Origin: Diplonema papillatum
Taxonomy: Eukaryota; Euglenozoa; Diplonemea; Diplonemida; Diplonemidae
Length of the DNA: 64,000 bases
Reading direction: 5' to 3'
Assembly (NCBI GenBank): GCA_030068145.1
Contig: JAPJBO010000288.1
Span: forward strand, 1 to 64,000
In this document: positions 1-64,000 of the stretch, piece after piece
How positions within the stretch are numbered: the first letter of the stretch is position 1
Layout: the number at the start of each line of letters is the position of its first letter
Notes under the pieces: generated by a model
Database searches by the model: none
Seen by the model: the letters and a program-made list of their open reading frames with translations, nothing else
What the model was told of the DNA's origin: nothing
Program-made: the position numbers and the translations under genes

Positions 1-424
1 CTTGAAACTCCGGGGTTTTGTAGTCTTCGGGTGACCTTCGTCAATATGGGAAGATATCCTTTGTGTTCTGAGTGTCGTAAGAGTGGGTTTTATCTCTACA
101 ATCACAGTGACCGCTACCCCAGTTTTTCTAGCGTTTTTTTCATTAGGCTCTAGTTTCCACGTGGAGGTAAGGGTCAACGCCATAACGAAGCTGCTCGACC
201 GAGCCCACGTGCTTGAAAAACGAGATAAGCGTCCAGGACCACTTACGGCACGCGCCTTCTCTCTACTAGATCCTTTTCCTTCCTTTCGGGCGAAGTACAC
301 ATAAAAAAAACAAGAATGTCCTTCATATGGAAAAGTGATTTTTTCTACTCTTCTTTCGCTTTTTCTCACGACAGGGGGGGGTGGCTGGGTCGGTCTGTAA
401 GGGAAAACGTTAGGTTTTCTGACT

Positions 425-590
425 CCCGCATTCGTGAGCAGCACAAACTCAAGGGGTCTAGTCATTTATTCCTTGCAGCATCGTGCATACTATAGAGAAG
501 AAATGAGAGCTCGTACTCGCACAACCGCTGGTGAAAACGCCACGGTTTGCGGCGACGAGCTTCTCATTTCCTCCAACATTTCATGTTTGG
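425..590 (+). repeat. Dispersed repeat C, copy 1
   Basis: Begins near CCCGCATTCGTGAGCAGCAC and ends near TCCAACATTTCATG. Matching pieces occur at 35268-35345, 47738-47912 and 58068-58110. The 47.7 kb copy shares the segment with GAAAACGCCACGGTTTGCGG but carries a different internal part, so copies are mosaics. No coding potential is evident. Confidence 0.6.
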
Positions 591-867
591 TAAAAAAAAA
601 GAGGCAAGCAGGGTGGAGGGTGGGGTGAAGGGGCTATAAATGAGGGATTCTCCCGGAAACTGGAGATGTAGCTGCTTGACATACGGCACAGTCCCGCGTA
701 TATTAACAGGCATTCTCTGTCGAAAGGAACCTGAACCCATCAAATGAAATATTTTTGACATTTCGAAAGCCATCTGTTTAAAGAGAGAAGGTCGCTTTAA
801 ACTCTGGAATCCTAGTCCAGAATCCTAGTCGAGCCTCCGGGCGACGTTCGTCGAAAAGGGGAGTTTC

Positions 868-1157
868 TTGAAAGATGAGTACTCGAGAGACTGCTTTGTG
901 CTCATTTCGACGGACGCTAGAAGGGGAGAAAACAATGCAACTACAAAGTGGGTCTTTTACGTTGAACGCTTACGCCCGCCACTAAACCCAGATTTACCTG
1001 TGTTTCGTGTGGTCTACAGCACATTTACCTTCTTTGAAATTGGAATTGGGCATGCCGATGAGTACCACGCTACAGCCCAGATTTACCTCCTTTGAGATTT
1101 CGCAACTGGCAGTCTCCTCAAGCATTTTCTACAAAGCAGGCGCTTACACAAAAGAAA
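868..1157 (+). repeat. Dispersed repeat A, nearly full copy
   Basis: Runs from the ACTCGAG...GCTCATTTCG start through AACTACAAAGTGGGTCTTTT and ACGCTTACGCCCGCCACTAA to the end motif AAAGCAGGCGCTTACACAAA. A partial internal duplication (about 1030-1100) makes it longer than other copies. It lies about 360 bp past the stop of the PB1/UBA gene and is antisense to it. Confidence 0.8.
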
Positions 1158-1518
1158 CGAGTTGAAAGGAATGTTTGCGACAAATAGTGGGGATCAGCTC
1201 CCAGGGGAATCACCGGGGCTACTGGCTCCCTGGGAAACGCTGTCAGGGGTAGTCGAGGATCCGGGGGTCCGGATTCTTGGGCTAAAGAGGCAAGAACACA
1301 TTGCCCAACCCCATCAGCGCAGCTGCTTCCATTGTCTCGCCGCCGTAGTACAAAACAAGAGCCTTCATCTTTTCGTTCTGAAGTTCCTCGCAAAACGAGG
1401 GGAGAGAGTGGGCTCAGCGGGGGAGGGGAAAAGGGTGGGCAAGTTTCCGACTCTTCACGCCGTCGTTTTCCTCCCGGCTCGCTCCAGGAGGAGAAGGGAT
1501 GGCAGCTTTGACTTCTTT

Positions 1519-3054
1519 TTAGTCCAGCAGGCACGACAACACAAGGCGCAAGTCACCGTTGTGCTTGGCCAGCAGATCCTTCGTCGCCTGGCTCGTCGGG
1601 AGCCCCATCTCCGAGAGCGAGGCCAACTGCGAACTGTAGTCGTCGGGGCGAACCGCCGGTTGCGGCAGCTCCGGAGCCGCGCTGTCGGCAGGTGTTTCTA
1701 CAGCAGTGCCCTCGGCGGCTTCCACGACAAGGGTTTCACTTGTCGAATTTGTGAAAGAACACACTGATGCAGCACGGGGGCGCTGGTTTTGTACGGAGTC
1801 GGAGGACGATGATGCTGAGTATCGCGTTGTGTCGGACCCGCAGTATCCAGCGGGAACGTGCAAGAAGCTGTCGATGGACACGAGCTGCGCGATGGTCGGC
1901 GGCTCGGTGTAGTCCATCGGTTCAATGCTGAGCTCGTGCACGGATTCGACGACCAGCGGGGTGCCCGCCTGCGGCGACTGCGGCGCGTCAAAAGCGACCT
2001 TGACGGTGTGGCTAGGACGGCTGGGTTCCTCCGGGGCCTCGGCGGCGGCTTCGCGGTCGGCCTTCGCGCGCTTCGCCTTCTTGGCCAGCTTCTTCGCGGC
2101 CTTGCACTCCGCGCAGAGCGCCGGCTTCCCGTCGGCCGGCTTCTTCTTCGCGGGCTTCCCGCACGCGGCGCACGCCTGCTTCGCCTTCTTGCCCTTGTTC
2201 TTGCTCTTCTTCTTGCTCGCCTTCACCTCCTCCTCCTCCACGACTTGCTTTTTTTCCTCAGCGACAGCGCAGTGCAGCGCATTGACGCCTCGAGCGATGG
2301 GCGGGAACACTTCCTCCCGCAGCGGCTCATCGACAACGTCATCGTCACCTGCCACGAGCTTCACAAACTCGTCCCGGCCGTAAAGACAGAACAAGTCAGG
2401 GTCAGACGCGGCTTTGAGCATGGGGAATCCGTTGTCCGCTGCGTGCCTGAGGTTGAGGTACGCGGCCTTCTCGAAGCCCTTCGCCTCCTCCTCCGCGTGC
2501 ATGCCCCGGTAGTGGCTCACCTGCAGAGCGTCGCAACACGCGATGTTGTAGAACGCCAGGCTCCGGATCTTCCTGTCGGTGGCCTCTCCGGTGATCCACT
2601 CGAACGTCTGCCTCGCTTCTGCGAGGGTTTCGCGCGAGCCCATGCGCTCGACCGTCGCGTTGATGATTTCGTTGAATTGAATGGGCGCTTCCTGCTTCGG
2701 CCATCCGCAGCAGTGGCCGGCGTCGTGGGCAAGGTCCCCGGCGGGGGCCGCGTCGTCGCAGGCTGCAGCTGGCGGGGCTGAGTCTTTGGTGACTCTGCAC
2801 GTCAGAGACAGGGGCTCGTCTGAGGTGAAGTCCTTCGTCAGGTGTCGAACGCACTCTTCCCACTCGGCTTCGGACCCCAGCTGGATGGTGTCGTTTTCCA
2901 GGTCCGTGTACAACAACACGAACTTGCTCGTTCTTGCCCAGCTTCTCACCAACTTCTTCACGACTTCGAAACGAGGGTCTCGCAGGCGGATCCTTCTGAA
3001 CTCGGGCATGGCCTTGCGCTCGATCTTCACTTTCAGGGCCACGTGCAGCGACAT
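1519..3054 (-). CDS. PB1- and UBA-domain adaptor protein (p62/NBR1-like layout)
   Basis: A 511-residue protein. Residues 1-88 form a PB1 domain with a basic N-terminal patch (K8, K10, K14) and an acidic OPCA-type motif around residues 49-66 (YTDLENDTIQL then EAEWEEC). Residues 125-235 resemble a TPR-like helical block. A lysine-rich linker follows, holding two CxxC pairs (about 295-298 and 314-317) that could bind zinc. Residues 472-510 form a UBA domain (LASLSEMGLP motif). In known families PB1 plus UBA marks adaptors such as SQSTM1/NBR1, which bind ubiquitin and polymerise; a possible LC3-interacting motif is F397-L-H-V400 after acidic residues. There is no ZZ finger, so an autophagy role is inference. 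The ATG is favoured by a pyrimidine-rich tract and CCAG 12 bases upstream. Confidence 0.85.
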   Translation of the reverse strand: MSLHVALKVKIERKAMPEFRRIRLRDPRFEVVKKLVRSWARTSKFVLLYTDLENDTIQLGSEAEWEECVRHLTKDFTSDEPLSLTCRVTKDSAPPAAACDDAAPAGDLAHDAGHCCGWPKQEAPIQFNEIINATVERMGSRETLAEARQTFEWITGEATDRKIRSLAFYNIACCDALQVSHYRGMHAEEEAKGFEKAAYLNLRHAADNGFPMLKAASDPDLFCLYGRDEFVKLVAGDDDVVDEPLREEVFPPIARGVNALHCAVAEEKKQVVEEEEVKASKKKSKNKGKKAKQACAACGKPAKKKPADGKPALCAECKAAKKLAKKAKRAKADREAAAEAPEEPSRPSHTVKVAFDAPQSPQAGTPLVVESVHELSIEPMDYTEPPTIAQLVSIDSFLHVPAGYCGSDTTRYSASSSSDSVQNQRPRAASVCSFTNSTSETLVVEAAEGTAVETPADSAAPELPQPAVRPDDYSSQLASLSEMGLPTSQATKDLLAKHNGDLRLVLSCLLD

Positions 3055-3066
3055 TCTGTATGTGCT

Positions 3067-3110
3067 CTGGAAGAAAGGGGTGGTGTTTAGTGTGTGGGGG
3101 GTGGTTTTTT
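3067..3110 (-). promoter_or_regulatory. Probable splice (trans-splice) acceptor of the PB1/UBA gene
   Basis: On the minus strand a pyrimidine-rich run ends in CCCCTTTCTTCCAG, with ACTAAAC just upstream as a possible branch site. The AG is 12 bases before the ATG. With no upstream coding exon visible, spliced-leader addition is the simplest reading. Confidence 0.5.
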
Positions 3111-4326
3111 CTCTTGTTCCTTGAGTAGTTTAGAGTGCAAGCTCACGAGGAGAACCGGGGAGTTTATGGGAGTGAGTTCTTCCCTGAGCCTCCACAACAC
3201 AGCCGGAATCTTCTGCCGGTGGCGCCGCTAAATTAGCTGCAGACGTGCGGGGTAGGCATGAACATACTGCTTACTAGCAACCCGAAGTAGTTGCACGCCG
3301 GCAGCGTCAACCCACGTGCGGCCGCCTGACGTTGGTTTCGCACATCGTGCGAATTGTCTCCGCACAGGTTCTTCATTGAATATGTGCTCGCTGCCAGCAT
3401 CATCACGCATTCCTGGGGTCCTGCGGGTAAAACGGTGGAGCAAATGCGTCAACTGCACAGCGGACATGTACGGTTAACACGAACTCGAAAATTGTGGCTA
3501 GAAAGGGGAACGAGGGTGACAACTCTGCTCTTCAGTTTAGTCTTGCTGGTGTGCCTCAACGAATCCGTCGGTACTCCTTGCAGCTGCAGATCCTAGCTTG
3601 AGCTTAACGTCAGAGTTTTCTAAAACGGTTTAGTCTATTATCATAACAATCGCCTGTGTCGGTGTTGCTGCCGCTGCTACCTTCGTGCACAAAGGAGCGG
3701 GCCCGGAGGGAACCCCACAGATAGGAGAGGATCGATCCCTGGCTCTTGCTTGACCAATTTCGGCGAACGCCTCTTTGGGCACGCTGGCTATCGGTTGTCC
3801 ACCGGTTGAGTCTAGACTCGGTTTCTTCATCAATCAGCCCTGCCCGCATCCATACGCCGAACTGGAGGCGCGGCTGCAGGCTGTTCCATTTTATGAAGGT
3901 TGTTCTAGGCGGGTCACGAGTCTGCTGTGAGGCGGGGGCGGTGGCAGCGACATGCTTCTCTTCGCGTTCCTTTTTGCACTGCAACGGCCCTGGCGGTACC
4001 TGGCTTGGGAAGGACCGGTGGGGACGGGGAAACCTACCAGGTTGACTGAAAGACTAGTGCATTACGTGAGCTGGTCTTTGAAGCGTGGATGATGCCTCTC
4101 GCGCTGCTCCCGTGAGGTTCCTAGTTCATGCCAAAGCGCCGCCCGGGATAAGGGGTTGCGGCATCCGGCGTGGGCCAGGGCCAGGGAGGTTGCTTGGAGG
4201 GGTCACCACACACGACAAGACTAGTGCGTTACGTGAGGCGCAAGACCCAGAGACAGCATTGAGCATGCGCTTTCTCGTACACTTACTTAACTGGGCAGGG
4301 AACGACGTCGAGCTGGCCAGCAAGAA

Positions 4327-4420
4327 TCCTAGGTAGGCCAACTTGCGCATGGGAAGAGAAGACAGCTCTCCAACCTAGGTAGGCCAATTTCCACATGGGA
4401 AGAGAAGACAGCTCTCCAAC
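4327..4420. repeat. Two-copy 47-bp tandem duplication
   Basis: CCTAGGTAGGCCAA followed by a short variable part and ATGGGAAGAGAAGACAGCTC occurs twice head to tail. The copies differ at only a few bases. Confidence 0.75.
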
Positions 4421-4615
4421 AACACCGCTCATGATCTTCTAACATGTCCGCTTTTGCATTACTTTTGACAACGGGCGTCGGCTAATTCACATTTGACTAG
4501 GGTGTCGACTTTGGACACGAATGCCCGGGGATCTATCTATTTTCTTTTTGATTGCGACACTCTGCGCACACATCCACCTAGGATATCGCTTTCTTATTGG
4601 CGGCGCAGGGAATAT

Positions 4616-4769
4616 TATAACACTTTGCCGAACGCTGACGCCCGGCAATAAACCCAGATTTTCCTGTCTTTCGCGGGGCTACAGCAAATTTTCTCTTTTG
4701 AGAATGTGCAACTGTAGAGGCCTCGAGTACTTCGTACGAAGCAGGTGCTTGTACGGAAAAAAGGCATTC
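4616..4769 (+). repeat. Repeat A, degenerate copy
   Basis: Retains GAACGCTGACGCCCGGCAAT, the CCCAGATTTTCCTGT segment and the terminal GAAGCAGGTGCTTGTACGGA, but is well diverged from the young copies near 63 kb. Confidence 0.6.
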
Positions 4770-5394
4770 GGCAGTATCGTCTGACGACGACGGAGCACAG
4801 CACAATTTGTAGTCCGAGTTTTGCCAGCTTTATTTCATGCGCCTCATCGAAATGAAACTCAAGAGTCGCTACGGCAATATCTCGCTCCACCAGCTTCATC
4901 AAATCGTGGCGGTAGGCTCAGCAGCATTTGTCGACCCGCTCTCCGTTGGGCGATGATGCTCAACTGATTTCAGAGTAACACCGAATGCCCCTCACTGCCG
5001 AGGCGCATTCGTCACTGTTCGGCGTAAATCGCAGCAACCTCAGGTTGTGCGAGCCGAGCCTTGAGCTCGGCAGCATCTGCGTCGCGCCCTTCGTTGTGCG
5101 CTCGTTGGATGAACTGCCGTAAAAGTGCCTGTCCCTGAGAAAACGACCTGTGTGGGTGGTGCGTCAGCTACGGCGGGCCAGCATCTGGTTCACCCTGTAA
5201 TACGCCAACAGCCGCCGCTGGGGCTGATTTCCGATTCCGGATCAGGGCTCAAGAACCCTCCCCCACTGAAACGGACTCGGGAGGCCTTGAAATAGGATTC
5301 GAGAGCCACGAGCACGTTTTTACCAAGTTTTACCGGCCAGCCCGCCCAGGTTTGGTGAGGCGGGCGTATGAGCCTCGTCGCCCCTCGACTCCTC

Positions 5395-5437
5395 AAGTAT
5401 AACCAACAAAGCAGGTGCTTATACAAAAAATTCTCGA
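5395..5437 (+). repeat. Repeat A, 3' end fragment
   Basis: Only the last part of repeat A remains (CAACAAAGCAGGTGCTTATA plus A run). It lies about 90 bp beyond the stop of the Fritz-like gene. Confidence 0.6.
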
Positions 5438-5517
5438 AGTAGTTGCTTTGACTCCGAATGGAAGGGAGGAAATTTAGAGGTAGAGGGGCGAATACAATAC
5501 AAACACAATCTGACTTT

Positions 5518-5722
5518 TTCTTCGCTTACACGGTTACACCACGTGTGTTGTTTCTCACTCGGGACCTGTTGCGTTTGTGTGCCTTGTCGTGTAGGGGTAG
5601 ACCCGCATGACCTCGCGTCCGTTCAACGCGTGGTTCGGTAGTTACAGCACTTGTGATTCCTTCTGTTCTGTGTCTGGCAGCTTCGTCGAGCACTCTCTTC
5701 CTCCAAGCTGGCGCTTTTGTAA
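5518..5722 (+). repeat. Repeat B copy forming the 3' end of the Fritz-like gene
   Basis: Matches the repeat B copies at 15180-15368, 52440-52612 and 62628-62738: CTTGTCGTGTAG, GTAGACCCGCATGACCTC, GTGGTTCGGTAGTTACAGCA and a CCAAGCTGGCGCTTTTGTAA end. The overlapping gene is read on the other strand, so about 65 residues of its C-terminus and its stop lie inside this repeat. Confidence 0.75.
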
Positions 5723-7883
5723 ACGCATACTTGTACAGCGAGACGAGGCGTATGAGCCGAATGGTTGCTTTGAGGTTGAACGCCGGGGCTTGCGCGGAGG
5801 AAAGCTGATCGAGAAGACGGAGCATGGTGGCCTGCGGGTTCGGGTCGTGGGGCTGCAGGTGGGAGTCCGCCCGTGGGCTGTCGGCTGCCGTTTTCGCGCG
5901 CGCCTCGCGCTTGAGCGTCTTGGTGTGGTCCTTCACGAACTCGCGCAGCGCCGCGCAGTTAGTCCGCAGCGCCGGCGACGACAGCGACAGGCACAGCTCG
6001 ACCGCCGCGGCGTCCAAGCAGTGGCCCTTGGCCGCCTGCACGACCTCGTCGCACCACGACGCGACCCGCAGCTTCATCGCGATGCCCAGCGCAGCAAGCA
6101 CGTCGCCGACCCGCAGTTTTTCGACGAAAAACCGCCGGAAAAGAGCCACAAACGCGTGCCCGTCCGACCCCCGCTCACCCGCCAGCCGCGCCGCACCCTC
6201 CTCCGGCACGAATGCGCAGCTGAAGTCCGCGAGGACCTCATCAACCACGGCGTCGTCGCCTGTACGGTACGCCCAAAGGACCACCTGTGAAAGCAGCGCG
6301 AGGTGCATGTGCCGCGGCGTGCTGCGGACGAGCCTCACGGGGGGCGACCCCGCGAAGTAGTCGTGTTCGCACACTCCGGCGGCGGCGATGTTCAGGGGGT
6401 CCGGGACGCGGTGGCCGCCGCCGCGGCGGGGGGAAAACGTGTTGTCGGTGGTGGTGTCGCTCATGCCGTCCGCGTCTCTCGCCGACACGGAGCGCAAGTC
6501 GTCGACCCGCTGGAAGCTCGCCCGGCTGCTGTTCGGCATGCGCGCCCGGTGCTTCCTCTTCTCGAGGTCATCCAGCGCCGCTTTGAGCAGGCAGTTGTGT
6601 CCCACGGTCCCCGACGCCTTCAGCAGCGCGACCGGCCCGCCCCTGCCGACGACGCACAGCGTGACCTGCGTCGGGCGGTGCGCCGCGTTCTTCCCCGCCG
6701 GCAGCTCGCCGCTCGTCGACAGCGCCGCGACCGACGTGTCGCACGCGAAGAGCCGCTGCACGCTCAAAAAAGGCCCGGCCGAGACTCCGTCCAGAATGAT
6801 CCGGACGGGGTTCAACCCGTAGTCGTACACGGCGAGGGTCGGCGTCGTGTGTCCCACAAAAACGAGGGTCTGGGTGATGTGGATGCAGGCCGCCGTTCTT
6901 CCAGCGGTGCCTCGCAGCGCAACGTCGCCGGCGGCATGCTCGCGGTTGCGCAGGAGCAGCGCGCCGTTTTTGCAGCCGACGACCCACGCGCTCGCGTCGG
7001 GCGTGCCGGCTGCGGCGCAGACGGCGCCGGGGACGCGGAACGACGCCTTCCGCTCGATCGACCGCGACTTCACGTCGACGACGAACAGCGACGCCTGCTC
7101 TGGGAGCTCCTCTACGAGATACGCGGAAACCGGCGTCCCCGGGGAAAACGGGTCTAGCTGACCGGCGGGGGTGACGGGTGCCGGCTTCGTCGTGGCGAGC
7201 AGGCAGGCCCGATTTGCCTCCTTCTCGACCCACTGCGCGGCCCAGACCCGGTCGGCGAACGCCGGCAGGTCCGCGATCTCGCCCCTGCTCTCGAGCCTCG
7301 CGGGGCGGGTCCTGTCCTCCGGCATGCGCTCCGTTACGAAAACGCGGTTGCCGTTGACGACGGCCAGGCCGTGGACCGAGCCGGCGAGGATCAGCGACGC
7401 GCCGAGGCCGATGTGCGCGGACGACGTCGAGGGCACGAGCTTCTTCTTGCTGTCGCCGCCGGCGCTGCTGAACGAAACGTCCGCGACCGTCACGTCGCCA
7501 GCGGCGCTCCAGTACAACACGTTGCTGTCCGGCACGCGGCCGGCGCAGGCGATGCTGCTGTGCGAGGGGCGCTGGTTCGCGGTATTGCAGCTGCAGTCGG
7601 TGAACCGCAGCTCGTCCGCGTCCGGCGAGTCAGCCTCGAACGCCATCTCCGCCGCAAGTCCTGTATCAAAGAGGAGGTTGACCCGCAGGTTGGTGCGCCC
7701 CGTCGGGGCTTCGACGTGCGTTGTCACATCGGCGGTCACGACAGTGCTTTTGCGGATGGTCGTCTCCACGCAGTTTATGTAGGTCGAAGTCTTTTTGCTC
7801 AGCGACGTGCATTCGAGGCCCTTCACTGCTCGGCTCCTTCCGCCAGCGTGCACGGAGGCCACCACCCCGCTGAGTGACAGCAT
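5526..7883 (-). CDS. Beta-propeller protein, possibly Fritz/WDPCP-like
   Basis: 785 residues from an ATG. The N-terminal half (about 40-430) is beta-rich with spaced hydrophobic strand patterns such as SLILAGSVHGLAVVNGNRVF and AAAGTPDASAWVVGCKNGA, as in a divergent WD-type propeller. After a low-complexity linker (about 440-500) comes a helical region (about 515-720), including FRRFFVEKLRVGDVLAALGI, which resembles the helical half of Fritz/WDPCP, a ciliary and planar-polarity effector. I recognise the layout and a weak local resemblance only; other propeller-plus-helix proteins (ciliary or coat subunits) remain possible. The last 65 or so residues (basic, ending RNNTRGVTV) come from repeat B, so the ancestral C-terminus may have been replaced. 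The gene is GC-rich, unlike its flanks. Confidence 0.6.
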   Translation of the reverse strand: MLSLSGVVASVHAGGRSRAVKGLECTSLSKKTSTYINCVETTIRKSTVVTADVTTHVEAPTGRTNLRVNLLFDTGLAAEMAFEADSPDADELRFTDCSCNTANQRPSHSSIACAGRVPDSNVLYWSAAGDVTVADVSFSSAGGDSKKKLVPSTSSAHIGLGASLILAGSVHGLAVVNGNRVFVTERMPEDRTRPARLESRGEIADLPAFADRVWAAQWVEKEANRACLLATTKPAPVTPAGQLDPFSPGTPVSAYLVEELPEQASLFVVDVKSRSIERKASFRVPGAVCAAAGTPDASAWVVGCKNGALLLRNREHAAGDVALRGTAGRTAACIHITQTLVFVGHTTPTLAVYDYGLNPVRIILDGVSAGPFLSVQRLFACDTSVAALSTSGELPAGKNAAHRPTQVTLCVVGRGGPVALLKASGTVGHNCLLKAALDDLEKRKHRARMPNSSRASFQRVDDLRSVSARDADGMSDTTTDNTFSPRRGGGHRVPDPLNIAAAGVCEHDYFAGSPPVRLVRSTPRHMHLALLSQVVLWAYRTGDDAVVDEVLADFSCAFVPEEGAARLAGERGSDGHAFVALFRRFFVEKLRVGDVLAALGIAMKLRVASWCDEVVQAAKGHCLDAAAVELCLSLSSPALRTNCAALREFVKDHTKTLKREARAKTAADSPRADSHLQPHDPNPQATMLRLLDQLSSAQAPAFNLKATIRLIRLVSLYKYAFTKAPAWRKRVLDEAARHRTEGITSAVTTEPRVERTRGHAGLPLHDKAHKRNRSRVRNNTRGVTV

Positions 7884-8419
7884 TGCATGTGTATTATGCG
7901 CCCCCTGCCCCCAGCCTTCCTGTTTCGTTGTGTTGTGGCAGTAATTAATAGGACTTCCGCTCGATCGATTACTGCTTTAGACCCTGGATGTTTTCACAGT
8001 ATCTTGAAGTTCCCCCCTTTGTTTTGGGAAGCACCTTGACCCGTACCCGCGGCTTCGCAACACGCAGCAGCAAAGGAACGGCAACAAGAAGACTGAAAAA
8101 TGCACGTCGGCGAGAATTGCAAACACGCACAAAGGCGGTCGGGGTGCCAAAACTGGGTCGGGATAGGCGGATATTGCTGAGGAGAGAGGTGAGAAAGAGT
8201 AAACGCAGGAGGGAACGTCAAAAGGTTGGCTGCAAAGGCACGAAGTTGGACCAGAAGCGGATAGAAGAAACGACGGGAGGGAACGGAAAAGAAGAAGAGT
8301 GCGTAGGCTTTTTTTGTTCTTTTGTAAAGCTGGATCAACTCTTCCACGGAACTGCATCGCATTGATCACGATGCATATCGCGTTGCACCACGGTCTATCA
8401 GGTCCACAGAAGAAAAAAA

Positions 8420-8650
8420 GAACGAAGCTCGCTCCGGGGAAGGAGGGTAACGGTCAACCTCAGAGTACAAAGCGGAGTTCGGAGTTAGGTCAGTGGCACA
8501 ACTCCTTCCGCAAATGCCCTGCGGCTAACTGTTTCTACGGGCTTGTGTTCAGCGCAAGCGCTAGCGCCAGCTTGACGCTTCTGTTCGGAAAATCGGTAGC
8601 CGCCGCTTTGACTGTCTACGCGTGGACACAATATCTGACTGGTCAGCTAT
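8420..8650 (+). repeat. Dispersed repeat E, copy 1
   Basis: Shares ordered blocks with 63160-63350: GGTAACGGTCAACC / GTGACGGTCAACC, a CAGTG-CACAAC block, GCTTGTGTTCAGCGC(A/G)AGCGC and AAATCGGTAGCC. Divergence and indels are substantial. Confidence 0.45.
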
Positions 8651-10269
8651 TGTCGGTCCGTTTTGAGTGACCGATGGGTTTATACCGCCGGTTGTCGTTT
8701 GCTTGCACTCAGTCATGCAAGTCGGCCTGCGGCCTTTGCGTGCAGCTGAACTTTCCCGCGTGCCAGCTAGCGGAAAACAGCGAATGTCCAGCCGGGATTC
8801 GGGGGTCGAGAGCGGGAAGCCGGCACCCTCGTAAGGCCGGGTAATCAACCCCCGGATGATAGACATCCCCGCGAAACATTTCTGAAAAAAGAAGACCGGA
8901 CACAAAAAGGCACACTGAGACACGCAACGAGCAAAATGGCAACAAGAAGAGAGTCTCTCTTCACCCCTCGTTGTAGAGAGCCTGATTATGGAACACACCC
9001 ATGAAGGCAACATCACGGGTCCGGCTCAAAAGAAGTGTGTTCTCTTTGCATGTTTTGCTCAACTCTCTTTCTAGTTTTCTTTGTTTCATTGCACGTTGGG
9101 AGACGGAACTGACTGAGTCGGTTGTAGAAGCTAGGTAAGTGGGGGGGTGGGTGCGTAACGTTTATTTAGAAGACATCTCCCTTGGCCGCACACGGCAGCG
9201 TAGCGTTGTGCAGGAAGAACTGTTCGGAGCCAGGGTTTTGCACTGCTCGAAACGACGGGCGAACAGCATCAACTGATCAAAATGGTGAAGATGATGACAA
9301 CGTAAAACAATTAGCTTCGCTGTGCAGGGAACAAACCTCCCCCTGGGGGACACGGTGCACTATTAAAAGTGAAAACGGCATTTTGTGGACTAGTCATTTT
9401 ACTAGTGAAGAAGGTTGACTAGTGCACTGCGGATATACTTACACGGTGGAAACCCACCGTTCTGGAACCAAGTCTGGCGTGTGTTGTGAATTGCAGGGTA
9501 CGACGGCACAGCTGTGGCGTACCCGGTGGGCCACCCACCCCCACTTCTCCCACAGTAATTGGGCTGAGTGCGGGGGGGTTTCCGGGCTTGTCGCCTAGTG
9601 GGATTGCTTGCCTGCCTTCGTGCTCTTCTGCACTTACTAGCCCCCAGTGACCGGGCGCACAAGCCGTAGAGCGAGAGGAGCTGTTTCCACAATTAGTCCA
9701 CCGGCTACGTGATTCTTTGTGCGGTAGACGGAAGCCCGCATTGCACTCATGGTCGGTTTTCAGTTGTCTGCCACATTTGAGTGCCATCAACAAAGTCAGT
9801 CCGCAGGATCAGTCTACGCACTAATCTACAGTTTGTGGTGCGGTGACCATGCAGAACTGCGGTCGATTTTGCTGAGGCTGGACCTCACCGTGTATGTGGT
9901 AGCCTTCCGGCCACCAAACAGCCGTTGCAGCCTCACGACGCCCGGGCCCGGGGAAAGGTGGGGGCATGCCGCAGCTGCCAGCTCGGGTACAACAGTGGGA
10001 GAAGAGCGCTATGCGAGAAAAGAGAGAGCGGGAGAGAAAAAAGGGGCACAAAAGACTATCAGATTTTCCCCCCTGTTGATCCTAAGGCTGGGACACGCAC
10101 TTACTTCCACGACGACAATCCAGAAAGAATATGGCTTCACAGTTTTCGCGATCCTGTCTTTTTCCAACTTGCCGTTACATCAGAAAGGCCGAAAGGACCA
10201 ATTATCGCGGTTGTGTATGGATGTGAGAGGTACCTTTCCGAGGCTCTCGATTTCCCTAAAAGCCTGTTG

Positions 10270-10455
10270 TTTGCGGAAAATACAGGACCTGCGTTTCGTG
10301 TGGGCTACAGCACTTTTACCTCCTTTGAGATTGGAATACTGTTGCGATAGTGGGGAGTCACCGGCATGCCGATGTACCACTAGATTTGGGATTTCGCAAC
10401 TGGCAGTCTCCTCAAGTATTTCCTACCAAGCAGGTGCTTTTACAGAAAATGGAAT
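10270..10455 (+). repeat. Repeat A, 3' two-thirds with internal insertion
   Basis: Begins at TTTCGTGTGGGCTACAGCAC and ends AGCAGGTGCTTTTACAGAAA. The insert GTCACCGGCATGCCGATG resembles the extra segment of the 868-1157 copy, so these two form a subfamily. Confidence 0.7.
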
Positions 10456-11599
10456 TGCTGGCAACCCGCACAGTTCACAAACTGAACGAAGGCCGTGCTC
10501 TATGCTGCTTCTTCTTTCTTCGGGGCACACTGGACAGACCGGATCCGAGGGTTCATCGCTCAGGGCAGTCCAACATGAATCGGTATACCAGTGGGCTATC
10601 GACAAAGCCCCGCAGAGCGTGTGCAGCACCAAAGGTTGGGGTACCAAAAGAGGAAAAGAGTGCGATGGGGTCAAAAGAGAGAGAAGTTCGCCAACGAAAC
10701 GTCTTTTTTGTGAAAAGGACCTTCCGACAGTGCCTAAGTCGTGTTCCCTGACCTCGCTCCCTCCTTTTTGCCGTAATTCTTGTGGTTGTGTTGATATCCG
10801 AGCATTGCACACATCCGTCGCGCCAAACTGTTCACTGCACGTGAACACTTTGGTGCTGCCGGTCCTTTTTCTTTTTGCTTGATGTTTCCAGGGGTTGGTG
10901 GTTTTTTTTCTTTTTCCGTTTTCGTTCTTCGGAGAGAAGGGCGAGTTGTCGAAGAGGAGGAAGACGTCGAGGGTCTTGCGGAAAAGCATAAGAGCGGAGG
11001 CAAAAGGGGCGTAACCTTCCTTTTGTGGGTTCTCACAATTTGCTGCAGCCAAACACAGGGGTAAATACTTAACGTGTTCGACAAGAACGAGAGACGGGGA
11101 TTCCCTGTTCGCTCGCCACAGGTCCATTCGGATGGTTCCGACTTCAGCAGACTTCCTTCGATCTTGCAAGGAGAATTCTACATCAGCTACAAAGTGCTGA
11201 CCAGCTACATGCGGCTTGCTTCGTGAGCGCAAGGAATCAGTTTTCGTTTGTCGCCCGCAGGAATGAGGCTGTCTGCAATCTGGTTGCGGTTACGCCGCCT
11301 TGGTCTCCGTATTCGACCGAAGCGCTTGTCAGGGGCTAGAAGAAGGACTAAAAGCAAATGAAAAGGCCATGAAGTCTGCAGTCCAATCCGATGTAGATAT
11401 TGCGTGTTAACTCGCGCTTCGAGCACCTAAAAAAGAAAAAAAAAAACAAGAACGACTGACCACGCCCGACACCCGCGCACGGCGATGGAGCTTGTTTGAG
11501 ATTGCTAGCATTTTCTTTTTTTTGGGGGTCTGTTTTCGTCCTTTTAAAAGCCGGGATATTTAAGTCTCCGGACTGGCAACAAAGGGGGAGTGAAGGCAC

Positions 11600-11826
11600 G
11601 ATGGAAATCCTCGAGGGGCTGCCTTGTGCTTACTTCGAAGGAGGCAAGAGAGGGAGAAACAATACAACTACAAAGTGGGTCTTTTTTGTTGAACGCTTAC
11701 GTCCGCCACTAAACCCAAATTTCCCTGTGTTTCGTGTGGGCTACAGCACATTTACCTCCTTTGATCTTTTTGCAGCTGATGCCTCCTCAGGTATTTCCTA
11801 CAAAGCAGGTGCTTATACAAAAAGAA
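11600..11826 (+). repeat. Repeat A, full copy abutting a gene end
   Basis: From ATCCTCGAGGGGCTGCCTTG to AAAGCAGGTGCTTATACAAA. Its end lies only about 6 bp from the stop codon of the exon at 11832-12279, which is read on the opposite strand. Confidence 0.85.
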
Positions 11827-11831
11827 TGCTT

Positions 11832-12279
11832 TCAGCTGACCACCCGCCAGCCTTGGCCCCGGGCGTAGCAGTAGCACGAGAGGGTGATCCGCTGTTTTTC
11901 CGTGACGAACGAGCCCGAGGTGCCGAGCACCCGGCACCCGTCGACGTGGCAGTAGACGCTGACGTTGACCTTCACCGAGTTGCAGCCGCCGCCCTCCTCG
12001 GGCTCGGCGCACACTTCGAACTCGAGAATTGTGCCCTTTTCAACAGCATGTCCCTGCAGCGCACTGTTCTCCCACTGCACGACGCCCTTCTCCCCGATGC
12101 TGACCTGCACCATTTGATCGCTTCCTCTGCCAGCCCGGATGCCCTCCGCGGTGATGCCTATGCTGGTAGTCCACGACGGCTCGTAAATCGACTGCACCAC
12201 GTATCTGAAGGTGGTACCCCCCGGGAGGAGAGGCAGCAGCGGGAGCGTGTGCGCGTCCCAGTTTCCGGTCCCGATGTTC
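11832..12279 (-). CDS. Last exon of an unidentified spliced gene
   Basis: An open exon of about 148 codons. It starts after a clear acceptor (pyrimidine run ending CCACGCAG, AG at 12280-12281), reads NIGTGNWDAHTLPLL..., and ends YARGQGWRVVS before TGA. The protein is beta-rich with alternating hydrophobics and six cysteines, including C-x-C near the end, suggesting an extracellular or carbohydrate-facing fold, but I recognise no family. No in-frame ATG occurs before GSDQM, so upstream exons are expected. A GTGAGT donor at 12339-12344 would join to give an in-frame stop, so it is probably not the partner. Upstream exons may lie beyond the Gag-like gene, or be lost. Confidence 0.5.
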
Positions 12280-12305
12280 CTGCGTGGAGGGGAGGTGGTC
12301 GTGGT
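12280..12305 (-). promoter_or_regulatory. 3' splice acceptor
   Basis: Minus strand reads CTCTAACCACGACC, then ACCTCCCCTCCACGCAG. It has a branch-like CTCTAAC, a pyrimidine tract and AG, and protein-like coding begins immediately after. Because no start codon follows, this looks like a cis-intron boundary rather than a leader-addition site. Confidence 0.5.
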
Positions 12306-12360
12306 TAGAGTTCAAGTTAGCTTGCATTGTAACCGGGTACTCACTACGGTACGTGCTCTT

Positions 12361-13603
12361 TCACTCTTTCACTCCTAGCACAAAAAGACTCCTGCGACCC
12401 GACACGACGACGTAAGTAACGTGGAGGAGGAGGAAACCCCTTAGTGAGAAAAAGTGTCGTGGCTCTATTTGTGCGCACAGCCGGGGGGAGTCGGGGGAGC
12501 CGAGGTCCCGAGGAGTCAATATTTTCCCTTTTTTTGCTTGGGGGCCGCTGTCGTGTCCGGACTTCCTCTTGAAACCAGACGAACGTCCGGCGGCCCCGCG
12601 GTTCACCGCTATGGGACGCCCGCTCGCAAACGGAGTAGCCTGCGCTGCTCTCCGAGCTGCCTTGACCTCATCGGCGGACTCGGTCTTGCCGACGGCGACC
12701 CTGAGGACGAGATCAACAAACTCCTGATACTCAATCCCGTCGAGATATGTCTCGTAGGCAATACCTCGAGCCCGAGCAACGCCGCGGGGAACGCCCGCCT
12801 CCTTGAAATACATCAAGGTTTCCATGCGCACCATTGCGATGTGAAGAACTCTCAAGTTGTCCTCGCTCCAAGTTCCACTTTGCTTTGAACGACTTCATTT
12901 TCCACAAGGTGCGCATGCTCATGCTGACGGAGTCGGCCTCGGGGGAGTTCGGGCGCTCTAAAAAAGGCCCGTACCGCTGTCGGATTCTGTTAAGAATTTC
13001 GATGACGCAGTCAGGAGAGCCCAAATATGGGATCCATTCGGAAACCCTTCGAATATCAAGATCAAACGGAACGCGGAGGTCTCTGCAACCGAGGGCCATC
13101 AGGGCCGCCCGCTGCTGTTGGGCAAGGGCTGCCAACTGGGCTACCCCCGGATCTTTGTGGTTAAGCAATTCAACCGGGACCGGTGCGATCACCGAGGCCT
13201 GGGAACCCGCGCCGAGGACTGACTCGGCCTCCCACTCAGGCGGCAGTACCTCCTCGGCTTCCTCGGGTTCCGGTTCAACCGGCATCAACGGGCTGCCGTT
13301 GTGCACCAGCCAACAGCATGTGGGACATACCCACGTGGTGTTGAGCGCCTCTGGCAAGGCGAATCTGTCACGATTGTCCCTGCCCCTGAGTCGGGACCGC
13401 AGGCATGAGGCGATACAAACGCCGCCACAACGCGTACAGTGTCTTCCGTTGGCGACATCATGGGCGGTGTCGCATGATGGGGAAAAAACGCATTGTCTTC
13501 GTCCCACAGCAGCCGGGCGGCTCGCCGGATATAGTACGACTGGAATGGTATCCCAATCTACGTTCGGAAGATCCATTTGTTCTAGGGTAGGCTCAGCCGG
13601 CAT
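12361..13603 (-). pseudogene. Zinc-finger Gag-like gene with one frameshift
   Basis: From the ATG at 13603 (MPAEPTLEQMDL) the frame is open to about 12860 and then continues in another frame to TGA at 12361. The join is near KAKWNLE / SEDNLRVLHIAM. The product would be about 410 residues. Residues 38-96 carry a Cys/His cluster (C38, C44, C56, C59, C63, C67, C93, C96, with H49/H55) like a PHD/RING-type finger. A helical middle follows, then a basic tail (FKRKSGHDSGPQAKKGK). This layout suits a retroelement Gag, but no RT or integrase follows, and the name is inference. A programmed shift is not excluded, yet I see no slippery heptamer. It sits just upstream of the orphan exon, possibly within its intron. 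Confidence 0.45.
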
Positions 13604-13825
13604 ATTTTTTGTTTGTGCGTACGTGTGTAAACCCTGTTTTGAGTGATTTAACAAAGCACGCTGCCATCCGACACTTTTTGATATAGACAAGCAAGCTTGT
13701 TACCATAAAAAACTCTCGGCATGGCGGTGTAAGCGCCGGGCCAAGGCGGCTGTGTGGTGAAGTGTGCGCGGAAATGTGCGCGGAGCACAATGACGCAATG
13801 TCACGTGCAGGACGACGACGGAGTG

Positions 13826-13925
13826 CTAGCAAGTGCTAGCAAGTGCTAGCAAGTGCTAGCAAGTACTAGCAAGTGCTAGCAAGTGCTAGCAAGTGCTAGC
13901 AAGTGCTAGCAAGTGCTAGCAAGGG
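13826..13925. repeat. Ten-base tandem repeat (GTGCTAGCAA)
   Basis: About ten near-perfect copies of AGTGCTAGCA head to tail with one GTACTAGCAA and one GGGCTAGC variant. The stop codon of the ubiquitin-like gene (TAG) lies in its first unit. Confidence 0.95.
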
Positions 13926-14272
13926 CTAGCCGCTCCGCTTTTTTGAGGGGAGGACAGGGCATACTCATTTCGAATGCACGTCCCATCTTCGGTCAGCAAG
14001 CACGCGTTTTCAGGCTCCGAAAAGGGGGCCCACGTCAGCCGCACAGGCTTCGGGACTAGCTCAAGGAGGTCGTCGGCTCCGATGCCAGTTTCGTCGAGAT
14101 CGTCGTCGAGGTCAAGCGTGTGGTTGCTGAGGACGAGGTCCAGGTTCTCCGTGGTCACGTCGATGCACTTCAGGGCGGCGACGACGTCGCGCACTGTCGC
14201 GCAAACGTCGACGGCGATGCCGTGCACGTTGCCTTCGACGTCCCGCACGAACAGGGGAAGCTCTCCGGGCAT
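13916..14272 (-). CDS. Small ubiquitin-like-domain protein, probably truncated
   Basis: 118 residues. Residues 5-75 have the beta-grasp pattern: PLFVRDVEGNVHGIAVDV, a helix ATVRDVVAAL, then LVLSNHTLDLDDDL and DDLLELVP. No Gly-Gly end exists, so it is a domain and not a conjugated modifier. Residues 79-107 (LTWAPFSEPENACLLTEDGT) resemble the first strands of a SPRY/B30.2 domain, but the frame ends after ten more residues in the decamer array at SPC-stop. I infer that a longer ubiquitin-like/SPRY protein was cut by array growth; a genuine short protein is the alternative. A minus-strand TTTTCGACAG ends 8 bases before the ATG and could be its acceptor. Confidence 0.6.
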   Translation of the reverse strand: MPGELPLFVRDVEGNVHGIAVDVCATVRDVVAALKCIDVTTENLDLVLSNHTLDLDDDLDETGIGADDLLELVPKPVRLTWAPFSEPENACLLTEDGTCIRNEYALSSPQKSGAASPC

Positions 14273-14529
14273 TGCTTGGGCTGTCGAAAACGGGGTGTGC
14301 GGTCGGCGCGCGTATTCGCGGTAGGGGCCGGTTGCTTGCCCGCTAGTTCCTTCTATCCGGAGCGGCTGGGCCCGCGATTTTCGGCTGCGCTTCCCTCGTC
14401 AATCAGCGGCGAGTGGTTTGAGTGTTTTCTGCTACCGTCGATGCCGCGTTTTCTTTTTTCTTCTTCTTCTGCTTTTTTTGAGTTGAGGTTTTTCTACTTT
14501 CTCGTGTTTGCTTCACTGCCTGCGTTTGT

Positions 14530-14660
14530 TTCTCAAGAAAATACTCGAGGGACTGCCTTGTGCTCATTTCGAAGGAGGCTAGAGGGGAGAAAACAATACA
14601 ACTACAAAGTGGGTCTTTTTTGTGGAAAGCATACGCAGGTGCTTATACAAAAAAATTCCG
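14530..14660 (+). repeat. Repeat A with internal deletion
   Basis: Starts AAAATACTCGAGGGACTGCC, keeps AACTACAAAGTGGGTCTTTT, then jumps directly to CAGGTGCTTATACAAAAAAA. About 100 bp of the middle is missing. Confidence 0.8.
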
Positions 14661-15179
14661 TATTTCGAAAAAATGTGAAAACGGGTTACGTTTGCGCGTT
14701 GTGATTCGTGCGTTCAGATTACGCCGCTGTCAACGTTTCAGCTGCAGCTTTAACGTTCTCTCTAGGAGGCAGTTATGTATCCGGGAGGGGAGAATCTGGT
14801 CGCCACTTTTGAGGAAGCCGGCCATCACTAAGGCTGGTTGAGGAGTGAGCCGACCGGACAAACCGCAAAGACACTCGCGCAATCCGGTGTGGGAGTCCAG
14901 GGTGCATCTCTAATGGAAAGCCCCGAAGAACTACCAGTTTTAGTGGGCCGGTCTCCGCTCGTCTTTCGTTTTACTCTGACGGGATCCGCCCTCCGGCAAT
15001 CCCGACTCTCCAATCTCGGTCGCGAAACGTTTGTGCCCCGCAGTGATGACCAGGCTACCAAGCCACAACACGGCTACGCCGCGCAGCCCTGCTTAGGCAC
15101 CCAACCATAAGAGACAAGCCTGGGAAATGTTTGCGCTTGGTGTTGCCGGGCGCACGAACGAGTACCGTCGCGTCGCATT

Positions 15180-15368
15180 TGTTCTTCGCTTACACCACCG
15201 TGCGTCGTTTATTCACTCAGGACTTTTTCCCCTCTTGTGTTTGTATGTCTTGTCGTGTAGAAGTAGACCCACGTGACCTCACGTCCGTTCAACACGTGGT
15301 TCGGTAGTTACAGCACTTGGGATCCTTTCGGCTCTTTCCTTCCAAGGTGGCGCTTATGTAAAGAAAAA
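15180..15368 (+). repeat. Repeat B copy
   Basis: TTCTTCGCTTACACCACCGT start, CTTGTCGTGTAGAAGTAGAC middle and CCAAGGTGGCGCTTATGTAA end. It matches the copy at 5518-5722 along its whole length. Confidence 0.8.
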
Positions 15369-16139
15369 CGTGCATTAGGGCAGTTAGTGGTGTTAGTTTG
15401 TTACTAGTGTGAGCATCCCTGTGACCGCTGGCTCGGAAGAACCGGTGTCAGCGAGGGTATCAGTGTAAGCAAGTGAGAAGATCTGCTATGACCGCCGCGG
15501 GACGTGAGCTGGTTCGCTTTCGCTGAACCTCGTGTGGGAATTTTGCTGCTTTGTGCCATTGGAAATTCCTAGCGGCGATAGGCTCATTCCCATTAACCTA
15601 GCCCGCGCGGTTTTGACACGAAGCAACGGATTTTCGCAATTTAAATTGGAGGAAATCACCCACAAGGTAGAGTCCAGATTGGTAGTGCAAACCGATCCGG
15701 CCAGGGTGACCGACAGCGATTCTGCGAAAAGAAACAAAGACACGCACCCACAACTAGCTTCAGTTGCAGGCAATCGCGCGAGAAGTCCTGATTCAATCGG
15801 ACTGTTTTGTTTCGCTACGGACTCGACATGCTTCGTCGTGTCTACTCAATACATGGACGAGGGTAGACCCCAGCCAGCCAGAATCCTTCCGATAGAGTAG
15901 CGATAACGGTTCAATCTAGATCTGATATGGAGCTCAGAACGTGGGCCTCCCGGACGACTTTGTGACAGGCCGCAAGCACCCGAGCGATAGATAAAGGTTG
16001 CGGTGGCTGCCTTGTTGCTTCAGCGCCCTTGCACGAAGAAGTATCAAGTTGGCTTCTGCTCCGAGATCCATCGTGACCCTTGCAACCGTTTATGGACAAG
16101 TGTCAGCGCTTTTTGAACAAGCGTAGATGGCGATCTCAT

Positions 16140-16430
16140 TTACCCAGCACAGCTTCAACGTCGCTACTGTCTCCGGCACAGTTTCAATGCTTGCCCCCAG
16201 CACAGCATCAACGCCACTACTGTCTTCAGCACAGCTTTAACGTCACTATCACTACTGTCTCCGGCACAGTTTCAATGCTTGTCCCCAGCACAGCATCAAC
16301 GCCACTACTGTCTCCAGCACAGTTTCAACGCCTGTCTTCAGCACAGCTTCAACGCCACTACTGTCCTCAGCACAGTTTCAACGCCTGTCTCGAGCACAGC
16401 TTCAGCGCCACCACTGTCTCCATCCGAGCG
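16140..16430. repeat. Minisatellite downstream of the IQ gene
   Basis: Imperfect units built from CAGCACAGCTTCAACGCCAC, then TACTGTCT, then CAGCACAGTTTCAACGCCTG. About ten half-units are visible. The array ends about 25 bp before the stop codon of the IQ-motif gene. Confidence 0.85.
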
Positions 16431-16454
16431 TGCTAGAGTGGCAGCGATGCTGAT

Positions 16455-17891
16455 TCACCCTGAGGAAGCGGTGCGCGACGCGACTGCGACGTTGGCGCTG
16501 AGCTCGCGTGCGTAGAGCTCAACGAACCTGCGGGGGCGCTTGGCGAAGCCTTGGGGCGGGCCGACCGGCTCGAGGGCCGCGAGCCTGTCGCGGTGCCGGT
16601 TCCGGCGCATTTCCTCGTTGACCCGCAGCCTGTCGACGAAGTTCGCCTGCGCCTCCTTCGTCAGCCGCGTCCGCTCCGCGTCTCTCAGGTGCGTCTGCGT
16701 CAGGAGCATCGCTTTTTCGCCGGCCTTCCTGCCTTCTTCGTAGTACATCCGCTCGGTCAAGTTCCGCTCCTCGCGCCCGGTGAGCTTCCTCCCGGCTTGC
16801 AGGTTGAGTGCCAGCACCTTTTCGAGCCGGGCTTCGTGCCGGGCGCGCTCTTCGTCGTCGCACAGCCGCTTGTTCAACAGCTTCTGCTCGCTCCACCGGA
16901 GCTTGACTGTCTTCGCCGGGAACGCGAGGCGCCACAGGGCGTCTTGCAGCGACTGCCCCGCGGCCTCGAAGCCCGTCGCGGCGTGCGGCGCCGGCGGCGG
17001 CCGCGGGACGCGCGCCGCCGCCTGCCGCGGGGTGCTCCGCCCCCCGCAGCCCGGCTGCCGCCGCACCCGCCCACCCGGCGCCGCCGCGCAGCACGCGCAC
17101 CGGCACGCCGTGTCGCAGTGCGGGTTCTGCGGGTTCTGCGGGTTCTGCGGGTTCTGCGGGTTCTGCGGGTGAGCGGGCTCCAGCAGGGCCCGGAGGGCCC
17201 CGCCGCCGGCGGCGGCGGCGAGCACCGCTCGCAGGCCGTACAGCTCGTCTGTTTTCCGCAGCGCGCCAGCCTCCAACCGCCGCCCGGTGCCGTTTCCGGC
17301 GCTCCTTCCGAGGTCGTCGGCTGCCACGAGGTAGCCGAGGGGGGGTCCCCGTGGGATGTACGGCGCACCGTACGTGCAAGACATGGCGGCAACTTGCTTC
17401 GTATACGCATTGCAAACGGGGAGCGTGTCCGACCGGATGTCGCAGTGGCTGTTGTGGATCATGTATGTGCCCGGGTGCGGGCTGGCGAAGATGTATCCGA
17501 GGCAGCCAAGATCGGTATACCCGCGTGACACAAGCTCGTCGCGCTCCCCCGGCAGAGTCGTGACCACCGAGTTTTGCTGCGCAGCGGAGTACAAAGCGAG
17601 GAGAGGCGCCGTCGTCCCGCCAGCATCCCGCGTGTTGAACGCGTAGCCAAGGTCGCTCACCCGCGCGTACCCCTCCTCTTCCGGCGAGTCGCCCTGCCCG
17701 CCGGAGGCTGCTACTCGATGGTCCCGCCTGCCGGCATGCCAGTACAGCGCCAGGCCCGCAACCGTGCCTTTCCCCTTTTCGGCGTCCCTGCGCCTCCTCG
17801 CGGCGGCTTCCCTGCCCGCCCTCCCGCGCGCCAGCGCTTGGATCTTCGTCGCCGCTTCCCGCACCGCGCTGTCGCCGTCTTCCGCAGCCAT
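16455..17891 (-). CDS. IQ-motif protein with DUF5648-like segment and coiled coil
   Basis: The ATG at 17891 gives 478 residues; the frame is open further upstream, but the extra part looks like leader sequence. Residues 14-28 (ATKIQALARGRAGRE) form an IQ calmodulin-binding motif. Residues about 90-150 contain PLLALYSAAQQNSVVTTLPG, ERDELVSRGYTDLG and GYIFAS, which recall the LYR-LY...FYTT...ERD...GY repeat of DUF5648-type beta domains; this is tentative. A run of about six PQN units follows (17118-17170), then a Cys/Arg/Pro-rich linker. The last 150 residues are charged helices (SEQKLLNKRLCDDEERARHE..., RMYYEEGRKAGEKAM) suited to a coiled coil. A cytoskeletal or flagellar protein is plausible but unproven. 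Confidence 0.7.
   Translation of the reverse strand: MAAEDGDSAVREAATKIQALARGRAGREAAARRRRDAEKGKGTVAGLALYWHAGRRDHRVAASGGQGDSPEEEGYARVSDLGYAFNTRDAGGTTAPLLALYSAAQQNSVVTTLPGERDELVSRGYTDLGCLGYIFASPHPGTYMIHNSHCDIRSDTLPVCNAYTKQVAAMSCTYGAPYIPRGPPLGYLVAADDLGRSAGNGTGRRLEAGALRKTDELYGLRAVLAAAAGGGALRALLEPAHPQNPQNPQNPQNPQNPHCDTACRCACCAAAPGGRVRRQPGCGGRSTPRQAAARVPRPPPAPHAATGFEAAGQSLQDALWRLAFPAKTVKLRWSEQKLLNKRLCDDEERARHEARLEKVLALNLQAGRKLTGREERNLTERMYYEEGRKAGEKAMLLTQTHLRDAERTRLTKEAQANFVDRLRVNEEMRRNRHRDRLAALEPVGPPQGFAKRPRRFVELYARELSANVAVASRTASSG
17118..17170 (-). repeat. In-frame 9-bp repeat coding PQN units
   Basis: GGGTTCTGC repeated about six times without interruption inside the IQ gene. It adds whole codons only, so length change would keep the frame. 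Confidence 0.9.
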
Positions 17892-18244
17892 CGCGAGCAA
17901 TGGTCCCTTCAGAGCAGGCGCATGAGCTTTTTTTCCACCGACTGAGGTCCTTCTCCTGTTTCCGTCCCTCTCTTCTTCGGCCTCGTTTTGGGGGTTTTTT
18001 TCCCCCCTTTTTTTGCTGATAACCTTACACAAATCGTCGCTGTATTTTTTTCAACTGTTGGGCTTGCCAAGTGTGAATGCAGTGATGACCGACATCAGGT
18101 ATTCGGTGTACATCAGTCATTCTCATAGCGACCTTTCAAAAATGACCACCCTGTGGCAGCGCATACAGTCACCAACGGTGTCACTAAATCGACCAATCTT
18201 GAATGCTATGAGCGCAGGTGTCCCTGAAATCTCTGTTCCCGGGG

Positions 18245-18352
18245 GTTTTTGTGTTTCGTGTGGGCTACAACACATTTACCTCTTTTGATCTATCGCAACT
18301 GGCAGTCTCCTCAAGCATTTCCTACAAAGCAGGTGCTTATACAAAAAAAAAG
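18245..18352 (+). repeat. Repeat A, 3' half
   Basis: TTTCGTGTGGGCTACAACAC to AAAGCAGGTGCTTATACAAA, with little divergence from young copies. Confidence 0.8.
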
Positions 18353-18364
18353 GGAAAATTTCGC

Positions 18365-18462
18365 TTAGGGTAGGCGGTTTTTTTTTTTGGCCCATGTCCG
18401 CGCGCGCGTAAATTTTTGGAACCCCCCGGAAAAAAAAAACTTTTGCAAAAAAAAAACTTTTG
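18365..18462 (+). repeat. Inverted repeat, left arm
   Basis: Reads AGGGTAGGCGG, T run, GGCCCATGTCCG, CG-alternating run, GTAAATTTTTGG, then A runs with CTTTTGC. The right arm at 19690-19797 holds the same blocks in reverse complement. Confidence 0.8.
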
Positions 18463-19376
18463 GGATCTGTGCATTGGAACCGGTCGTGAGAGCGACTGCA
18501 GGCGTAGTCACGAGCGTGTCCGGCTCGGGAAAAGTCGAAAACCTGTTCCTCACACCGATACTTCACGGCGATGCAAATCGCGTAGACGTTGTTTACCTCA
18601 GTGTGTATTGACTTTGAAGCCGACTATGCCCGGTGCTGGGTTGGTGCGCTGGGCAAGCAATATCGTGATACTTTGACGTTGGTGCCAATCTAAACAGCAA
18701 GATTTGCGTAGCTTTAGCCAGCTCCTGCTGGACGCAGTCGAAGCACGCGGGATACAAGCACAGCCTCAGCCTCGAAACCGTGCGCGGTTTTACCGGCAAG
18801 GCATGTCGGGGGGTTTTTTTGCCGCTGTGGTGCGATTATCACACAGAACCAGTCCGCGGGCAGTGCACGCGTCTATGCCTTCCGACGCCTGGAGCAGCTA
18901 CTAGTAGGGACGTATCTGAGACTCGACTGAGGAGGCATTAAAAGGACGCAGGGCAAGCGATGCGTTCGCGGTGCTTGCGACATAGTGCTTTGCACTTGAC
19001 CGGCGGCAATGCTTGTGCCGAGGTATATTTGCGAAGAAAACGGCACTCGGACCGTGACATCGCAATGGGGCATGTCAGAAGAGAGATACAAGATTGACGG
19101 ACACCCGCACAATCGACAGTCCTCTGGTTCACTGCTTTATCGTTCGCGGCGTACCCGGCGAACCGCGATCTCGAGTTTAAACCCGAGTGTTTTTTCTCCT
19201 GTGGCATCGTCTATCCTCTGCAGCCTTCGACTATGGAACTGTTGAACTCTAGACTGCCACCGCAACCCCTCGGACACATCAAGCTCACCACATTCATCTT
19301 TGAGCTCATCGTCCAGGAATTCCACCAACAACGGGCACAAAAGTGCCAACAGCGGACCGGCCAGTAGTATAGCCGG

Positions 19377-19672
19377 TACATACGGTGTGAAGCGGTAGGT
19401 AGAGCCGGTACATACGGTGTGAAGCGGTAGGTAGAGCCGGTACATACGGTGTGAAGCGGTAGGTAGAGCCGGTACATTCATACGGTGTGAAGCGGTAGGT
19501 AGAGCCGGTACATACGGTGTGAAGCGGTGTGTAGCCGGCATACGGTGTGAAGCGGTGTGTAGCCGGTACATACGGTGTGAAGCGGTGTGTAGCCGGTACA
19601 TACGGTATGAAGCGGTGTGTAGCCGGTACATACGGTATGAAGCGGTGTGTAGCCGGTACATACGGTGTGACA
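19377..19672 (-). repeat. Minisatellite, about 30-bp unit
   Basis: Roughly ten units of ACATACGGTGTGAAGCGGT followed by GTGTAGCCGGT or AGGTAGAGCCGGT. Two length classes (about 27 and 31 bp) form two contiguous domains, with one CATTCATACGG variant. Confidence 0.95.
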
Positions 19673-19689
19673 TCCAGTAGCAGAAAGTC

Positions 19690-19797
19690 TTGTGGCAAAA
19701 GTTTTTTTTTTTCTGAAAAGTTTTTTTTTTGCGCGCGCGCGCGTAAATTTCTGTGGGCCGACGGACATGGGCCAAAAAAAAAAAACCGCCTACCCTT
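19690..19797 (-). repeat. Inverted repeat, right arm
   Basis: Reverse complement of the 18365-18462 arm: GGCAAAAG, T runs, GCGCGCGCGC, GTAAATTTCTG, CGGACATGGGCC, A run, CCGCCTACCCTTA. The two arms enclose about 1.2 kb. Confidence 0.8.
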
Positions 19798-20195
19798 ATA
19801 TCCAAAAGTCAAATTTTCGTTTCGCTTATATCCAAAAAGCCAAATTTCCGTTTCGCTTAGATCCAAAAAGCCAAATTTCGTTTCGCATATATCCAAACCT
19901 GGATATAAGCGAAACGCAAATTTGACTTTTGGATATAAGCGAAACGAAATTTGGCTCATTGGATATAAGTGAAACAAAACTTTGTTTCGGATATAAGCGA
20001 AACGAAATTTGGCTTTTTGGATATAAGCGAAACGGAAATTTGGCTTTTTGGATATAAGCGAAACGGAAATTTGGCTTTTTGGATATAAGCGAAACAAAAA
20101 TTTGTTTTGGATATAAGCGAAACGAAATTTGGCTTTTTGGATATAAGCGACACGAAATTTGGCTTTTTGGATATAAGCGAAACGGAAATTTGGCT
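19795..20195. repeat. 28-30 bp satellite with orientation switch
   Basis: Units TATATCCAAAAAGCC + AAATTTCGTTTCGCT. From 19795 to about 19900 they point one way, and from about 19902 to 20195 the reverse complement (GGATATAAGCGAAACG) repeats about ten times. The switch is at AAACCTGGATATAAGC. Confidence 0.95.
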
Positions 20196-20691
20196 TAGTG
20201 TGAAAGGGTCACTCAACAGCTCAGCGAAATTGACTGTCCAGGCCTTGTGACCCTGGATGGCGTTTTCCCCCTTTTTGGGGGGACATTTGCAGCCAATACA
20301 CTAACCCTGAATTTGGGTGGATTTTGTGGGTGCCTAACACTGGATTTGCTGTCATCTGCGAGAGGGACAGTGGTTCGCCAAACGAGCAACCCGACGGGTT
20401 TGGGGCAGCACAGTGCTACCAACCAGGTTCTGCCCTCTCTGTTTCCTCCAAGCAAGTACGACGGCAGTACCTGGGCCTACTATTAGTGCTAATCCGGGGC
20501 CCGGGTCGCGGGCCCCACCCTCGATATACAGGTACCCTTGGGCCCCACCATGGGATACCTGTGTGACTCGTCCGCTTGAACTCCCAGTAGTAGCTACAGT
20601 AGCTATTCCCTTTACCATTGTCCAATCACATGTCGCCGAAATTTGCAACGCAATTTTTGTTTCGCATACATTCACGTATCAGGACAATCAC

Positions 20692-20792
20692 GAATCACAG
20701 GAGGTAGAACATACAACCATCACGAATCACAGGAGGTAGAACATGATTCATGAAATAAGCTTGAAAGCACGAATCACAGGACGTGGAACATG
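20692..20792 (+). repeat. Three copies of a 30-bp unit
   Basis: CACGAATCACAGGAGGTAGA + ACAT repeated three times with short spacers; the last copy has GGACGTGGAACATGATTCG. Confidence 0.85.
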
Positions 20793-20832
20793 ATTCGTAC
20801 GACCGCTGAGCACAAAGTTACCTAGTTTTCAA

Positions 20833-21205
20833 AACACCGCAACGGAGCAGGCGCCCGGCAGGCATTAGGCTCGGTCAGGACTGATCCCTCACACCGAAGT
20901 GATCACGGGTTGCCTTGTGAGCGCTAGATGCGCGGGGCTGAACTCAGGCTGCATGAGTGGGTTTTGTCAGGTAACAATGGCCCTCCACACCGGATCTCAA
21001 GAGTAAGCTTCGTTTCCAAAAGTCGTGATCAAGTCTGTATACCCACAGAAGGTGCGAACTTAACACAAGGTCCCTTCAGACGTGGAACGCATTGGTCAGC
21101 AAGAAACACCGCAACGGAGCAGGCGTCCGGCAGGCATTAGGCTCGGTGGGTTGCCTTGTGAGCGCTAGGTGCGCGGGGCTGAACTCAGGCTGCATAGTGG
21201 GTTTG
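20833..21205 (+). repeat. Direct duplication of about 110 bp
   Basis: ACACCGCAACGGAGCAGGCG ... GGCTGAACTCAGGCTGCAT occurs at 20833-20955 and 21105-21205. The second copy lacks about 30 bp present in the first (AGGACTGATCCCTCACACCG region). Confidence 0.85.
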
Positions 21206-21599
21206 CCGTACTGCCGTAGCATCGATCAGCGAGTAAACGTATCCATCCCTGGCCGTGGCGCTCGATGGCTTCGGTAAACCGCATCGCGTATACAGACGAG
21301 ACTTGACTCCGTACTTTGAGAGCGAATTCCGTCGGTCGTAGTGCAGATGACTGTACGCAGGATGATGCAATATTGCCCCTCCCTTCCCTCTTTGCCCTCC
21401 CAAAAAGGGGGTGTGGGGGGACATACGGGTAGTGCGCGTCCAGCAGCGTTGAGAAATAGAAACCTCATTCTGGAGACCATCGCAGCCTCAGATTTAGAAT
21501 TCTTTTGTTCTGATGGCTCAGAATGTCTCTGAATCGTCAACATGGTCCCTGGAAACAAGTCGAAAAGGGTCCCCCCCAAAATCGTCGTTGTACATATGA

Positions 21600-22005
21600 G
21601 CCAAATTTCGTTTCGCTTATATCCAAAAGACAAATTTCCGTTTCGCTTATCCAAAAAGCCAAATTTCGTGTCGCTTATATCCAAAAAGCCAATTTTCGTT
21701 TCGCTTATATCCAAAAAAGCCAATTTTCGTTTCGCTCATATCCAAAAAGCCAAATTCCGTGTCGCTTATATCCAATGGCCAATTTTCGTTTCGCTTATAT
21801 CCAAAAAGCCAAATTTCGTTTCGCTTATATCCAATGGGCCAATTTTGTTTCGCTCATATCCAATGAGCCAATTTTCGTTTCGCTTATATCCAAAAAGCCA
21901 AATTTCGTTTCGCTCATATCCAATGAGCCAAATTTCGTTTCGCGTATATCCAAACTTGGATATAAGAAAAACGAAAATTTGAGTTTTGGATATAAGCGAA
22001 TTTTG
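21600..22005. repeat. 28-30 bp satellite, second block
   Basis: The same unit as at 19.8 kb, about 12 copies in the TATCCAAAAAGCC orientation. The orientation flips at ATCCAAACTTGGATATAAG near 21955. Some units read AATGAGCC or AATGGGCC in place of AAAAAGCC. Confidence 0.95.
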
Positions 22006-22009
22006 CCCA

Positions 22010-22252
22010 AAAAAAACCGTACACCGCGAGAGTAGGAGAAAGTAGAAAGGGAAACTAGAGTTTTCGTTGACCGCACTACCCTGAGCCCAAATCCTGGACG
22101 TGGTTTCAGGTGGCAAATTTGGCAAATGATCATGATCAGAAAGTCCTACTTGAGCGGTTCAGTTTCCTCACACATTGCATGTGGCTAAAAACCGTACACC
22201 GCGAGAGTAGGAGAAAGTAGAAAGGGAAACTAGAGTTTTCGTTGACCGCACT
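22010..22252 (-). repeat. Direct repeat pair at the retroelement 3' end
   Basis: Two 63-65 bp copies (22010-22075; 22190-22252) run from CCGTACACCGCGAGAGTAGG to GAGTTTTCGTTGACCGCAC and are identical as far as I can read. They are separated by about 115 unique bases. Confidence 0.9.
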
Positions 22253-22333
22253 TGGGACCCTATGGGACCGCGGAGCGGCAGAGCAGACGCAGTCGTGGCA
22301 CATTGAACTACAGGCTACCTCGTGACGTGAAAG

Positions 22334-24157
22334 TCACCGCGACATACCCGTGCCATACATGGTGCCAACCAAACTGCACATGCGCCGGGACATCAGGACA
22401 GCCCCAAGCAACGACTTCTCTATTAGCGAGGAGCCATGGAACCAACCCCGGGTAAACGGGTCAGCCTTTTGGATCTCAGTCGAGACCCAAACCGGCTCGA
22501 GCTGCAACGACCCTGCCGCCACAAGATCAAAAAGCAAGCAGAGGATCTCGTTGGCCAGGTAGTTCTTGCTGTGGCCCTTTCGCAAAGCGAAAACCACCGC
22601 CTGGTTGTCCACCATGAGGCGGAATTTCTTACCGGGCATCTCGTCAGCAGCTAACCATACCGCCTGCAACGCCGCAAGCAGCTCCTTGATGAAGATGTGC
22701 TCCCTGGGCGGTAAGAACACATCCTGAATCACCCGTCGGGGGGTGGTCTCGAGCAGGACAGCCCACTCTGCATCCGAAGCGTCGGACCAGCCGATCACGG
22801 ACTGTAAATCGGGCGACCTCGCACACCATTCGTTTGTGCGGAGCGAGGCAAGAGCACGCCGCACGTCTTCCACCGTCGAAAAGGGGACGTCCAACGGGGA
22901 GTCCCAACCGCGCTCGCCGGATCCGACCTGGGACGCGAGGCGGCGAACAAACGACAGTGCTGAGCGCATGTAGCACAGAGGACGACCGGTGGTGAAACAA
23001 AACCACACAAATGAGCCGAAAACCTTGAAAAAGGTCCGGGGCGTCGTGCCCCCGGAGAGCACGGCTCGGAGGTCATCGGCTTCGAGCAGCTTCAGCACCC
23101 AAGATGGCGACGATCGAAACCTCGGTGGGTCCGCCGCAAGGTCAAACTCCAGCCCGAGGGCCTCGAAACGCTGCATCGGAACCCCGAAAGTCTCGTCCGC
23201 GGTGTTCAATTCCACTCGAGCGACTTCGCAACGCTCGAGGAGCGCAGCAAAACGCCCAGTGGCTTCTTGTTTCGAGGCCCCGACCGCAAAAAAGTTGTCC
23301 ACCCAGCAGACGCCGTCTTCTTCGGGGAGGAGTACGAGAGATGAGCGCTGGGCTATGCACGGGGCCCAGTTCCAGCCCATGCACATCACCTCCAGAGTGC
23401 AGCGCGTGTATGCGCCTCTCCGCGCGGCGAGGTTCGCCCCGAAGTACTTCCTTATTGCAGCTCCCAAAGGGAACTGGTAGAAGTAACTGACGGCATCAGC
23501 TTCGACCACATACGAAGCCTGCAGGAAACGTGCGATCACGTCCCGCACGTCCGGTAGGAACATCGCGGGCGGCTTCTGCATCAGCGCGTTCAGCTTCCGA
23601 CCGTCACACACGAGGCGCAAACCACCGGACTTCTTCGGCACCGTGAACGCGGGAAGCACGACGCTCTGCCGGGACGGCGACGTGTCCATCACTCCAAACT
23701 CCCTCAACTGGTCGAGGTGTCCGAGCATCCCACGGGATATCCCCCGAGATAAACCGCGCTCAGACTCCAAACACTCCAACGCACCCGGTCTCAGCGCCGC
23801 CTTGAACGCGTCCTCGGAGACGATGGTGTCGATGACGCCGTGTAGCAGCCCCCGTGTGTCCAGGGAACGGAGTGCGTCCACATCGACCCGGGAACACGAG
23901 ATCCTCGCAAGGCTCCCCTCCTGCCTCTCAGAGGGAGGTCCGACTTTCCCCCCGGCGACTCGCACGCAAAGGGAGCCGCTGTACGGGAAATCGACATCGG
24001 GGGCGTCGTCAGAGTCGAAAGAAGGGGGGTCGTAGCACAGCGGAAAATCGGGAAATTTCGGGCGACGGGGCGGAGGTGGCCGGAGGATCGACGGGATGGC
24101 CGGAGGATCGATGGTGGCCGGAGGATCGACGGGATAGCAAAGGCTGTGGGACTCCGC
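22334..24157 (-). CDS. Reverse transcriptase-RNase H of the retroelement
   Basis: The frame is open from just after the recombinase TGA. A proline-rich lead (DPPATIDPPAIPS) precedes the domain; the first ATG-type start is not near, so it is probably made by read-through or cleavage. RT blocks in order: LPAFTVPKKSGGLRLVCDGR, motif A VVEADAVSYFYQFPLG, motif B CMGWNWAPCIAQ, motif C VCWVDNFFAV. Motif C has Asp-Asn where most RTs have Asp-Asp. RNase H blocks follow: GWSDASDAEWAVLL (D), FIKELLAALQAVWL (E), LMVDNQAVVFALRKG (D) and IQKADPFTRG (D), so its four acidic residues are present. The frame ends TGMSR-stop. No internal stop or shift is seen, so the copy may be recent. Confidence 0.85.
   Translation of the reverse strand, partial: AESHSLCYPVDPPATIDPPAIPSILRPPPPRRPKFPDFPLCYDPPSFDSDDAPDVDFPYSGSLCVRVAGGKVGPPSERQEGSLARISCSRVDVDALRSLDTRGLLHGVIDTIVSEDAFKAALRPGALECLESERGLSRGISRGMLGHLDQLREFGVMDTSPSRQSVVLPAFTVPKKSGGLRLVCDGRKLNALMQKPPAMFLPDVRDVIARFLQASYVVEADAVSYFYQFPLGAAIRKYFGANLAARRGAYTRCTLEVMCMGWNWAPCIAQRSSLVLLPEEDGVCWVDNFFAVGASKQEATGRFAALLERCEVARVELNTADETFGVPMQRFEALGLEFDLAADPPRFRSSPSWVLKLLEADDLRAVLSGGTTPRTFFKVFGSFVWFCFTTGRPLCYMRSALSFVRRLASQVGSGERGWDSPLDVPFSTVEDVRRALASLRTNEWCARSPDLQSVIGWSDASDAEWAVLLETTPRRVIQDVFLPPREHIFIKELLAALQAVWLAADEMPGKKFRLMVDNQAVVFALRKGHSKNYLANEILCLLFDLVAAGSLQLEPVWVSTEIQKADPFTRGWFHGSSLIEKSLLGAVLMSRRMCSLVGTMYGTGMSR
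24040..24140. repeat. Short tandem repeat between recombinase and RT
   Basis: GGTGGCCGGAGGATCGACGG and variants occur three times. It keeps the RT frame open and codes for the DPPA(T/I) linker. Confidence 0.8.
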
Positions 24158-24982
24158 TCAGAGCTTCCGGGACGCTGCCGCCGTCTCGGCTGCTAAGGCA
24201 ATCTTCCCCGCGGGGAGGTACCTCACCAGAGCCTCGATCGAGCTGTGCCGCGTGACCCTCCGTATCTCCTCCAAGCTGAGGCCCGCGTCGAGCAGTGACG
24301 CAGCCGCCCCCCGCCGCAGAGAGTGGCCCGTCAGACCCTTTCGGACACGCTTCAGCGCAGCCGACATGCGCCTGTACGACGTCGCCAGCAGCCGATCCTG
24401 GGGCGCCTTGCGCCTCAGTTTCTTCTCGAGGATGCTGTCGAGGTGTTCCGGAAGAACTATCCCCGTCGTCACCCCGAGTTTGAACGGGTCGGACTTCGTG
24501 TCCGACCAGTTGATGGCCAGGAAGTCCTTCTGCCGAGTGACATCGCCGGCCTTCAACCCCGTCACGTCGGCCACCCTGGCCGCACCCCTCCAAGCCAACG
24601 CCAGAGCCTGCTTCTGCGGGCGCAGTGCACCCTGCCTCTTGAGCGAGCGCTCGAAATCGCGCAGGGCCTGCGAGTCCAACGGGACCCCTACCCGCTTTTC
24701 CGCCGACTTCACGTTCTGCACGTACTGCAGCGCTGTCGACATCGAGATCCCGGGTATTTCTTTCGAGCCGCGTAGCTTCCGGCTTACCCAGAGGATCGTT
24801 GCTTCCGCTTTCGACAGCTTTTCCCCGGTAGCTGCCTCCCACTCGCCTCTGAACTCCAACATGCGGCGGTGCGTGGACTCCACCCCGCGCCATGTCGAGG
24901 AGGCGAGAGCCCGCGACAGGTGCTTCTCCACATCCAACCGAACCTGCCTGACCTCCCGCTTCGAGAGGGGTTTTTCGACCAT
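24158..24982 (-). CDS. Tyrosine recombinase of the retroelement
   Basis: 274 residues from ATG 24982 (MVEKPLSKREVRQV). The same frame is open further upstream, under the Gag ORF, to 25930, so the true N-terminus could be longer or made by frameshift from Gag. An N-terminal helical core-binding part (about 10-110) leads to a catalytic domain with AWRGAARVADVTGLKAGDV (first Arg), GHSLRRGAA (His-x-x-Arg), RVTRHSS (His) and VRYLP (nucleophilic Tyr near the C-terminus). These are the R-H-R-H-Y residues of the family, which joins DNA circles to the genome without an integrase. The ORF stops at TGA 24158-24160, and the RT continues in the very same frame. Confidence 0.85.
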   Translation of the reverse strand: MVEKPLSKREVRQVRLDVEKHLSRALASSTWRGVESTHRRMLEFRGEWEAATGEKLSKAEATILWVSRKLRGSKEIPGISMSTALQYVQNVKSAEKRVGVPLDSQALRDFERSLKRQGALRPQKQALALAWRGAARVADVTGLKAGDVTRQKDFLAINWSDTKSDPFKLGVTTGIVLPEHLDSILEKKLRRKAPQDRLLATSYRRMSAALKRVRKGLTGHSLRRGAAASLLDAGLSLEEIRRVTRHSSIEALVRYLPAGKIALAAETAAASRKL

Positions 24983-25083
24983 GCGGGGCCGCCCCTTGGG
25001 CGGACCTCCGGACTCCTTGAGTCCCGTGGCCGGCGGGTCCGGACAGCGAAGAGCTGTGTAGGCCAAAGGCGCCCACTTCACCA

Positions 25084-25926
25084 CTAGTGGGCTTTCGCCC
25101 CGCCCCTCTTGCTGTCGCCACCCGGTTTGCGGTGCCTGCGGGGGGGGGTGTGGCGGGTTTGCGCGTTTGAGGGGGCTGGTCGGTTGTGCGTTTGGGGGTG
25201 CTGCGGGGGTTCGTGCGTCTGGGGCGGTCGAAACCGGTGCTTTCGTGCGTGGGCGTGCGCCTTCTCTTCCGCCCGTGCCATGAAGAGGGGCACCTCGTCG
25301 TCTACCGTGAGGGCCCTCTCGAGCACCTCGGCCGACTCCCAGTCCCCCTGGACCACGCCTCTCTGCAGCACCTGCAGGCGCCCCACCGCTCGCTCCGCCA
25401 GCTTCTGGAGGACCTCCTCCGCGTCCTCTAGAGAGGAGCACCGGCCTAGCGACCTGATGATCAGCTCGAGGTCGTCGAGCCGGTTTCGGGCCTCTCGTGC
25501 TTGCGGGGCGAGCCCGCTCCCCCGCTGGGCGGCCGTGAGATCCTTGTAGTGGTCCCTCACATTTAAGGTCGCGAACTCGCGGCCAGGGTCGTCTAGGGCG
25601 TACCACTTCTCGGGGTCCAGGCTCGCCATGCCCCGGGGAAGGAAACCAAAGGGGGTTCCCGTCCTTTCGCTGGACGCTTTGTCCGTCCCCTCGCTGTCGT
25701 CGTCGCTGTCGCAAAGGGCGCGACCTTCCCGCGGATCTGCGGCCACCGCCTGCCGGTCGTTTTTCTCGTCGATCTTGTCGACGAGGCGGCTCAGGAGGGC
25801 CGTCTGCTGCTTTCCCTGTGCTTGCAGGGCCTCCATCTGCTTCTCCAGCAGATGGATTCTGACTGCGGCCTCGCCGCCGACCTCGGCGTCTTGCGACTGG
25901 CCTCGCTTGGCGGCGCCGTCGTCCAC
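25084..25926 (-). CDS. Gag-like ORF1 of the retroelement
   Basis: About 280 residues with no ATG at its upstream limit: a TAA lies just before it in frame, and the first codon in the open frame is GTG or later. The first in-frame ATG is MEALQAQGK, about residue 31. Residues 18-60 form a probable coiled coil (IHLLEKQMEALQAQGKQQ). An acidic stretch (SDDDSEG), a helical middle (FATLNVRDHYKDLTAAQ; LELIIRSLG) and a basic, His/Pro-rich tail ending KPGGDSKRGGAKAH follow. This suits a nucleocapsid-type Gag without a zinc knuckle. Composition favours this frame over the arginine-rich frame that overlaps it. The frame differs from that of the recombinase. Confidence 0.65.
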   Translation of the reverse strand: MDDGAAKRGQSQDAEVGGEAAVRIHLLEKQMEALQAQGKQQTALLSRLVDKIDEKNDRQAVAADPREGRALCDSDDDSEGTDKASSERTGTPFGFLPRGMASLDPEKWYALDDPGREFATLNVRDHYKDLTAAQRGSGLAPQAREARNRLDDLELIIRSLGRCSSLEDAEEVLQKLAERAVGRLQVLQRGVVQGDWESAEVLERALTVDDEVPLFMARAEEKAHAHARKHRFRPPQTHEPPQHPQTHNRPAPSNAQTRHTPPRRHRKPGGDSKRGGAKAH

Positions 25927-25933
25927 GCATTAT

Positions 25934-26067
25934 CGCATCTTGGTGGTGGGATGCTAGTGAGCCTGATACCAGCCGGAAGCAAATGAAACAGGTACTTCTT
26001 CAAGACGCACAGAAAGTGGTGTGCATCTTGGTGGTGGGATGCTAGTGCGCCTGATACCAGCCAGAAG
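25934..26067 (-). repeat. Direct repeat pair at the retroelement 5' end
   Basis: GCATCTTGGTGGTGGGATGC + TAGTG(A/C)GCCTGATACCAG + CC(G/A)GAAGC occurs at 25934-25980 and 26021-26067, with about three differences. The spacing is about 40 bases. These do not match the 3' pair. Confidence 0.85.
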
Positions 26068-27979
26068 CTCCTGTTCCTCTTTCTGTTGCTTCTCTAGGCC
26101 CTCCAGGCTTATTACGACACGCAGAATCTCATCTTCCTGAGTAGTAGGTGCCCTGCATAAAGAGCCTAAGCCCACAGGGTCTAGGCCCTCGTGGTGCCCT
26201 AGTGGTATAGTACGTGACACAGGGGAAAGCTGTGGCAGTCCATACACCCACCATCCCCGCCTCTAATTTGGCCAATCAAAGATGATTTTAATCCGGAGCA
26301 TGCCTGAAATTTCTGTTCCCGGGGTGCTACCAAAAAACTGGGGACCCCCTCGATGGCAAAACATGCAAATGCGTTTTTCGCAAAACCTAATTTTGGGATT
26401 TAGCCCGCCAGCTATCGAGCTTCGGAGTCCACCGAGGGTCAGAATGAAAAGCTCGGATTCAAAACAGTTCAATAACGCCCTCGGACCAAAGAAAATGACC
26501 CGGGGTTGACCTTCAGATGGTCGTTCCGTATTTGAACGGTCGCCATGAGAATGACTGATATAACCCTGGGCCCCCCGTCGTTGCTTTTAGAGTTATTAAC
26601 TTAAAGCTTTTTTTCTGCTTGTTGTGCTCATTCTTCGGCCGTACCGTCTCCTGCCCGACTATTATGGGTCGGGCCCAGAACTCAAACAGAGAACGAGCCG
26701 GGGCACTGGTGTCAGACGTCACAGGCTGGACACCCTCACAAGCGAATTGCGGACACCCTGAGCGACTATGCCACACTCTCAAAAAATTAGGAGCGAGTGA
26801 CGTTATTCTTCACTCTTGCGTTTCATCTTGGGACTGCCGCTAGCCAAAACGAGCACCCACCTGGACTATTCTGTGACTGGCCGTGAAGCGAAAGTCCTGG
26901 CTGGAGCAACTGGAGCAACCTCCTTGTAGAATCTTCTCTCACGTGGAGGCTAATCCCTTCTTTCCCTCTTCTCCGCGCCGCAGTGAACCGCAACATCATT
27001 CTCCTGCAGCACAGGTGAGTAGCCGACCACGAATTGCCACTTGACACGAACCCACCTTCGAGTACCACACTTTTTTATCTTGGCCGGTGTGTGTAGGCTG
27101 AAGTCCTCGTGGCTATTCTATCCGAGAAGCCGTACTTGGCCAACTTGCATCTCAAAGGTAAAACGGAAAACAGGTTTTTGGCATTGAAGCGATTGGTCGA
27201 ACGTCCTCCGCAGGGCATGCTTTGTGGGGCGAGACCGGCGTGTCCCAGAAGCCTAGGTCGGGTCGCTTTGACCTGGCGCACGGACGCCTTGACGGCGTCA
27301 CGTGTGCAGCAGGGCTGTAGGCGGGTCCATCCAACATTCTGTAATGCTCGCTGATCTCACCCGCCCAAAACAGGAGAGGGCGACTCAAAAAAGGCAGCAA
27401 CCGTGTGGGTCGCTTTGTGCGAGTGATTTCCACACGAAGTAGCCGAGTCCACCTCCGATGTGCCAACATCTACCCGCGCCGCTTCGAAGACCGCGGGACC
27501 CAGAAACCAAAGAAACGAGAGAGGGATGTGCAGTGGGGCTCGCAATGACACAGCCCTTTTTGGGCTGATACATCCGAGGGGCTTAGAGCGAATACCAGCA
27601 TTCGCCAGACAAAACGAAAATGCTTTCGGTGCGTACTAGCTGCACGTGACGGCAACGGTCGACCGAAGACGAGAACTGCTTTCCACGGGAAGCGAGAGTC
27701 CGTGCTGCAGTGACTTTTTTGGATCACCGAATTGGCGGTGTTCCGCTCGAAAACTTCGAGTCGGCGGTTGATGCGGAAAATGGACGGAGGTCTATCAAGC
27801 CAACAGTTCAGGAGACCGTGGATGATCGGACTTGGCATCCTTTTTAGGGTTGCTTTTTCGGAGCCTGAAATGCGAGTGCATCAACTGGCCAGGATAGTAG
27901 TTCGAGGTTTTTTGAACCGGTGAGCTTGAGTTTCCGGCTTGACGACATGAAGAGTATGTCGCGGGGCTTGGTACCTCGT
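26068..27979. other. Intergenic, no gene seen
   Basis: Holds a short motif CCTGAAATTTCTGTTCCCGG (26301) also present at about 18220. From about 27100 it is homologous to the flank downstream of the second OYE gene (30680-31498): for example GGAAGCGAGAGTCCGTGCTG and TCCGCTCGAAAACTTCGAGT are in both. No coding frame was recognised. Confidence 0.5.
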
Positions 27980-29191
27980 TCAGTTCTTCTTCAAGTCGGA
28001 AAGGGATTGGCCGATTTTGTCTTGGTCAATGAGGCGGTATGTAGAATCCTTCGCGTTGTCAATCGTGGGGTAGTCCGTGTATCCCTCGGCGGTAGGAGCG
28101 TAGAACGTGTCTCGGTTGTACACGGTGAGAGGAGCCCCGGTTCGGATCCTGTCGGGAAGGTCCGGGTTCGAGATGAACCAGCGACCGAATGCGATCAAGT
28201 CGTACGTTCCATTCTCGAGAGCTTGCTTTGCCGTCTTCGGGGTGAACCCGCCCGCGCCCATGAGGACACCCTTCCAGAGTGCCCGGTACGTCTCACCGTT
28301 GACTGTCGGCAAGGCCATGCCTTTGTCCTCCTCCGGCGACGCAGCACTGCTCGGGTCCCAGCGCGGTTCCGACAGGAACAAGTACGCCAGCTTGAACTTG
28401 CTCAACTCTTTCACCAGCGCCGAGTACACTGCAACGGGGTCAGAGTCCGACAGACCGAAGAACTTCATGCTGGTCTTCGTGGTCGGCGAAAGTCGGATCC
28501 CCACACGCTCTGCCCCAATCTCACGGACCACAGCTTCGACCACTTCGAGCGTCAACCTGATTCTGTTCTCGATCGATCCACCGTACTTGTCGGTTCTCTT
28601 GTTCGCGGAGTCCCCGATGAACTGATCCAGCAGGTACCCATGCGCAGCATGCACTTCGACGGCATCAAACCCTGCTGCCACAGCGTTGCGCGCTGCCCTC
28701 TTGTAGTCTTCGATCAACTGCGGGATCATGTCCAAAGGAAGAGGCTTCGGCTGATCGCACTTCTCCATGCCGTTGTAAGTCGGCGTTTCGTCGGAGCAGG
28801 TCACGTCCGAGCTGGAGTACGGCCCCCCACGACCCTTCAGAAGACTGTGCGAGTTCAGGCTCGAATGGTTCACTCTCCCAGTGTGCCACAGCTGCAGCAC
28901 AATTCGACCACTCTTCTTGTGCACCGCCTCGGTGACCTCCTTCCAGCCAGTAACCTGTTCGTCGGTCCAGATACCAGGGGTGCTCTTCGTCCCCACTGCA
29001 TCCGGGTTGATGTTCGTCGCCTCCGTGATCAGCAATCCACCTTCAGATGCACGTTGGGAGTAGTACTCAGCAGCCCACCGGCTCGGGCTCAGGCTGGGTT
29101 CCTCTGCTCGCACTCGCGTCAAGGGGGCGAGCACAATCCGGTGGTTCAGCGACATGCTGCCGACGGTGAGTGGTTCGAAGAGCTTCGACAT
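27980..29191 (-). CDS. Old yellow enzyme family NAD(P)H:flavin oxidoreductase, copy 1
   Basis: 403 residues from MSKLFEPLTVG. FMN-dependent ene-reductases of this family reduce activated C=C bonds and related electrophiles using NAD(P)H. The TIM-barrel landmarks are present in order: LAPLTRVRA (Thr25, flavin contact), QLWHTGR, the substrate pair H181/H184 in EVHAAHGYLLDQF (the HxxH type seen in PETNR and OPR3), YGGSIENR (Tyr203 proton donor region), and the phosphate-binding FGRWFISNPDLP. The C-terminus is DLKKN, with no peroxisomal signal. A longer frame upstream of the ATG crosses the acceptor AG at 29243-29244 and is not counted. Its twin lies 3.5 kb away and differs at about five residues. 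Confidence 0.95.
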   Translation of the reverse strand: MSKLFEPLTVGSMSLNHRIVLAPLTRVRAEEPSLSPSRWAAEYYSQRASEGGLLITEATNINPDAVGTKSTPGIWTDEQVTGWKEVTEAVHKKSGRIVLQLWHTGRVNHSSLNSHSLLKGRGGPYSSSDVTCSDETPTYNGMEKCDQPKPLPLDMIPQLIEDYKRAARNAVAAGFDAVEVHAAHGYLLDQFIGDSANKRTDKYGGSIENRIRLTLEVVEAVVREIGAERVGIRLSPTTKTSMKFFGLSDSDPVAVYSALVKELSKFKLAYLFLSEPRWDPSSAASPEEDKGMALPTVNGETYRALWKGVLMGAGGFTPKTAKQALENGTYDLIAFGRWFISNPDLPDRIRTGAPLTVYNRDTFYAPTAEGYTDYPTIDNAKDSTYRLIDQDKIGQSLSDLKKN

Positions 29192-29530
29192 AGTAACGGT
29201 TGTTCCTCTCTTTGGTGTGTAGTTGGGTCTCCCACGAGAAATCTGTTGTGTGTTTCGTGGCCGTGTGTTTTTGCTGCTTGCTGACTGCATTCATCCGGTG
29301 GATGTCTTGGCTCTGGTAACGATGAAGACCTCCGACCAGACAAGATGGAACTGCAGAAAGCAGGAGACTCTCCTGTCTTTGAACATTGGGGGCTGGTTCG
29401 CCCATGACTTGAGTGTCGCTGCAAAGGTGCGTTCGACCCGCCGCCGTTCAACAATGAGTGCGACTCAAAGCGGTGAGCGTGGTTGCCTGGTTGGCCTGCA
29501 CGCAAATGACCATTAGCCGACCATCGTGAT
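29192..29530. other. 5' flank of OYE copy 1
   Basis: Homology to the flank of copy 2 is near-complete up to AG at 29243-29244, lost for about 50 bp, then resumes at about 80% from CTCTGGTAACGATGAAGA. No separate gene was seen. Confidence 0.6.
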
Positions 29531-30636
29531 CAGCAACTGGCGTTCAGGACCGCGTCGAAAGTCGTCCTCACCTTCCATAGTGCGTTGCTCAGGGTAGTCG
29601 AAGGCCTGACAATCACACTAATGCAACAAATTTACACAGCAACTGGCGTTCAGGACCGCGTCGAAAGTCGTCCTCACCTTCCATAGTGCGTTGCTCAGGG
29701 TAGTCGAAGGCCTGACAATCACACTAATGCAACAAATTTACACAGCAACTGGCGTTCAGGACCGCGTCGAGAGTCGTCCTCACCTTCCATAGTGCGTTGC
29801 TCAGGGTAGTCGAAGGCCTGACAATCACACTAATGCAACAAATTTACACAGCAACTGGCGTTCAGGACCGCGTCGAGAGTCGTCCTCACCTTCCATAGTG
29901 CGTTGCTCAGGGTAGTCGAAGGCCTGACAATCACACTAATGCAACAAATTTACACAGCAACTGGCGTTCAGGACCGCGTCGAGAGTCGTCCTCACCTTCC
30001 ATAGTGCGTTGCTCAGGGTAGTCGAAGGCCTGACAATCACACTAATGCAACAAATTTACACAGCAACTGGCGTTCAGGACCGCGTCGAGAGTCGTCCTCA
30101 CCTTCCATAGTGCGTTGCTCAGGGTAGTCGAAGGCCTGACAATCACACTAATGCAACAAATTTACACAGCAACTGGCGTTCAGGACCGCGTCGAGAGTCG
30201 TCCTCACCTTCCATAGTGCGTTGCTCAGGGTAGTCGAAGGCCTGACAATCACACTAATGCAACAAATTTACACAGCAACTGGCGTTCAGGACCGCGTCGA
30301 GAGTCGTCCTCACCTTCCATAGTGCGTTGCTCAGGGTAGTCGAAGGCCTGACAATCACACTAATGCAACAAATTTACACAGCAACTGGCGTTCAGGACCG
30401 CGTCGAGAGTCGTCCTCACCTTCCATAGTGCGTTGCTCAGGGTAGTCGAAGGCCTGACAATCACACTAATGCAACAAATTTACACAGCAACTGGCGTTCA
30501 TGACCGAGTCGAGAGTCGTCCTCACCTTCCATAGTGCGTTGCTCAGGGTAGTCGAAGGCCTGACAATCACACTAATGCAACAAATTTACATAGCAACTGG
30601 CGTTCAGGACGGCGTCGAGAGTCGTCCTCACCTTCC
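29531..30636. repeat. 106-bp satellite, ten full units plus a partial
   Basis: Units start at 29531, 29637, 29743 and so on every 106 bases to 30591. Each begins CAGCAACTGGCGTTCAGGAC and ends AATGCAACAAATTTACA. Units are nearly identical: the first two have CGTCGAAAGTC where later ones have CGTCGAGAGTC, and the tenth carries TTCATGACCGAG. The array separates the two OYE duplication units. Confidence 0.98.
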
Positions 30637-31498
30637 GCGCTTGCACCGGTAAGCGGTCGAAAGAACGCATTACATAATCAGAAAAAGGCGAGTGAAATCG
30701 GGTGAAGACTGCAAACCGCACTGGCCTGACGCAGCATGCATCCGACCCCTCCGAAAAATGAGGGGAACACGGTTACGCCATAAAAAGAGGCCGGCACGGC
30801 GCATAAAGCAAGATGATGCACCGAAGAAGCCGAGGTCTGGTCGCTTTGGCTTCGCACACGCACGCCTTGACGGCATCACAAGTGTTGCAGGTTGTGGGCG
30901 GGTCCAGATAGAATCCTCTTCGAACATCATCTAGAAGAAGCAACCAAAGGAACGAGAGAGGGAAAAACTGCGGGCCCGAAAGCCCTAGCACCAGGGGTCG
31001 ATGTTGCGCCAGACCTTTTCGCTTCGTGCTGGATACACAATGCGGCAAGTAAAGCAACTTCGGTGACTCACCACGAATCTGGTTTGCTGAAGAACTCTCA
31101 CGTACACCGAGTGCACAGAGGAAGGGTTTCCAGAAGCAAACTCGCAGTACTGGCGGTCACTTTTCACACCTGGGCCTCGGTCGGTCGAAGGCGACACCTG
31201 CTTTGCACGGGAAGCGAGAGTCCGTGCTGCAGTATTTCCTTCATTTTGGTAGAAGCCAAAAATTGGCGGTATTCCGCTCGAAAACTTCGAGTCGGCGATT
31301 GATGCGGAAAATGGACGGAGGTTGGTGACGTCACGATTTGGCATCCCTTAAAGGATTGGGACTTTTCGGAGCATGGAATGCAAGTTGCATTCAACTAGTC
31401 GGGGATAGATGGAAGTTTGAAATTGCTTCGTTCACACGGCTTTCGCTTCTCTTGACAACAGCCGTGGACGGGAAACTGTGTCGCGGACTTGGTACCGC
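30637..31498. other. 3' flank of OYE copy 2, duplicated
   Basis: Corresponds to about 27100-27979 next to copy 1 at roughly 75-85% identity with indels. No gene was seen. Confidence 0.6.
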
Positions 31499-32710
31499 TC
31501 AGTTTTTTTTCAAGTCGGAAAGGGATTGGCCGATTTTGTCTTGGTCAATGAGGCGGTATGTAGAATCCTTCGCGTTGTCAATCGTGGGGTAGTCCGTGTA
31601 TCCCTCGGCGGAAGGAGCGTAGAACGTGTCTCGGTTGTACACGGTGAGAGGAGCCCCGGTTCGGATCCTGTCGGGAAGGTCCGGGTTCGAGATGAACCAG
31701 CGACCGAATGCGATCAAGTCGTACGTTCCATTCTCGAGAGCTTGCTTTGCCGTCTTCGGGGTGAACCCGCCCGCGCCCATGAGGACACCCTTCCAGAGTG
31801 CCCGGTACGTCTCACCGTTGACTGTCGGCAAGGCCATGCCTTTGTCCTCCTCCGGCGACGCAGCACTGCTCGGGTCCCAGCGCGGTTCCGACAGGAACAA
31901 GTACGCCAGCTTGAACTTGCTCAACTCTTTCACCAGCGCCGAGTACACTGTAACGGGGTCAGAGTCCGACAGACCGAAGAACTTCATGCTGGTCTTCGTG
32001 GTCGGCGAAAGTCGGATCCCCACACGCTCTGCCCCAATCTCACGGACCACAGCTTCGACCACTTCGAGCGTCAACCTGATTCTGTTCTCGATCGATCCAC
32101 CGTACTTGTCGGTTCTCTTGTTCGCGGAGTCCCCGATGAACTGATCCAGCAGGTACCCATGCGCAGCATGCACTTCGACGGCATCAAACCCTGCTGCCAC
32201 AGCGTTGCGCGCTGCCCTCTTGTAGTCTTCGATCAACTGCGGGATCATGTCCAAAGGAAGAGGCTTCGGCTGATCGCACTTCTCCATGCCGTTGTAAGTC
32301 GGCGTTTCGTCGGGGCAGGTCACGTCCGAGCTGGAGTACGGCCCCCCACGACCCTTCAGAAGACTGTGCGAGTTCAGGCTCGAATGGTTCACTCTCCCAG
32401 TGTGCCACAGCTGCAGCACAATCCGACCACCCTTCTTGTGCACCGCCTCGGTGACCTCCTTCCAGCCAGTAACCTGTTCGTCGGTCCAGATACCAGGGGT
32501 GCTCTTCGTCCCCACTGCATCCGGGTTGATGTTCGTCGCCTCCGTGATCAGCAATCCACCTTCAGATGCACGTTGGGAGTAGTACTCAGCAGCCCACCGG
32601 CTCGGGCTCAGGCTGGGTTCCTCTGCTCGCACTCGCGTCAAGGGGGCGAGCACAATCCGGTGGTTCAGCGACATGTTGCCGACGGTGAGTGGCTCGAAGA
32701 GCTTCGACAT
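31499..32710 (-). CDS. Old yellow enzyme family oxidoreductase, copy 2
   Basis: 403 residues, the same protein as copy 1 except N for S at 12, G for S at 94, P for S at about 133, T for A at about 254 and S for T near 372. All flavin and substrate residues listed for copy 1 are kept. Silent sites are also almost all identical to copy 1, whereas the DNA on both sides is clearly diverged. A strong acceptor (ACTCTTTTGCCAG, AG at 32757-32758) lies 47 bases before the ATG. Both copies appear intact and probably expressed. Confidence 0.95.
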   Translation of the reverse strand: MSKLFEPLTVGNMSLNHRIVLAPLTRVRAEEPSLSPSRWAAEYYSQRASEGGLLITEATNINPDAVGTKSTPGIWTDEQVTGWKEVTEAVHKKGGRIVLQLWHTGRVNHSSLNSHSLLKGRGGPYSSSDVTCPDETPTYNGMEKCDQPKPLPLDMIPQLIEDYKRAARNAVAAGFDAVEVHAAHGYLLDQFIGDSANKRTDKYGGSIENRIRLTLEVVEAVVREIGAERVGIRLSPTTKTSMKFFGLSDSDPVTVYSALVKELSKFKLAYLFLSEPRWDPSSAASPEEDKGMALPTVNGETYRALWKGVLMGAGGFTPKTAKQALENGTYDLIAFGRWFISNPDLPDRIRTGAPLTVYNRDTFYAPSAEGYTDYPTIDNAKDSTYRLIDQDKIGQSLSDLKKN

Positions 32711-32756
32711 AGTAACGGTTGTTCCTCGTTTGTGCATGTAGTTTCCCACGAGAAAT

Positions 32757-32775
32757 CTGGCAAAAGAGTTCTCTT
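32757..32775 (-). promoter_or_regulatory. Probable splice acceptor of OYE copy 2
   Basis: Minus strand GAACTCTTTTGCCAG then ATTTCTCGTGGGA. The copy 1 counterpart reads AACACACAACAG then the same ATTTCTCGTGGGA, so sequence shared at high identity begins exactly at the AG. Confidence 0.5.
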
Positions 32776-32884
32776 TTTCGGGAGATCAAGGGTGACATCA
32801 ATTCTGGAGGATGTATTCGCTCTGGTAACGATGAAGAACTCCGGTCAGACGAGATGGAACTTAACAGAAAGCAGGAAACCCGTA

Positions 32885-33428
32885 TACCGTATTTCTAAAA
32901 ATGTTGGCCGGAAATAAACCTGGCGCCCCCCCAAAAACCGGGCAAAACCGGCAGGTTTATTTCTGGCCAATACTTTTGCAAGGTTTTTGGGTACTTAGCA
33001 GATTTCCCCCGTCAACCACCCACCCATCCCGCACATCCAGGACAGCAGTAACCTTCGCGCACACCGTCCTCCTCCCCTGTAACGCAACGCACGCGGAAGA
33101 TAACCCGCCTAATATCCGGCTTTCTCTATGATGCTAGAATCGCTCGTCGCCAGCCGTCGATGATGGCGATCGTGTATCCAAGCCGTCAGCGATCCCAGCA
33201 AACCCTTGCGCTATCCTGTAGGCGGGAGAACAAGGGCCTGCCTGACTAGGTGTAGTATGAAATCTGCTGAGTACAACTTGCTTTTACAAAAAAAAGAAAA
33301 GTTGGTTGTTGGAAAAAATGTCGGCCGGAAATATACCTGGCACCCCCCAAAACCGCCAGGTTTATTTCCGGCCAACATTTTGTTCCGGCCAACTTTTTAG
33401 GGGGGCCAACATTTTTAGAAATACAGTA
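32885..33428. mobile_element. 544-bp foldback MITE with TA target duplication
   Basis: Left end TACCGTATTTCTAAAAATGT and right end (reverse complement) TACTGTATTTCTAAAAATGT form inverted termini of about 26 bp, continuing through TGGCC. TA dinucleotides flank both ends (32883-32884 and 33429-33430). Next to each terminus is a palindrome pairing CCGGAAATAAACCTGG with CAGGTTTATTTCTGG. There is no coding capacity. TA duplication suggests Tc1/mariner-type mobilisation. Confidence 0.8.
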
Positions 33429-34829
33429 TATTCGAATCCATATCGGGCGGGCTGGGTTGGCCAGTGCGCTGCGTCGTTGAAGAGGGTAGTCTCTCAGACT
33501 GCTTTCGACTCTCTGTTCGAGAGTGATTGAGATTCAAATATGCGGAACACGGACTGGCACGGCGTATCGGCGATCCTGGGTGCAACAAGAGCGAAAACGC
33601 AAGAAGAAGTGACTGGCGGATCGTCATAAAAAAAAAGCGAAACAAAGAGAAGAAGGTGAAGAAGGAAACAAGAGCGGTTCGGGGGTCAAAACGTAACAGC
33701 CAAGTGCGTCAACAGCACGTGTCTTCTGTCAGAGTTATCGCAGTGCCATGCACCCGTTTGCTCTGCCCGATGACTATCTGGCTGGACGAGCCTGTGTTCG
33801 TGGAAAATGCTGAGCTGTAAGCAAAGGGGGGGTGGTGCATAGGCAACATCGTGAGCGTTGTATGAGGGAGAGGGAAGTCCTGACCCCAGTGCGCCGCCAG
33901 TCGGTAAATATCAAATCTAAGAGTGGCGTCTTATACGAGAAAAGAAACCTGTCGTCAAAAAAATAGGTACCGACTACGTGCGACTGTTGAAAACATGCAA
34001 CAAGCGAGAGTAGAAGACCACAAGGAACCGTTAAGTCGCCGCTCTTGGCGGAGACAGAGAAACTGGATGCCTTGATTCTTCCCATTTTCAGCAAACTCGA
34101 CTTGGTCCACTATTCTCTGATGCAATACTTTCAAACAGGAACTAACAAACCGAAGGCTGCGTGCTACGCTTCTTTTTTTAGATGACTCTGTACAGAGATT
34201 GGAGGCTTACGGGATACTGGGGTGCGAGGCCACATAACTATGAACGCACCTTCGAGCGGCTTACTGTTGGATGCGTTTTTCAGTGACCGTTGTTTTGTTT
34301 GCGAGCTCTTTTGGTACAAAGGGTCTCGAGAAAAATGAAGCTGTTCTTCGTTGACCTCGGCAAAGGTTGCAGCCCGGGTGACATTCCGAGAAGGCCGCGC
34401 ACTACACTAGAAAAGGCCAGAGCAGATCCACGAGTGGGTATTATGCAGGAGGTCCAACGGAGAATGCTAGTCGAAACGTCGTGAACATATTGCAAGGACA
34501 CGAGCTTGATGGTTCCAAATTAGGAGCTTGACAACAGTACCATGTTCTTGCTTCTTCGGGTCGTCAGAATTTAACAAAAAGACTGTCTACATCTTTTAGT
34601 CTTCACAACACAGTGTGAGGCAATCGCAAGATTCCAAGTACAAACACTCCGGCCTGTGGCTACAGAGGGGAGGTCCTTTGTTGGTAGCAAAGGACGGTCT
34701 TCGTTTATTGCTTGAGCAGAAAAGTGCCTCTCGTGCACGAAACTATGAGGGGCGGGGTCTTTGCTTTCTTCGTTTTTTTTTTTAATTCCCGGCGGCGGTG
34801 TTGCCCACTTCGTTCTCCTTCTGGTTCAC

Positions 34830-34978
34830 TCAAAAAGAATAGGCGTGTGTTTGTTTGTACGTGCCGGGGGAGGATTAGCCCTGTTAATGATTGATAGTGA
34901 GTGAATATGATCGTTAAGCTACTCTTCTCCCAAACACGCTGCCAGCGTTCTCTTTCGTGTTTACAAAGCATTGCTACT
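34830..34978 (+). repeat. Dispersed repeat F, copy 1
   Basis: GAATAGGCGTGTGTTTGTTT start, GATTGATAGTGAGTGAATAT middle, CTCCCAAACACGCTGCCAGC and TTCGTGTTTACAAAGCATTG end. Copies also lie at 53058-53185 (minus) and 62738-62878 (plus). Confidence 0.85.
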
Positions 34979-35267
34979 ACGTAAAATTCGCAGACCGATT
35001 CAAAGTGTGGAGCTCATCAGGAGGCTTTGGACCAGGGAAGACTTCGGTCACGTGCGAGCACGCATTTATTTGGAATGCACTATGCCTCAGCCCTCCTTCC
35101 GTCGATTTAGCTTGCGACCGAGCACTACTTTCTTACTGGATGAAAGTGTTTAAGCTTTCTTGTTGAAGACGATGTAGGCGCTCGCTACGTAGTTTCTCGG
35201 CACTCTTCCCATCAGAGAAGCATCGCTGGGCCGTTAGAGAGCAAATACGTGTGCTAAGAAACCCGTT

Positions 35268-35345
35268 AAACCCGCAATCGTGAGCAGCACAAGCTCAAGG
35301 GGCCTAGTCTACTACTCCCTGCAGTATTTGCGTATTTCATAGAAA
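35268..35345 (+). repeat. Repeat C, partial copy
   Basis: CCCGCAATCGTGAGCAGCAC + AAGCTCAAGGGGCCTAGTC matches the start of the copy at 425. Confidence 0.7.
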
Positions 35346-35446
35346 ATGTAACGTGGACAGGACAGCGTAGTCTGTTGTACCTCTTCTCGGTGCACTCCTA
35401 TCACAGGATCAATCGAAAGTGCGAAGGAGGCCGAATCTTGTGAGAT

Positions 35447-35945
35447 AGCCCGATGGACGAGCTGCCCGATGGACGAGCCGATGGACCCGACGGACCCGAT
35501 GGACTAGCCCGATGGACTAGCCCGATGGACTAGCCCGATGGACTAGCCCGATGGACTAGCCCGATGGACGAGCTGCCCGATGGACGAGCCGATGGACGAG
35601 CCCGATGGACTAGCCCGATGGACGAGCCCCGATGGACTAGCCCGATGGACTAGGACCCGATGGACTAGCCCGATGGACTAGCCCGATGGACTAGCCCGAT
35701 GGACTAGCCCGATGGACTAGCCCGATGGACTAGCCCGATGGACGAGCTGCCCGATGGACGAGCCGATGGACCCGACGGACCCGATGGACTAGCCCGATGG
35801 ACTAGCCCGATGGACTAGCCCGATGGACTAGCCCGATGGACTAGCCCGATGGACTAGCCCGATGGACTAGCCCGATGGACGAGCTGCCCGATGGACGAGC
35901 CGATGGACCCGACGGACCCGATGGACTAGCCCGATGGACGAGCTG
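35447..35945. repeat. 13-bp minisatellite with higher-order pattern
   Basis: Basic unit CCCGATGGACTAG, about 38 copies. A composite block CCGATGGACGAGCTGCCCGA + TGGACGAGCCGATGG recurs about four times among plain units, giving a higher-order period. Confidence 0.97.
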
Positions 35946-36703
35946 CTAGTCCATCAAAGCCAAGCATGTCCTCAGGATGCGACCACAGCTCAGTGCTGGA
36001 TACAACCTCAACAATCGGCGCTACTGCGACTTTGAGCACTCCAACGTAGCAATCAAAATAGGTGTAAGTGGGGCATTGTCGGGTGTGAGGCAAGAGGTTG
36101 GTAAACGGGTGCGTCTTCCTTATATTCTCTCTCGATGGAAAACTCACAAGTCCTCCAACCTACCATGCCCAGAAAACGAACGAACTCCGAACTAACTGGT
36201 TCGTGCACGCGACTCTCGTTTATATAAAATTGGCGCCAATGCAACCCGGACAAAAATTAATTGAAGGGTGAGTACCGCTGTCGGCTCATCGAGGATGCGG
36301 CGTTGTACGTCTTGCAGCCCACAGCAAGCGTTTTCCTCGTCGGTGTAAGCGATATCAGCCGGTGCATCCCTTGTCCCATGGTGCTGCAGCGAGTTGCCTC
36401 TTGTCACAGTGGTCGAGGAGACAAGGATGAGAGAAGCGCCAAGCGCGCGCCTGAACGTGACGATCAAGACGAGCTGAAGAGGCGAGGGCATAACACGTCA
36501 CGTGCGAAAGGTGACCGCGAAGGCGATGCAGATTCTGATCCAAACGAACCCAAACTATACGGTGGATCACGATACACCACACGCTTTCAAGAAGAGATGC
36601 ACCGGCTCGGGAGTGGCAAGGGATTGGTTTTGGTTGTAGATGAGAGGCAGCACACTGCGAGGGAGCACGCACGCATACTATTTCTTGTGTTTCCGACGAT
36701 CCC

Positions 36704-37027
36704 GTGGCGTACAGATCGGTGTCTTTTTGTGTGGTCGATCCCGAAGGACAATATTTTTACTGTTTACAGCTTGTCAGTCAAGCCGACCTGGCTTTTTCTG
36801 GCAGGGTCTTTCCCATCCGGAAATTGCGTGCGATGGGCGATGTTCTTCTGGAAAAAGGCTCTGCTCTGTTTGTGCCCTCCGACGATCCCGTGCTTTTCTT
36901 TACAGCCCCGCTAGGCGTCCAGCCCGTGTTTTCCACCGGTTGGGGCTCGCTTGCACAACCGCACTCCATCAGTGACTGCTCCCCAGGGGGGAAGAAAACT
37001 GCGAGGCATATGATGCTTTCGTTCTGA
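36704..37027 (+). CDS. Weak candidate exon, plus strand
   Basis: A 107-residue frame with protein-like composition (VSFCVVDPEGQYFYCLQLV; GSALFVPSDDPVLFFTAPLG) and two similar SDDPV segments if read from slightly upstream. I recognise no family, and it would be the only gene on the plus strand besides another weak one. It may be an exon of an unknown gene or chance. Confidence 0.2.
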   Translation: MAYRSVSFCVVDPEGQYFYCLQLVSQADLAFSGRVFPIRKLRAMGDVLLEKGSALFVPSDDPVLFFTAPLGVQPVFSTGWGSLAQPHSISDCSPGGKKTARHMMLSF

Positions 37028-37528
37028 AGCTGAAGGGCACTGGACAGCAGGATGCTGCGAAGGCGAAGTAGACAACTAGGAAAACCAGAAGAAAGCACTC
37101 AAGTGTCGTTAAGGGTGTGAAGGACAATACACTCTATGAGGCGATGTCCCGCAGGACTCCCTTGAAAGATCTTCCCTGGACAGGCTTCGCCTCGTCTCGA
37201 AGCTGTAGACTTCCACCAGAGGGGTGCTTCTTCGCGAACTGTCGCTTCAATGTATCGCCTTCCGAATGGTGCTGGCCAGTCGGTCAGTAGAATACCATTT
37301 GCCCCACTAAGGGAGAACGTAGTTTCGCTTGGTATAGAACTTACAAGTGATTTCAGACGTTGTATTGATACCAGGTGTGACATGGCATGTGATTGCATCA
37401 TTCAAGATGTCCCGTGCTACGTCACATTTTATAAAAACACGTGAAAATTTATGAGAGGGTTGTGCGCCCGAGTTGATTGGTTGAAGCCTGCCCTAGAGCT
37501 GAGCACATGTCCGGTCACAAAAGCCCCG

Positions 37529-40500
37529 TCACCGCTTCAGCAACGCCGCGCACAGCGTCGCGAAGGGCTGCTCTACCAGGAGCCACAGGAGGCACGATCC
37601 GCTGAAGGACAAGGAACACACCGCCGCCCAGTTCCAGAGGACGTGGTAGTCTGAGTACGTGGTGGGCGCGTGCTGCGAGGCAGCGGCGGCGAAGACGAGC
37701 AGAGGGTGCAGCAGGTAGACACCGAACGCCAGCCTGCCGAGCGGGGCCCACATCGCGTGGGACATGATCTCGCTCAGCAGCCCTCCGTGCCCCCTGGCAA
37801 ACACTATGCTAAGAATGCTGAGCCCGAGCCCCCAGCTGGACAGATACCACAGGTTGTACAGGGCGTAGGCGTCCGGCGACCACTCGCCGGTGTGGGCTTC
37901 GGAGGCACTCTCGCGCTTCCACAGGAAGAACAAGCAGCTTCCCATGAGCATGCCTGCAACCAGGTACATCAGCGTGCGAAAAGCCGTGTTGTTCAGCGAG
38001 CTCCAGGCACAGCAGCGCGCAATCCAATCCCCGTCGCGCACGAGCGGGGCAACAGATCTCTGCAGCTGTACGGCCGGGGTGGCTTCAGGCTCCACGACGG
38101 GTATACTTGTTTGAAGGTGCGCGTAGTTGTCCGGGGCATCCGGTGACTCGGCAGAGCTCCGCAGTGGGTTCGCAGGCTCGATGTACACGTCGTCGTGCCC
38201 CATGCTGCAGACCTCGTCGCTTCCTTTCAGAGGGTCGCTCTTCTCGTCGCTCACCTCTTCGTCCTTCTCGTCTTTCGGCAGCAGCGGCCGCCCATCCGTT
38301 CCATTTTCCTGCTCCAGCGAAACCACCTGCATTTCTTCTGCCCGCAGATCATCTTCCTCGTTCTTGTCTTTCGCGAGGTCGCGCGCCACCAAGCGCTTTA
38401 AGACGAGGGCAGCCCCGACACCGAAGCAGTATGGGGCTATTCGAAGGTACGGCCGAACGTAGGTCTCACTCTCTCTGGTCAGTTTCTCGCTGTAGGACAG
38501 GTACATGCAACTGGCTATCGTGGCGAGGAGAACGACAGCTATGTAACAATCAGCCCACTTCTGGGAAAGCGAGGTGAGCTTCAGGTATGGGAAAAGGGCT
38601 ACGGGCAGCACCATGGAGAAGTGGAAGTCATCACTGACGTACCAAAGCCAACCAAAGCAGTTGCTACCGGGCCAGTGATAGGAGTCGTTGACGAAGAGAA
38701 AGTGCCGCCACCAGTACTTCTCGCACGAGTCGGATGCAGGATTCATTATCAAGCTGTACGAATACCTCCACCACTGCGATCCTGAACCTAAAAGGGGGAA
38801 GATGTAGATCCCTATAAGCATCCCGGCGCCAATCATCGGCACCAGGCGGAGCCACCGTTGTACCCATGCCATCACCGTGGCAAATGCCATGAGCACATTG
38901 CTTTTCAGCGGCCAGGGGTTCTTCGCCACGGTTCTGGTTATCATCAGCGTCCCGACGAAGCCACTGAGCCAGAAGAACGTATCGACAGCCAGCGGTGCAG
39001 TAGCGATGGGGGAGGTGATGGGCGACAGAAGCCGCTCGTCGACATACGAGGGGTTGGTCCATCCAGAGGCAGTCGCGAAGAAGATGTACGTGTGCCCTAC
39101 CACCACCCACATAATGGATATGCTCCGCCAAAAGTCCAGAAACGAGGTATTGTATGAGCCTTTCTGCGTCGTCGTCGCCCGGTGCGCCAGAAGCGCGGCA
39201 GCAGTGGAGCGCGCGTTCCAGTGGCCGACGAAACGATCGAGCCCCTGCAGCACCCGCTTTCCGGTCTGGTTCCGCACGCGCGCGGCGCAGTACCCGAACG
39301 GACCGGCCGTCCCGAGGACCACGAAAACGGCCAGCGAAACGAAGAACCCGATCGCCAGCACAGTCTTGGTGTCCGACCACTCGAATTCCTCCAAACTCTC
39401 ATCCTCGCACACCGCGAAGTACACGAAGCTGGCGTCGAACCCGCCGCCCAGTTCGAGCAGGAAGTCCCGCAAGTCGTGAGAAGAGCACTCGCGGGGTACG
39501 CAGAGCGCCAGCATCCCGCCGACAGTGGACACAGTGCAAGTCTTCGCGCCAAGCGGCAGGAAGCGGCTGCTTTCCGAGCAAGCCGGAGCGTCGCCGGAGT
39601 AGCCGCCGCGCAGCGTGATGCCGCCCGGCGTGAACTGGCGGTACTTCGGGGATCGCGTCCCGGAGGCCATCAGGTACGCCTCGTCGAGGGCAAACGGCCT
39701 GCAATGGCCCGCGTCGCCCGCCGGCGGCTTGCACGTCGCGCAGCTCGACGGGCAGAGGTCCCTGACGCGCATCTCGGGTGCCACCGTGGCAGGGAGATTC
39801 TGGCTGAGCTGCTTCGCTTGCGTTTCGCACCCGACCATCGACAGCAGCGTCGCGCAGTTAGCTGTCACGGGCCCGATCGCGACGGCCGCCTTGTCCGCGC
39901 ACCGGGTGAAGTCCGCGGCGCCGCAGCTTCCGCACGAAGCGGGGCAGAGCTCGTGCACCTTTTTCGACCCCAACACGACGGCGTTGCACCCGAGCGCTGC
40001 AACAGCACCCGGACACGAGAACCCAGCGCTCGACTTCGCGAGGAGACCGTAAGGATCGTCAGCACAAGCATGACGGGCGCGATCGGAAGTATCGTCGGTG
40101 TTGACCGATGACAAGCAATTCCGGCATTTCGATCGGCAAACCATGTTCACGACCATTTCGTCTCCACCGACCGCCGTGGCTCCATCGCAGCCGACGGCTT
40201 TGATCCTCTCGTCGCAAGCTTCGTCGCCCAATACATTCAGGCACACTTCCGTTGGCCACTCCCGAGCTGCCTCATCGCAAGCCTGGCAGGAAACCGGGCA
40301 AAACCGGAGCATCTTCGCTGTCACCACCTCGCGCGGGATCCCTGCCTGAATCGCCCCTCCGACATCCTTCAATGGGCGCGAGCAACTCGCATCGTTGTGA
40401 AGCAGATCTGCGCAGGATGAACCACTGGTACGCAGCCATCCTTGAGCATCGTCTTTGCAGTCTGCGCCCTCAACATGCATCCCGAAGAGCAGGGTCGCAC

Positions 40501-40540
40501 ACAAGACGACGTATCGGTGAGCTGTCATGACGTACGGCAT
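37529..40540 (-). CDS. Acyltransferase-3 membrane protein (NRF-6-like) with cysteine-rich ectodomain
   Basis: 1003 residues. A signal peptide (about 1-25) is followed by four ShKT-like cysteine blocks: about 28-88, 100-142, 159-206 and 214-270, each ending C-x3-C-x2-C (CPVSCQAC, CRSKCRNC, CPASCGSC, CPSSCATC). Residues 280-380 match the NRF N-terminal domain (CRPFALDEAYLMASG; LCVPRECSSHDL). A membrane span at about 392-415 leads to an acyltransferase-3 domain from about 467: FLDFWRSISIMWVVVGHTYIFF holds the typical His483, followed by about ten spans. A charged cytosolic insert of roughly 120 residues (KDKNEEDDLRAEE... to QRSVAPLVRDGD) splits the late spans. NRF-6-type proteins are linked to lipid handling in animals; the substrate here is unknown. 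The ATG at 40540 is followed by a second one at residue 5. Confidence 0.9.
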   Translation of the reverse strand: MPYVMTAHRYVVLCATLLFGMHVEGADCKDDAQGWLRTSGSSCADLLHNDASCSRPLKDVGGAIQAGIPREVVTAKMLRFCPVSCQACDEAAREWPTEVCLNVLGDEACDERIKAVGCDGATAVGGDEMVVNMVCRSKCRNCLSSVNTDDTSDRARHACADDPYGLLAKSSAGFSCPGAVAALGCNAVVLGSKKVHELCPASCGSCGAADFTRCADKAAVAIGPVTANCATLLSMVGCETQAKQLSQNLPATVAPEMRVRDLCPSSCATCKPPAGDAGHCRPFALDEAYLMASGTRSPKYRQFTPGGITLRGGYSGDAPACSESSRFLPLGAKTCTVSTVGGMLALCVPRECSSHDLRDFLLELGGGFDASFVYFAVCEDESLEEFEWSDTKTVLAIGFFVSLAVFVVLGTAGPFGYCAARVRNQTGKRVLQGLDRFVGHWNARSTAAALLAHRATTTQKGSYNTSFLDFWRSISIMWVVVGHTYIFFATASGWTNPSYVDERLLSPITSPIATAPLAVDTFFWLSGFVGTLMITRTVAKNPWPLKSNVLMAFATVMAWVQRWLRLVPMIGAGMLIGIYIFPLLGSGSQWWRYSYSLIMNPASDSCEKYWWRHFLFVNDSYHWPGSNCFGWLWYVSDDFHFSMVLPVALFPYLKLTSLSQKWADCYIAVVLLATIASCMYLSYSEKLTRESETYVRPYLRIAPYCFGVGAALVLKRLVARDLAKDKNEEDDLRAEEMQVVSLEQENGTDGRPLLPKDEKDEEVSDEKSDPLKGSDEVCSMGHDDVYIEPANPLRSSAESPDAPDNYAHLQTSIPVVEPEATPAVQLQRSVAPLVRDGDWIARCCAWSSLNNTAFRTLMYLVAGMLMGSCLFFLWKRESASEAHTGEWSPDAYALYNLWYLSSWGLGLSILSIVFARGHGGLLSEIMSHAMWAPLGRLAFGVYLLHPLLVFAAAASQHAPTTYSDYHVLWNWAAVCSLSFSGSCLLWLLVEQPFATLCAALLKR

Positions 40541-41976
40541 CTTTTGCGTGCCGAGTCCCCGGCTCGTGTTGATGGGGCTCTTTTCCCTACTGCACCCCTT
40601 TCTCTGTTGGTGCCGGTTAAATGTCAGGGTCTTGGGTCAAAACTGTAGGTGCAGACTGCGCTGATTCCGTGATACTCGAGAAATCGGCTCAAAGTTGGCA
40701 AAGGGTAGCTAGCCGTGCCGAATCCCCGGCTCGTGTTTCAGCTGAGCCAGTCCGCCCTGTTCTCGCATCACTTACAGTAGTATATTCGATAGTCTATCAC
40801 AGTCCAGCACGTGTAACTCGACACTTTCCGATCTGTCGCGTCATACCTCCGCGTATTACGGCGTACCAGACTAAAAAATCTGGTTTCAGATTGGCGATCC
40901 GAATGAGTGTGTGGATTCGACGACGCTGAGAATCAGAGAGGAAACGTCGGGTCACGACGTCTTTAGCGGACTTAATCCAACCAAGGGCAGAGGTGCGGTG
41001 CAACGTGCAAACTTGCAGCTGACTACTGGCAGGATCAACCAGGTTTCTTGTCACTGGAACGAGGAAAAACTGACGAATGAGAGACTCCCCGATACCAGAG
41101 ATTGTATCGTATCAAGCCTACATAGATGCCTTGATCATTCCATTCTTTTCTTCAGCTTTCAAAGAGGCAGTCCTCGATCGTATCTCTACGACCGATAGCT
41201 TTCCTCGGCAAGAAGCTCCCGACGTTTCCTGTTCGCATTTAGGGGTGCAGGCACTCCGGGGTCCAGCCACCTGTTGCCGTTTGTACACCTCCGTTTCCAA
41301 CAACACGTGAGCTGGCCTGTAAGGTTGGAACGGAAGGCCTGCGCGCGCTTTTTCGGCAAAGAAAAAGGTAGAACAGTGCATTCTGTGAGACGAACAGGGG
41401 ACAAACATGGTCCCCGCGAAACAGTCGGGCTAGGCCAGTCGATGCAAGGGAGGAAGCGAACGCTTGCTATGCAGTTTGGGACCGACAACGCGGGTCACAT
41501 GCGGTCCCTAGAGGAAGGCAGGTGCCTCCGCAAGGAACGAAGCTGTTGTTGTCGGTGTTCGTAGAACTTGCATGACGTCACGTAGATTAATTTGACGGAG
41601 GAAGGTTAGGATAAATTTGGAAGCCGAAGCTAGTCGTGGCCCGATGATTCCGACGTTTCACATCACGTATTTGTGCCCACACTCAGCCCACGACGATTCC
41701 TGACCGAGTTCGTAGCCATTTTCACCCTGCTTTGATTCCGAAAAAGGTGGCCAGGTGGTGGAGCCAAGGTTGTTCAACAACTATGCTCACATCTCGTTCC
41801 AAGAACTATAAGCAAGAGGATTGCAGCTCAGGCTTGCGAAGGATACCTCGTTGAAGGTTCTGACACAGCGACGCTCACTGCAATTGCTCAGCTGGGGAAT
41901 TCCGTGCGATTCAAAGGATCACCTTGTGTCCTGTACAAGACAGTATGATGACAAAAAACTTGAAAGAATGACTGGG
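40541..41976. other. Intergenic, with an rRNA fragment
   Basis: Apart from the SSU rRNA start fragment at 41021-41045 and a short repeat TGCCGA(G/A)TCCCCGGCTCG at about 40550 and 40713, nothing was recognised. Confidence 0.55.
41021..41045 (-). rRNA. SSU rRNA 5'-end fragment
   Basis: Minus strand reads AACCTGGTTGATCCTGCCAG + TAGTC, the universal start of eukaryotic 18S rRNA, exact over 25 bases. The following sequence (AGCTGCAAGTTTGCACG) leaves the rRNA consensus, so this is a fragment and not a working gene. Confidence 0.8.
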
Positions 41977-42717
41977 TCAAGCAGCGGCGGCACTGTCGCG
42001 GCTCTCGAACTTCCGCTTGCTTTCCGCGTAGACCTGGTCAAGGTCGTTGTCCGGCAGGCCTTCCAGGTGAGCGAGCGCGCGGGCAGCGACGAACAACGCC
42101 GTAAGGTCGCTACGCGGGTCACGCCGTTCCGACTTTTCGCCGGCGCCGTCCGGCGCGCCGACCGGCAGTTTGGCCTCCGGCTTTTCGCCTGATCCGAGAG
42201 TGGCTTTCGCGCGCGGAAGGTACAGGTGATCGCACCGTTGCTGCAGCGCACGTATCTGCTTGTCTGCGAGATCTGCGATGGCGCTGTCGATGGTGAGACG
42301 CACGACCGGATTTTTCGCCGCGTACGTAAGCGTAAACGCGACGGAGCAAGACGCGGAGTCGATGGGCCTGAACTCCCAGTCGGAGGTGAGCGTCGAGAAG
42401 TAGCTCGAGTCCAAAGCCTCGCTGGTCACCGACAGCGCTTCCACTGCTTTCACACGGCTTGTGTACTGCTCTTCGAGCCCCATGCTGAAGCCAATGGTTA
42501 ACCTTGCCTCGAAACTGTTTTTATCGAGCCTCTTCGTCACGACACTATCTTTCACGTACGGTAGGTACTCCTTGTACTTCGCCACGTCGCTGACCACGCG
42601 GAACACTTCCTCGCAGGTGTGCGGAACTATCTTCTTCTTGTGGAACACCCGCGGCCGCACGCTCGACTGGAACATGTCCATAAACGCCCGGTGCGGCAGC
42701 GTGCGCCGATACGCCAT
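41977..42717 (-). CDS. COQ10: Coenzyme Q-binding protein COQ10
   Basis: 246 residues. Residues about 20-175 form a START/polyketide-cyclase-like fold with the COQ10 pattern: VFRVVSDVAKYKEYLPYVKD, then FEARLTIGFSMGLEEQYTS, DWEFRPID and CSVAFTLTYAAKNPV. COQ10 binds ubiquinone in the mitochondrial inner membrane and supports its use in respiration. The N-terminus (AYRRTLPHRAF, basic and lacking acids) suits mitochondrial import. A C-terminal extension of about 70 residues, rich in charged residues and including LTALFVAARALAHLEGLPDN, goes beyond the usual family length. It stands alone between repeat-rich spacers. Confidence 0.9.
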   Translation of the reverse strand: MAYRRTLPHRAFMDMFQSSVRPRVFHKKKIVPHTCEEVFRVVSDVAKYKEYLPYVKDSVVTKRLDKNSFEARLTIGFSMGLEEQYTSRVKAVEALSVTSEALDSSYFSTLTSDWEFRPIDSASCSVAFTLTYAAKNPVVRLTIDSAIADLADKQIRALQQRCDHLYLPRAKATLGSGEKPEAKLPVGAPDGAGEKSERRDPRSDLTALFVAARALAHLEGLPDNDLDQVYAESKRKFESRDSAAAA

Positions 42718-42884
42718 GTTTGACGGGGTCCGTTCCCTTTGTCAGCCGCCGAACTTCTTTTCCCCCCAACGACAGCAAGTGTCAGAGTCTAGCCCACCCG
42801 AACGGAGTTGATTCCTTTCGACGGAAGTAGCTGTTGAGCTATAAACCGCCGATCCCTCGTGTATTTTTGGTGTCCCGACGTTCA

Positions 42885-43455
42885 GGACTGGCACGACGTG
42901 TTCGAGCACTGCATCGGCGAGATGTGCATGCTCTGACACTACATCAGCGGGATATGTTTGCTCATCCTGTCACAGTCTGCATGGGCACATCAGTGCGCTG
43001 CACATCAGCAGAAGACGCTTGCTCGTTGCCACAATCAGCACGGTCACCCGTACATCAGCGGGATATAGTTGCTCATTCTGTCACAGCTGCATGGGCACAT
43101 TAGTGCTCCGCACATCAGCAGAAGACGCTTGCTCGTTGCACATTCAGCACGGTCACATCCGTGTGCTGACACTTCATCAGCGGGATATGTTTGCTCATCT
43201 GCATGGGCACATTAGTGCTCCGCACATCAGTGCTCCGCACATCAGCAGAAGACGCTTGCTCGTTGCACATTCAGCACGGTCACATCCGTGTGCTGACACT
43301 TCATCAGCGGGATATGTTTGCTCATCCTGTCACAGCTGCATGGGCACATTAGTGCTCCGCACATCAGTGCTCCGCACATCAGCAGAAGACGCTTGCTCGT
43401 TGTCACAAACAATCAGCATGGTCACATCCGTGTGCTGACACTACATCAGCGGGAC
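42885..43455. repeat. Complex minisatellite, 120-150 bp unit
   Basis: About four units built from GCACATCAGCAGAAGACGCT, CATTCAGCACGGTCACATCC, CATCAGCGGGATATGTTTGC and CATGGGCACATTAGTGCTCC modules. Modules are lost or doubled between units. Confidence 0.9.
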
Positions 43456-44704
43456 AGGCTGCCCCAACCTCGGACGCGAGGCGTGGTGCATTGTGTAGTC
43501 GGAGGACTACGTGCAACGAAGCGCGAAGCAGCTGCTTCTAAAGAAAAGAAGCGTGAGGACAGCTGCTTTACAGCGCAATTCAAGGTACACAGCGAAACGG
43601 AGGAAAAAGACGGAAGGGAAAAAAAAAAAAAACGAAAACGCGGGAAATCACAAGAAACCGAGAACTTCGGGAAGGACAAGGGGGAGAAGATAACAAACGT
43701 GCCATCACACTTGCGCTAAAGGGCCGGAACGGATTTTACTGTAACTGCCAAGCTAGGCCTCTGAAGAAGACCCGTGAAACAAGCGGGCATGAAAACCGGA
43801 TGGATGGTGGTGTGGACGGTACGGCGGTGGCTGTCCAAACCCTCAGAACCGTCCAAATTCTGTGCGACCTAACGCAGCACTCACACAATTGTGCAGATAT
43901 CGGTGCGTTCTCGGGGAGGATGTCCCGCCATAAGGTCCTGCTCTGTTGTCACTCGCCGTCACCAAGAGCACCGCGGTTGCTTTGTCTGCGTCGTGTGGAA
44001 AAGGACTGTGTTCGTGCACTTGTCTTAGCGCGTAGATCTTCAACTGACGTCGGAAAAAGGTTTCATTCGAACACTTTTTGCAGTGAATCTCGCGAGACTA
44101 ATTTGTCCAACACTGAACGACCTCCTCCTCCGCTGTTCGAACGAGCTCCACGACGTGCAAAGCAAGCAACAGCATTCTCCTGCTACAGAAGTGAGAAGCC
44201 GCCGTTTAACGCACTACCGGCGATGGTACCGTGACAACCACTTTGCAGACAGCCACCTTCGGCCTGCTTTATCACGAGGCAGCACGCATTTGACCCGAGC
44301 AAAGAAGAGGCGCGTTCCGTACGGTCTCAGCTACCGTGGCAGTCTAATGGTGGCTAGTGTTTTGTGTTTTCTTCTTTTTTTTTTTAACAAAGGAGGCGTG
44401 TACAGACCGAAAGCTAGAGTATGTGCAAGAAAGACATGAGCTCCAGGAGAACTATAAGTGACGAACTTGGCGACCTTCTCGTTGGCCTGCAAATGTTGTC
44501 GAATGGCCGAACGAGGTCAAACAAACTTGGGGCAGAGGGGGGCGCCAAAGAAACTGGCGGAACTGCCGCAGTGAGTGGCTGCAGAATTCCGCGAAGCGCC
44601 ATCGCTGCTTTCGACGACGGACACCGCAAAAGAAAAAAGCTCTGCGAAAGGAAAGAAAAGCACTCGGAGGCGTATGCCAGCCTTTTCCTACGTAACTCCG
44701 GAAG

Positions 44705-44985
44705 GCAACAACACAGCACCTTTACCTCCTTTGAGATTTCGCAACGAGTGTCGTCAAGTATTACCTACAAAGCAGGTGCTTATACAAAAAAAATACTCGA
44801 GGGGCTGCCTTGTGCTTACTTCGAAGGAGGCTAGAGTCTTTTTTGTTGAACGCTTACGCCCGCCACTAAACCCAGATTTACCTGTGTTTCGTGTGGGCTA
44901 CAGCACATTTACCTCCTTTGATCTTTTGCAACTGGCAGCCTCCTCAAGTATTTCCTACAAAGCAGGTGCTTATACAAAAAAAGAA
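44705..44985 (+). repeat. Two repeat A copies head to tail
   Basis: A 3' third (44705-44790, ACCTCCTTTGAGATTTCGCA to GCAGGTGCTTATACAAAAAA) joins directly to a second copy (from ATACTCGAGGGGCTGCCTTG). That second copy lacks the AACAATACAACTAC segment and ends at 44985. Confidence 0.85.
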
Positions 44986-45235
44986 CTCTTGGCGCGCGTT
45001 CGTCGTGGTGCAACTCATGGCACAGGGTTGCTGTTGTTGCTGCGGTAGCTAGTGGCAAATTCGTAGTCAGAATGGGCCCCCTCGTTTCCGCGGAGCGGCA
45101 CGCCGAGAGTCAGGAGACGCAGTGCGGGTTTTGTGAAGCAAACGGTGACCCTCAAGTATCTTCCCACAAGGCAGGTGCATATTTGAATATTCAAAAACAG
45201 CATAAGGCAGGGCGTGTGGGTCCTCACTTGTATTC

Positions 45236-45586
45236 ATGACACAAACTCCTCGCGATTCCTTTTGCAAGAGAGATTACGCAAGGTTTCCCAAGCCAGGGGG
45301 TGTAGAAAGGTACGATGTTCTTCTTTGCATGATGTGCGACGGAGAGAAATGGAACTGCCGGAGTTGCCCGCGCTGCACAGCATGCACAGACGTCAGTTGC
45401 AGGCAACGGGCGGGGAGACCATATTACTTGCTGCCGTGCACCGGCAAAGCACTTGGCAGAATATCCACGCACGCAGTACCAGTCCCCCTCCCAATCAATG
45501 GGGTTCTCTCATCCCGGACTGGAACAGGTAGTGTCCCTGGGTGTACGAGGACAGCGAAAAATGCATATCCTGACGCACCTACCTAA
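45236..45586 (+). CDS. Weak candidate cysteine-rich ORF, plus strand
   Basis: A 116-residue frame from ATG with clustered cysteines (CMMCDGEKWNCRSCPRCTAC, then DVSCRQRAGRPYYLLPC), as in a zinc-binding fragment. There is no family match I can name and the remainder is featureless. It could be a remnant of a zinc-finger gene or chance; it is opposite to all firm genes. Confidence 0.2.
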   Translation: MTQTPRDSFCKRDYARFPKPGGVERYDVLLCMMCDGEKWNCRSCPRCTACTDVSCRQRAGRPYYLLPCTGKALGRISTHAVPVPLPINGVLSSRTGTGSVPGCTRTAKNAYPDAPT

Positions 45587-46611
45587 CAGCTTACCAAATA
45601 AGAACGAAAGCACATCCTAAACGACCTGTAGTCAAGCTTGCGGCTACACAGCGACGCAGTGCCGTAAGAACGAGGACACATAACTTCCAGCCAGATGACT
45701 GGAGTTAGCAATAACTACCATCATGGTCGCTTCGCTTGGTGGGCACGACCACGTAGTGTGATCGAACTACTGGTCGATTGCAGCGCAATCGCTGCCAGCA
45801 GGCTGCCTTGTGATATGCCAGCATGACCTGCCGGTAGTAGCAGCGATCTGTTATGCCTAGACCAGTTCATAAACAACAACGGGGGTGTGCTGTTGCCCGG
45901 AAGGGGGTGGTCCTGAAAAGTCTATTCGCAACGAGCTAGTGCGCTTCTACACGAGCCAACGAAAGACCCGCGCACTTCCGCCGCTCGCTCCTCTACGCGT
46001 CCACCTCGACGTACTCACGAATGCTGCTAGTGGCTTGGCTGACAATGATATTTATTTTTCCATACCAAGTTGAGGGATCGTTTTTTCGGAGGCTTTCTTC
46101 CCACCCAAGGTCCGATCGCTCGACTTCAGTGATATGCGCAAAGCCCCTCCGGAAAAAAGGATCCACCGCGACTCCACCGGCATTCTTGCGTTTTGCGCCG
46201 ACTTTCGGTGTTCTGGCCAACACCGAAAGAGGGCGGAGGTGGCATCCCTTCTTCGTGTACTTCCTCGTGAAACAGCCTAGCTAGGACACTTCGGTATTGC
46301 AACCCAGCGGCAGCAATCGTGAGACATTGAGTGGGACATTCACATTCACGTTCACGTTCTCACGCGCAAGTTTTTTGGAAAGGGTCGAACTTCAAGCTCT
46401 AGTCCTTCTTGTTCGTTTCTTTTCTGATTCTGACAAATAGGCGGGGCGGTGGGGCATCTTAGCTGCATGTTTAGACAGTAGTTGGGGTGGGTGGCTTGCT
46501 CCAGGGAATTGTCACAGCATGCAAAGGATAACCTCCTCAGCCTGGCGCAGCAGCTGGATTAGGCCAGGGCCGTTCAGGACTGACATGCGCAGCAACCCCC
46601 TTCTTTTAGAG

Positions 46612-46665
46612 TTAAAGTTCGCTTGAAATTCCGGGGTTTTAGGGTCTCCGTATGACCGTTCATGA
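46612..46665 (+). repeat. Repeat D fragment
   Basis: GCTTGAAATTCCGGGGTTTT + AGGGTCTCCGTATGACCGTTC matches positions 1-50 and more weakly 795-862 and 61640-61685. Confidence 0.6.
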
Positions 46666-46991
46666 ATGGGTTCTCTTAGAGCAAGAAAGGGCTATGTGGT
46701 TACGGGTTGTATATTTAGTGCTTTTGTTCGTGTACCGGGGAAAGCCCCCTACAATGCTGTGCGTTGCGCGCTTCGCTGTGCAGCAGAGCCACCGGTTACG
46801 AGTCGTGGTTTCCGATTCGTTTGTGGGTGTCGGTTGCTCGACTTCACACTTGTTGTTTGACCCAGTTTCGATTAGAATCTTGATCAAACGCACTGCTTCC
46901 GTCTTTTCAGCCTTCGCTGCACGGCAACCTGCAAGATTGCAAGCACGAAAAAAAGCGTCGAGATGCGGCGCATCATGCGGCGCATCATTCG

Positions 46992-47380
46992 GCGCTTGCG
47001 ATAGGCACACAAGCCTGTAGAGGCGGTTAGCCACAGCGCACAAGCGGACGCGTTGTAGCGCTAGCAGCGGATGTAATGTTAATGAGCTGGTCAAGCGTAT
47101 CCACCAACAACGACAACAGTGCTAGGACGAATCGTATTCGCACGAAAAGACAAGTCAGAGGTGCCACGTTCGCACGAAAAGACAAGTCAGAGGTGCCACG
47201 GCGCTTGCGATAGGCACACAAGCCTGTAGAGGCGGTTAGCCACAGCGCGCGCAAGCGGACGCGTTGTAGCACTAGCAGCGGATGTAATGTTAATGAGCTG
47301 GTCAAGCGTATCCACCAACAACGACAACAGCGCCAGGACGAATCGTATTCGCACGAAAAGACAAGTCAGAGGTGCCACGT
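46992..47380 (+). repeat. Tandem duplication, about 207 bp
   Basis: GCGCTTGCGATAGGCACACA to GACAAGTCAGAGGTGCCAC appears at 46992-47200 and 47201-47380. The TTCGCACGAAAAGACAAGTC end module is itself doubled in the first copy. Confidence 0.9.
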
Positions 47381-47394
47381 GTGTGCTTACTTAC

Positions 47395-47525
47395 ACGGCA
47401 TTTGTTGAGCGTGCACCCAACACTAAACACAAATGTATATGTGCCACGTGTGAGCTCCAGCACATTCTCTTCCTGTGTAGTTCGCAACAGGCGGCCTCCG
47501 CGAGTATCATTCACTCGAGACGTGC
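47395..47525 (+). repeat. Repeat A, old copy
   Basis: Order of blocks is kept (CTTACACGGCATTTGTTGAGCG, CAACACTAAACACAAATGTA, GTTCGCAACAGGCGGCCTCC), but about a third of bases differ. Confidence 0.4.
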
Positions 47526-47737
47526 GTGCTGAAACAAACGAAACCGCAGAGATCAACCGAAGTGTGCGGTCATTTCCCGTTGTTTATTTTTCTGTACTCC
47601 CTGACTTGGATCGTTTCTTTCATGCAGGTCGCACGCCTTTGCTATTTCTAGAGAGTGGTTGTATTTTTGCTGCAAAGCAAAAGAGCAGACCCCCACAAAT
47701 CTAATGGGGGGAAAAAGATCTATTGAATAATCCGGCA

Positions 47738-47912
47738 AAAGCTTCTGAGCTCGTCACTCGCACAACCGCGGATGATACTAGTAATGACAGGGGGGAGAAA
47801 AGTGAAGACAGTGCTGATCGTTCTCACTTTCAGCTGAATCCAAAACGCAAGTGAAAACGCCACGGTTTGCGGCGACGAGCTTACTACTACTTCCTTCAAC
47901 ATTTCATGATTG
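47738..47912 (+). repeat. Repeat C, copy with different interior
   Basis: AGCTCGTCACTCGCACAACC start and GAAAACGCCACGGTTTGCGG + CGACGAGCTT end match the 425-590 copy. About 75 bases between them are new. Confidence 0.65.
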
Positions 47913-47934
47913 GCAGCATAGCCCCCCATTGCTG

Positions 47935-48065
47935 ACGCTTACGCCCAGCATTAAACCTTCATCCTTGTGTTTCGTGTGGGCTGCGGCTTATTCCCTCCTT
48001 TGAGGTCTTGCAACTGGCGGCCTCCTCGAGCTTTTCCTACAAAGCAGGTGAACATTCAAAAAACA
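47935..48065 (+). repeat. Repeat A, 3' half
   Basis: GACGCTTACGCCCAGCATTA, GTTTCGTGTGGGCTGCGGCT, GCAACTGGCGGCCTCCTCGA and TACAAAGCAGGTGAACATTC follow the repeat A order. Confidence 0.7.
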
Positions 48066-49009
48066 GTGTGGCGCTTCCTTTTGCTTGTGCGCACGAATGG
48101 TCGCCTGCGTTCGTAGGCCGCATGTAGTACGTTGCGACTACTAAGCTCGAGTACCAACATCCCGATGTTGACACAAAAAGACAGGCGCTTCGTTCTCTTG
48201 ATCAACCGCCCAAACGACCGGCCTACCGCTTTTTGCGTCATATATTTGTTGGTGTGTTTTCAGGTTCAAAGCACCGGCAGTTGTGAGTCACCGGTTGACC
48301 GTTGAGGCTGTGGGGGCGTCAGACCATTTTGTAAGCTCTGAAAATACTCAAAGGTGCTGCCTACCCATTTTGAAGGTACTGGCGGGATTTAATGTTTATA
48401 GGCAGAACACCTCTCATGCATGTTTGAAGCTGGCACCAAGTCTTCTTCGAAGAAATGCGTTGCCTTGTTGTGAAGAATGAGCACCAGGGAAGAAATGAAC
48501 CGAAAAACAAGTGAAAATGTTGTAAGACTCCGTAAATTGGGGAATGAACCCATGAGCCTTCTGTTTTTTTCGTTCCTGTGTAGACGAGCCGATGCACTCT
48601 ACTGCTGGCATCGCAGGCAACTTTGTATATTCCGGGTACGCACGTGGTTCGTGCTGCCTGTAGGTTGCCGTTCGAAGCTCTGCCCTCAGTAGGAATGCAG
48701 CTCTAAGGCAATTGCAAAACCAACAGGCCGGGGCTCCAGAAGCTGACCGCCTTGTTCTTGTTGCGGCAAGTGTCCTCGGTTGGTGCGTCCTGGTGGTCGG
48801 CTTACGGGAACGTAAAACTCAAAAACGGGTTCGGTCCTTCCCGGGGACTTTGCACAGCTGCCTAGTCCGCCGGTACTTCAACACGTGCAACAGCGAAGTT
48901 TCACGTTTGCTAGCATTGGTCCGTCTCTGAGGTGACTACTCAGGTGTTGAAGACGAAGAGTGAAGCGGAATCGTAGTCGAGCGACAGGTTCTTGACCAAG
49001 GTCAGCTAG

Positions 49010-50118
49010 TTGCGGCTGGGCTCTCCGTATTCGAACGGGAGAGAATAGAAAGGGAATTGCCAGTTGCTGCGGTTAGCGGTGCTTCTAGTGGAGGCAGGCG
49101 GCTCGCGCATGGCTAGCCGGGTCTACTGCTGCCGCGGGGATTGCCGCTAACGAGCGCCATCAGGCTCTAAATCAAGCCCTTGCGGCTTGTAAACGTAGGA
49201 AGGGGGGGATCGCCTGTTGCTGAAGTCGATGATGCTTCTAACGGAGGGAGAGCGGCCTGCATGGCGAATGCTGCAGCCGGGGAATGGTGCAGGAATGCCG
49301 CCGAAGAGGGCTGCACGATTGCTGGTCTCACGGGACACGAGCGTCGACGCAGGCGCGCATGCCAACGGGGAGCCGGCTGCAGCAGGGAAGGGTGCAAGAA
49401 CGCCGCCGACGGAGAACCTGCACATTTTACGGCCGCCGCAGGTGTGCACGGCTGGGTCTTGGCGGGGGGTCTAAATCAAGCCCGAGACCGTCGTTGCGGC
49501 TGGGCTCTCCGCACTCGAACGGGAGGGAGGAGAAGGGGTTGCTGTGGTTGACAGTGCTTCTCGAGGTGCGCATGCCAACGGGGGAGCCGGCTGCAGCAGG
49601 GAAGGGTGCAGGAACGCCGCCGACAGAGGACCCGCACGTTTTACGGCCGCCGTAGGCGGAGACCGCCATTTTGCTATGGCGGAGCCCCTCGTTTTCGAGA
49701 CGTGCCTGTGTTTCGAAACAGTCGGTCCGCCTTCACGTCCGTCGGCGCCGTTTTCGAGCAGGCCCACACCTCAGTCGGTGTGCACGGCTGGGTCTTGGCG
49801 GGGGGTCTAAATCAAGCCCGAGACCGTCGTTGCGGCTGGGCTCTCCGTACTCGAACGGGAGGGAGGAGAAGGGGTTGCTGTAGTTGACAGTGCTTCTCGA
49901 GGTGCGCATGCCAACGGGGAGCCGGCTGCAGCAGGGAAGGGTGCAGGAACGCCGCCGACGGAGGACCCGCACGTTTTACGGCCGCCGCAGGCGGAGACCG
50001 CCATTTTGCTATGGCGGAGCCCCTCGTTTTCGAGACGTGCCTGTGTTTCGAAACAGTCGGTCCGCCTTCACGTCCGTCGGCGACGAGTCGGTGTGCGCGG
50101 CTGGCTCTTGGCGGGGGT
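49010..50118 (-). repeat. Tandem copies of the 3' end of the membrane-protein gene
   Basis: The final coding segment of the gene at 50119-51510 (minus strand: CTCCCGTTCGAGTACGGAGA ... CTCGGGCTTGATTTAG) recurs downstream with TAG positions near 49803, 49468 and, more worn, 49165; another piece starts at 49010. Spacing is about 300-335 bp. The copies share the inserted block GCGTGCCTGTGTTTCG region only in the two nearest the gene. Confidence 0.85.
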
Positions 50119-51510
50119 CTAAATCAAGCCCGAGACTGTTCTCGTCGAGCGGTCGGTGGGGGCGCCGTTGCGGCTGGGCTCTCCGTACTCGAACGGGAGG
50201 GAGGAGAAGGGAGACTGCCCGTTGCTGTAGTTGACGGTGCTCCTCAGGGAGGCAGGCGGCGCGCGCATGGCGACGGGAGACCCGGACCGGCTGGCCGCTG
50301 GGTGCATGGCGCTCCGGGGGGATTGCACCTGCCGCAGGCTTGCGATGGGCACCGGTTTGCCGTGCTCGATCTGCGCCAAGCACTCGGTCTGGATCATGTA
50401 GTCGGTTTCGAGCGCCTCTTGGGCCCCCACGCTGCCAGCTCGGTCGCCGTAGAACTCGTCCTCCATCGGGTTCGGCTTTTTGAACCCTCCCTTCCCTGCC
50501 ATCTCGATGGCCACGTCGCTGTGGCTCACGGGCGGGTACGCGCCCTGGTGCTCCAGGGCGTCCCCTGGGGGCGGCAGAGCCTTGATCGGCTCGCCCTTCG
50601 GCGTCTGGTTCGGGACGCTGTCGGGGGCGCTTTTCGCTTGCGCTTTCGAACCGCCGCCGCCGCCGCCGCCGCCGCGACCCTTGCAGAACCACAGCAACAG
50701 CAAGACCAGCAGGATCAGGCAGCACCCGACGAGCAGCCCGATGACTAGCCACAGCCAGCCTGGCACCCCAAGCCAATCCTCGCCGTCGTCGTCGTCGTCG
50801 TCCTCCTCGGCTTCCTCCTGCGGACAGCAATCAAAGCTGTACACAGGGTCGACCGGGTCTGGGTCCCGTGTTGAAAGCGTGAGAGTCTCGGTAGGTGTAG
50901 TCGTAACTGTCAGACTACCAGTAGCGGTCACAGTCAACGTGGGGTCGTCCACGGCGAGAGTGGCAGTTACAGTTGGGCATAAACAGCCCACGTTTATGCT
51001 GAGGGTCACGGTCGTGATCAAGACCCCGTCCGTTTCGACGGTGAAGCCGACGAAAAGCGCGGGGAAGGCGGCGAGATCCTCCTCGAACTTGCGCTGCGAG
51101 CTGTCGAGCAGCAAGCGGCTAAAGACGGTGTCGCCCGACCACGAGCTGTTGACGGCGAGCACGAACTTCCACAGCAGCCGACCGTCGGCCTGCGCCGCCT
51201 GTTCTTCCTCCAGCGTTTCTTCCGACGGCGCGGCGGGGTCGTAACACACGTCTGGCTCACCGTCGCGCACCCAGCAGAAGAATCGGACGGTGGCCTCGGA
51301 CTCGAGGATAGACGACACCGATTCGGCCACCTGGGCCAAAGCGGCGTCTGTGATGTTTTCCGAGGTCACGTTCGCGAGCACCGTGATGTTCACGTCGTGG
51401 ACTTCCTGGGCCCCCGCGGCTCCGATCTGGGTCGCTGCGACGAGGAGCACGACCAGCCAAGGCGAGACATCCTGCCGGCAGCCGGTCGCCTGTCCCTTTT
51501 GCGCTCGCAT
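50119..51510 (-). CDS. Type I single-pass membrane protein, family unknown
   Basis: 463 residues. A signal peptide (about 15-34, WLVVLLVAATQIGAAGA) precedes an ectodomain of about 200 residues with N-glycosylation sites N41, N47, N52 and N121, a helical or beta SEA-like part (EVHDVNITVLANVTS; LLLDSSQRKFEEDLAAFPA), and a Thr-rich stalk (TVTATLAVDDPTLTVTATGS). An acidic run (about 232-245), one span (251-275, GWLWLVIGLLVGCCLILLVL), a poly-Gly stretch and a 180-residue cytosolic tail with SPR/SGSP sites follow. I cannot assign a family; a cell-surface receptor or adhesin-like role is inference. Tandem copies of its 3' end follow. A TAG|GTAAGG sequence lies 30 bases before the ATG and could be a donor site. 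Confidence 0.75.
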   Translation of the reverse strand: MRAQKGQATGCRQDVSPWLVVLLVAATQIGAAGAQEVHDVNITVLANVTSENITDAALAQVAESVSSILESEATVRFFCWVRDGEPDVCYDPAAPSEETLEEEQAAQADGRLLWKFVLAVNSSWSGDTVFSRLLLDSSQRKFEEDLAAFPALFVGFTVETDGVLITTVTLSINVGCLCPTVTATLAVDDPTLTVTATGSLTVTTTPTETLTLSTRDPDPVDPVYSFDCCPQEEAEEDDDDDDGEDWLGVPGWLWLVIGLLVGCCLILLVLLLLWFCKGRGGGGGGGGSKAQAKSAPDSVPNQTPKGEPIKALPPPGDALEHQGAYPPVSHSDVAIEMAGKGGFKKPNPMEDEFYGDRAGSVGAQEALETDYMIQTECLAQIEHGKPVPIASLRQVQSPRSAMHPAASRSGSPVAMRAPPASLRSTVNYSNGQSPFSSLPFEYGEPSRNGAPTDRSTRTVSGLI

Positions 51511-52092
51511 TTCTCTTTCACTTCTTGTCCTCCCCCACCCCTTACCTATGGACGGCGTGTGTTGAATGCTGCGTGAAACGAACCCCCACAGGCCATCAGA
51601 ACACTGTGTCGCCGGTCGAGCACACTACTACGAGAGGTACAGACATGAGTGACGGGGGGGCAAAAGGGTTTTAGCGTGGAACTGGTTCTGGGTGGAATGG
51701 TTGCTGGTCCTAGAACCAGAGCAGCAGCCGTAGCGAGTTGCGCCGAGGCGAAAGGCACGTTCAGAGTCACACGCAGGGAAAGGCTGGCAACTATCAGCAA
51801 CGGCCATCCTGGCGCGGCGTGCTTTGGGACTTGGCGCTTGCGCTAAACACGCGCCGGGAAGACGACCCCGGCTTGTCAGTGAGACCTGGGCACATTGTCA
51901 AATCTGGGCCTGAAAACTGATTCCGTGTATGATAATCGTACCTCACTGGTCTGTGTGGGTGAAATTGTGTGAAAACTTCACTGGGTTGTGAGTTTTTCTT
52001 GTTACGGTGTCTCAGGTGCCTTGTTTGACGGTCCCTCGGGTGGTGAGCCAGCCGCAGGACATATCTAAACCTGTCGACAAACACAATTGATG

Positions 52093-52179
52093 GACAAGCC
52101 TGGTGCCCGCCTCCTGCTGTAATTCCAGCACCAATAGCGTATATTAATGCTGCTGCTGTTCAAACGCTCGTAGTCGGAT
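52093..52179 (+). rRNA. SSU rRNA fragment, 530 loop to start of V4
   Basis: Reads GACAAGCCTGGTGCCCGCCT, CCTGCTGTAATTCCAGCACC, AATAGCGTATATTAATGCTG, CTGCTGTTCAAACGCTCGTA, GTCGGAT. This follows the universal 530-loop region but has changes a working ribosome would not tolerate (GCCCGCCTCCTGCTGT for GCCAGCACCCGCGGT). It is therefore a degenerate fragment. The ATGCTGCTGCTG segment is the euglenozoan-type signature used in the summary. Confidence 0.8.
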
Positions 52180-52439
52180 CCAGAGCTCAGGTTGCGAGGT
52201 TGCGAGGTGGCCCAGTTTGCTGGGCATCAGTGTACTGCTGGCATTCAGAGGCCGGAATTGCGGACGGGGTTGGCTATTGAGGTAGCTGAGTCTCAAGCTT
52301 TGCAAGCCACAGTTGACCGCCACACGCTCTTGCCCGCCCCGGAGCGCGTATTATCTTCCGCCCGAGCCACTCGTTCCGAGATCCGCGTCTTCAGCAAACT
52401 TCGGACGAGTATTTCCCATTCGCCATCTCGCGTTTGTTC

Positions 52440-52612
52440 CTCGCGTGTTGGTTTTTCACCTAGGACTTTCACCTGTTGTGCTTGTGTCTTGTCGTGTACG
52501 GTAGACCCGCATGACCTCACGTTGGGATTCGGTAGTTACAGCACTTTGGATCCCTTCGGTTCTTTGTCTGGCAGCTTTTGTCGAGCATTTCCTTCCAAGC
52601 TGGCGCTTTTTC
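52440..52612 (+). repeat. Repeat B copy
   Basis: CTTGTCGTGTACGGTAGACC, GATTCGGTAGTTACAGCACT and CCTTCCAAGCTGGCGCTTTT. It lacks the GTCCGTTCAACACGTGG block present in the other copies. Confidence 0.8.
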
Positions 52613-53057
52613 TTCGACGCGCGGGTACCCGGCTCGCGACGAGCAACGAAAAGATGCAACGGAAACGAATCACGTTCGGCAATACATCTGCTTCCGGGAA
52701 GCATCAAAGAAAAGAAACAAGGGAAGTGAAGCAGATACACAGTGCGCAGCAGAAGACGCAGCAAAAAAGCAGAACGAATTGACCCGCGCCGGAGAGGTTG
52801 TTTGGTGAGGATGCCCTCAATACAGGCGTCGAGCATGCGGAGCGGCACACCATTTCGGACGAAGAAGCCACCCATACACGAAAGCACGGGTTGGGGCTTT
52901 GGCTTGACTTATTGTTGACAAACCGTGGAAAATGTCGGTTAGTGGGGCGGGGAAACTTACAAGCGCATGAGGTTCTTGGTGCACACAGATCCTGGCGCGC
53001 AGTCGGGTCTCCTTTAACAGCCAAGAATTGGGGCTTTGCTTTTCATTTTTTCGTAGC

Positions 53058-53185
53058 AACAATGCTTTGTAGACACGAAAGAGAACGCTGGCAGCGTGTT
53101 TGGGAGAAGATTCGCCTAACGATCATATTCACTCACTATCAATCACTAACAGGCTAATCCTCCCCCGGCACGTACAAACGAAAGT
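53058..53185 (-). repeat. Repeat F, reverse copy
   Basis: Reverse complement of the 34830-34978 sequence: CAATGCTTTGTAGACACGAA, GCTGGCAGCGTGTTTGGGAG, CACTATCAATCACTAACAGG and GGCACGTACAAACGAAA. Confidence 0.85.
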
Positions 53186-53486
53186 TTCGAATCGCTGGTT
53201 GCGAAGTGAAACCCCGAGGTCCCATGGATGTGCATGCTTTGGCATCAGCCTCCTAGTCCGATCCTAGCCATCCCAAGCACGAAATAATACGCATCACGTC
53301 CCGTCCTGATGGGGACAGGAGGTTGGTATGTTGCAACAACTTCGAAGGCTGTCGGAATGGCGCCAGTCATCGGGACGGTATAGGCAATGCGTTCGGCGTT
53401 GCCGCAGCAGCAATAGGACCGCTTCCTCTCTTTGCCTTCAGGAAGGGCGGCGGATGCCTGCCGTATCCAGACATCGGCAGGACGCT

Positions 53487-56165
53487 TTATTCGAGCTTTG
53501 AGAGGAGAGCTTTAGCTTCGTCCTGTTCGTCGCGCTCGACTTGAGTCTTGGCCGTGAGGGAAGTGCAGGTCTTGAGCCATTTCACCGCTGCGCTTTGCTG
53601 GTTGACTGCCATGTACGTTTGCCCGAGCATTAAGCTGTTGGCAATCATGGACGGATCCAGCTTTTGGGCTCGCAGCAGGTGAGGGATGGCCGCGTCGTAT
53701 GTTGACGTCGGCGGTGTACCGAACAGGGCCTTGGCGGCCTGCCGCATGGCCCAAGAGATGCCGGCTATGTTGTAGTGCCACGCGCCCAGCAGGTGCTGCG
53801 TGGCCGCATCGTCCGGATTGAGCTCCGCCGCCTTGTCCGCCCGCTCTTTGATCACGAACGAGTTCGCCACCTGCTCCTTCGTACCGGACAGCTGCCCGAG
53901 CTTCGACAGCAAGATGGCCTCCCATTTGGGCCCCTCGGCGACCTCCGGGTGCAGCTTGCGGCAGATCCCGGCGGCGCTGATGCCCTCGGCGTACAGCGCT
54001 TTTTTGGCGTCCTTCTCCGCTTCCGGCAGCGCGCCGGCCGCGTCGTAGCACGCCCGCGCGAACCACCACAAAACGGCGGGTTCCGCACCTTCGGCGACGT
54101 GCGGCTTGAGGTGGTTGTGCAGCTCCACGTGCTCGCCGTCGGCGTAGAGGTCGTCGGCGCGCGCCAGCACGTCGGCACCGGCCTGCGCGCCGGTCGGCGG
54201 CAGCACCGAAGGGGGGTGCGCGGGGTTCAACGCTGACGCCCTAGACGGATGCTCGGCGATCGCTGCGGCCGTCATCGGCGGCGTCTCGGCGGCCCGCTGC
54301 TGCTCCTGCTGCTGCTGCTGGTGCAGCGCCTCGAGCTCCTTCGGGTCGGAGAAGTACAAGAAGTACAGCCGGATCTCGCCGACTTGGACCTGCTGCTCGT
54401 CGAACAGCGGCACCCACTTCGTCCCGTTCATCAGCCCGATGCTGCCGAAGGCCACCAGAGCCTGCGGCGACGCCCGCCAGAGCTCGACTTTGGCGTCCCC
54501 CGATATACCCGGGAAGTCGTACGTGACGTTGAACGCTCCGGTCGCCGACGTCTTGGTCTTGAACTTGTACTGGCCGGACACCACGCGGACGTAGAGCGTC
54601 TCCCCGACCAAGTCGTCGTGCAGGCCGTTGATTTGCATGACGTGCACCCTCAGCTTGCTGTCGAGCGCGGTGAGCCAGTCGCTCAGCCCTTCGTTTTTTT
54701 CGGTCCTCCCGAACCCCGGCAGCGCCTTCAGTGCGGCCGACAGGTACCTGCGGACGCTAGTGCCCCAGTCTTCGATTCCCCGCCACCGGCTCGGCGAGTC
54801 CTCGGACGGGTCGAAGTTCGGGATCAGGTCCTTCGCGGGCGGCGTTTCGATGTGGTACCGGTCGCGCATGGTCTCCCTGTTCTTGTGGAACTGCGCCCAC
54901 TCTTCGAAGTGCCGCGCCTCGGCCGGGATCGGCTCGAGAGCCGTCGGCAGCGGCCAGAGGTACTGCTTGACCTTCTCCTTGAACAGCCGGTGCAGCACGC
55001 GCCTCCAGTTCCACACGAACGCCATCGCCGGGTGGAAGTAGCGCTGGCGCAACACGGGGATCTTATAGTACAACGGGAACAACAGGTACGAGCCGACCGC
55101 AGCGCAGAGGAAGCCGATCTTCCAGAGCCAGAAGGGGAGGCCGAAGAAAAAGGCGTACACGGCACCCATGATCAGGAGGTGGTAAAGCAGAGACGTGACG
55201 TCGCGGTCTCTCCACATGACGATGGCTATGCCGGCGTCGATCAGCTCGTTGAAGAAGTCGCACCAGAGGCAGATCACGTAGTACCGCTCGCCTCGGCCCA
55301 TCGGACTCGCCAGCGACGTCGGATGCTCAATCATCTCCTTCAGCTGCGGCATGGTGTCCCGCAGCTTCGCGAGAGGGACAGTGGACCTCGGCGGCAACGG
55401 CCTGTCTATCGACCAATCAAGCTTCTGAGCAAAATGGATCCCTTCGAATGCTATCTTGCGCTTGGTCCAATACAGCAACCACGCGCACACTGCAAACACC
55501 ATCGTGTCCAGCCCGTTCGTTGTGTAGAAGTACAGCAGGAAAAATATGACAAGCTGCGTGGCGGAGGCAAAGGGCTTCTCCCACATGAACCCGTCGATCA
55601 GCCAAAACATGATCACCAGCGCTCGATACGCCACGGATACCAATTTCTTAGCCGACGCAGCGACCTCGAATAAATCTGCTGTGTTTTCCTCGCTCTCGGA
55701 CTCGTGCGGAACGGCGAACAGCTCCGCGGTTGCAGACACGTTGTACATCCACATGACTTTGATGAAGCCGTATTGCTTGACCCTGTGCTTCTCCTTGTGC
55801 CGGAGCGACTCAGGACACACCAGTTCAATCCATCCTTCAAATTCGTTTATGCCGCCGCCGACTTTGATCGTGCAGTCACCGATCGGGTCGTCTTTTTTCG
55901 TAATGTCCTTGTCCATCACCGACAGGCGCACCGTGTCTTTTTCGGCGACTGCATCGAAGACAAACTGCTCGTTCCACTCCGGGTTGCCCGTCTTCCATTG
56001 AATGTCGGTCTGCCGCTCCTGGAGGCTTTCGTTCTTGCTGAAATAGATCTTCACGAATGGGTCTCCTTTCGAATCGGGCAGGTCTCTAGCCTCGATAATC
56101 TTGATGCAGCACTCGCCCTTCTTCGTGTACTTCAGGGCGGGCTTTTTGTTCCTCCTCGCCAGCAT
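53487..56165 (-). CDS. C2-membrane-C2-RMDN fusion protein
   Basis: 892 residues from ATG 56165, chosen because an acceptor (GTGTTTTGTTAAAG) lies about 20 bases upstream; the longer frame upstream is low-complexity. C2A, about 15-140, keeps calcium-loop aspartates (D35, D85, D87, D93: DSKGDPFVKI; SVMDKDITKKDDPIG). Two hydrophobic clusters follow, at about 178-235 and 296-368, with five or six spans. A second C2-like domain, about 504-606 (LRVHVMQINGLHDDLVGETL), has lost most acidic loop residues. A Gln-rich linker (615-625) leads to about 662-892, which matches RMDN/FAM82 TPR proteins: LARADDLYADG, VLWWFARACYDAAG, SFVIKERADKAAELNPDDAA, HLLGAWHYNIAGISWAMRQA, YDAAIPHLLRAQKLDP. RMDN3 (PTPIP51) and C2-membrane proteins (E-Syt, MCTP) act at ER contact sites, so a tether is inferred. 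Confidence 0.85.
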   Translation of the reverse strand: MLARRNKKPALKYTKKGECCIKIIEARDLPDSKGDPFVKIYFSKNESLQERQTDIQWKTGNPEWNEQFVFDAVAEKDTVRLSVMDKDITKKDDPIGDCTIKVGGGINEFEGWIELVCPESLRHKEKHRVKQYGFIKVMWMYNVSATAELFAVPHESESEENTADLFEVAASAKKLVSVAYRALVIMFWLIDGFMWEKPFASATQLVIFFLLYFYTTNGLDTMVFAVCAWLLYWTKRKIAFEGIHFAQKLDWSIDRPLPPRSTVPLAKLRDTMPQLKEMIEHPTSLASPMGRGERYYVICLWCDFFNELIDAGIAIVMWRDRDVTSLLYHLLIMGAVYAFFFGLPFWLWKIGFLCAAVGSYLLFPLYYKIPVLRQRYFHPAMAFVWNWRRVLHRLFKEKVKQYLWPLPTALEPIPAEARHFEEWAQFHKNRETMRDRYHIETPPAKDLIPNFDPSEDSPSRWRGIEDWGTSVRRYLSAALKALPGFGRTEKNEGLSDWLTALDSKLRVHVMQINGLHDDLVGETLYVRVVSGQYKFKTKTSATGAFNVTYDFPGISGDAKVELWRASPQALVAFGSIGLMNGTKWVPLFDEQQVQVGEIRLYFLYFSDPKELEALHQQQQQEQQRAAETPPMTAAAIAEHPSRASALNPAHPPSVLPPTGAQAGADVLARADDLYADGEHVELHNHLKPHVAEGAEPAVLWWFARACYDAAGALPEAEKDAKKALYAEGISAAGICRKLHPEVAEGPKWEAILLSKLGQLSGTKEQVANSFVIKERADKAAELNPDDAATQHLLGAWHYNIAGISWAMRQAAKALFGTPPTSTYDAAIPHLLRAQKLDPSMIANSLMLGQTYMAVNQQSAAVKWLKTCTSLTAKTQVERDEQDEAKALLSKLE

Positions 56166-56185
56166 CTCACCCCCCCTCCCACGTT

Positions 56186-56215
56186 CTTTAACAAAACACG
56201 GGGGTGGGGGTGGAG
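56186..56215 (-). promoter_or_regulatory. Probable splice acceptor of the C2-RMDN gene
   Basis: Minus strand CCTCCACCCCCACCCCCGTG + TTTTGTTAAAG, then AACGTGGGAGG. The pyrimidine tract and AG are 20 bases before the chosen ATG. Confidence 0.45.
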
Positions 56216-58117
56216 GATGGTGCCTCGATAGGCGGCGAAGGGAGCCTGTTTGTGTCGGTGTTTTGCGTCCTTTTGATCTCCATACAAGTAGCACATAATG
56301 AAGCACGGATTTCCCAACCTTGGCCCTTGCATATACACGGTGAACTCCTACAGGAGTTGAGGTTAGAATGCAGAATATCTGCAGCAACGGCCTGCATTAG
56401 TCAATAGGTGACTACCTCTACCGTGTCATGCTTCAAGCAGAGGGAGTCAAAGACGGCGTGGAGTGGAAACTGAGGAATATCGTGTGAGAACCCGCCTTTC
56501 GGGTGGGGATCGCCACGTGTGTTGCACCCGAAAAGCATGGTGTACTTCGCGCCCTGGTTGCCGCGAATTAAACCGAAACCAGCCCTTCGCCCGAATAGCG
56601 GGGTGGCCCTACTTGGAAGGATCCACTTCGGCACTGAAGGTGTATCCCATGGGCGCTAAGTCTATGCAATGCAGAGCCCCCTGTCAATAATGCTGCTTCA
56701 AAAGCCTTGGATCATTTGCGTCCGTGTGCCCGTGTCCGCAGCCGTGACCAAAGCTCCTGACTATCTCTGCAACTCGAGGGGAAAACTACGAAGAGGAAGA
56801 CTGGTTCCGGGCTACCCGGGCTACCGCGGTTTAGCCACATTGCAGAGAAAGCAGCTTCCGTTTTCCTTTCGGCGGCAGCTATACTCGTCTCCAGCGACGC
56901 AAAAGAAGAAGAAGAAGTCGGAGTAAGGATGGGTGTGGTTTAGTGTCGCCCGAGGAGGGGTATCCCGGGCGCCGCCGTTCTCGTTGGACCGTTGGAGAAA
57001 CGCGTTGACGAAAGGAAAGCGGCGAGTGCCTGGTGGTCCTGCCTCACGGCCAGAAGAGCAGAGCCCTGCATCTGACGGTTCTACGATGCACGGCGATGGC
57101 TGACGTAAGTCGGCCAATCGGGTACATGCTGGACAGGCCATGTTAGCCAACGCTTTACACGTCCAAGTGATGTAGACCGCAGTGGACTACAGAAAGGCAC
57201 GCAGGGTTGAAGCAAGCTTGACACCGCGCGAACTGTGATCGAACCTCGACAAGTTCAAAATCCGAAGGCGGATACAACAGATGGTCTAATATATCAACAA
57301 TACTGCGGCACGGAAACCGTTCCAAGTTGTCAAGTGGGAACTGCTTGACGTGATGTCGACATGCTTTCCTGTCATGCGATGGTCGTTGCAGCTATATTCA
57401 CGATACGAGGCCTTGGTTTCCGATGGCGTTTTCGTCAACGGTTGCAATCTTGCGGTCGCCACTCTGCCCGTGTTACCACTTGGTTACCGATGCGCTATGG
57501 TCCGATTACTGCTGCTTGCTTCCGCGTGACTTGGGGCCGGGCGGGGGGGGGGTCAGCATTAGCAACACACCCTCCGACACAGCTTCGACGTGTGGTCGCA
57601 GTGTATCCAGTTACTCAGCACATCAAGAAAATGAAGCCAACACACCAAACGGGCCAGGGCAGACCTCGGACCAGCCACTGCCACGGTAGACCGACGTCTA
57701 ACGACCTCCTTAACATGACCTCTGCGAGGAAATGCATAGTTTAGGAAGAGCTTCGCCTACCAGAAAGAAAGGGCCTGCGCCAAACAAAAAAGAAAGCAAG
57801 GCCACAGGATGGAGAGGGCGGGGTGAAAGCTCTACGACGGGGTGCCAAGCAAATAAATTGCTGGGTTGAGGCCTACTTGGGTTCAGTGCTTCTAGGGACG
57901 GAAGAAAAACGTGTAAACGGAGTTGACTCACAAAGAAACTTGCGAGAAAATGAAGAATTCTTCACGAAAAGGGCCAGGTTTGGAGGGAACAGTTGAGTGT
58001 CGCGAAGCGTCTTTTTCCTCTTTGAGGTTTCTCACGAATATGAGGGGTCGGTCCTTCGAGGGCCTCCGGGTCCCGCGATCGTGAGCAGCATGAACTCCAG
58101 AGATCTAGTCAACTTCT

Positions 58118-58325
58118 TTTGTATAAGCACCTGCTTTGTAGGAAATACTTGAGGAGGCTGCCAGCTGCAAAAGATCAAACGAGGTAAATGCGCTGTAGCC
58201 CACACGAAACACAGGTAAATCCTGGTTCGTCAGTGGCGTTAGCGTCCAACAAAAAAAGACCCACTTTGTAGTTGTATTGTTTCTCCCCCTCCAGCCTCCT
58301 TCGGCAGCCCCTCGAGTATTTCCAC
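58118..58325 (-). repeat. Repeat A, full copy in reverse orientation
   Basis: TTTGTATAAGCACCTGCTTT to CGGCAGCCCCTCGAGTATTT. This is the only clear copy on the minus strand, and so is in the same sense as the genes. Confidence 0.85.
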
Positions 58326-58507
58326 AGAATTAACAAAAGCCCTGGAGGAGGCACCAGCTGCCCACCCAAATACGTGGCGACTGGGCATTGCTGAAAGCTG
58401 GCCAGACACGCAAAATGCTCTTTTGCCGTCGTCAGCCCAATAAATGCGTTGTCTCTCATCGCTGAGGCAACGGATTCGAAGCGCGCTGCCGACGCGTCCC
58501 AGCAAAA

Positions 58508-59788
58508 TCAATACGGCGGATACTCACTTTGCATCATGCTGGGAGGGTAGCTCGTCGGTGTCCCCATCATGTACGGGTCGTGGAGTCCGTCGACCGGGCC
58601 ATAGTACTCCTGCACTTGGGGTGGATACCCCTGGTAGTACCCGGACGAGTAGTATGCAGCTTCGTACGCCGGAGGTTGGAACTCTGAGGGCTCCTGCGGT
58701 CGCATGCCGTGGGGAGGTGGGGGCGGGGCGAGAGCCGTGGTCCCCAGCGACTTCGCGTGCTCGGACGTGCTGGTGGGGGCTGGCTGGTCGGCTGCGTCCT
58801 CGTGGGAAGACGAGCAAGCGGCGCCTTTCGGGGAGCCGTTGTGAGGGTTGCGGCCCCGGGCCTTGTCGCCGGGAGCCGTGCCGTTTTTTTGATTGGGCAG
58901 CGGAGGGGCGCTGGGCGCGGGCGGCTGGCTGTTGGAAGGAACGGGCGGAGGAGGAGCGTAGGGGGCGGCATACGGACCCAAGTTGGGCTGGTTGTGGCTT
59001 CGCCACTGTGCATCAAACGGAGGCGCATGTGGTTGGTGGTGAGGAGGAAGAGGTGCAGCCTGATGAAACACATGGTGACTATGACGTGCATGGTGCTGGT
59101 GCTGATGATGAAACTGATGCTCAAGATCGTGCGGATGGTGGTTATGGTGGTGATGATGGTGCACATGGTGGTGGTGGTAGTGATGGTGCTGCGACGTGTT
59201 GTGGCTGATGTGATGCGGGTTCGGACTCGGCCCTCGAGCCGGGAGAGTCCCATTGGGCGGTAGAGAAGCCTCGCAGTGCGGCTGCGGCCCGTGCGGGGAG
59301 TGTACGGGTAAATGGTTGGAATTGACTGGCGGACGCCTCCCCCCTGGATACTGCCATCTCTGACGATCCAAACCGGGCGGGGGAGGCTGGGTGTAACCTT
59401 GGCTCATCGGGGTCTCGGGATTTCTCTGCACGCACGGGTCTTGGACGGGAGGATACCCTTTGTCGAACGCGCCACGCGGCGCAAAAGATGCCGGAGGCAG
59501 CATTCCCTGCGGAGCCTGCCCGTTTGGAAACATAGGTTCCACCGGACCTGGCGGCGACAGTTCCCTTGGCCGGGATCCTGGACTAACTGATTCCCATTCT
59601 TCCACGTGCCAGTACACGCACCCTCCATTGAACCTGCAGTCCTCTAGCCGGGCGTGCCGGCACCACTTCGGCTTTTTGTTGGTGCTCACTTCACTGACGA
59701 CCGGGCTAACTACGCTTGGGTGGTCGAACTTGCACTTCTCTCCCAGGCGGCATTTACCTTTGTACCAATGCCGACACACGTTTTCCAT
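58508..59788 (-). CDS. CCCH zinc-finger protein with His-rich and Pro-rich regions
   Basis: 426 residues from ATG 59788. The frame extends upstream only through a GTG-initiated part that overlaps an rRNA fragment, so it is not used. Two CCCH fingers sit at the N-terminus: C5-x7-C13-x5-C19-x3-H23 (VCRHWYKGKCRLGEKCKFDH) and C43-x7-C51-x5-C57-x3-H61 (WCRHARLEDCRFNGGCVYWH). Such fingers usually bind single-stranded RNA. The rest is disordered: Pro/Gly-rich, then a His-rich tract of about 50 residues (HHYHHHHVHHHHHH), and a Tyr/Pro-rich end (YYSSGYYQGYPP; PSMMQSEYPPY). In Euglenozoa, where control is largely post-transcriptional, an mRNA-binding regulator is a fair inference. Confidence 0.85.
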   Translation of the reverse strand: MENVCRHWYKGKCRLGEKCKFDHPSVVSPVVSEVSTNKKPKWCRHARLEDCRFNGGCVYWHVEEWESVSPGSRPRELSPPGPVEPMFPNGQAPQGMLPPASFAPRGAFDKGYPPVQDPCVQRNPETPMSQGYTQPPPPGLDRQRWQYPGGRRPPVNSNHLPVHSPHGPQPHCEASLPPNGTLPARGPSPNPHHISHNTSQHHHYHHHHVHHHHHHNHHPHDLEHQFHHQHQHHARHSHHVFHQAAPLPPHHQPHAPPFDAQWRSHNQPNLGPYAAPYAPPPPVPSNSQPPAPSAPPLPNQKNGTAPGDKARGRNPHNGSPKGAACSSSHEDAADQPAPTSTSEHAKSLGTTALAPPPPPHGMRPQEPSEFQPPAYEAAYYSSGYYQGYPPQVQEYYGPVDGLHDPYMMGTPTSYPPSMMQSEYPPY

Positions 59789-60074
59789 AACACGCCCCTT
59801 CCCTCCCCGCTCCCCTGGCCCCGGCCCAGGCGCCGCCCCTCCTTCGCAGTGTACTTCGTCAGAGAGCGGCCGGGAGACCTTTCCTCCTCGCAAGGGGAGG
59901 TGGCGCCGTCTCCTGCGGAACCTTCTCGCGCACGGAATTTCCCCTGGGAGGCCGCAGCAATGCGATGTCACTATTCTTGTGGTCGCTTGACGTGCACAAT
60001 TGATGAGGAGATGGCAGCTGCTGCTTCGTTTCTTAGTCGCCGGGTGGGCCAGCGCTGGAGCGTCCACAACGGCT

Positions 60075-60110
60075 CTGGAATAACCGCAGGGTGCTGGCAC
60101 CAGAACTTGT
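60075..60110 (-). rRNA. SSU rRNA fragment, 530 loop
   Basis: Minus strand ACAAGTTCTGGTGCCAGCAC + CCTGCGGTTATTCCAG. This matches the 530-loop consensus except for two single-base insertions and one A-to-T change. The flanks do not continue the rRNA. Confidence 0.6.
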
Positions 60111-61465
60111 GTTCACTGGCAGGTGTAGATACCCATCCTTTGCTTTGACATCGTACCAAGTACACATCGAAGCCCTTTCTCTTCGCTACCTTCCAGGCAA
60201 GAGGGAAGCATACAATAATGTGGTCAGCACACAGCGCAAAGAAATGCAAGTGTATCCTCTTTCTTTCATTTCCGCAGCGTCTTATTTATTTCTTGTGTTT
60301 GCTTTTTTCGTTGACGGTATTTCTGGGGTGAACTATTCATGGTGCGACAGAGCCCTCCCTTCCTCCAACTGGCAGTTAATTACTTTGTTCAGCTGCCAAC
60401 TTGATACGACTGGCGTCTAAGTGAAGTCTCGGAGACTCCGGGTGATCTCCTTCAAACGGGGCACAGGATTGTTGGTACTAAAAAACTGGCGTGCGTCGGA
60501 CCCGACGTACCATGGCTCCTTCCTATAATTCGCCGCTTTTTTTTTTCGCATGCAGCGGAGTAGTCTGGAGTCAAAAAAGCGGGTGTTACACCCGCTTCTC
60601 GCGTGTGCCGAGTTTCGGGGAGTTTCGGGAGATTTCGGGAATCTTCGGGGAATCTCCTTTGTGGCGACCACTTTCCCTGCAGCCGGCGGGAGGGGGCTAC
60701 ATGATTATGGCCCCAATTTGCATAGAGCGGCCCTGTGTTTGGCTATGCCCCACAGCAACAACCCGAGCACGACCAGCAGAAGAGAGCTCGGGCCGCTCCC
60801 CCTTCAACTCCAGCTTCTGAGGTCGGACCTCTGATTTTTCATGCGCAACGGTTGTTCCGGAAACGGCTTTCCTTCCGGACAACTGCACTCGGGGCACTGT
60901 TTAACAAAATACGAAAAGACAAAAAAAACAGGCGAGAAGAACGCAAATACAACTAACTAGACAAATACAATACTGGCACATTGATGATGGCGGGGGAAAC
61001 CGTAGGCAGAGAAGCAAGATGGGTGAAGAAGGTGCACCGGATGACCGGTGCTTGTGTAAACTGAACGTTCCGGACTCGGGTCAATTTCTGTGGAAACCTC
61101 AGCTCCCACTTTTCTTGCACACTGCCAGACAATACAACCAGCCACCGGAAGCGTTACCGACCCGTTACAGTCAACGATAGTCCACTACACTACCGGCAAA
61201 AGCTGGTAGAACAGAAGCTTTTGTAGGTTGGGTGGTGCACCGACGGGAAGTCGTGTGCCACCACTGTATCGAGTCCTGTTCCATCCGCGCACTGCTGCTA
61301 TTGCCAGCGTCGACCCAGTGTCAGAGGCTGGATACCAGTCCGGGAAACAGACCGGGAACAAGCCACGCAAAGTGACTTCCAGGTGCCACCCCTGGTGCTG
61401 AGTTCAACAGAGGCTAGAAGGGGGGACTAAAACTTGGCTAAATGTTTAGGCAGAACGTTGCTGCG

Positions 61466-61490
61466 GGAGGGGGGGGGGGGGGGGGGGGAG
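61466..61490 (+). repeat. Poly-G run
   Basis: About 24 consecutive G followed by AGG and an A run. Length may be a sequencing estimate. Confidence 0.9.
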
Positions 61491-62487
61491 GAAAAAAAGT
61501 ACAACGACAAAAATGGGGGTTCTTCACTTTTTGGGACAGCGTCGTGTTCTCTGTAGATAGGATTGCCCTTGACTTTCTGCTTCTTGTCACTTCTTAGATG
61601 CACCCTTGTAATTTCACATTTAACGGTTTTGACAGTAAGTTTGCTGCAGGATTCTGAAGTCTCCGAGTGACTTTCGTCGAATGCGTGGGACGTAATCTTG
61701 AAGCGTGCTGCATTGAAACGTTTTGCGGGCGGGGACACACTGTACTCTTTTGCGGCCCTCTGGGCTATCTTGTTACTCGCCTTGCTTGTTCTTTCTTTGG
61801 CTAGCCAAGTTCAGGACCTTTGCGACGCGCCTCGTTTGCGCAGCACGTTCGCTTCCTTTGTAATCTGCTACTGGCGACCGACTCAAGCATTACCTGTAAA
61901 GCAGGTACTTGCTCGCAACGAACAAAAGAGCAACATCGCATAGGAAGAGAAAGAGAACCAGATAGAGTTATACTCCACCCACGCAAGCATGACGGTGTCC
62001 GAGGAAGGGAGGGTGCTGGAGAAGCCGCCGAACGGACGGCGCGATCCGACTTCGTATGCAAAGGCAAGTGGTACGTCCGCTTAGTCGCACGCCCACGCGG
62101 TAGACATCCGCAGCGACTTAAGACGTGAGTCCGGGGCGCTCGTCGCAACACTTCTGGTCGAACCGCTGACTTGCAGAAACAGTCCGGCTCTTGTTTCTCA
62201 CACGTACGCCAGTCCCCCTTCCTAAAATGCGCAATGTCTCTTTAGAGTGTGTCGTGACAGTGCGGCACACTAGTAATACGAGCCGGCAGTTCTACGATAC
62301 GGCGAGCTGTGTGGCAGTAGTTAGTTGTTTGTTGCGTGCGAAACCCATGTGAACTGGGACTCTGTGTATCCCCGCCCGCACCTCGTTCTCCGTCTCGGTT
62401 TTTGTTTTGCTTGTGCGTGTGCCGGCTGATGGAATTCTCCCCTTCTGTTTCCATCTTGTCTCTCAGGCTAGAGCTGGCCAACAGGGT

Positions 62488-62600
62488 AGAAATACTCGGA
62501 GGGGTCGCCCGTTGCTTATTTTTTCGACGGAGGCTACATGGCAGGAAACAACCCAACTACAAATGGTTATTTTGTGTGAACGCTTACGCACTTTGTGCGT
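62488..62600 (+). repeat. Repeat A, 5' half, diverged
   Basis: GAAATACTCGGAGGGGTCGC, then GACGGAGGCTACATGGCAGG, CAACTACAAATGG and GTGAACGCTTACGC. Confidence 0.65.
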
Positions 62601-62627
62601 GCCGGTTGCCGTCTACGTCTTTTTTAG

Positions 62628-63096
62628 CCTGCACGTCCGTTCAACACGTGGTTCGGTAGTTACAGCACTTGGGATCCCTTCTGTTCTTTGTCGGGCATAG
62701 TCGAGCATTTCCTTCCAAGCTGGCGCTTATGTAAAAAAGAATAGGCGTATGCTTGTTTGTACGTGCCTGGGAAGGCTTAGCCTATTAGTGATTGATAGTG
62801 ATGTGGCTCGTTAGGCTAATCTTCTCCCAAACACGTTGCCAGCGTTCTCTTTCGTGTTTACAAAGCATTGTTACTACGAAAAATACTCGAGGGACTTCCT
62901 TGTGCTCATTTCGAAGGAGGCTAGAGGGGGAGAATACAACTACAAAGTGGGTCTGTTTTGTTGAACGCCTACGCCCGCCACTAAACCCAGATTTACCTGT
63001 GTTTCGTGCGGGCTACGGCACATTTACCTCTTTTGATCTTTCGCAACTGGCAGTCTCCTCAAGCATTTCCTACAAAGCGGGTGCTTATAGAAAGAA
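62628..63096 (+). repeat. Composite of repeats B, F and A
   Basis: B (62628-62738, CACGTCCGTTCAACACGTGG to GCTGGCGCTTATGTAAAAAA) joins F (62738-62878), which joins A (62878-63096, AAATACTCGAGGGACTTCCT to AAAGCGGGTGCTTATAGAAA). All three point the same way and meet without spacer. Confidence 0.8.
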
Positions 63097-63159
63097 GAAG
63101 AAGAAGAAAGAAATGCGTAGTTTTGTTTTATTCTTTTACGCAAAAAATGCCGCTCCTGG

Positions 63160-63350
63160 TCCAGGAACGTGACGGTCAACCACAGCTTGCAAAGCTTAAG
63201 TCGGAGGCAGCACAGTGCCACAACCCCGTCCGCTCTGCCCTGCAGCTGACCGTCTCGACGAGCTTGTGTTCAGCGCGAGCGCCAAGCCCCAAGGTGCGCC
63301 AAGCCTTGATGCTTTCGTTTGGGAAATCGGTAGCCACTTGACCCGTAGGC
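63160..63350 (+). repeat. Dispersed repeat E, copy 2
   Basis: GTGACGGTCAACCACAG, CACAGTGCCACAACCCC, GCTTGTGTTCAGCGCGAGCG and GGGAAATCGGTAGCCACTTG correspond in order to 8420-8650. Confidence 0.45.
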
Positions 63351-63413
63351 CCGTGGCTCTGCAGTACCGCCGAGCTTGGCTCCCGTGTAGCAGGCTTTCC
63401 CTGGTACCTATAG

Positions 63414-63652
63414 GGTGCTTATACAAAAATACTCGAGGGACTGCCTTGTGCTCATTTCGAAGGAGGCTAGAGGGGGAGAAAACAATACAACTACAGAGTG
63501 GGTCTTTTTTGTTGAACGCTTACGCCCGCCACAAATAAACCCCAGATTCACCTGCGTTTCGCGTGGGCTACAGCACATTTACCTCCTTTGATCTATCGCA
63601 ACTGGCAGTCTCCTCAAGCATTTCCTACAAAGCAGGTGCTTATCCAAAAAGA
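63414..63652 (+). repeat. Repeat A, full young copy overlapping the WW gene
   Basis: From GGTGCTTATACAAAAATACT (a preceding repeat end) through GAACGCTTACGCCCGCCACA to AAAGCAGGTGCTTATCCAAA. Its last 75 bp code, on the other strand, for the end of the WW-domain protein. Confidence 0.9.
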
Positions 63653-64000
63653 AAAGGTACCTCCGCCGCTGCGAGCCGCCCCGGGGAGACTGCGAGCGCG
63701 GCGACCGTGACGGGGAAGTCGAGCGGTGGGGGAAGGTCCACTGCGTGGTGCGGGCCGCGGTGTTGTAGTAGTAAGGGACGCCCTGCGCAGTGTAAAAGAC
63801 CTGCCAGTTGGCCGGCAGGCGAGGCGACGGCCGCTGCTGGGGCGACGGCGTGGGGAAGCTGGCCTCCGCGCTGCGCATCTCGGCGAGCCGCTGCAGCAGC
63901 AGCGGCTGTCGGGTGGCCGGCGGCGGCGACGCGTGCCGTCCGTCCGACCGGGCCCGCAGCCGCCACAGGTTCAGCTGCTGCGCGTCGATCCGGCGGGCCA
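63579..64000 (-). CDS. WW-domain protein, C-terminal part (runs off the right edge)
   Basis: The frame is open from the right edge to TAA at 63579-63581, about 140 residues visible. The start is outside the window. A WW domain lies 28-60 residues after the visible internal Met: LPANWQVFYTAQGVPYYYN followed by TAARTTQWTFP, with both signature tryptophans and the YYY block. WW domains bind Pro-rich ligands. An SR-type tail follows (STSPSRSPRSQSPRGGSQRR), typical of splicing or RNA-related proteins. The final 24 or so residues (LDKHLLCRKCLRRLPVAIDQ plus RR) are coded by repeat A in antisense, including the stop. The upstream part includes Leu/Gln-rich helix-like sequence. Confidence 0.8.
   Translation of the reverse strand, partial: ARRIDAQQLNLWRLRARSDGRHASPPPATRQPLLLQRLAEMRSAEASFPTPSPQQRPSPRLPANWQVFYTAQGVPYYYNTAARTTQWTFPHRSTSPSRSPRSQSPRGGSQRRRYLFFLDKHLLCRKCLRRLPVAIDQRR

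Follow-up and report, generated by a model that had tools for sequence, protein, structure and literature searches.

A single reading frame of Diplonema papillatum joins a C2 domain and a membrane region to an RMDN/PTPIP51-type TPR domain

Does one gene of Diplonema papillatum encode, in a single chain, a C2 domain, a membrane region and the TPR domain of the RMDN/PTPIP51 family, and what would such a protein do? The question is raised by an open reading frame on the minus strand of the 64,000-nucleotide stretch of DNA analysed here (the window).

Reading frame and gene integrity

The gene and its presumptive 5′ signal are located as follows:

53487..56165, minus strand: coding sequence of the fusion protein, 892 uninterrupted codons, with the ATG at 56165 and the TAA ending at 53487
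56186..56220, minus strand: candidate spliced-leader acceptor, predicted from the sequence, a pyrimidine-rich run whose terminal AG lies 20 bases ahead of the ATG

The uninterrupted ORF of the original prediction was recovered with exact coordinates, from ATG to TAA over 892 residues, and its frame is coding-like across the join to the RMDN part. An open run of this length has a chance probability of ~4e-13 at the gene's own base composition, and stops are found in frame upstream of the ATG. The pyrimidine stretch and AG ahead of the ATG plausibly mark the site of spliced-leader addition.

We considered whether two neighbouring genes, or an intron, had been mistaken for a single ORF. The mRNAs of this organism are trans-spliced, as stated in the accessible text of PMC10161547, and a C-rich stretch ending in CAG directly precedes the RMDN part. 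On the other side, there is no stop in 892 codons and the coding bias runs on through the linker. When all six frames were scored in 40-codon segments with the codon preferences of five further long ORFs from the window, the coding frame ranked first in 42 of 43 segments, and the sole losing one (residues 621-660), where one reverse frame scores higher, lies inside the low-complexity linker; GC3 is 0.88-0.95 in the four segments covering residues 601 to 700. We regard a split gene as highly improbable.

A 474-codon ORF on the plus strand (54249-55673) lies opposite the fusion gene, whose high GC at third positions probably accounts for it as a shadow frame. Searching NCBIfam gave no match, the whole 64,000-nt window has no Rfam match at the gathering score, and among viral contigs 31 stretches fitted a pattern, none of them a relative.

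Domain composition

The protein is divided, from N- to C-terminus, into the following parts:

55836..56114, minus strand: N-terminal C2 domain, residues 18-110 (Pfam, 5.6e-22; synaptotagmin alignment)
55446..55643, minus strand: first hydrophobic block, residues 175-240 (hydropathy), a helix before W195 and then a hairpin
55071..55274, minus strand: second hydrophobic block, residues 298-365 (hydropathy)
54348..54659, minus strand: probable second, divergent C2-like domain, residues about 503-606 (own-genome profile and low-confidence model)
54186..54347, minus strand: Q/A/P-rich linker, residues 607-660 (sequence)
53538..54173, minus strand: RMD1-3 (RMDN/PTPIP51-type TPR) domain, residues 665-876 (Pfam, 2.6e-19; PDB; paralogue alignment)

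The two terminal domains had both been anticipated, the first as a C2 domain of the calcium type and the other as a complete RMDN domain. The N-terminal domain matches PF00168 at 78.4 bits against a curated cut-off of 22, and its residues D31, D35, D85, D87, and D93 align with the acidic loop positions (aspartates) of synaptotagmins, which we take to be the calcium-binding loop positions of C2 domains; synaptotagmins have a longer loop 1. The C-terminal domain matches RMD1-3 (PF21033) at 69.8 bits against a curated cut-off of 26.7, covering positions 11-218 of the 235 in the profile. In a PDB sequence search the top match is human RMDN3/PTPIP51 (7cc7, 1.7e-19), and synaptotagmins, matching the first C2 domain, rank after it. 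Profile searches therefore returned both families above the Pfam curated cut-offs, where the lack of any RMDN or C2 match had been named as the refuting outcome.

A hydropathy scan identified eight windows of ≥1.0, six of them within residues 175-365 and the others at residues 134-152 and 570-588. We read the six hydrophobic stretches as probably four spans and two amphipathic helices, or alternatively as the five or six spans first proposed. The region begins with a W-x-x-P motif, which we take to resemble that of the MCTPs. A Pfam search with residues 120-400, filters on and E values up to 10 allowed, yielded no match, PRT_C (PF08372) included, and the membrane part gave only one match (E 1.8) in a PDB sequence search; as the region is without a Pfam match, any kinship to the MCTPs is putative. 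The possibility that the second hydrophobic block repeats the first was also considered and rejected: their alignment scores 32.0, shuffled sequences average 33.1, and 1063 of 2000 shuffles reach the observed score.

Residues about 503-606, or about 506-604 as more narrowly delimited, are probably a divergent second C2 domain, an assignment less firm than those of the other domains. The region of residues 485-625 scores 8.3 bits against a profile built from 34 C2 sequences of the same genome, a value reached by one of 2000 shuffles. A single-sequence model of residues 480-620, of low confidence (pLDDT 47), shows eight strands and has C2 domains as its top-ranked structural matches, in a list from which absence excludes nothing. 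No C2 family in Pfam matches this region, and the seven matches from a PDB sequence search, all with E 0.021 or worse, include no C2 domain. The predicted second C2-like domain is weakly supported by the own-genome profile and by a model of low confidence, and has no significant Pfam or PDB sequence match. The single-sequence fold of the whole protein is unusable (pLDDT 38.8).

Two further motifs were looked for. No SMP domain is present among the Pfam matches of the fusion protein at E up to 1. A scan for FFAT motifs gave two best candidates, at residues 164 and 496, each with a poor score of 5.5 on a home-made penalty scale; neither is a clear FFAT motif, and the scan gives no indication that the protein binds VAP in the manner of PTPIP51.

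Paralogues of the two halves

Both halves of the fusion protein have separate paralogues in the same genome. Profile searches were run on 271 Mb in 2910 contigs, exon by exon, and report best candidates only, so absences from them are not absolute. RMD1-3 gives four matches at E up to 1, namely the fusion gene and three other loci. The closest paralogue (C50) is a stand-alone 226-residue RMDN ORF that is 49% identical to the fusion protein's domain (48.4% over 213 residues) and has the FGTPP core in common with it; identities to the two remaining paralogues are 35% and 27%. One of these is a 444-residue RMDN ORF (C297; L033 4208-5542, plus strand), in which, judged by eye, hydrophobic stretches precede the domain, a plan that we take to be nearer that of human RMDN3 than the fusion protein's is; the other is a 275-residue ORF with RMD1-3 (C163). 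None of the three contigs is among the 100 listed C2 matches of the genome, a number that is a minimum.

For the C2-membrane half, 20 C2-containing stretches with wide flanks (L009-L028), out of the at least 100 genome C2 matches, were compared, and more paralogues may exist. Of the 20, three have a match to the fusion protein (E up to 1), which extends past the C2 domain in L019, on contig C764, alone. In this locus a membrane entry of the type present in the fusion protein comes after a C2 domain: exon 1 aligns with the first hydrophobic block (residues 175-240), with z 6.9 relative to shuffled sequences, none of 500 of which attains the score. Exon 2 holds two comparable hydrophobic stretches, likewise ordered, and its similarity to residues 241-420 is weak (score attained by 24 of 500 shuffles); against residues 491-620, a possible start of the second C2 domain, the similarity lacks significance (70 of 500 shuffles). 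The assignment of L019 as a paralogue of the C2-membrane half rests on the alignment of exon 1 and on the order of parts. No RMD1-3 match is listed for C764. With RMDN loci lacking a listed C2 domain and a C2-membrane paralogue lacking a listed RMD1-3 domain, the fusion gene, within the scope of these searches, joins two families that also occur apart.

We also noticed, at about 300-1120 and 3200-3280 of L019, a short stretch that is repeated in or beside presumed introns and an ORF presumably resembling a non-LTR retroelement endonuclease.

Comparison with known proteins

With RMDN3/PTPIP51 and RMDN1-2 (PF21033) the protein has in common an RMD1-3 TPR domain that is nearly complete. In RMDN3 a single span lies at the N-terminus and there is no C2 domain, whereas the fusion protein carries a C2 domain, a multi-span region, and a second C2-like domain before the RMDN part. 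The likeness to MCTPs lies in a C2 domain combined with a multi-span region. However, in MCTPs the spans are C-terminal and three to four C2 domains precede them, according to the accessible text of PMC6680132, and the fusion protein has one before and one after internal spans, no PRT_C match, and an RMDN tail. In comparison with extended synaptotagmins, including the two-C2 E-Syt of T. brucei, RMDN takes the place of SMP and the order of domains differs. We do not class the protein as an MCTP or an E-Syt, because PRT_C and SMP were both searched for and not found.

The C2 and RMDN parts belong to known families, and the membrane part is assigned to none. The combination of C2 and RMDN was not found in one protein in the literature searched, which is weak evidence, and such fusions may exist elsewhere. 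The accessible text of the CLDP43 study (PMC9032421) contains nothing bearing on the fusion protein.

Proposed function

We propose, with a probability of roughly 0.5, that the product is an MCTP-like ER membrane protein with an RMDN/PTPIP51-type C-terminus that acts as a calcium-responsive contact-site protein, its RMDN end binding or shuttling phospholipid. The tether or lipid-transfer role originally suggested may be soundly deduced from the parts. PTPIP51 is an ER-mitochondria tether, lipid binding in the cavity of its TPR domain is reported, and the domain is capable of phosphatidic acid transfer in vitro (PMC9239997, accessible text). In plant MCTPs the membrane region inserts in the ER and the C2 domains dock to the plasma membrane (PMC6680132, accessible text). 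Four ERMES subunits, Mmm1, Mdm34, Mdm10, and Mdm12, were not retrieved from Diplonema according to the available portion of PMC12699882. Taken together, PTPIP51 tethering and lipid transfer, ER anchoring of MCTPs, and the missing ERMES subunits make an ER-anchored, C2-regulated contact-site protein the best reading. The same portion of PMC12699882 reports that Gem1/MIRO is present, so other tethers may exist, which counts against a contact-site role. Also on this side, C2 domain, RMDN, MCTP, tether, contact site, and microtubule dynamics are all terms that do not occur in the main text published on the subcellular proteome of Paradiplonema (PMC12697944).

For such a contact-site protein, we infer that the hairpins would hold it in the ER and that an even number of spans, with which the six hydrophobic stretches are compatible, would leave all of its soluble domains, RMDN as well as the two C2 domains, facing the cytosol. 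The first C2 domain would dock on an anionic membrane as calcium rises, and the second would dock, or space the chain, independently of calcium. Carried on a linker of ~50 residues, the RMDN domain may take up phospholipid of the phosphatidic acid type and/or contact the partner organelle, which is probably the mitochondrion. Against this, the RMDN domain is not always regarded as a lipid carrier, RMD-1 stemming from microtubule work.

A different role would follow if the hairpins were the main actor, in a protein of the Pex30/MCTP sort that shapes the ER or belongs to lipid-droplet/peroxisome subdomains, with the RMDN TPR serving only as a protein-docking arm. TPR domains often bind proteins, which suits such an arm. 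The succession of a hairpin membrane region and a beta domain also resembles the reticulon homology region plus dysferlin domain of Pex30, whose functional mammalian counterparts are given as MCTP1/2 (PMC12101077, accessible text). However, in contrast to Pex30, the fusion protein has no reticulon or dysferlin match in Pfam, PRT_C is likewise missing, and its RMDN domain fits nearly the whole family profile and not a generic TPR, so that we regard this role as rather unlikely. The hairpins could instead sit in the mitochondrial outer membrane, where PTPIP51/RMDN3 resides (PMC9239997, accessible text), with the C2 domains reaching to the ER or plasma membrane. The hydrophobic stretches ahead of the RMDN domain in L033 would agree with this placement; the multi-span nature of the membrane region and its position after a C2 domain, as in ER-anchored C2 proteins, argue against it and leave it distinctly unlikely. 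The Pfam family name alone points to a microtubule-linked membrane protein whose RMDN part regulates microtubule dynamics; a name is no test, and we give this very little credence.

Within the contact-site reading, a bolder version, which we consider doubtful, is a one-chain, calcium-controlled ER-mitochondrion lipid shuttle replacing the animal pair of VAP plus PTPIP51, in which ER anchor and RMDN carrier would be fused under a C2 switch in a lineage without recognisable ERMES. More generally, for the question of how euglenozoans that lack conventional ERMES link the ER to mitochondria, a C2-type anchor covalently joined to a PTPIP51-type domain would be a ready candidate. The natural fusion also hints that both modules may cooperate elsewhere.

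Other genes in the window

On the minus strand at 22337-25930, adjoining ORFs give a weak reverse transcriptase match of 4.9e-6, just below the cut-off, and a tyrosine-recombinase match of 1.6e-7, and presumably represent a DIRS/Ngaro-type retrotransposon. Two NADH:flavin oxidoreductase genes of the Old Yellow Enzyme type, very alike by eye, lie at 27983-29290 and 31502-32749 (both minus strand; 7.9e-91 and 5.7e-92). They are followed by a 1003-residue ORF (37532-40540, minus strand) with an Acyl_transf_3 domain (9e-14) and an N-terminal part that is cysteine-rich by eye, and, at 58511-60100 on the minus strand, by an ORF that encodes a His-rich stretch along with a zinc finger of the CCCH type.
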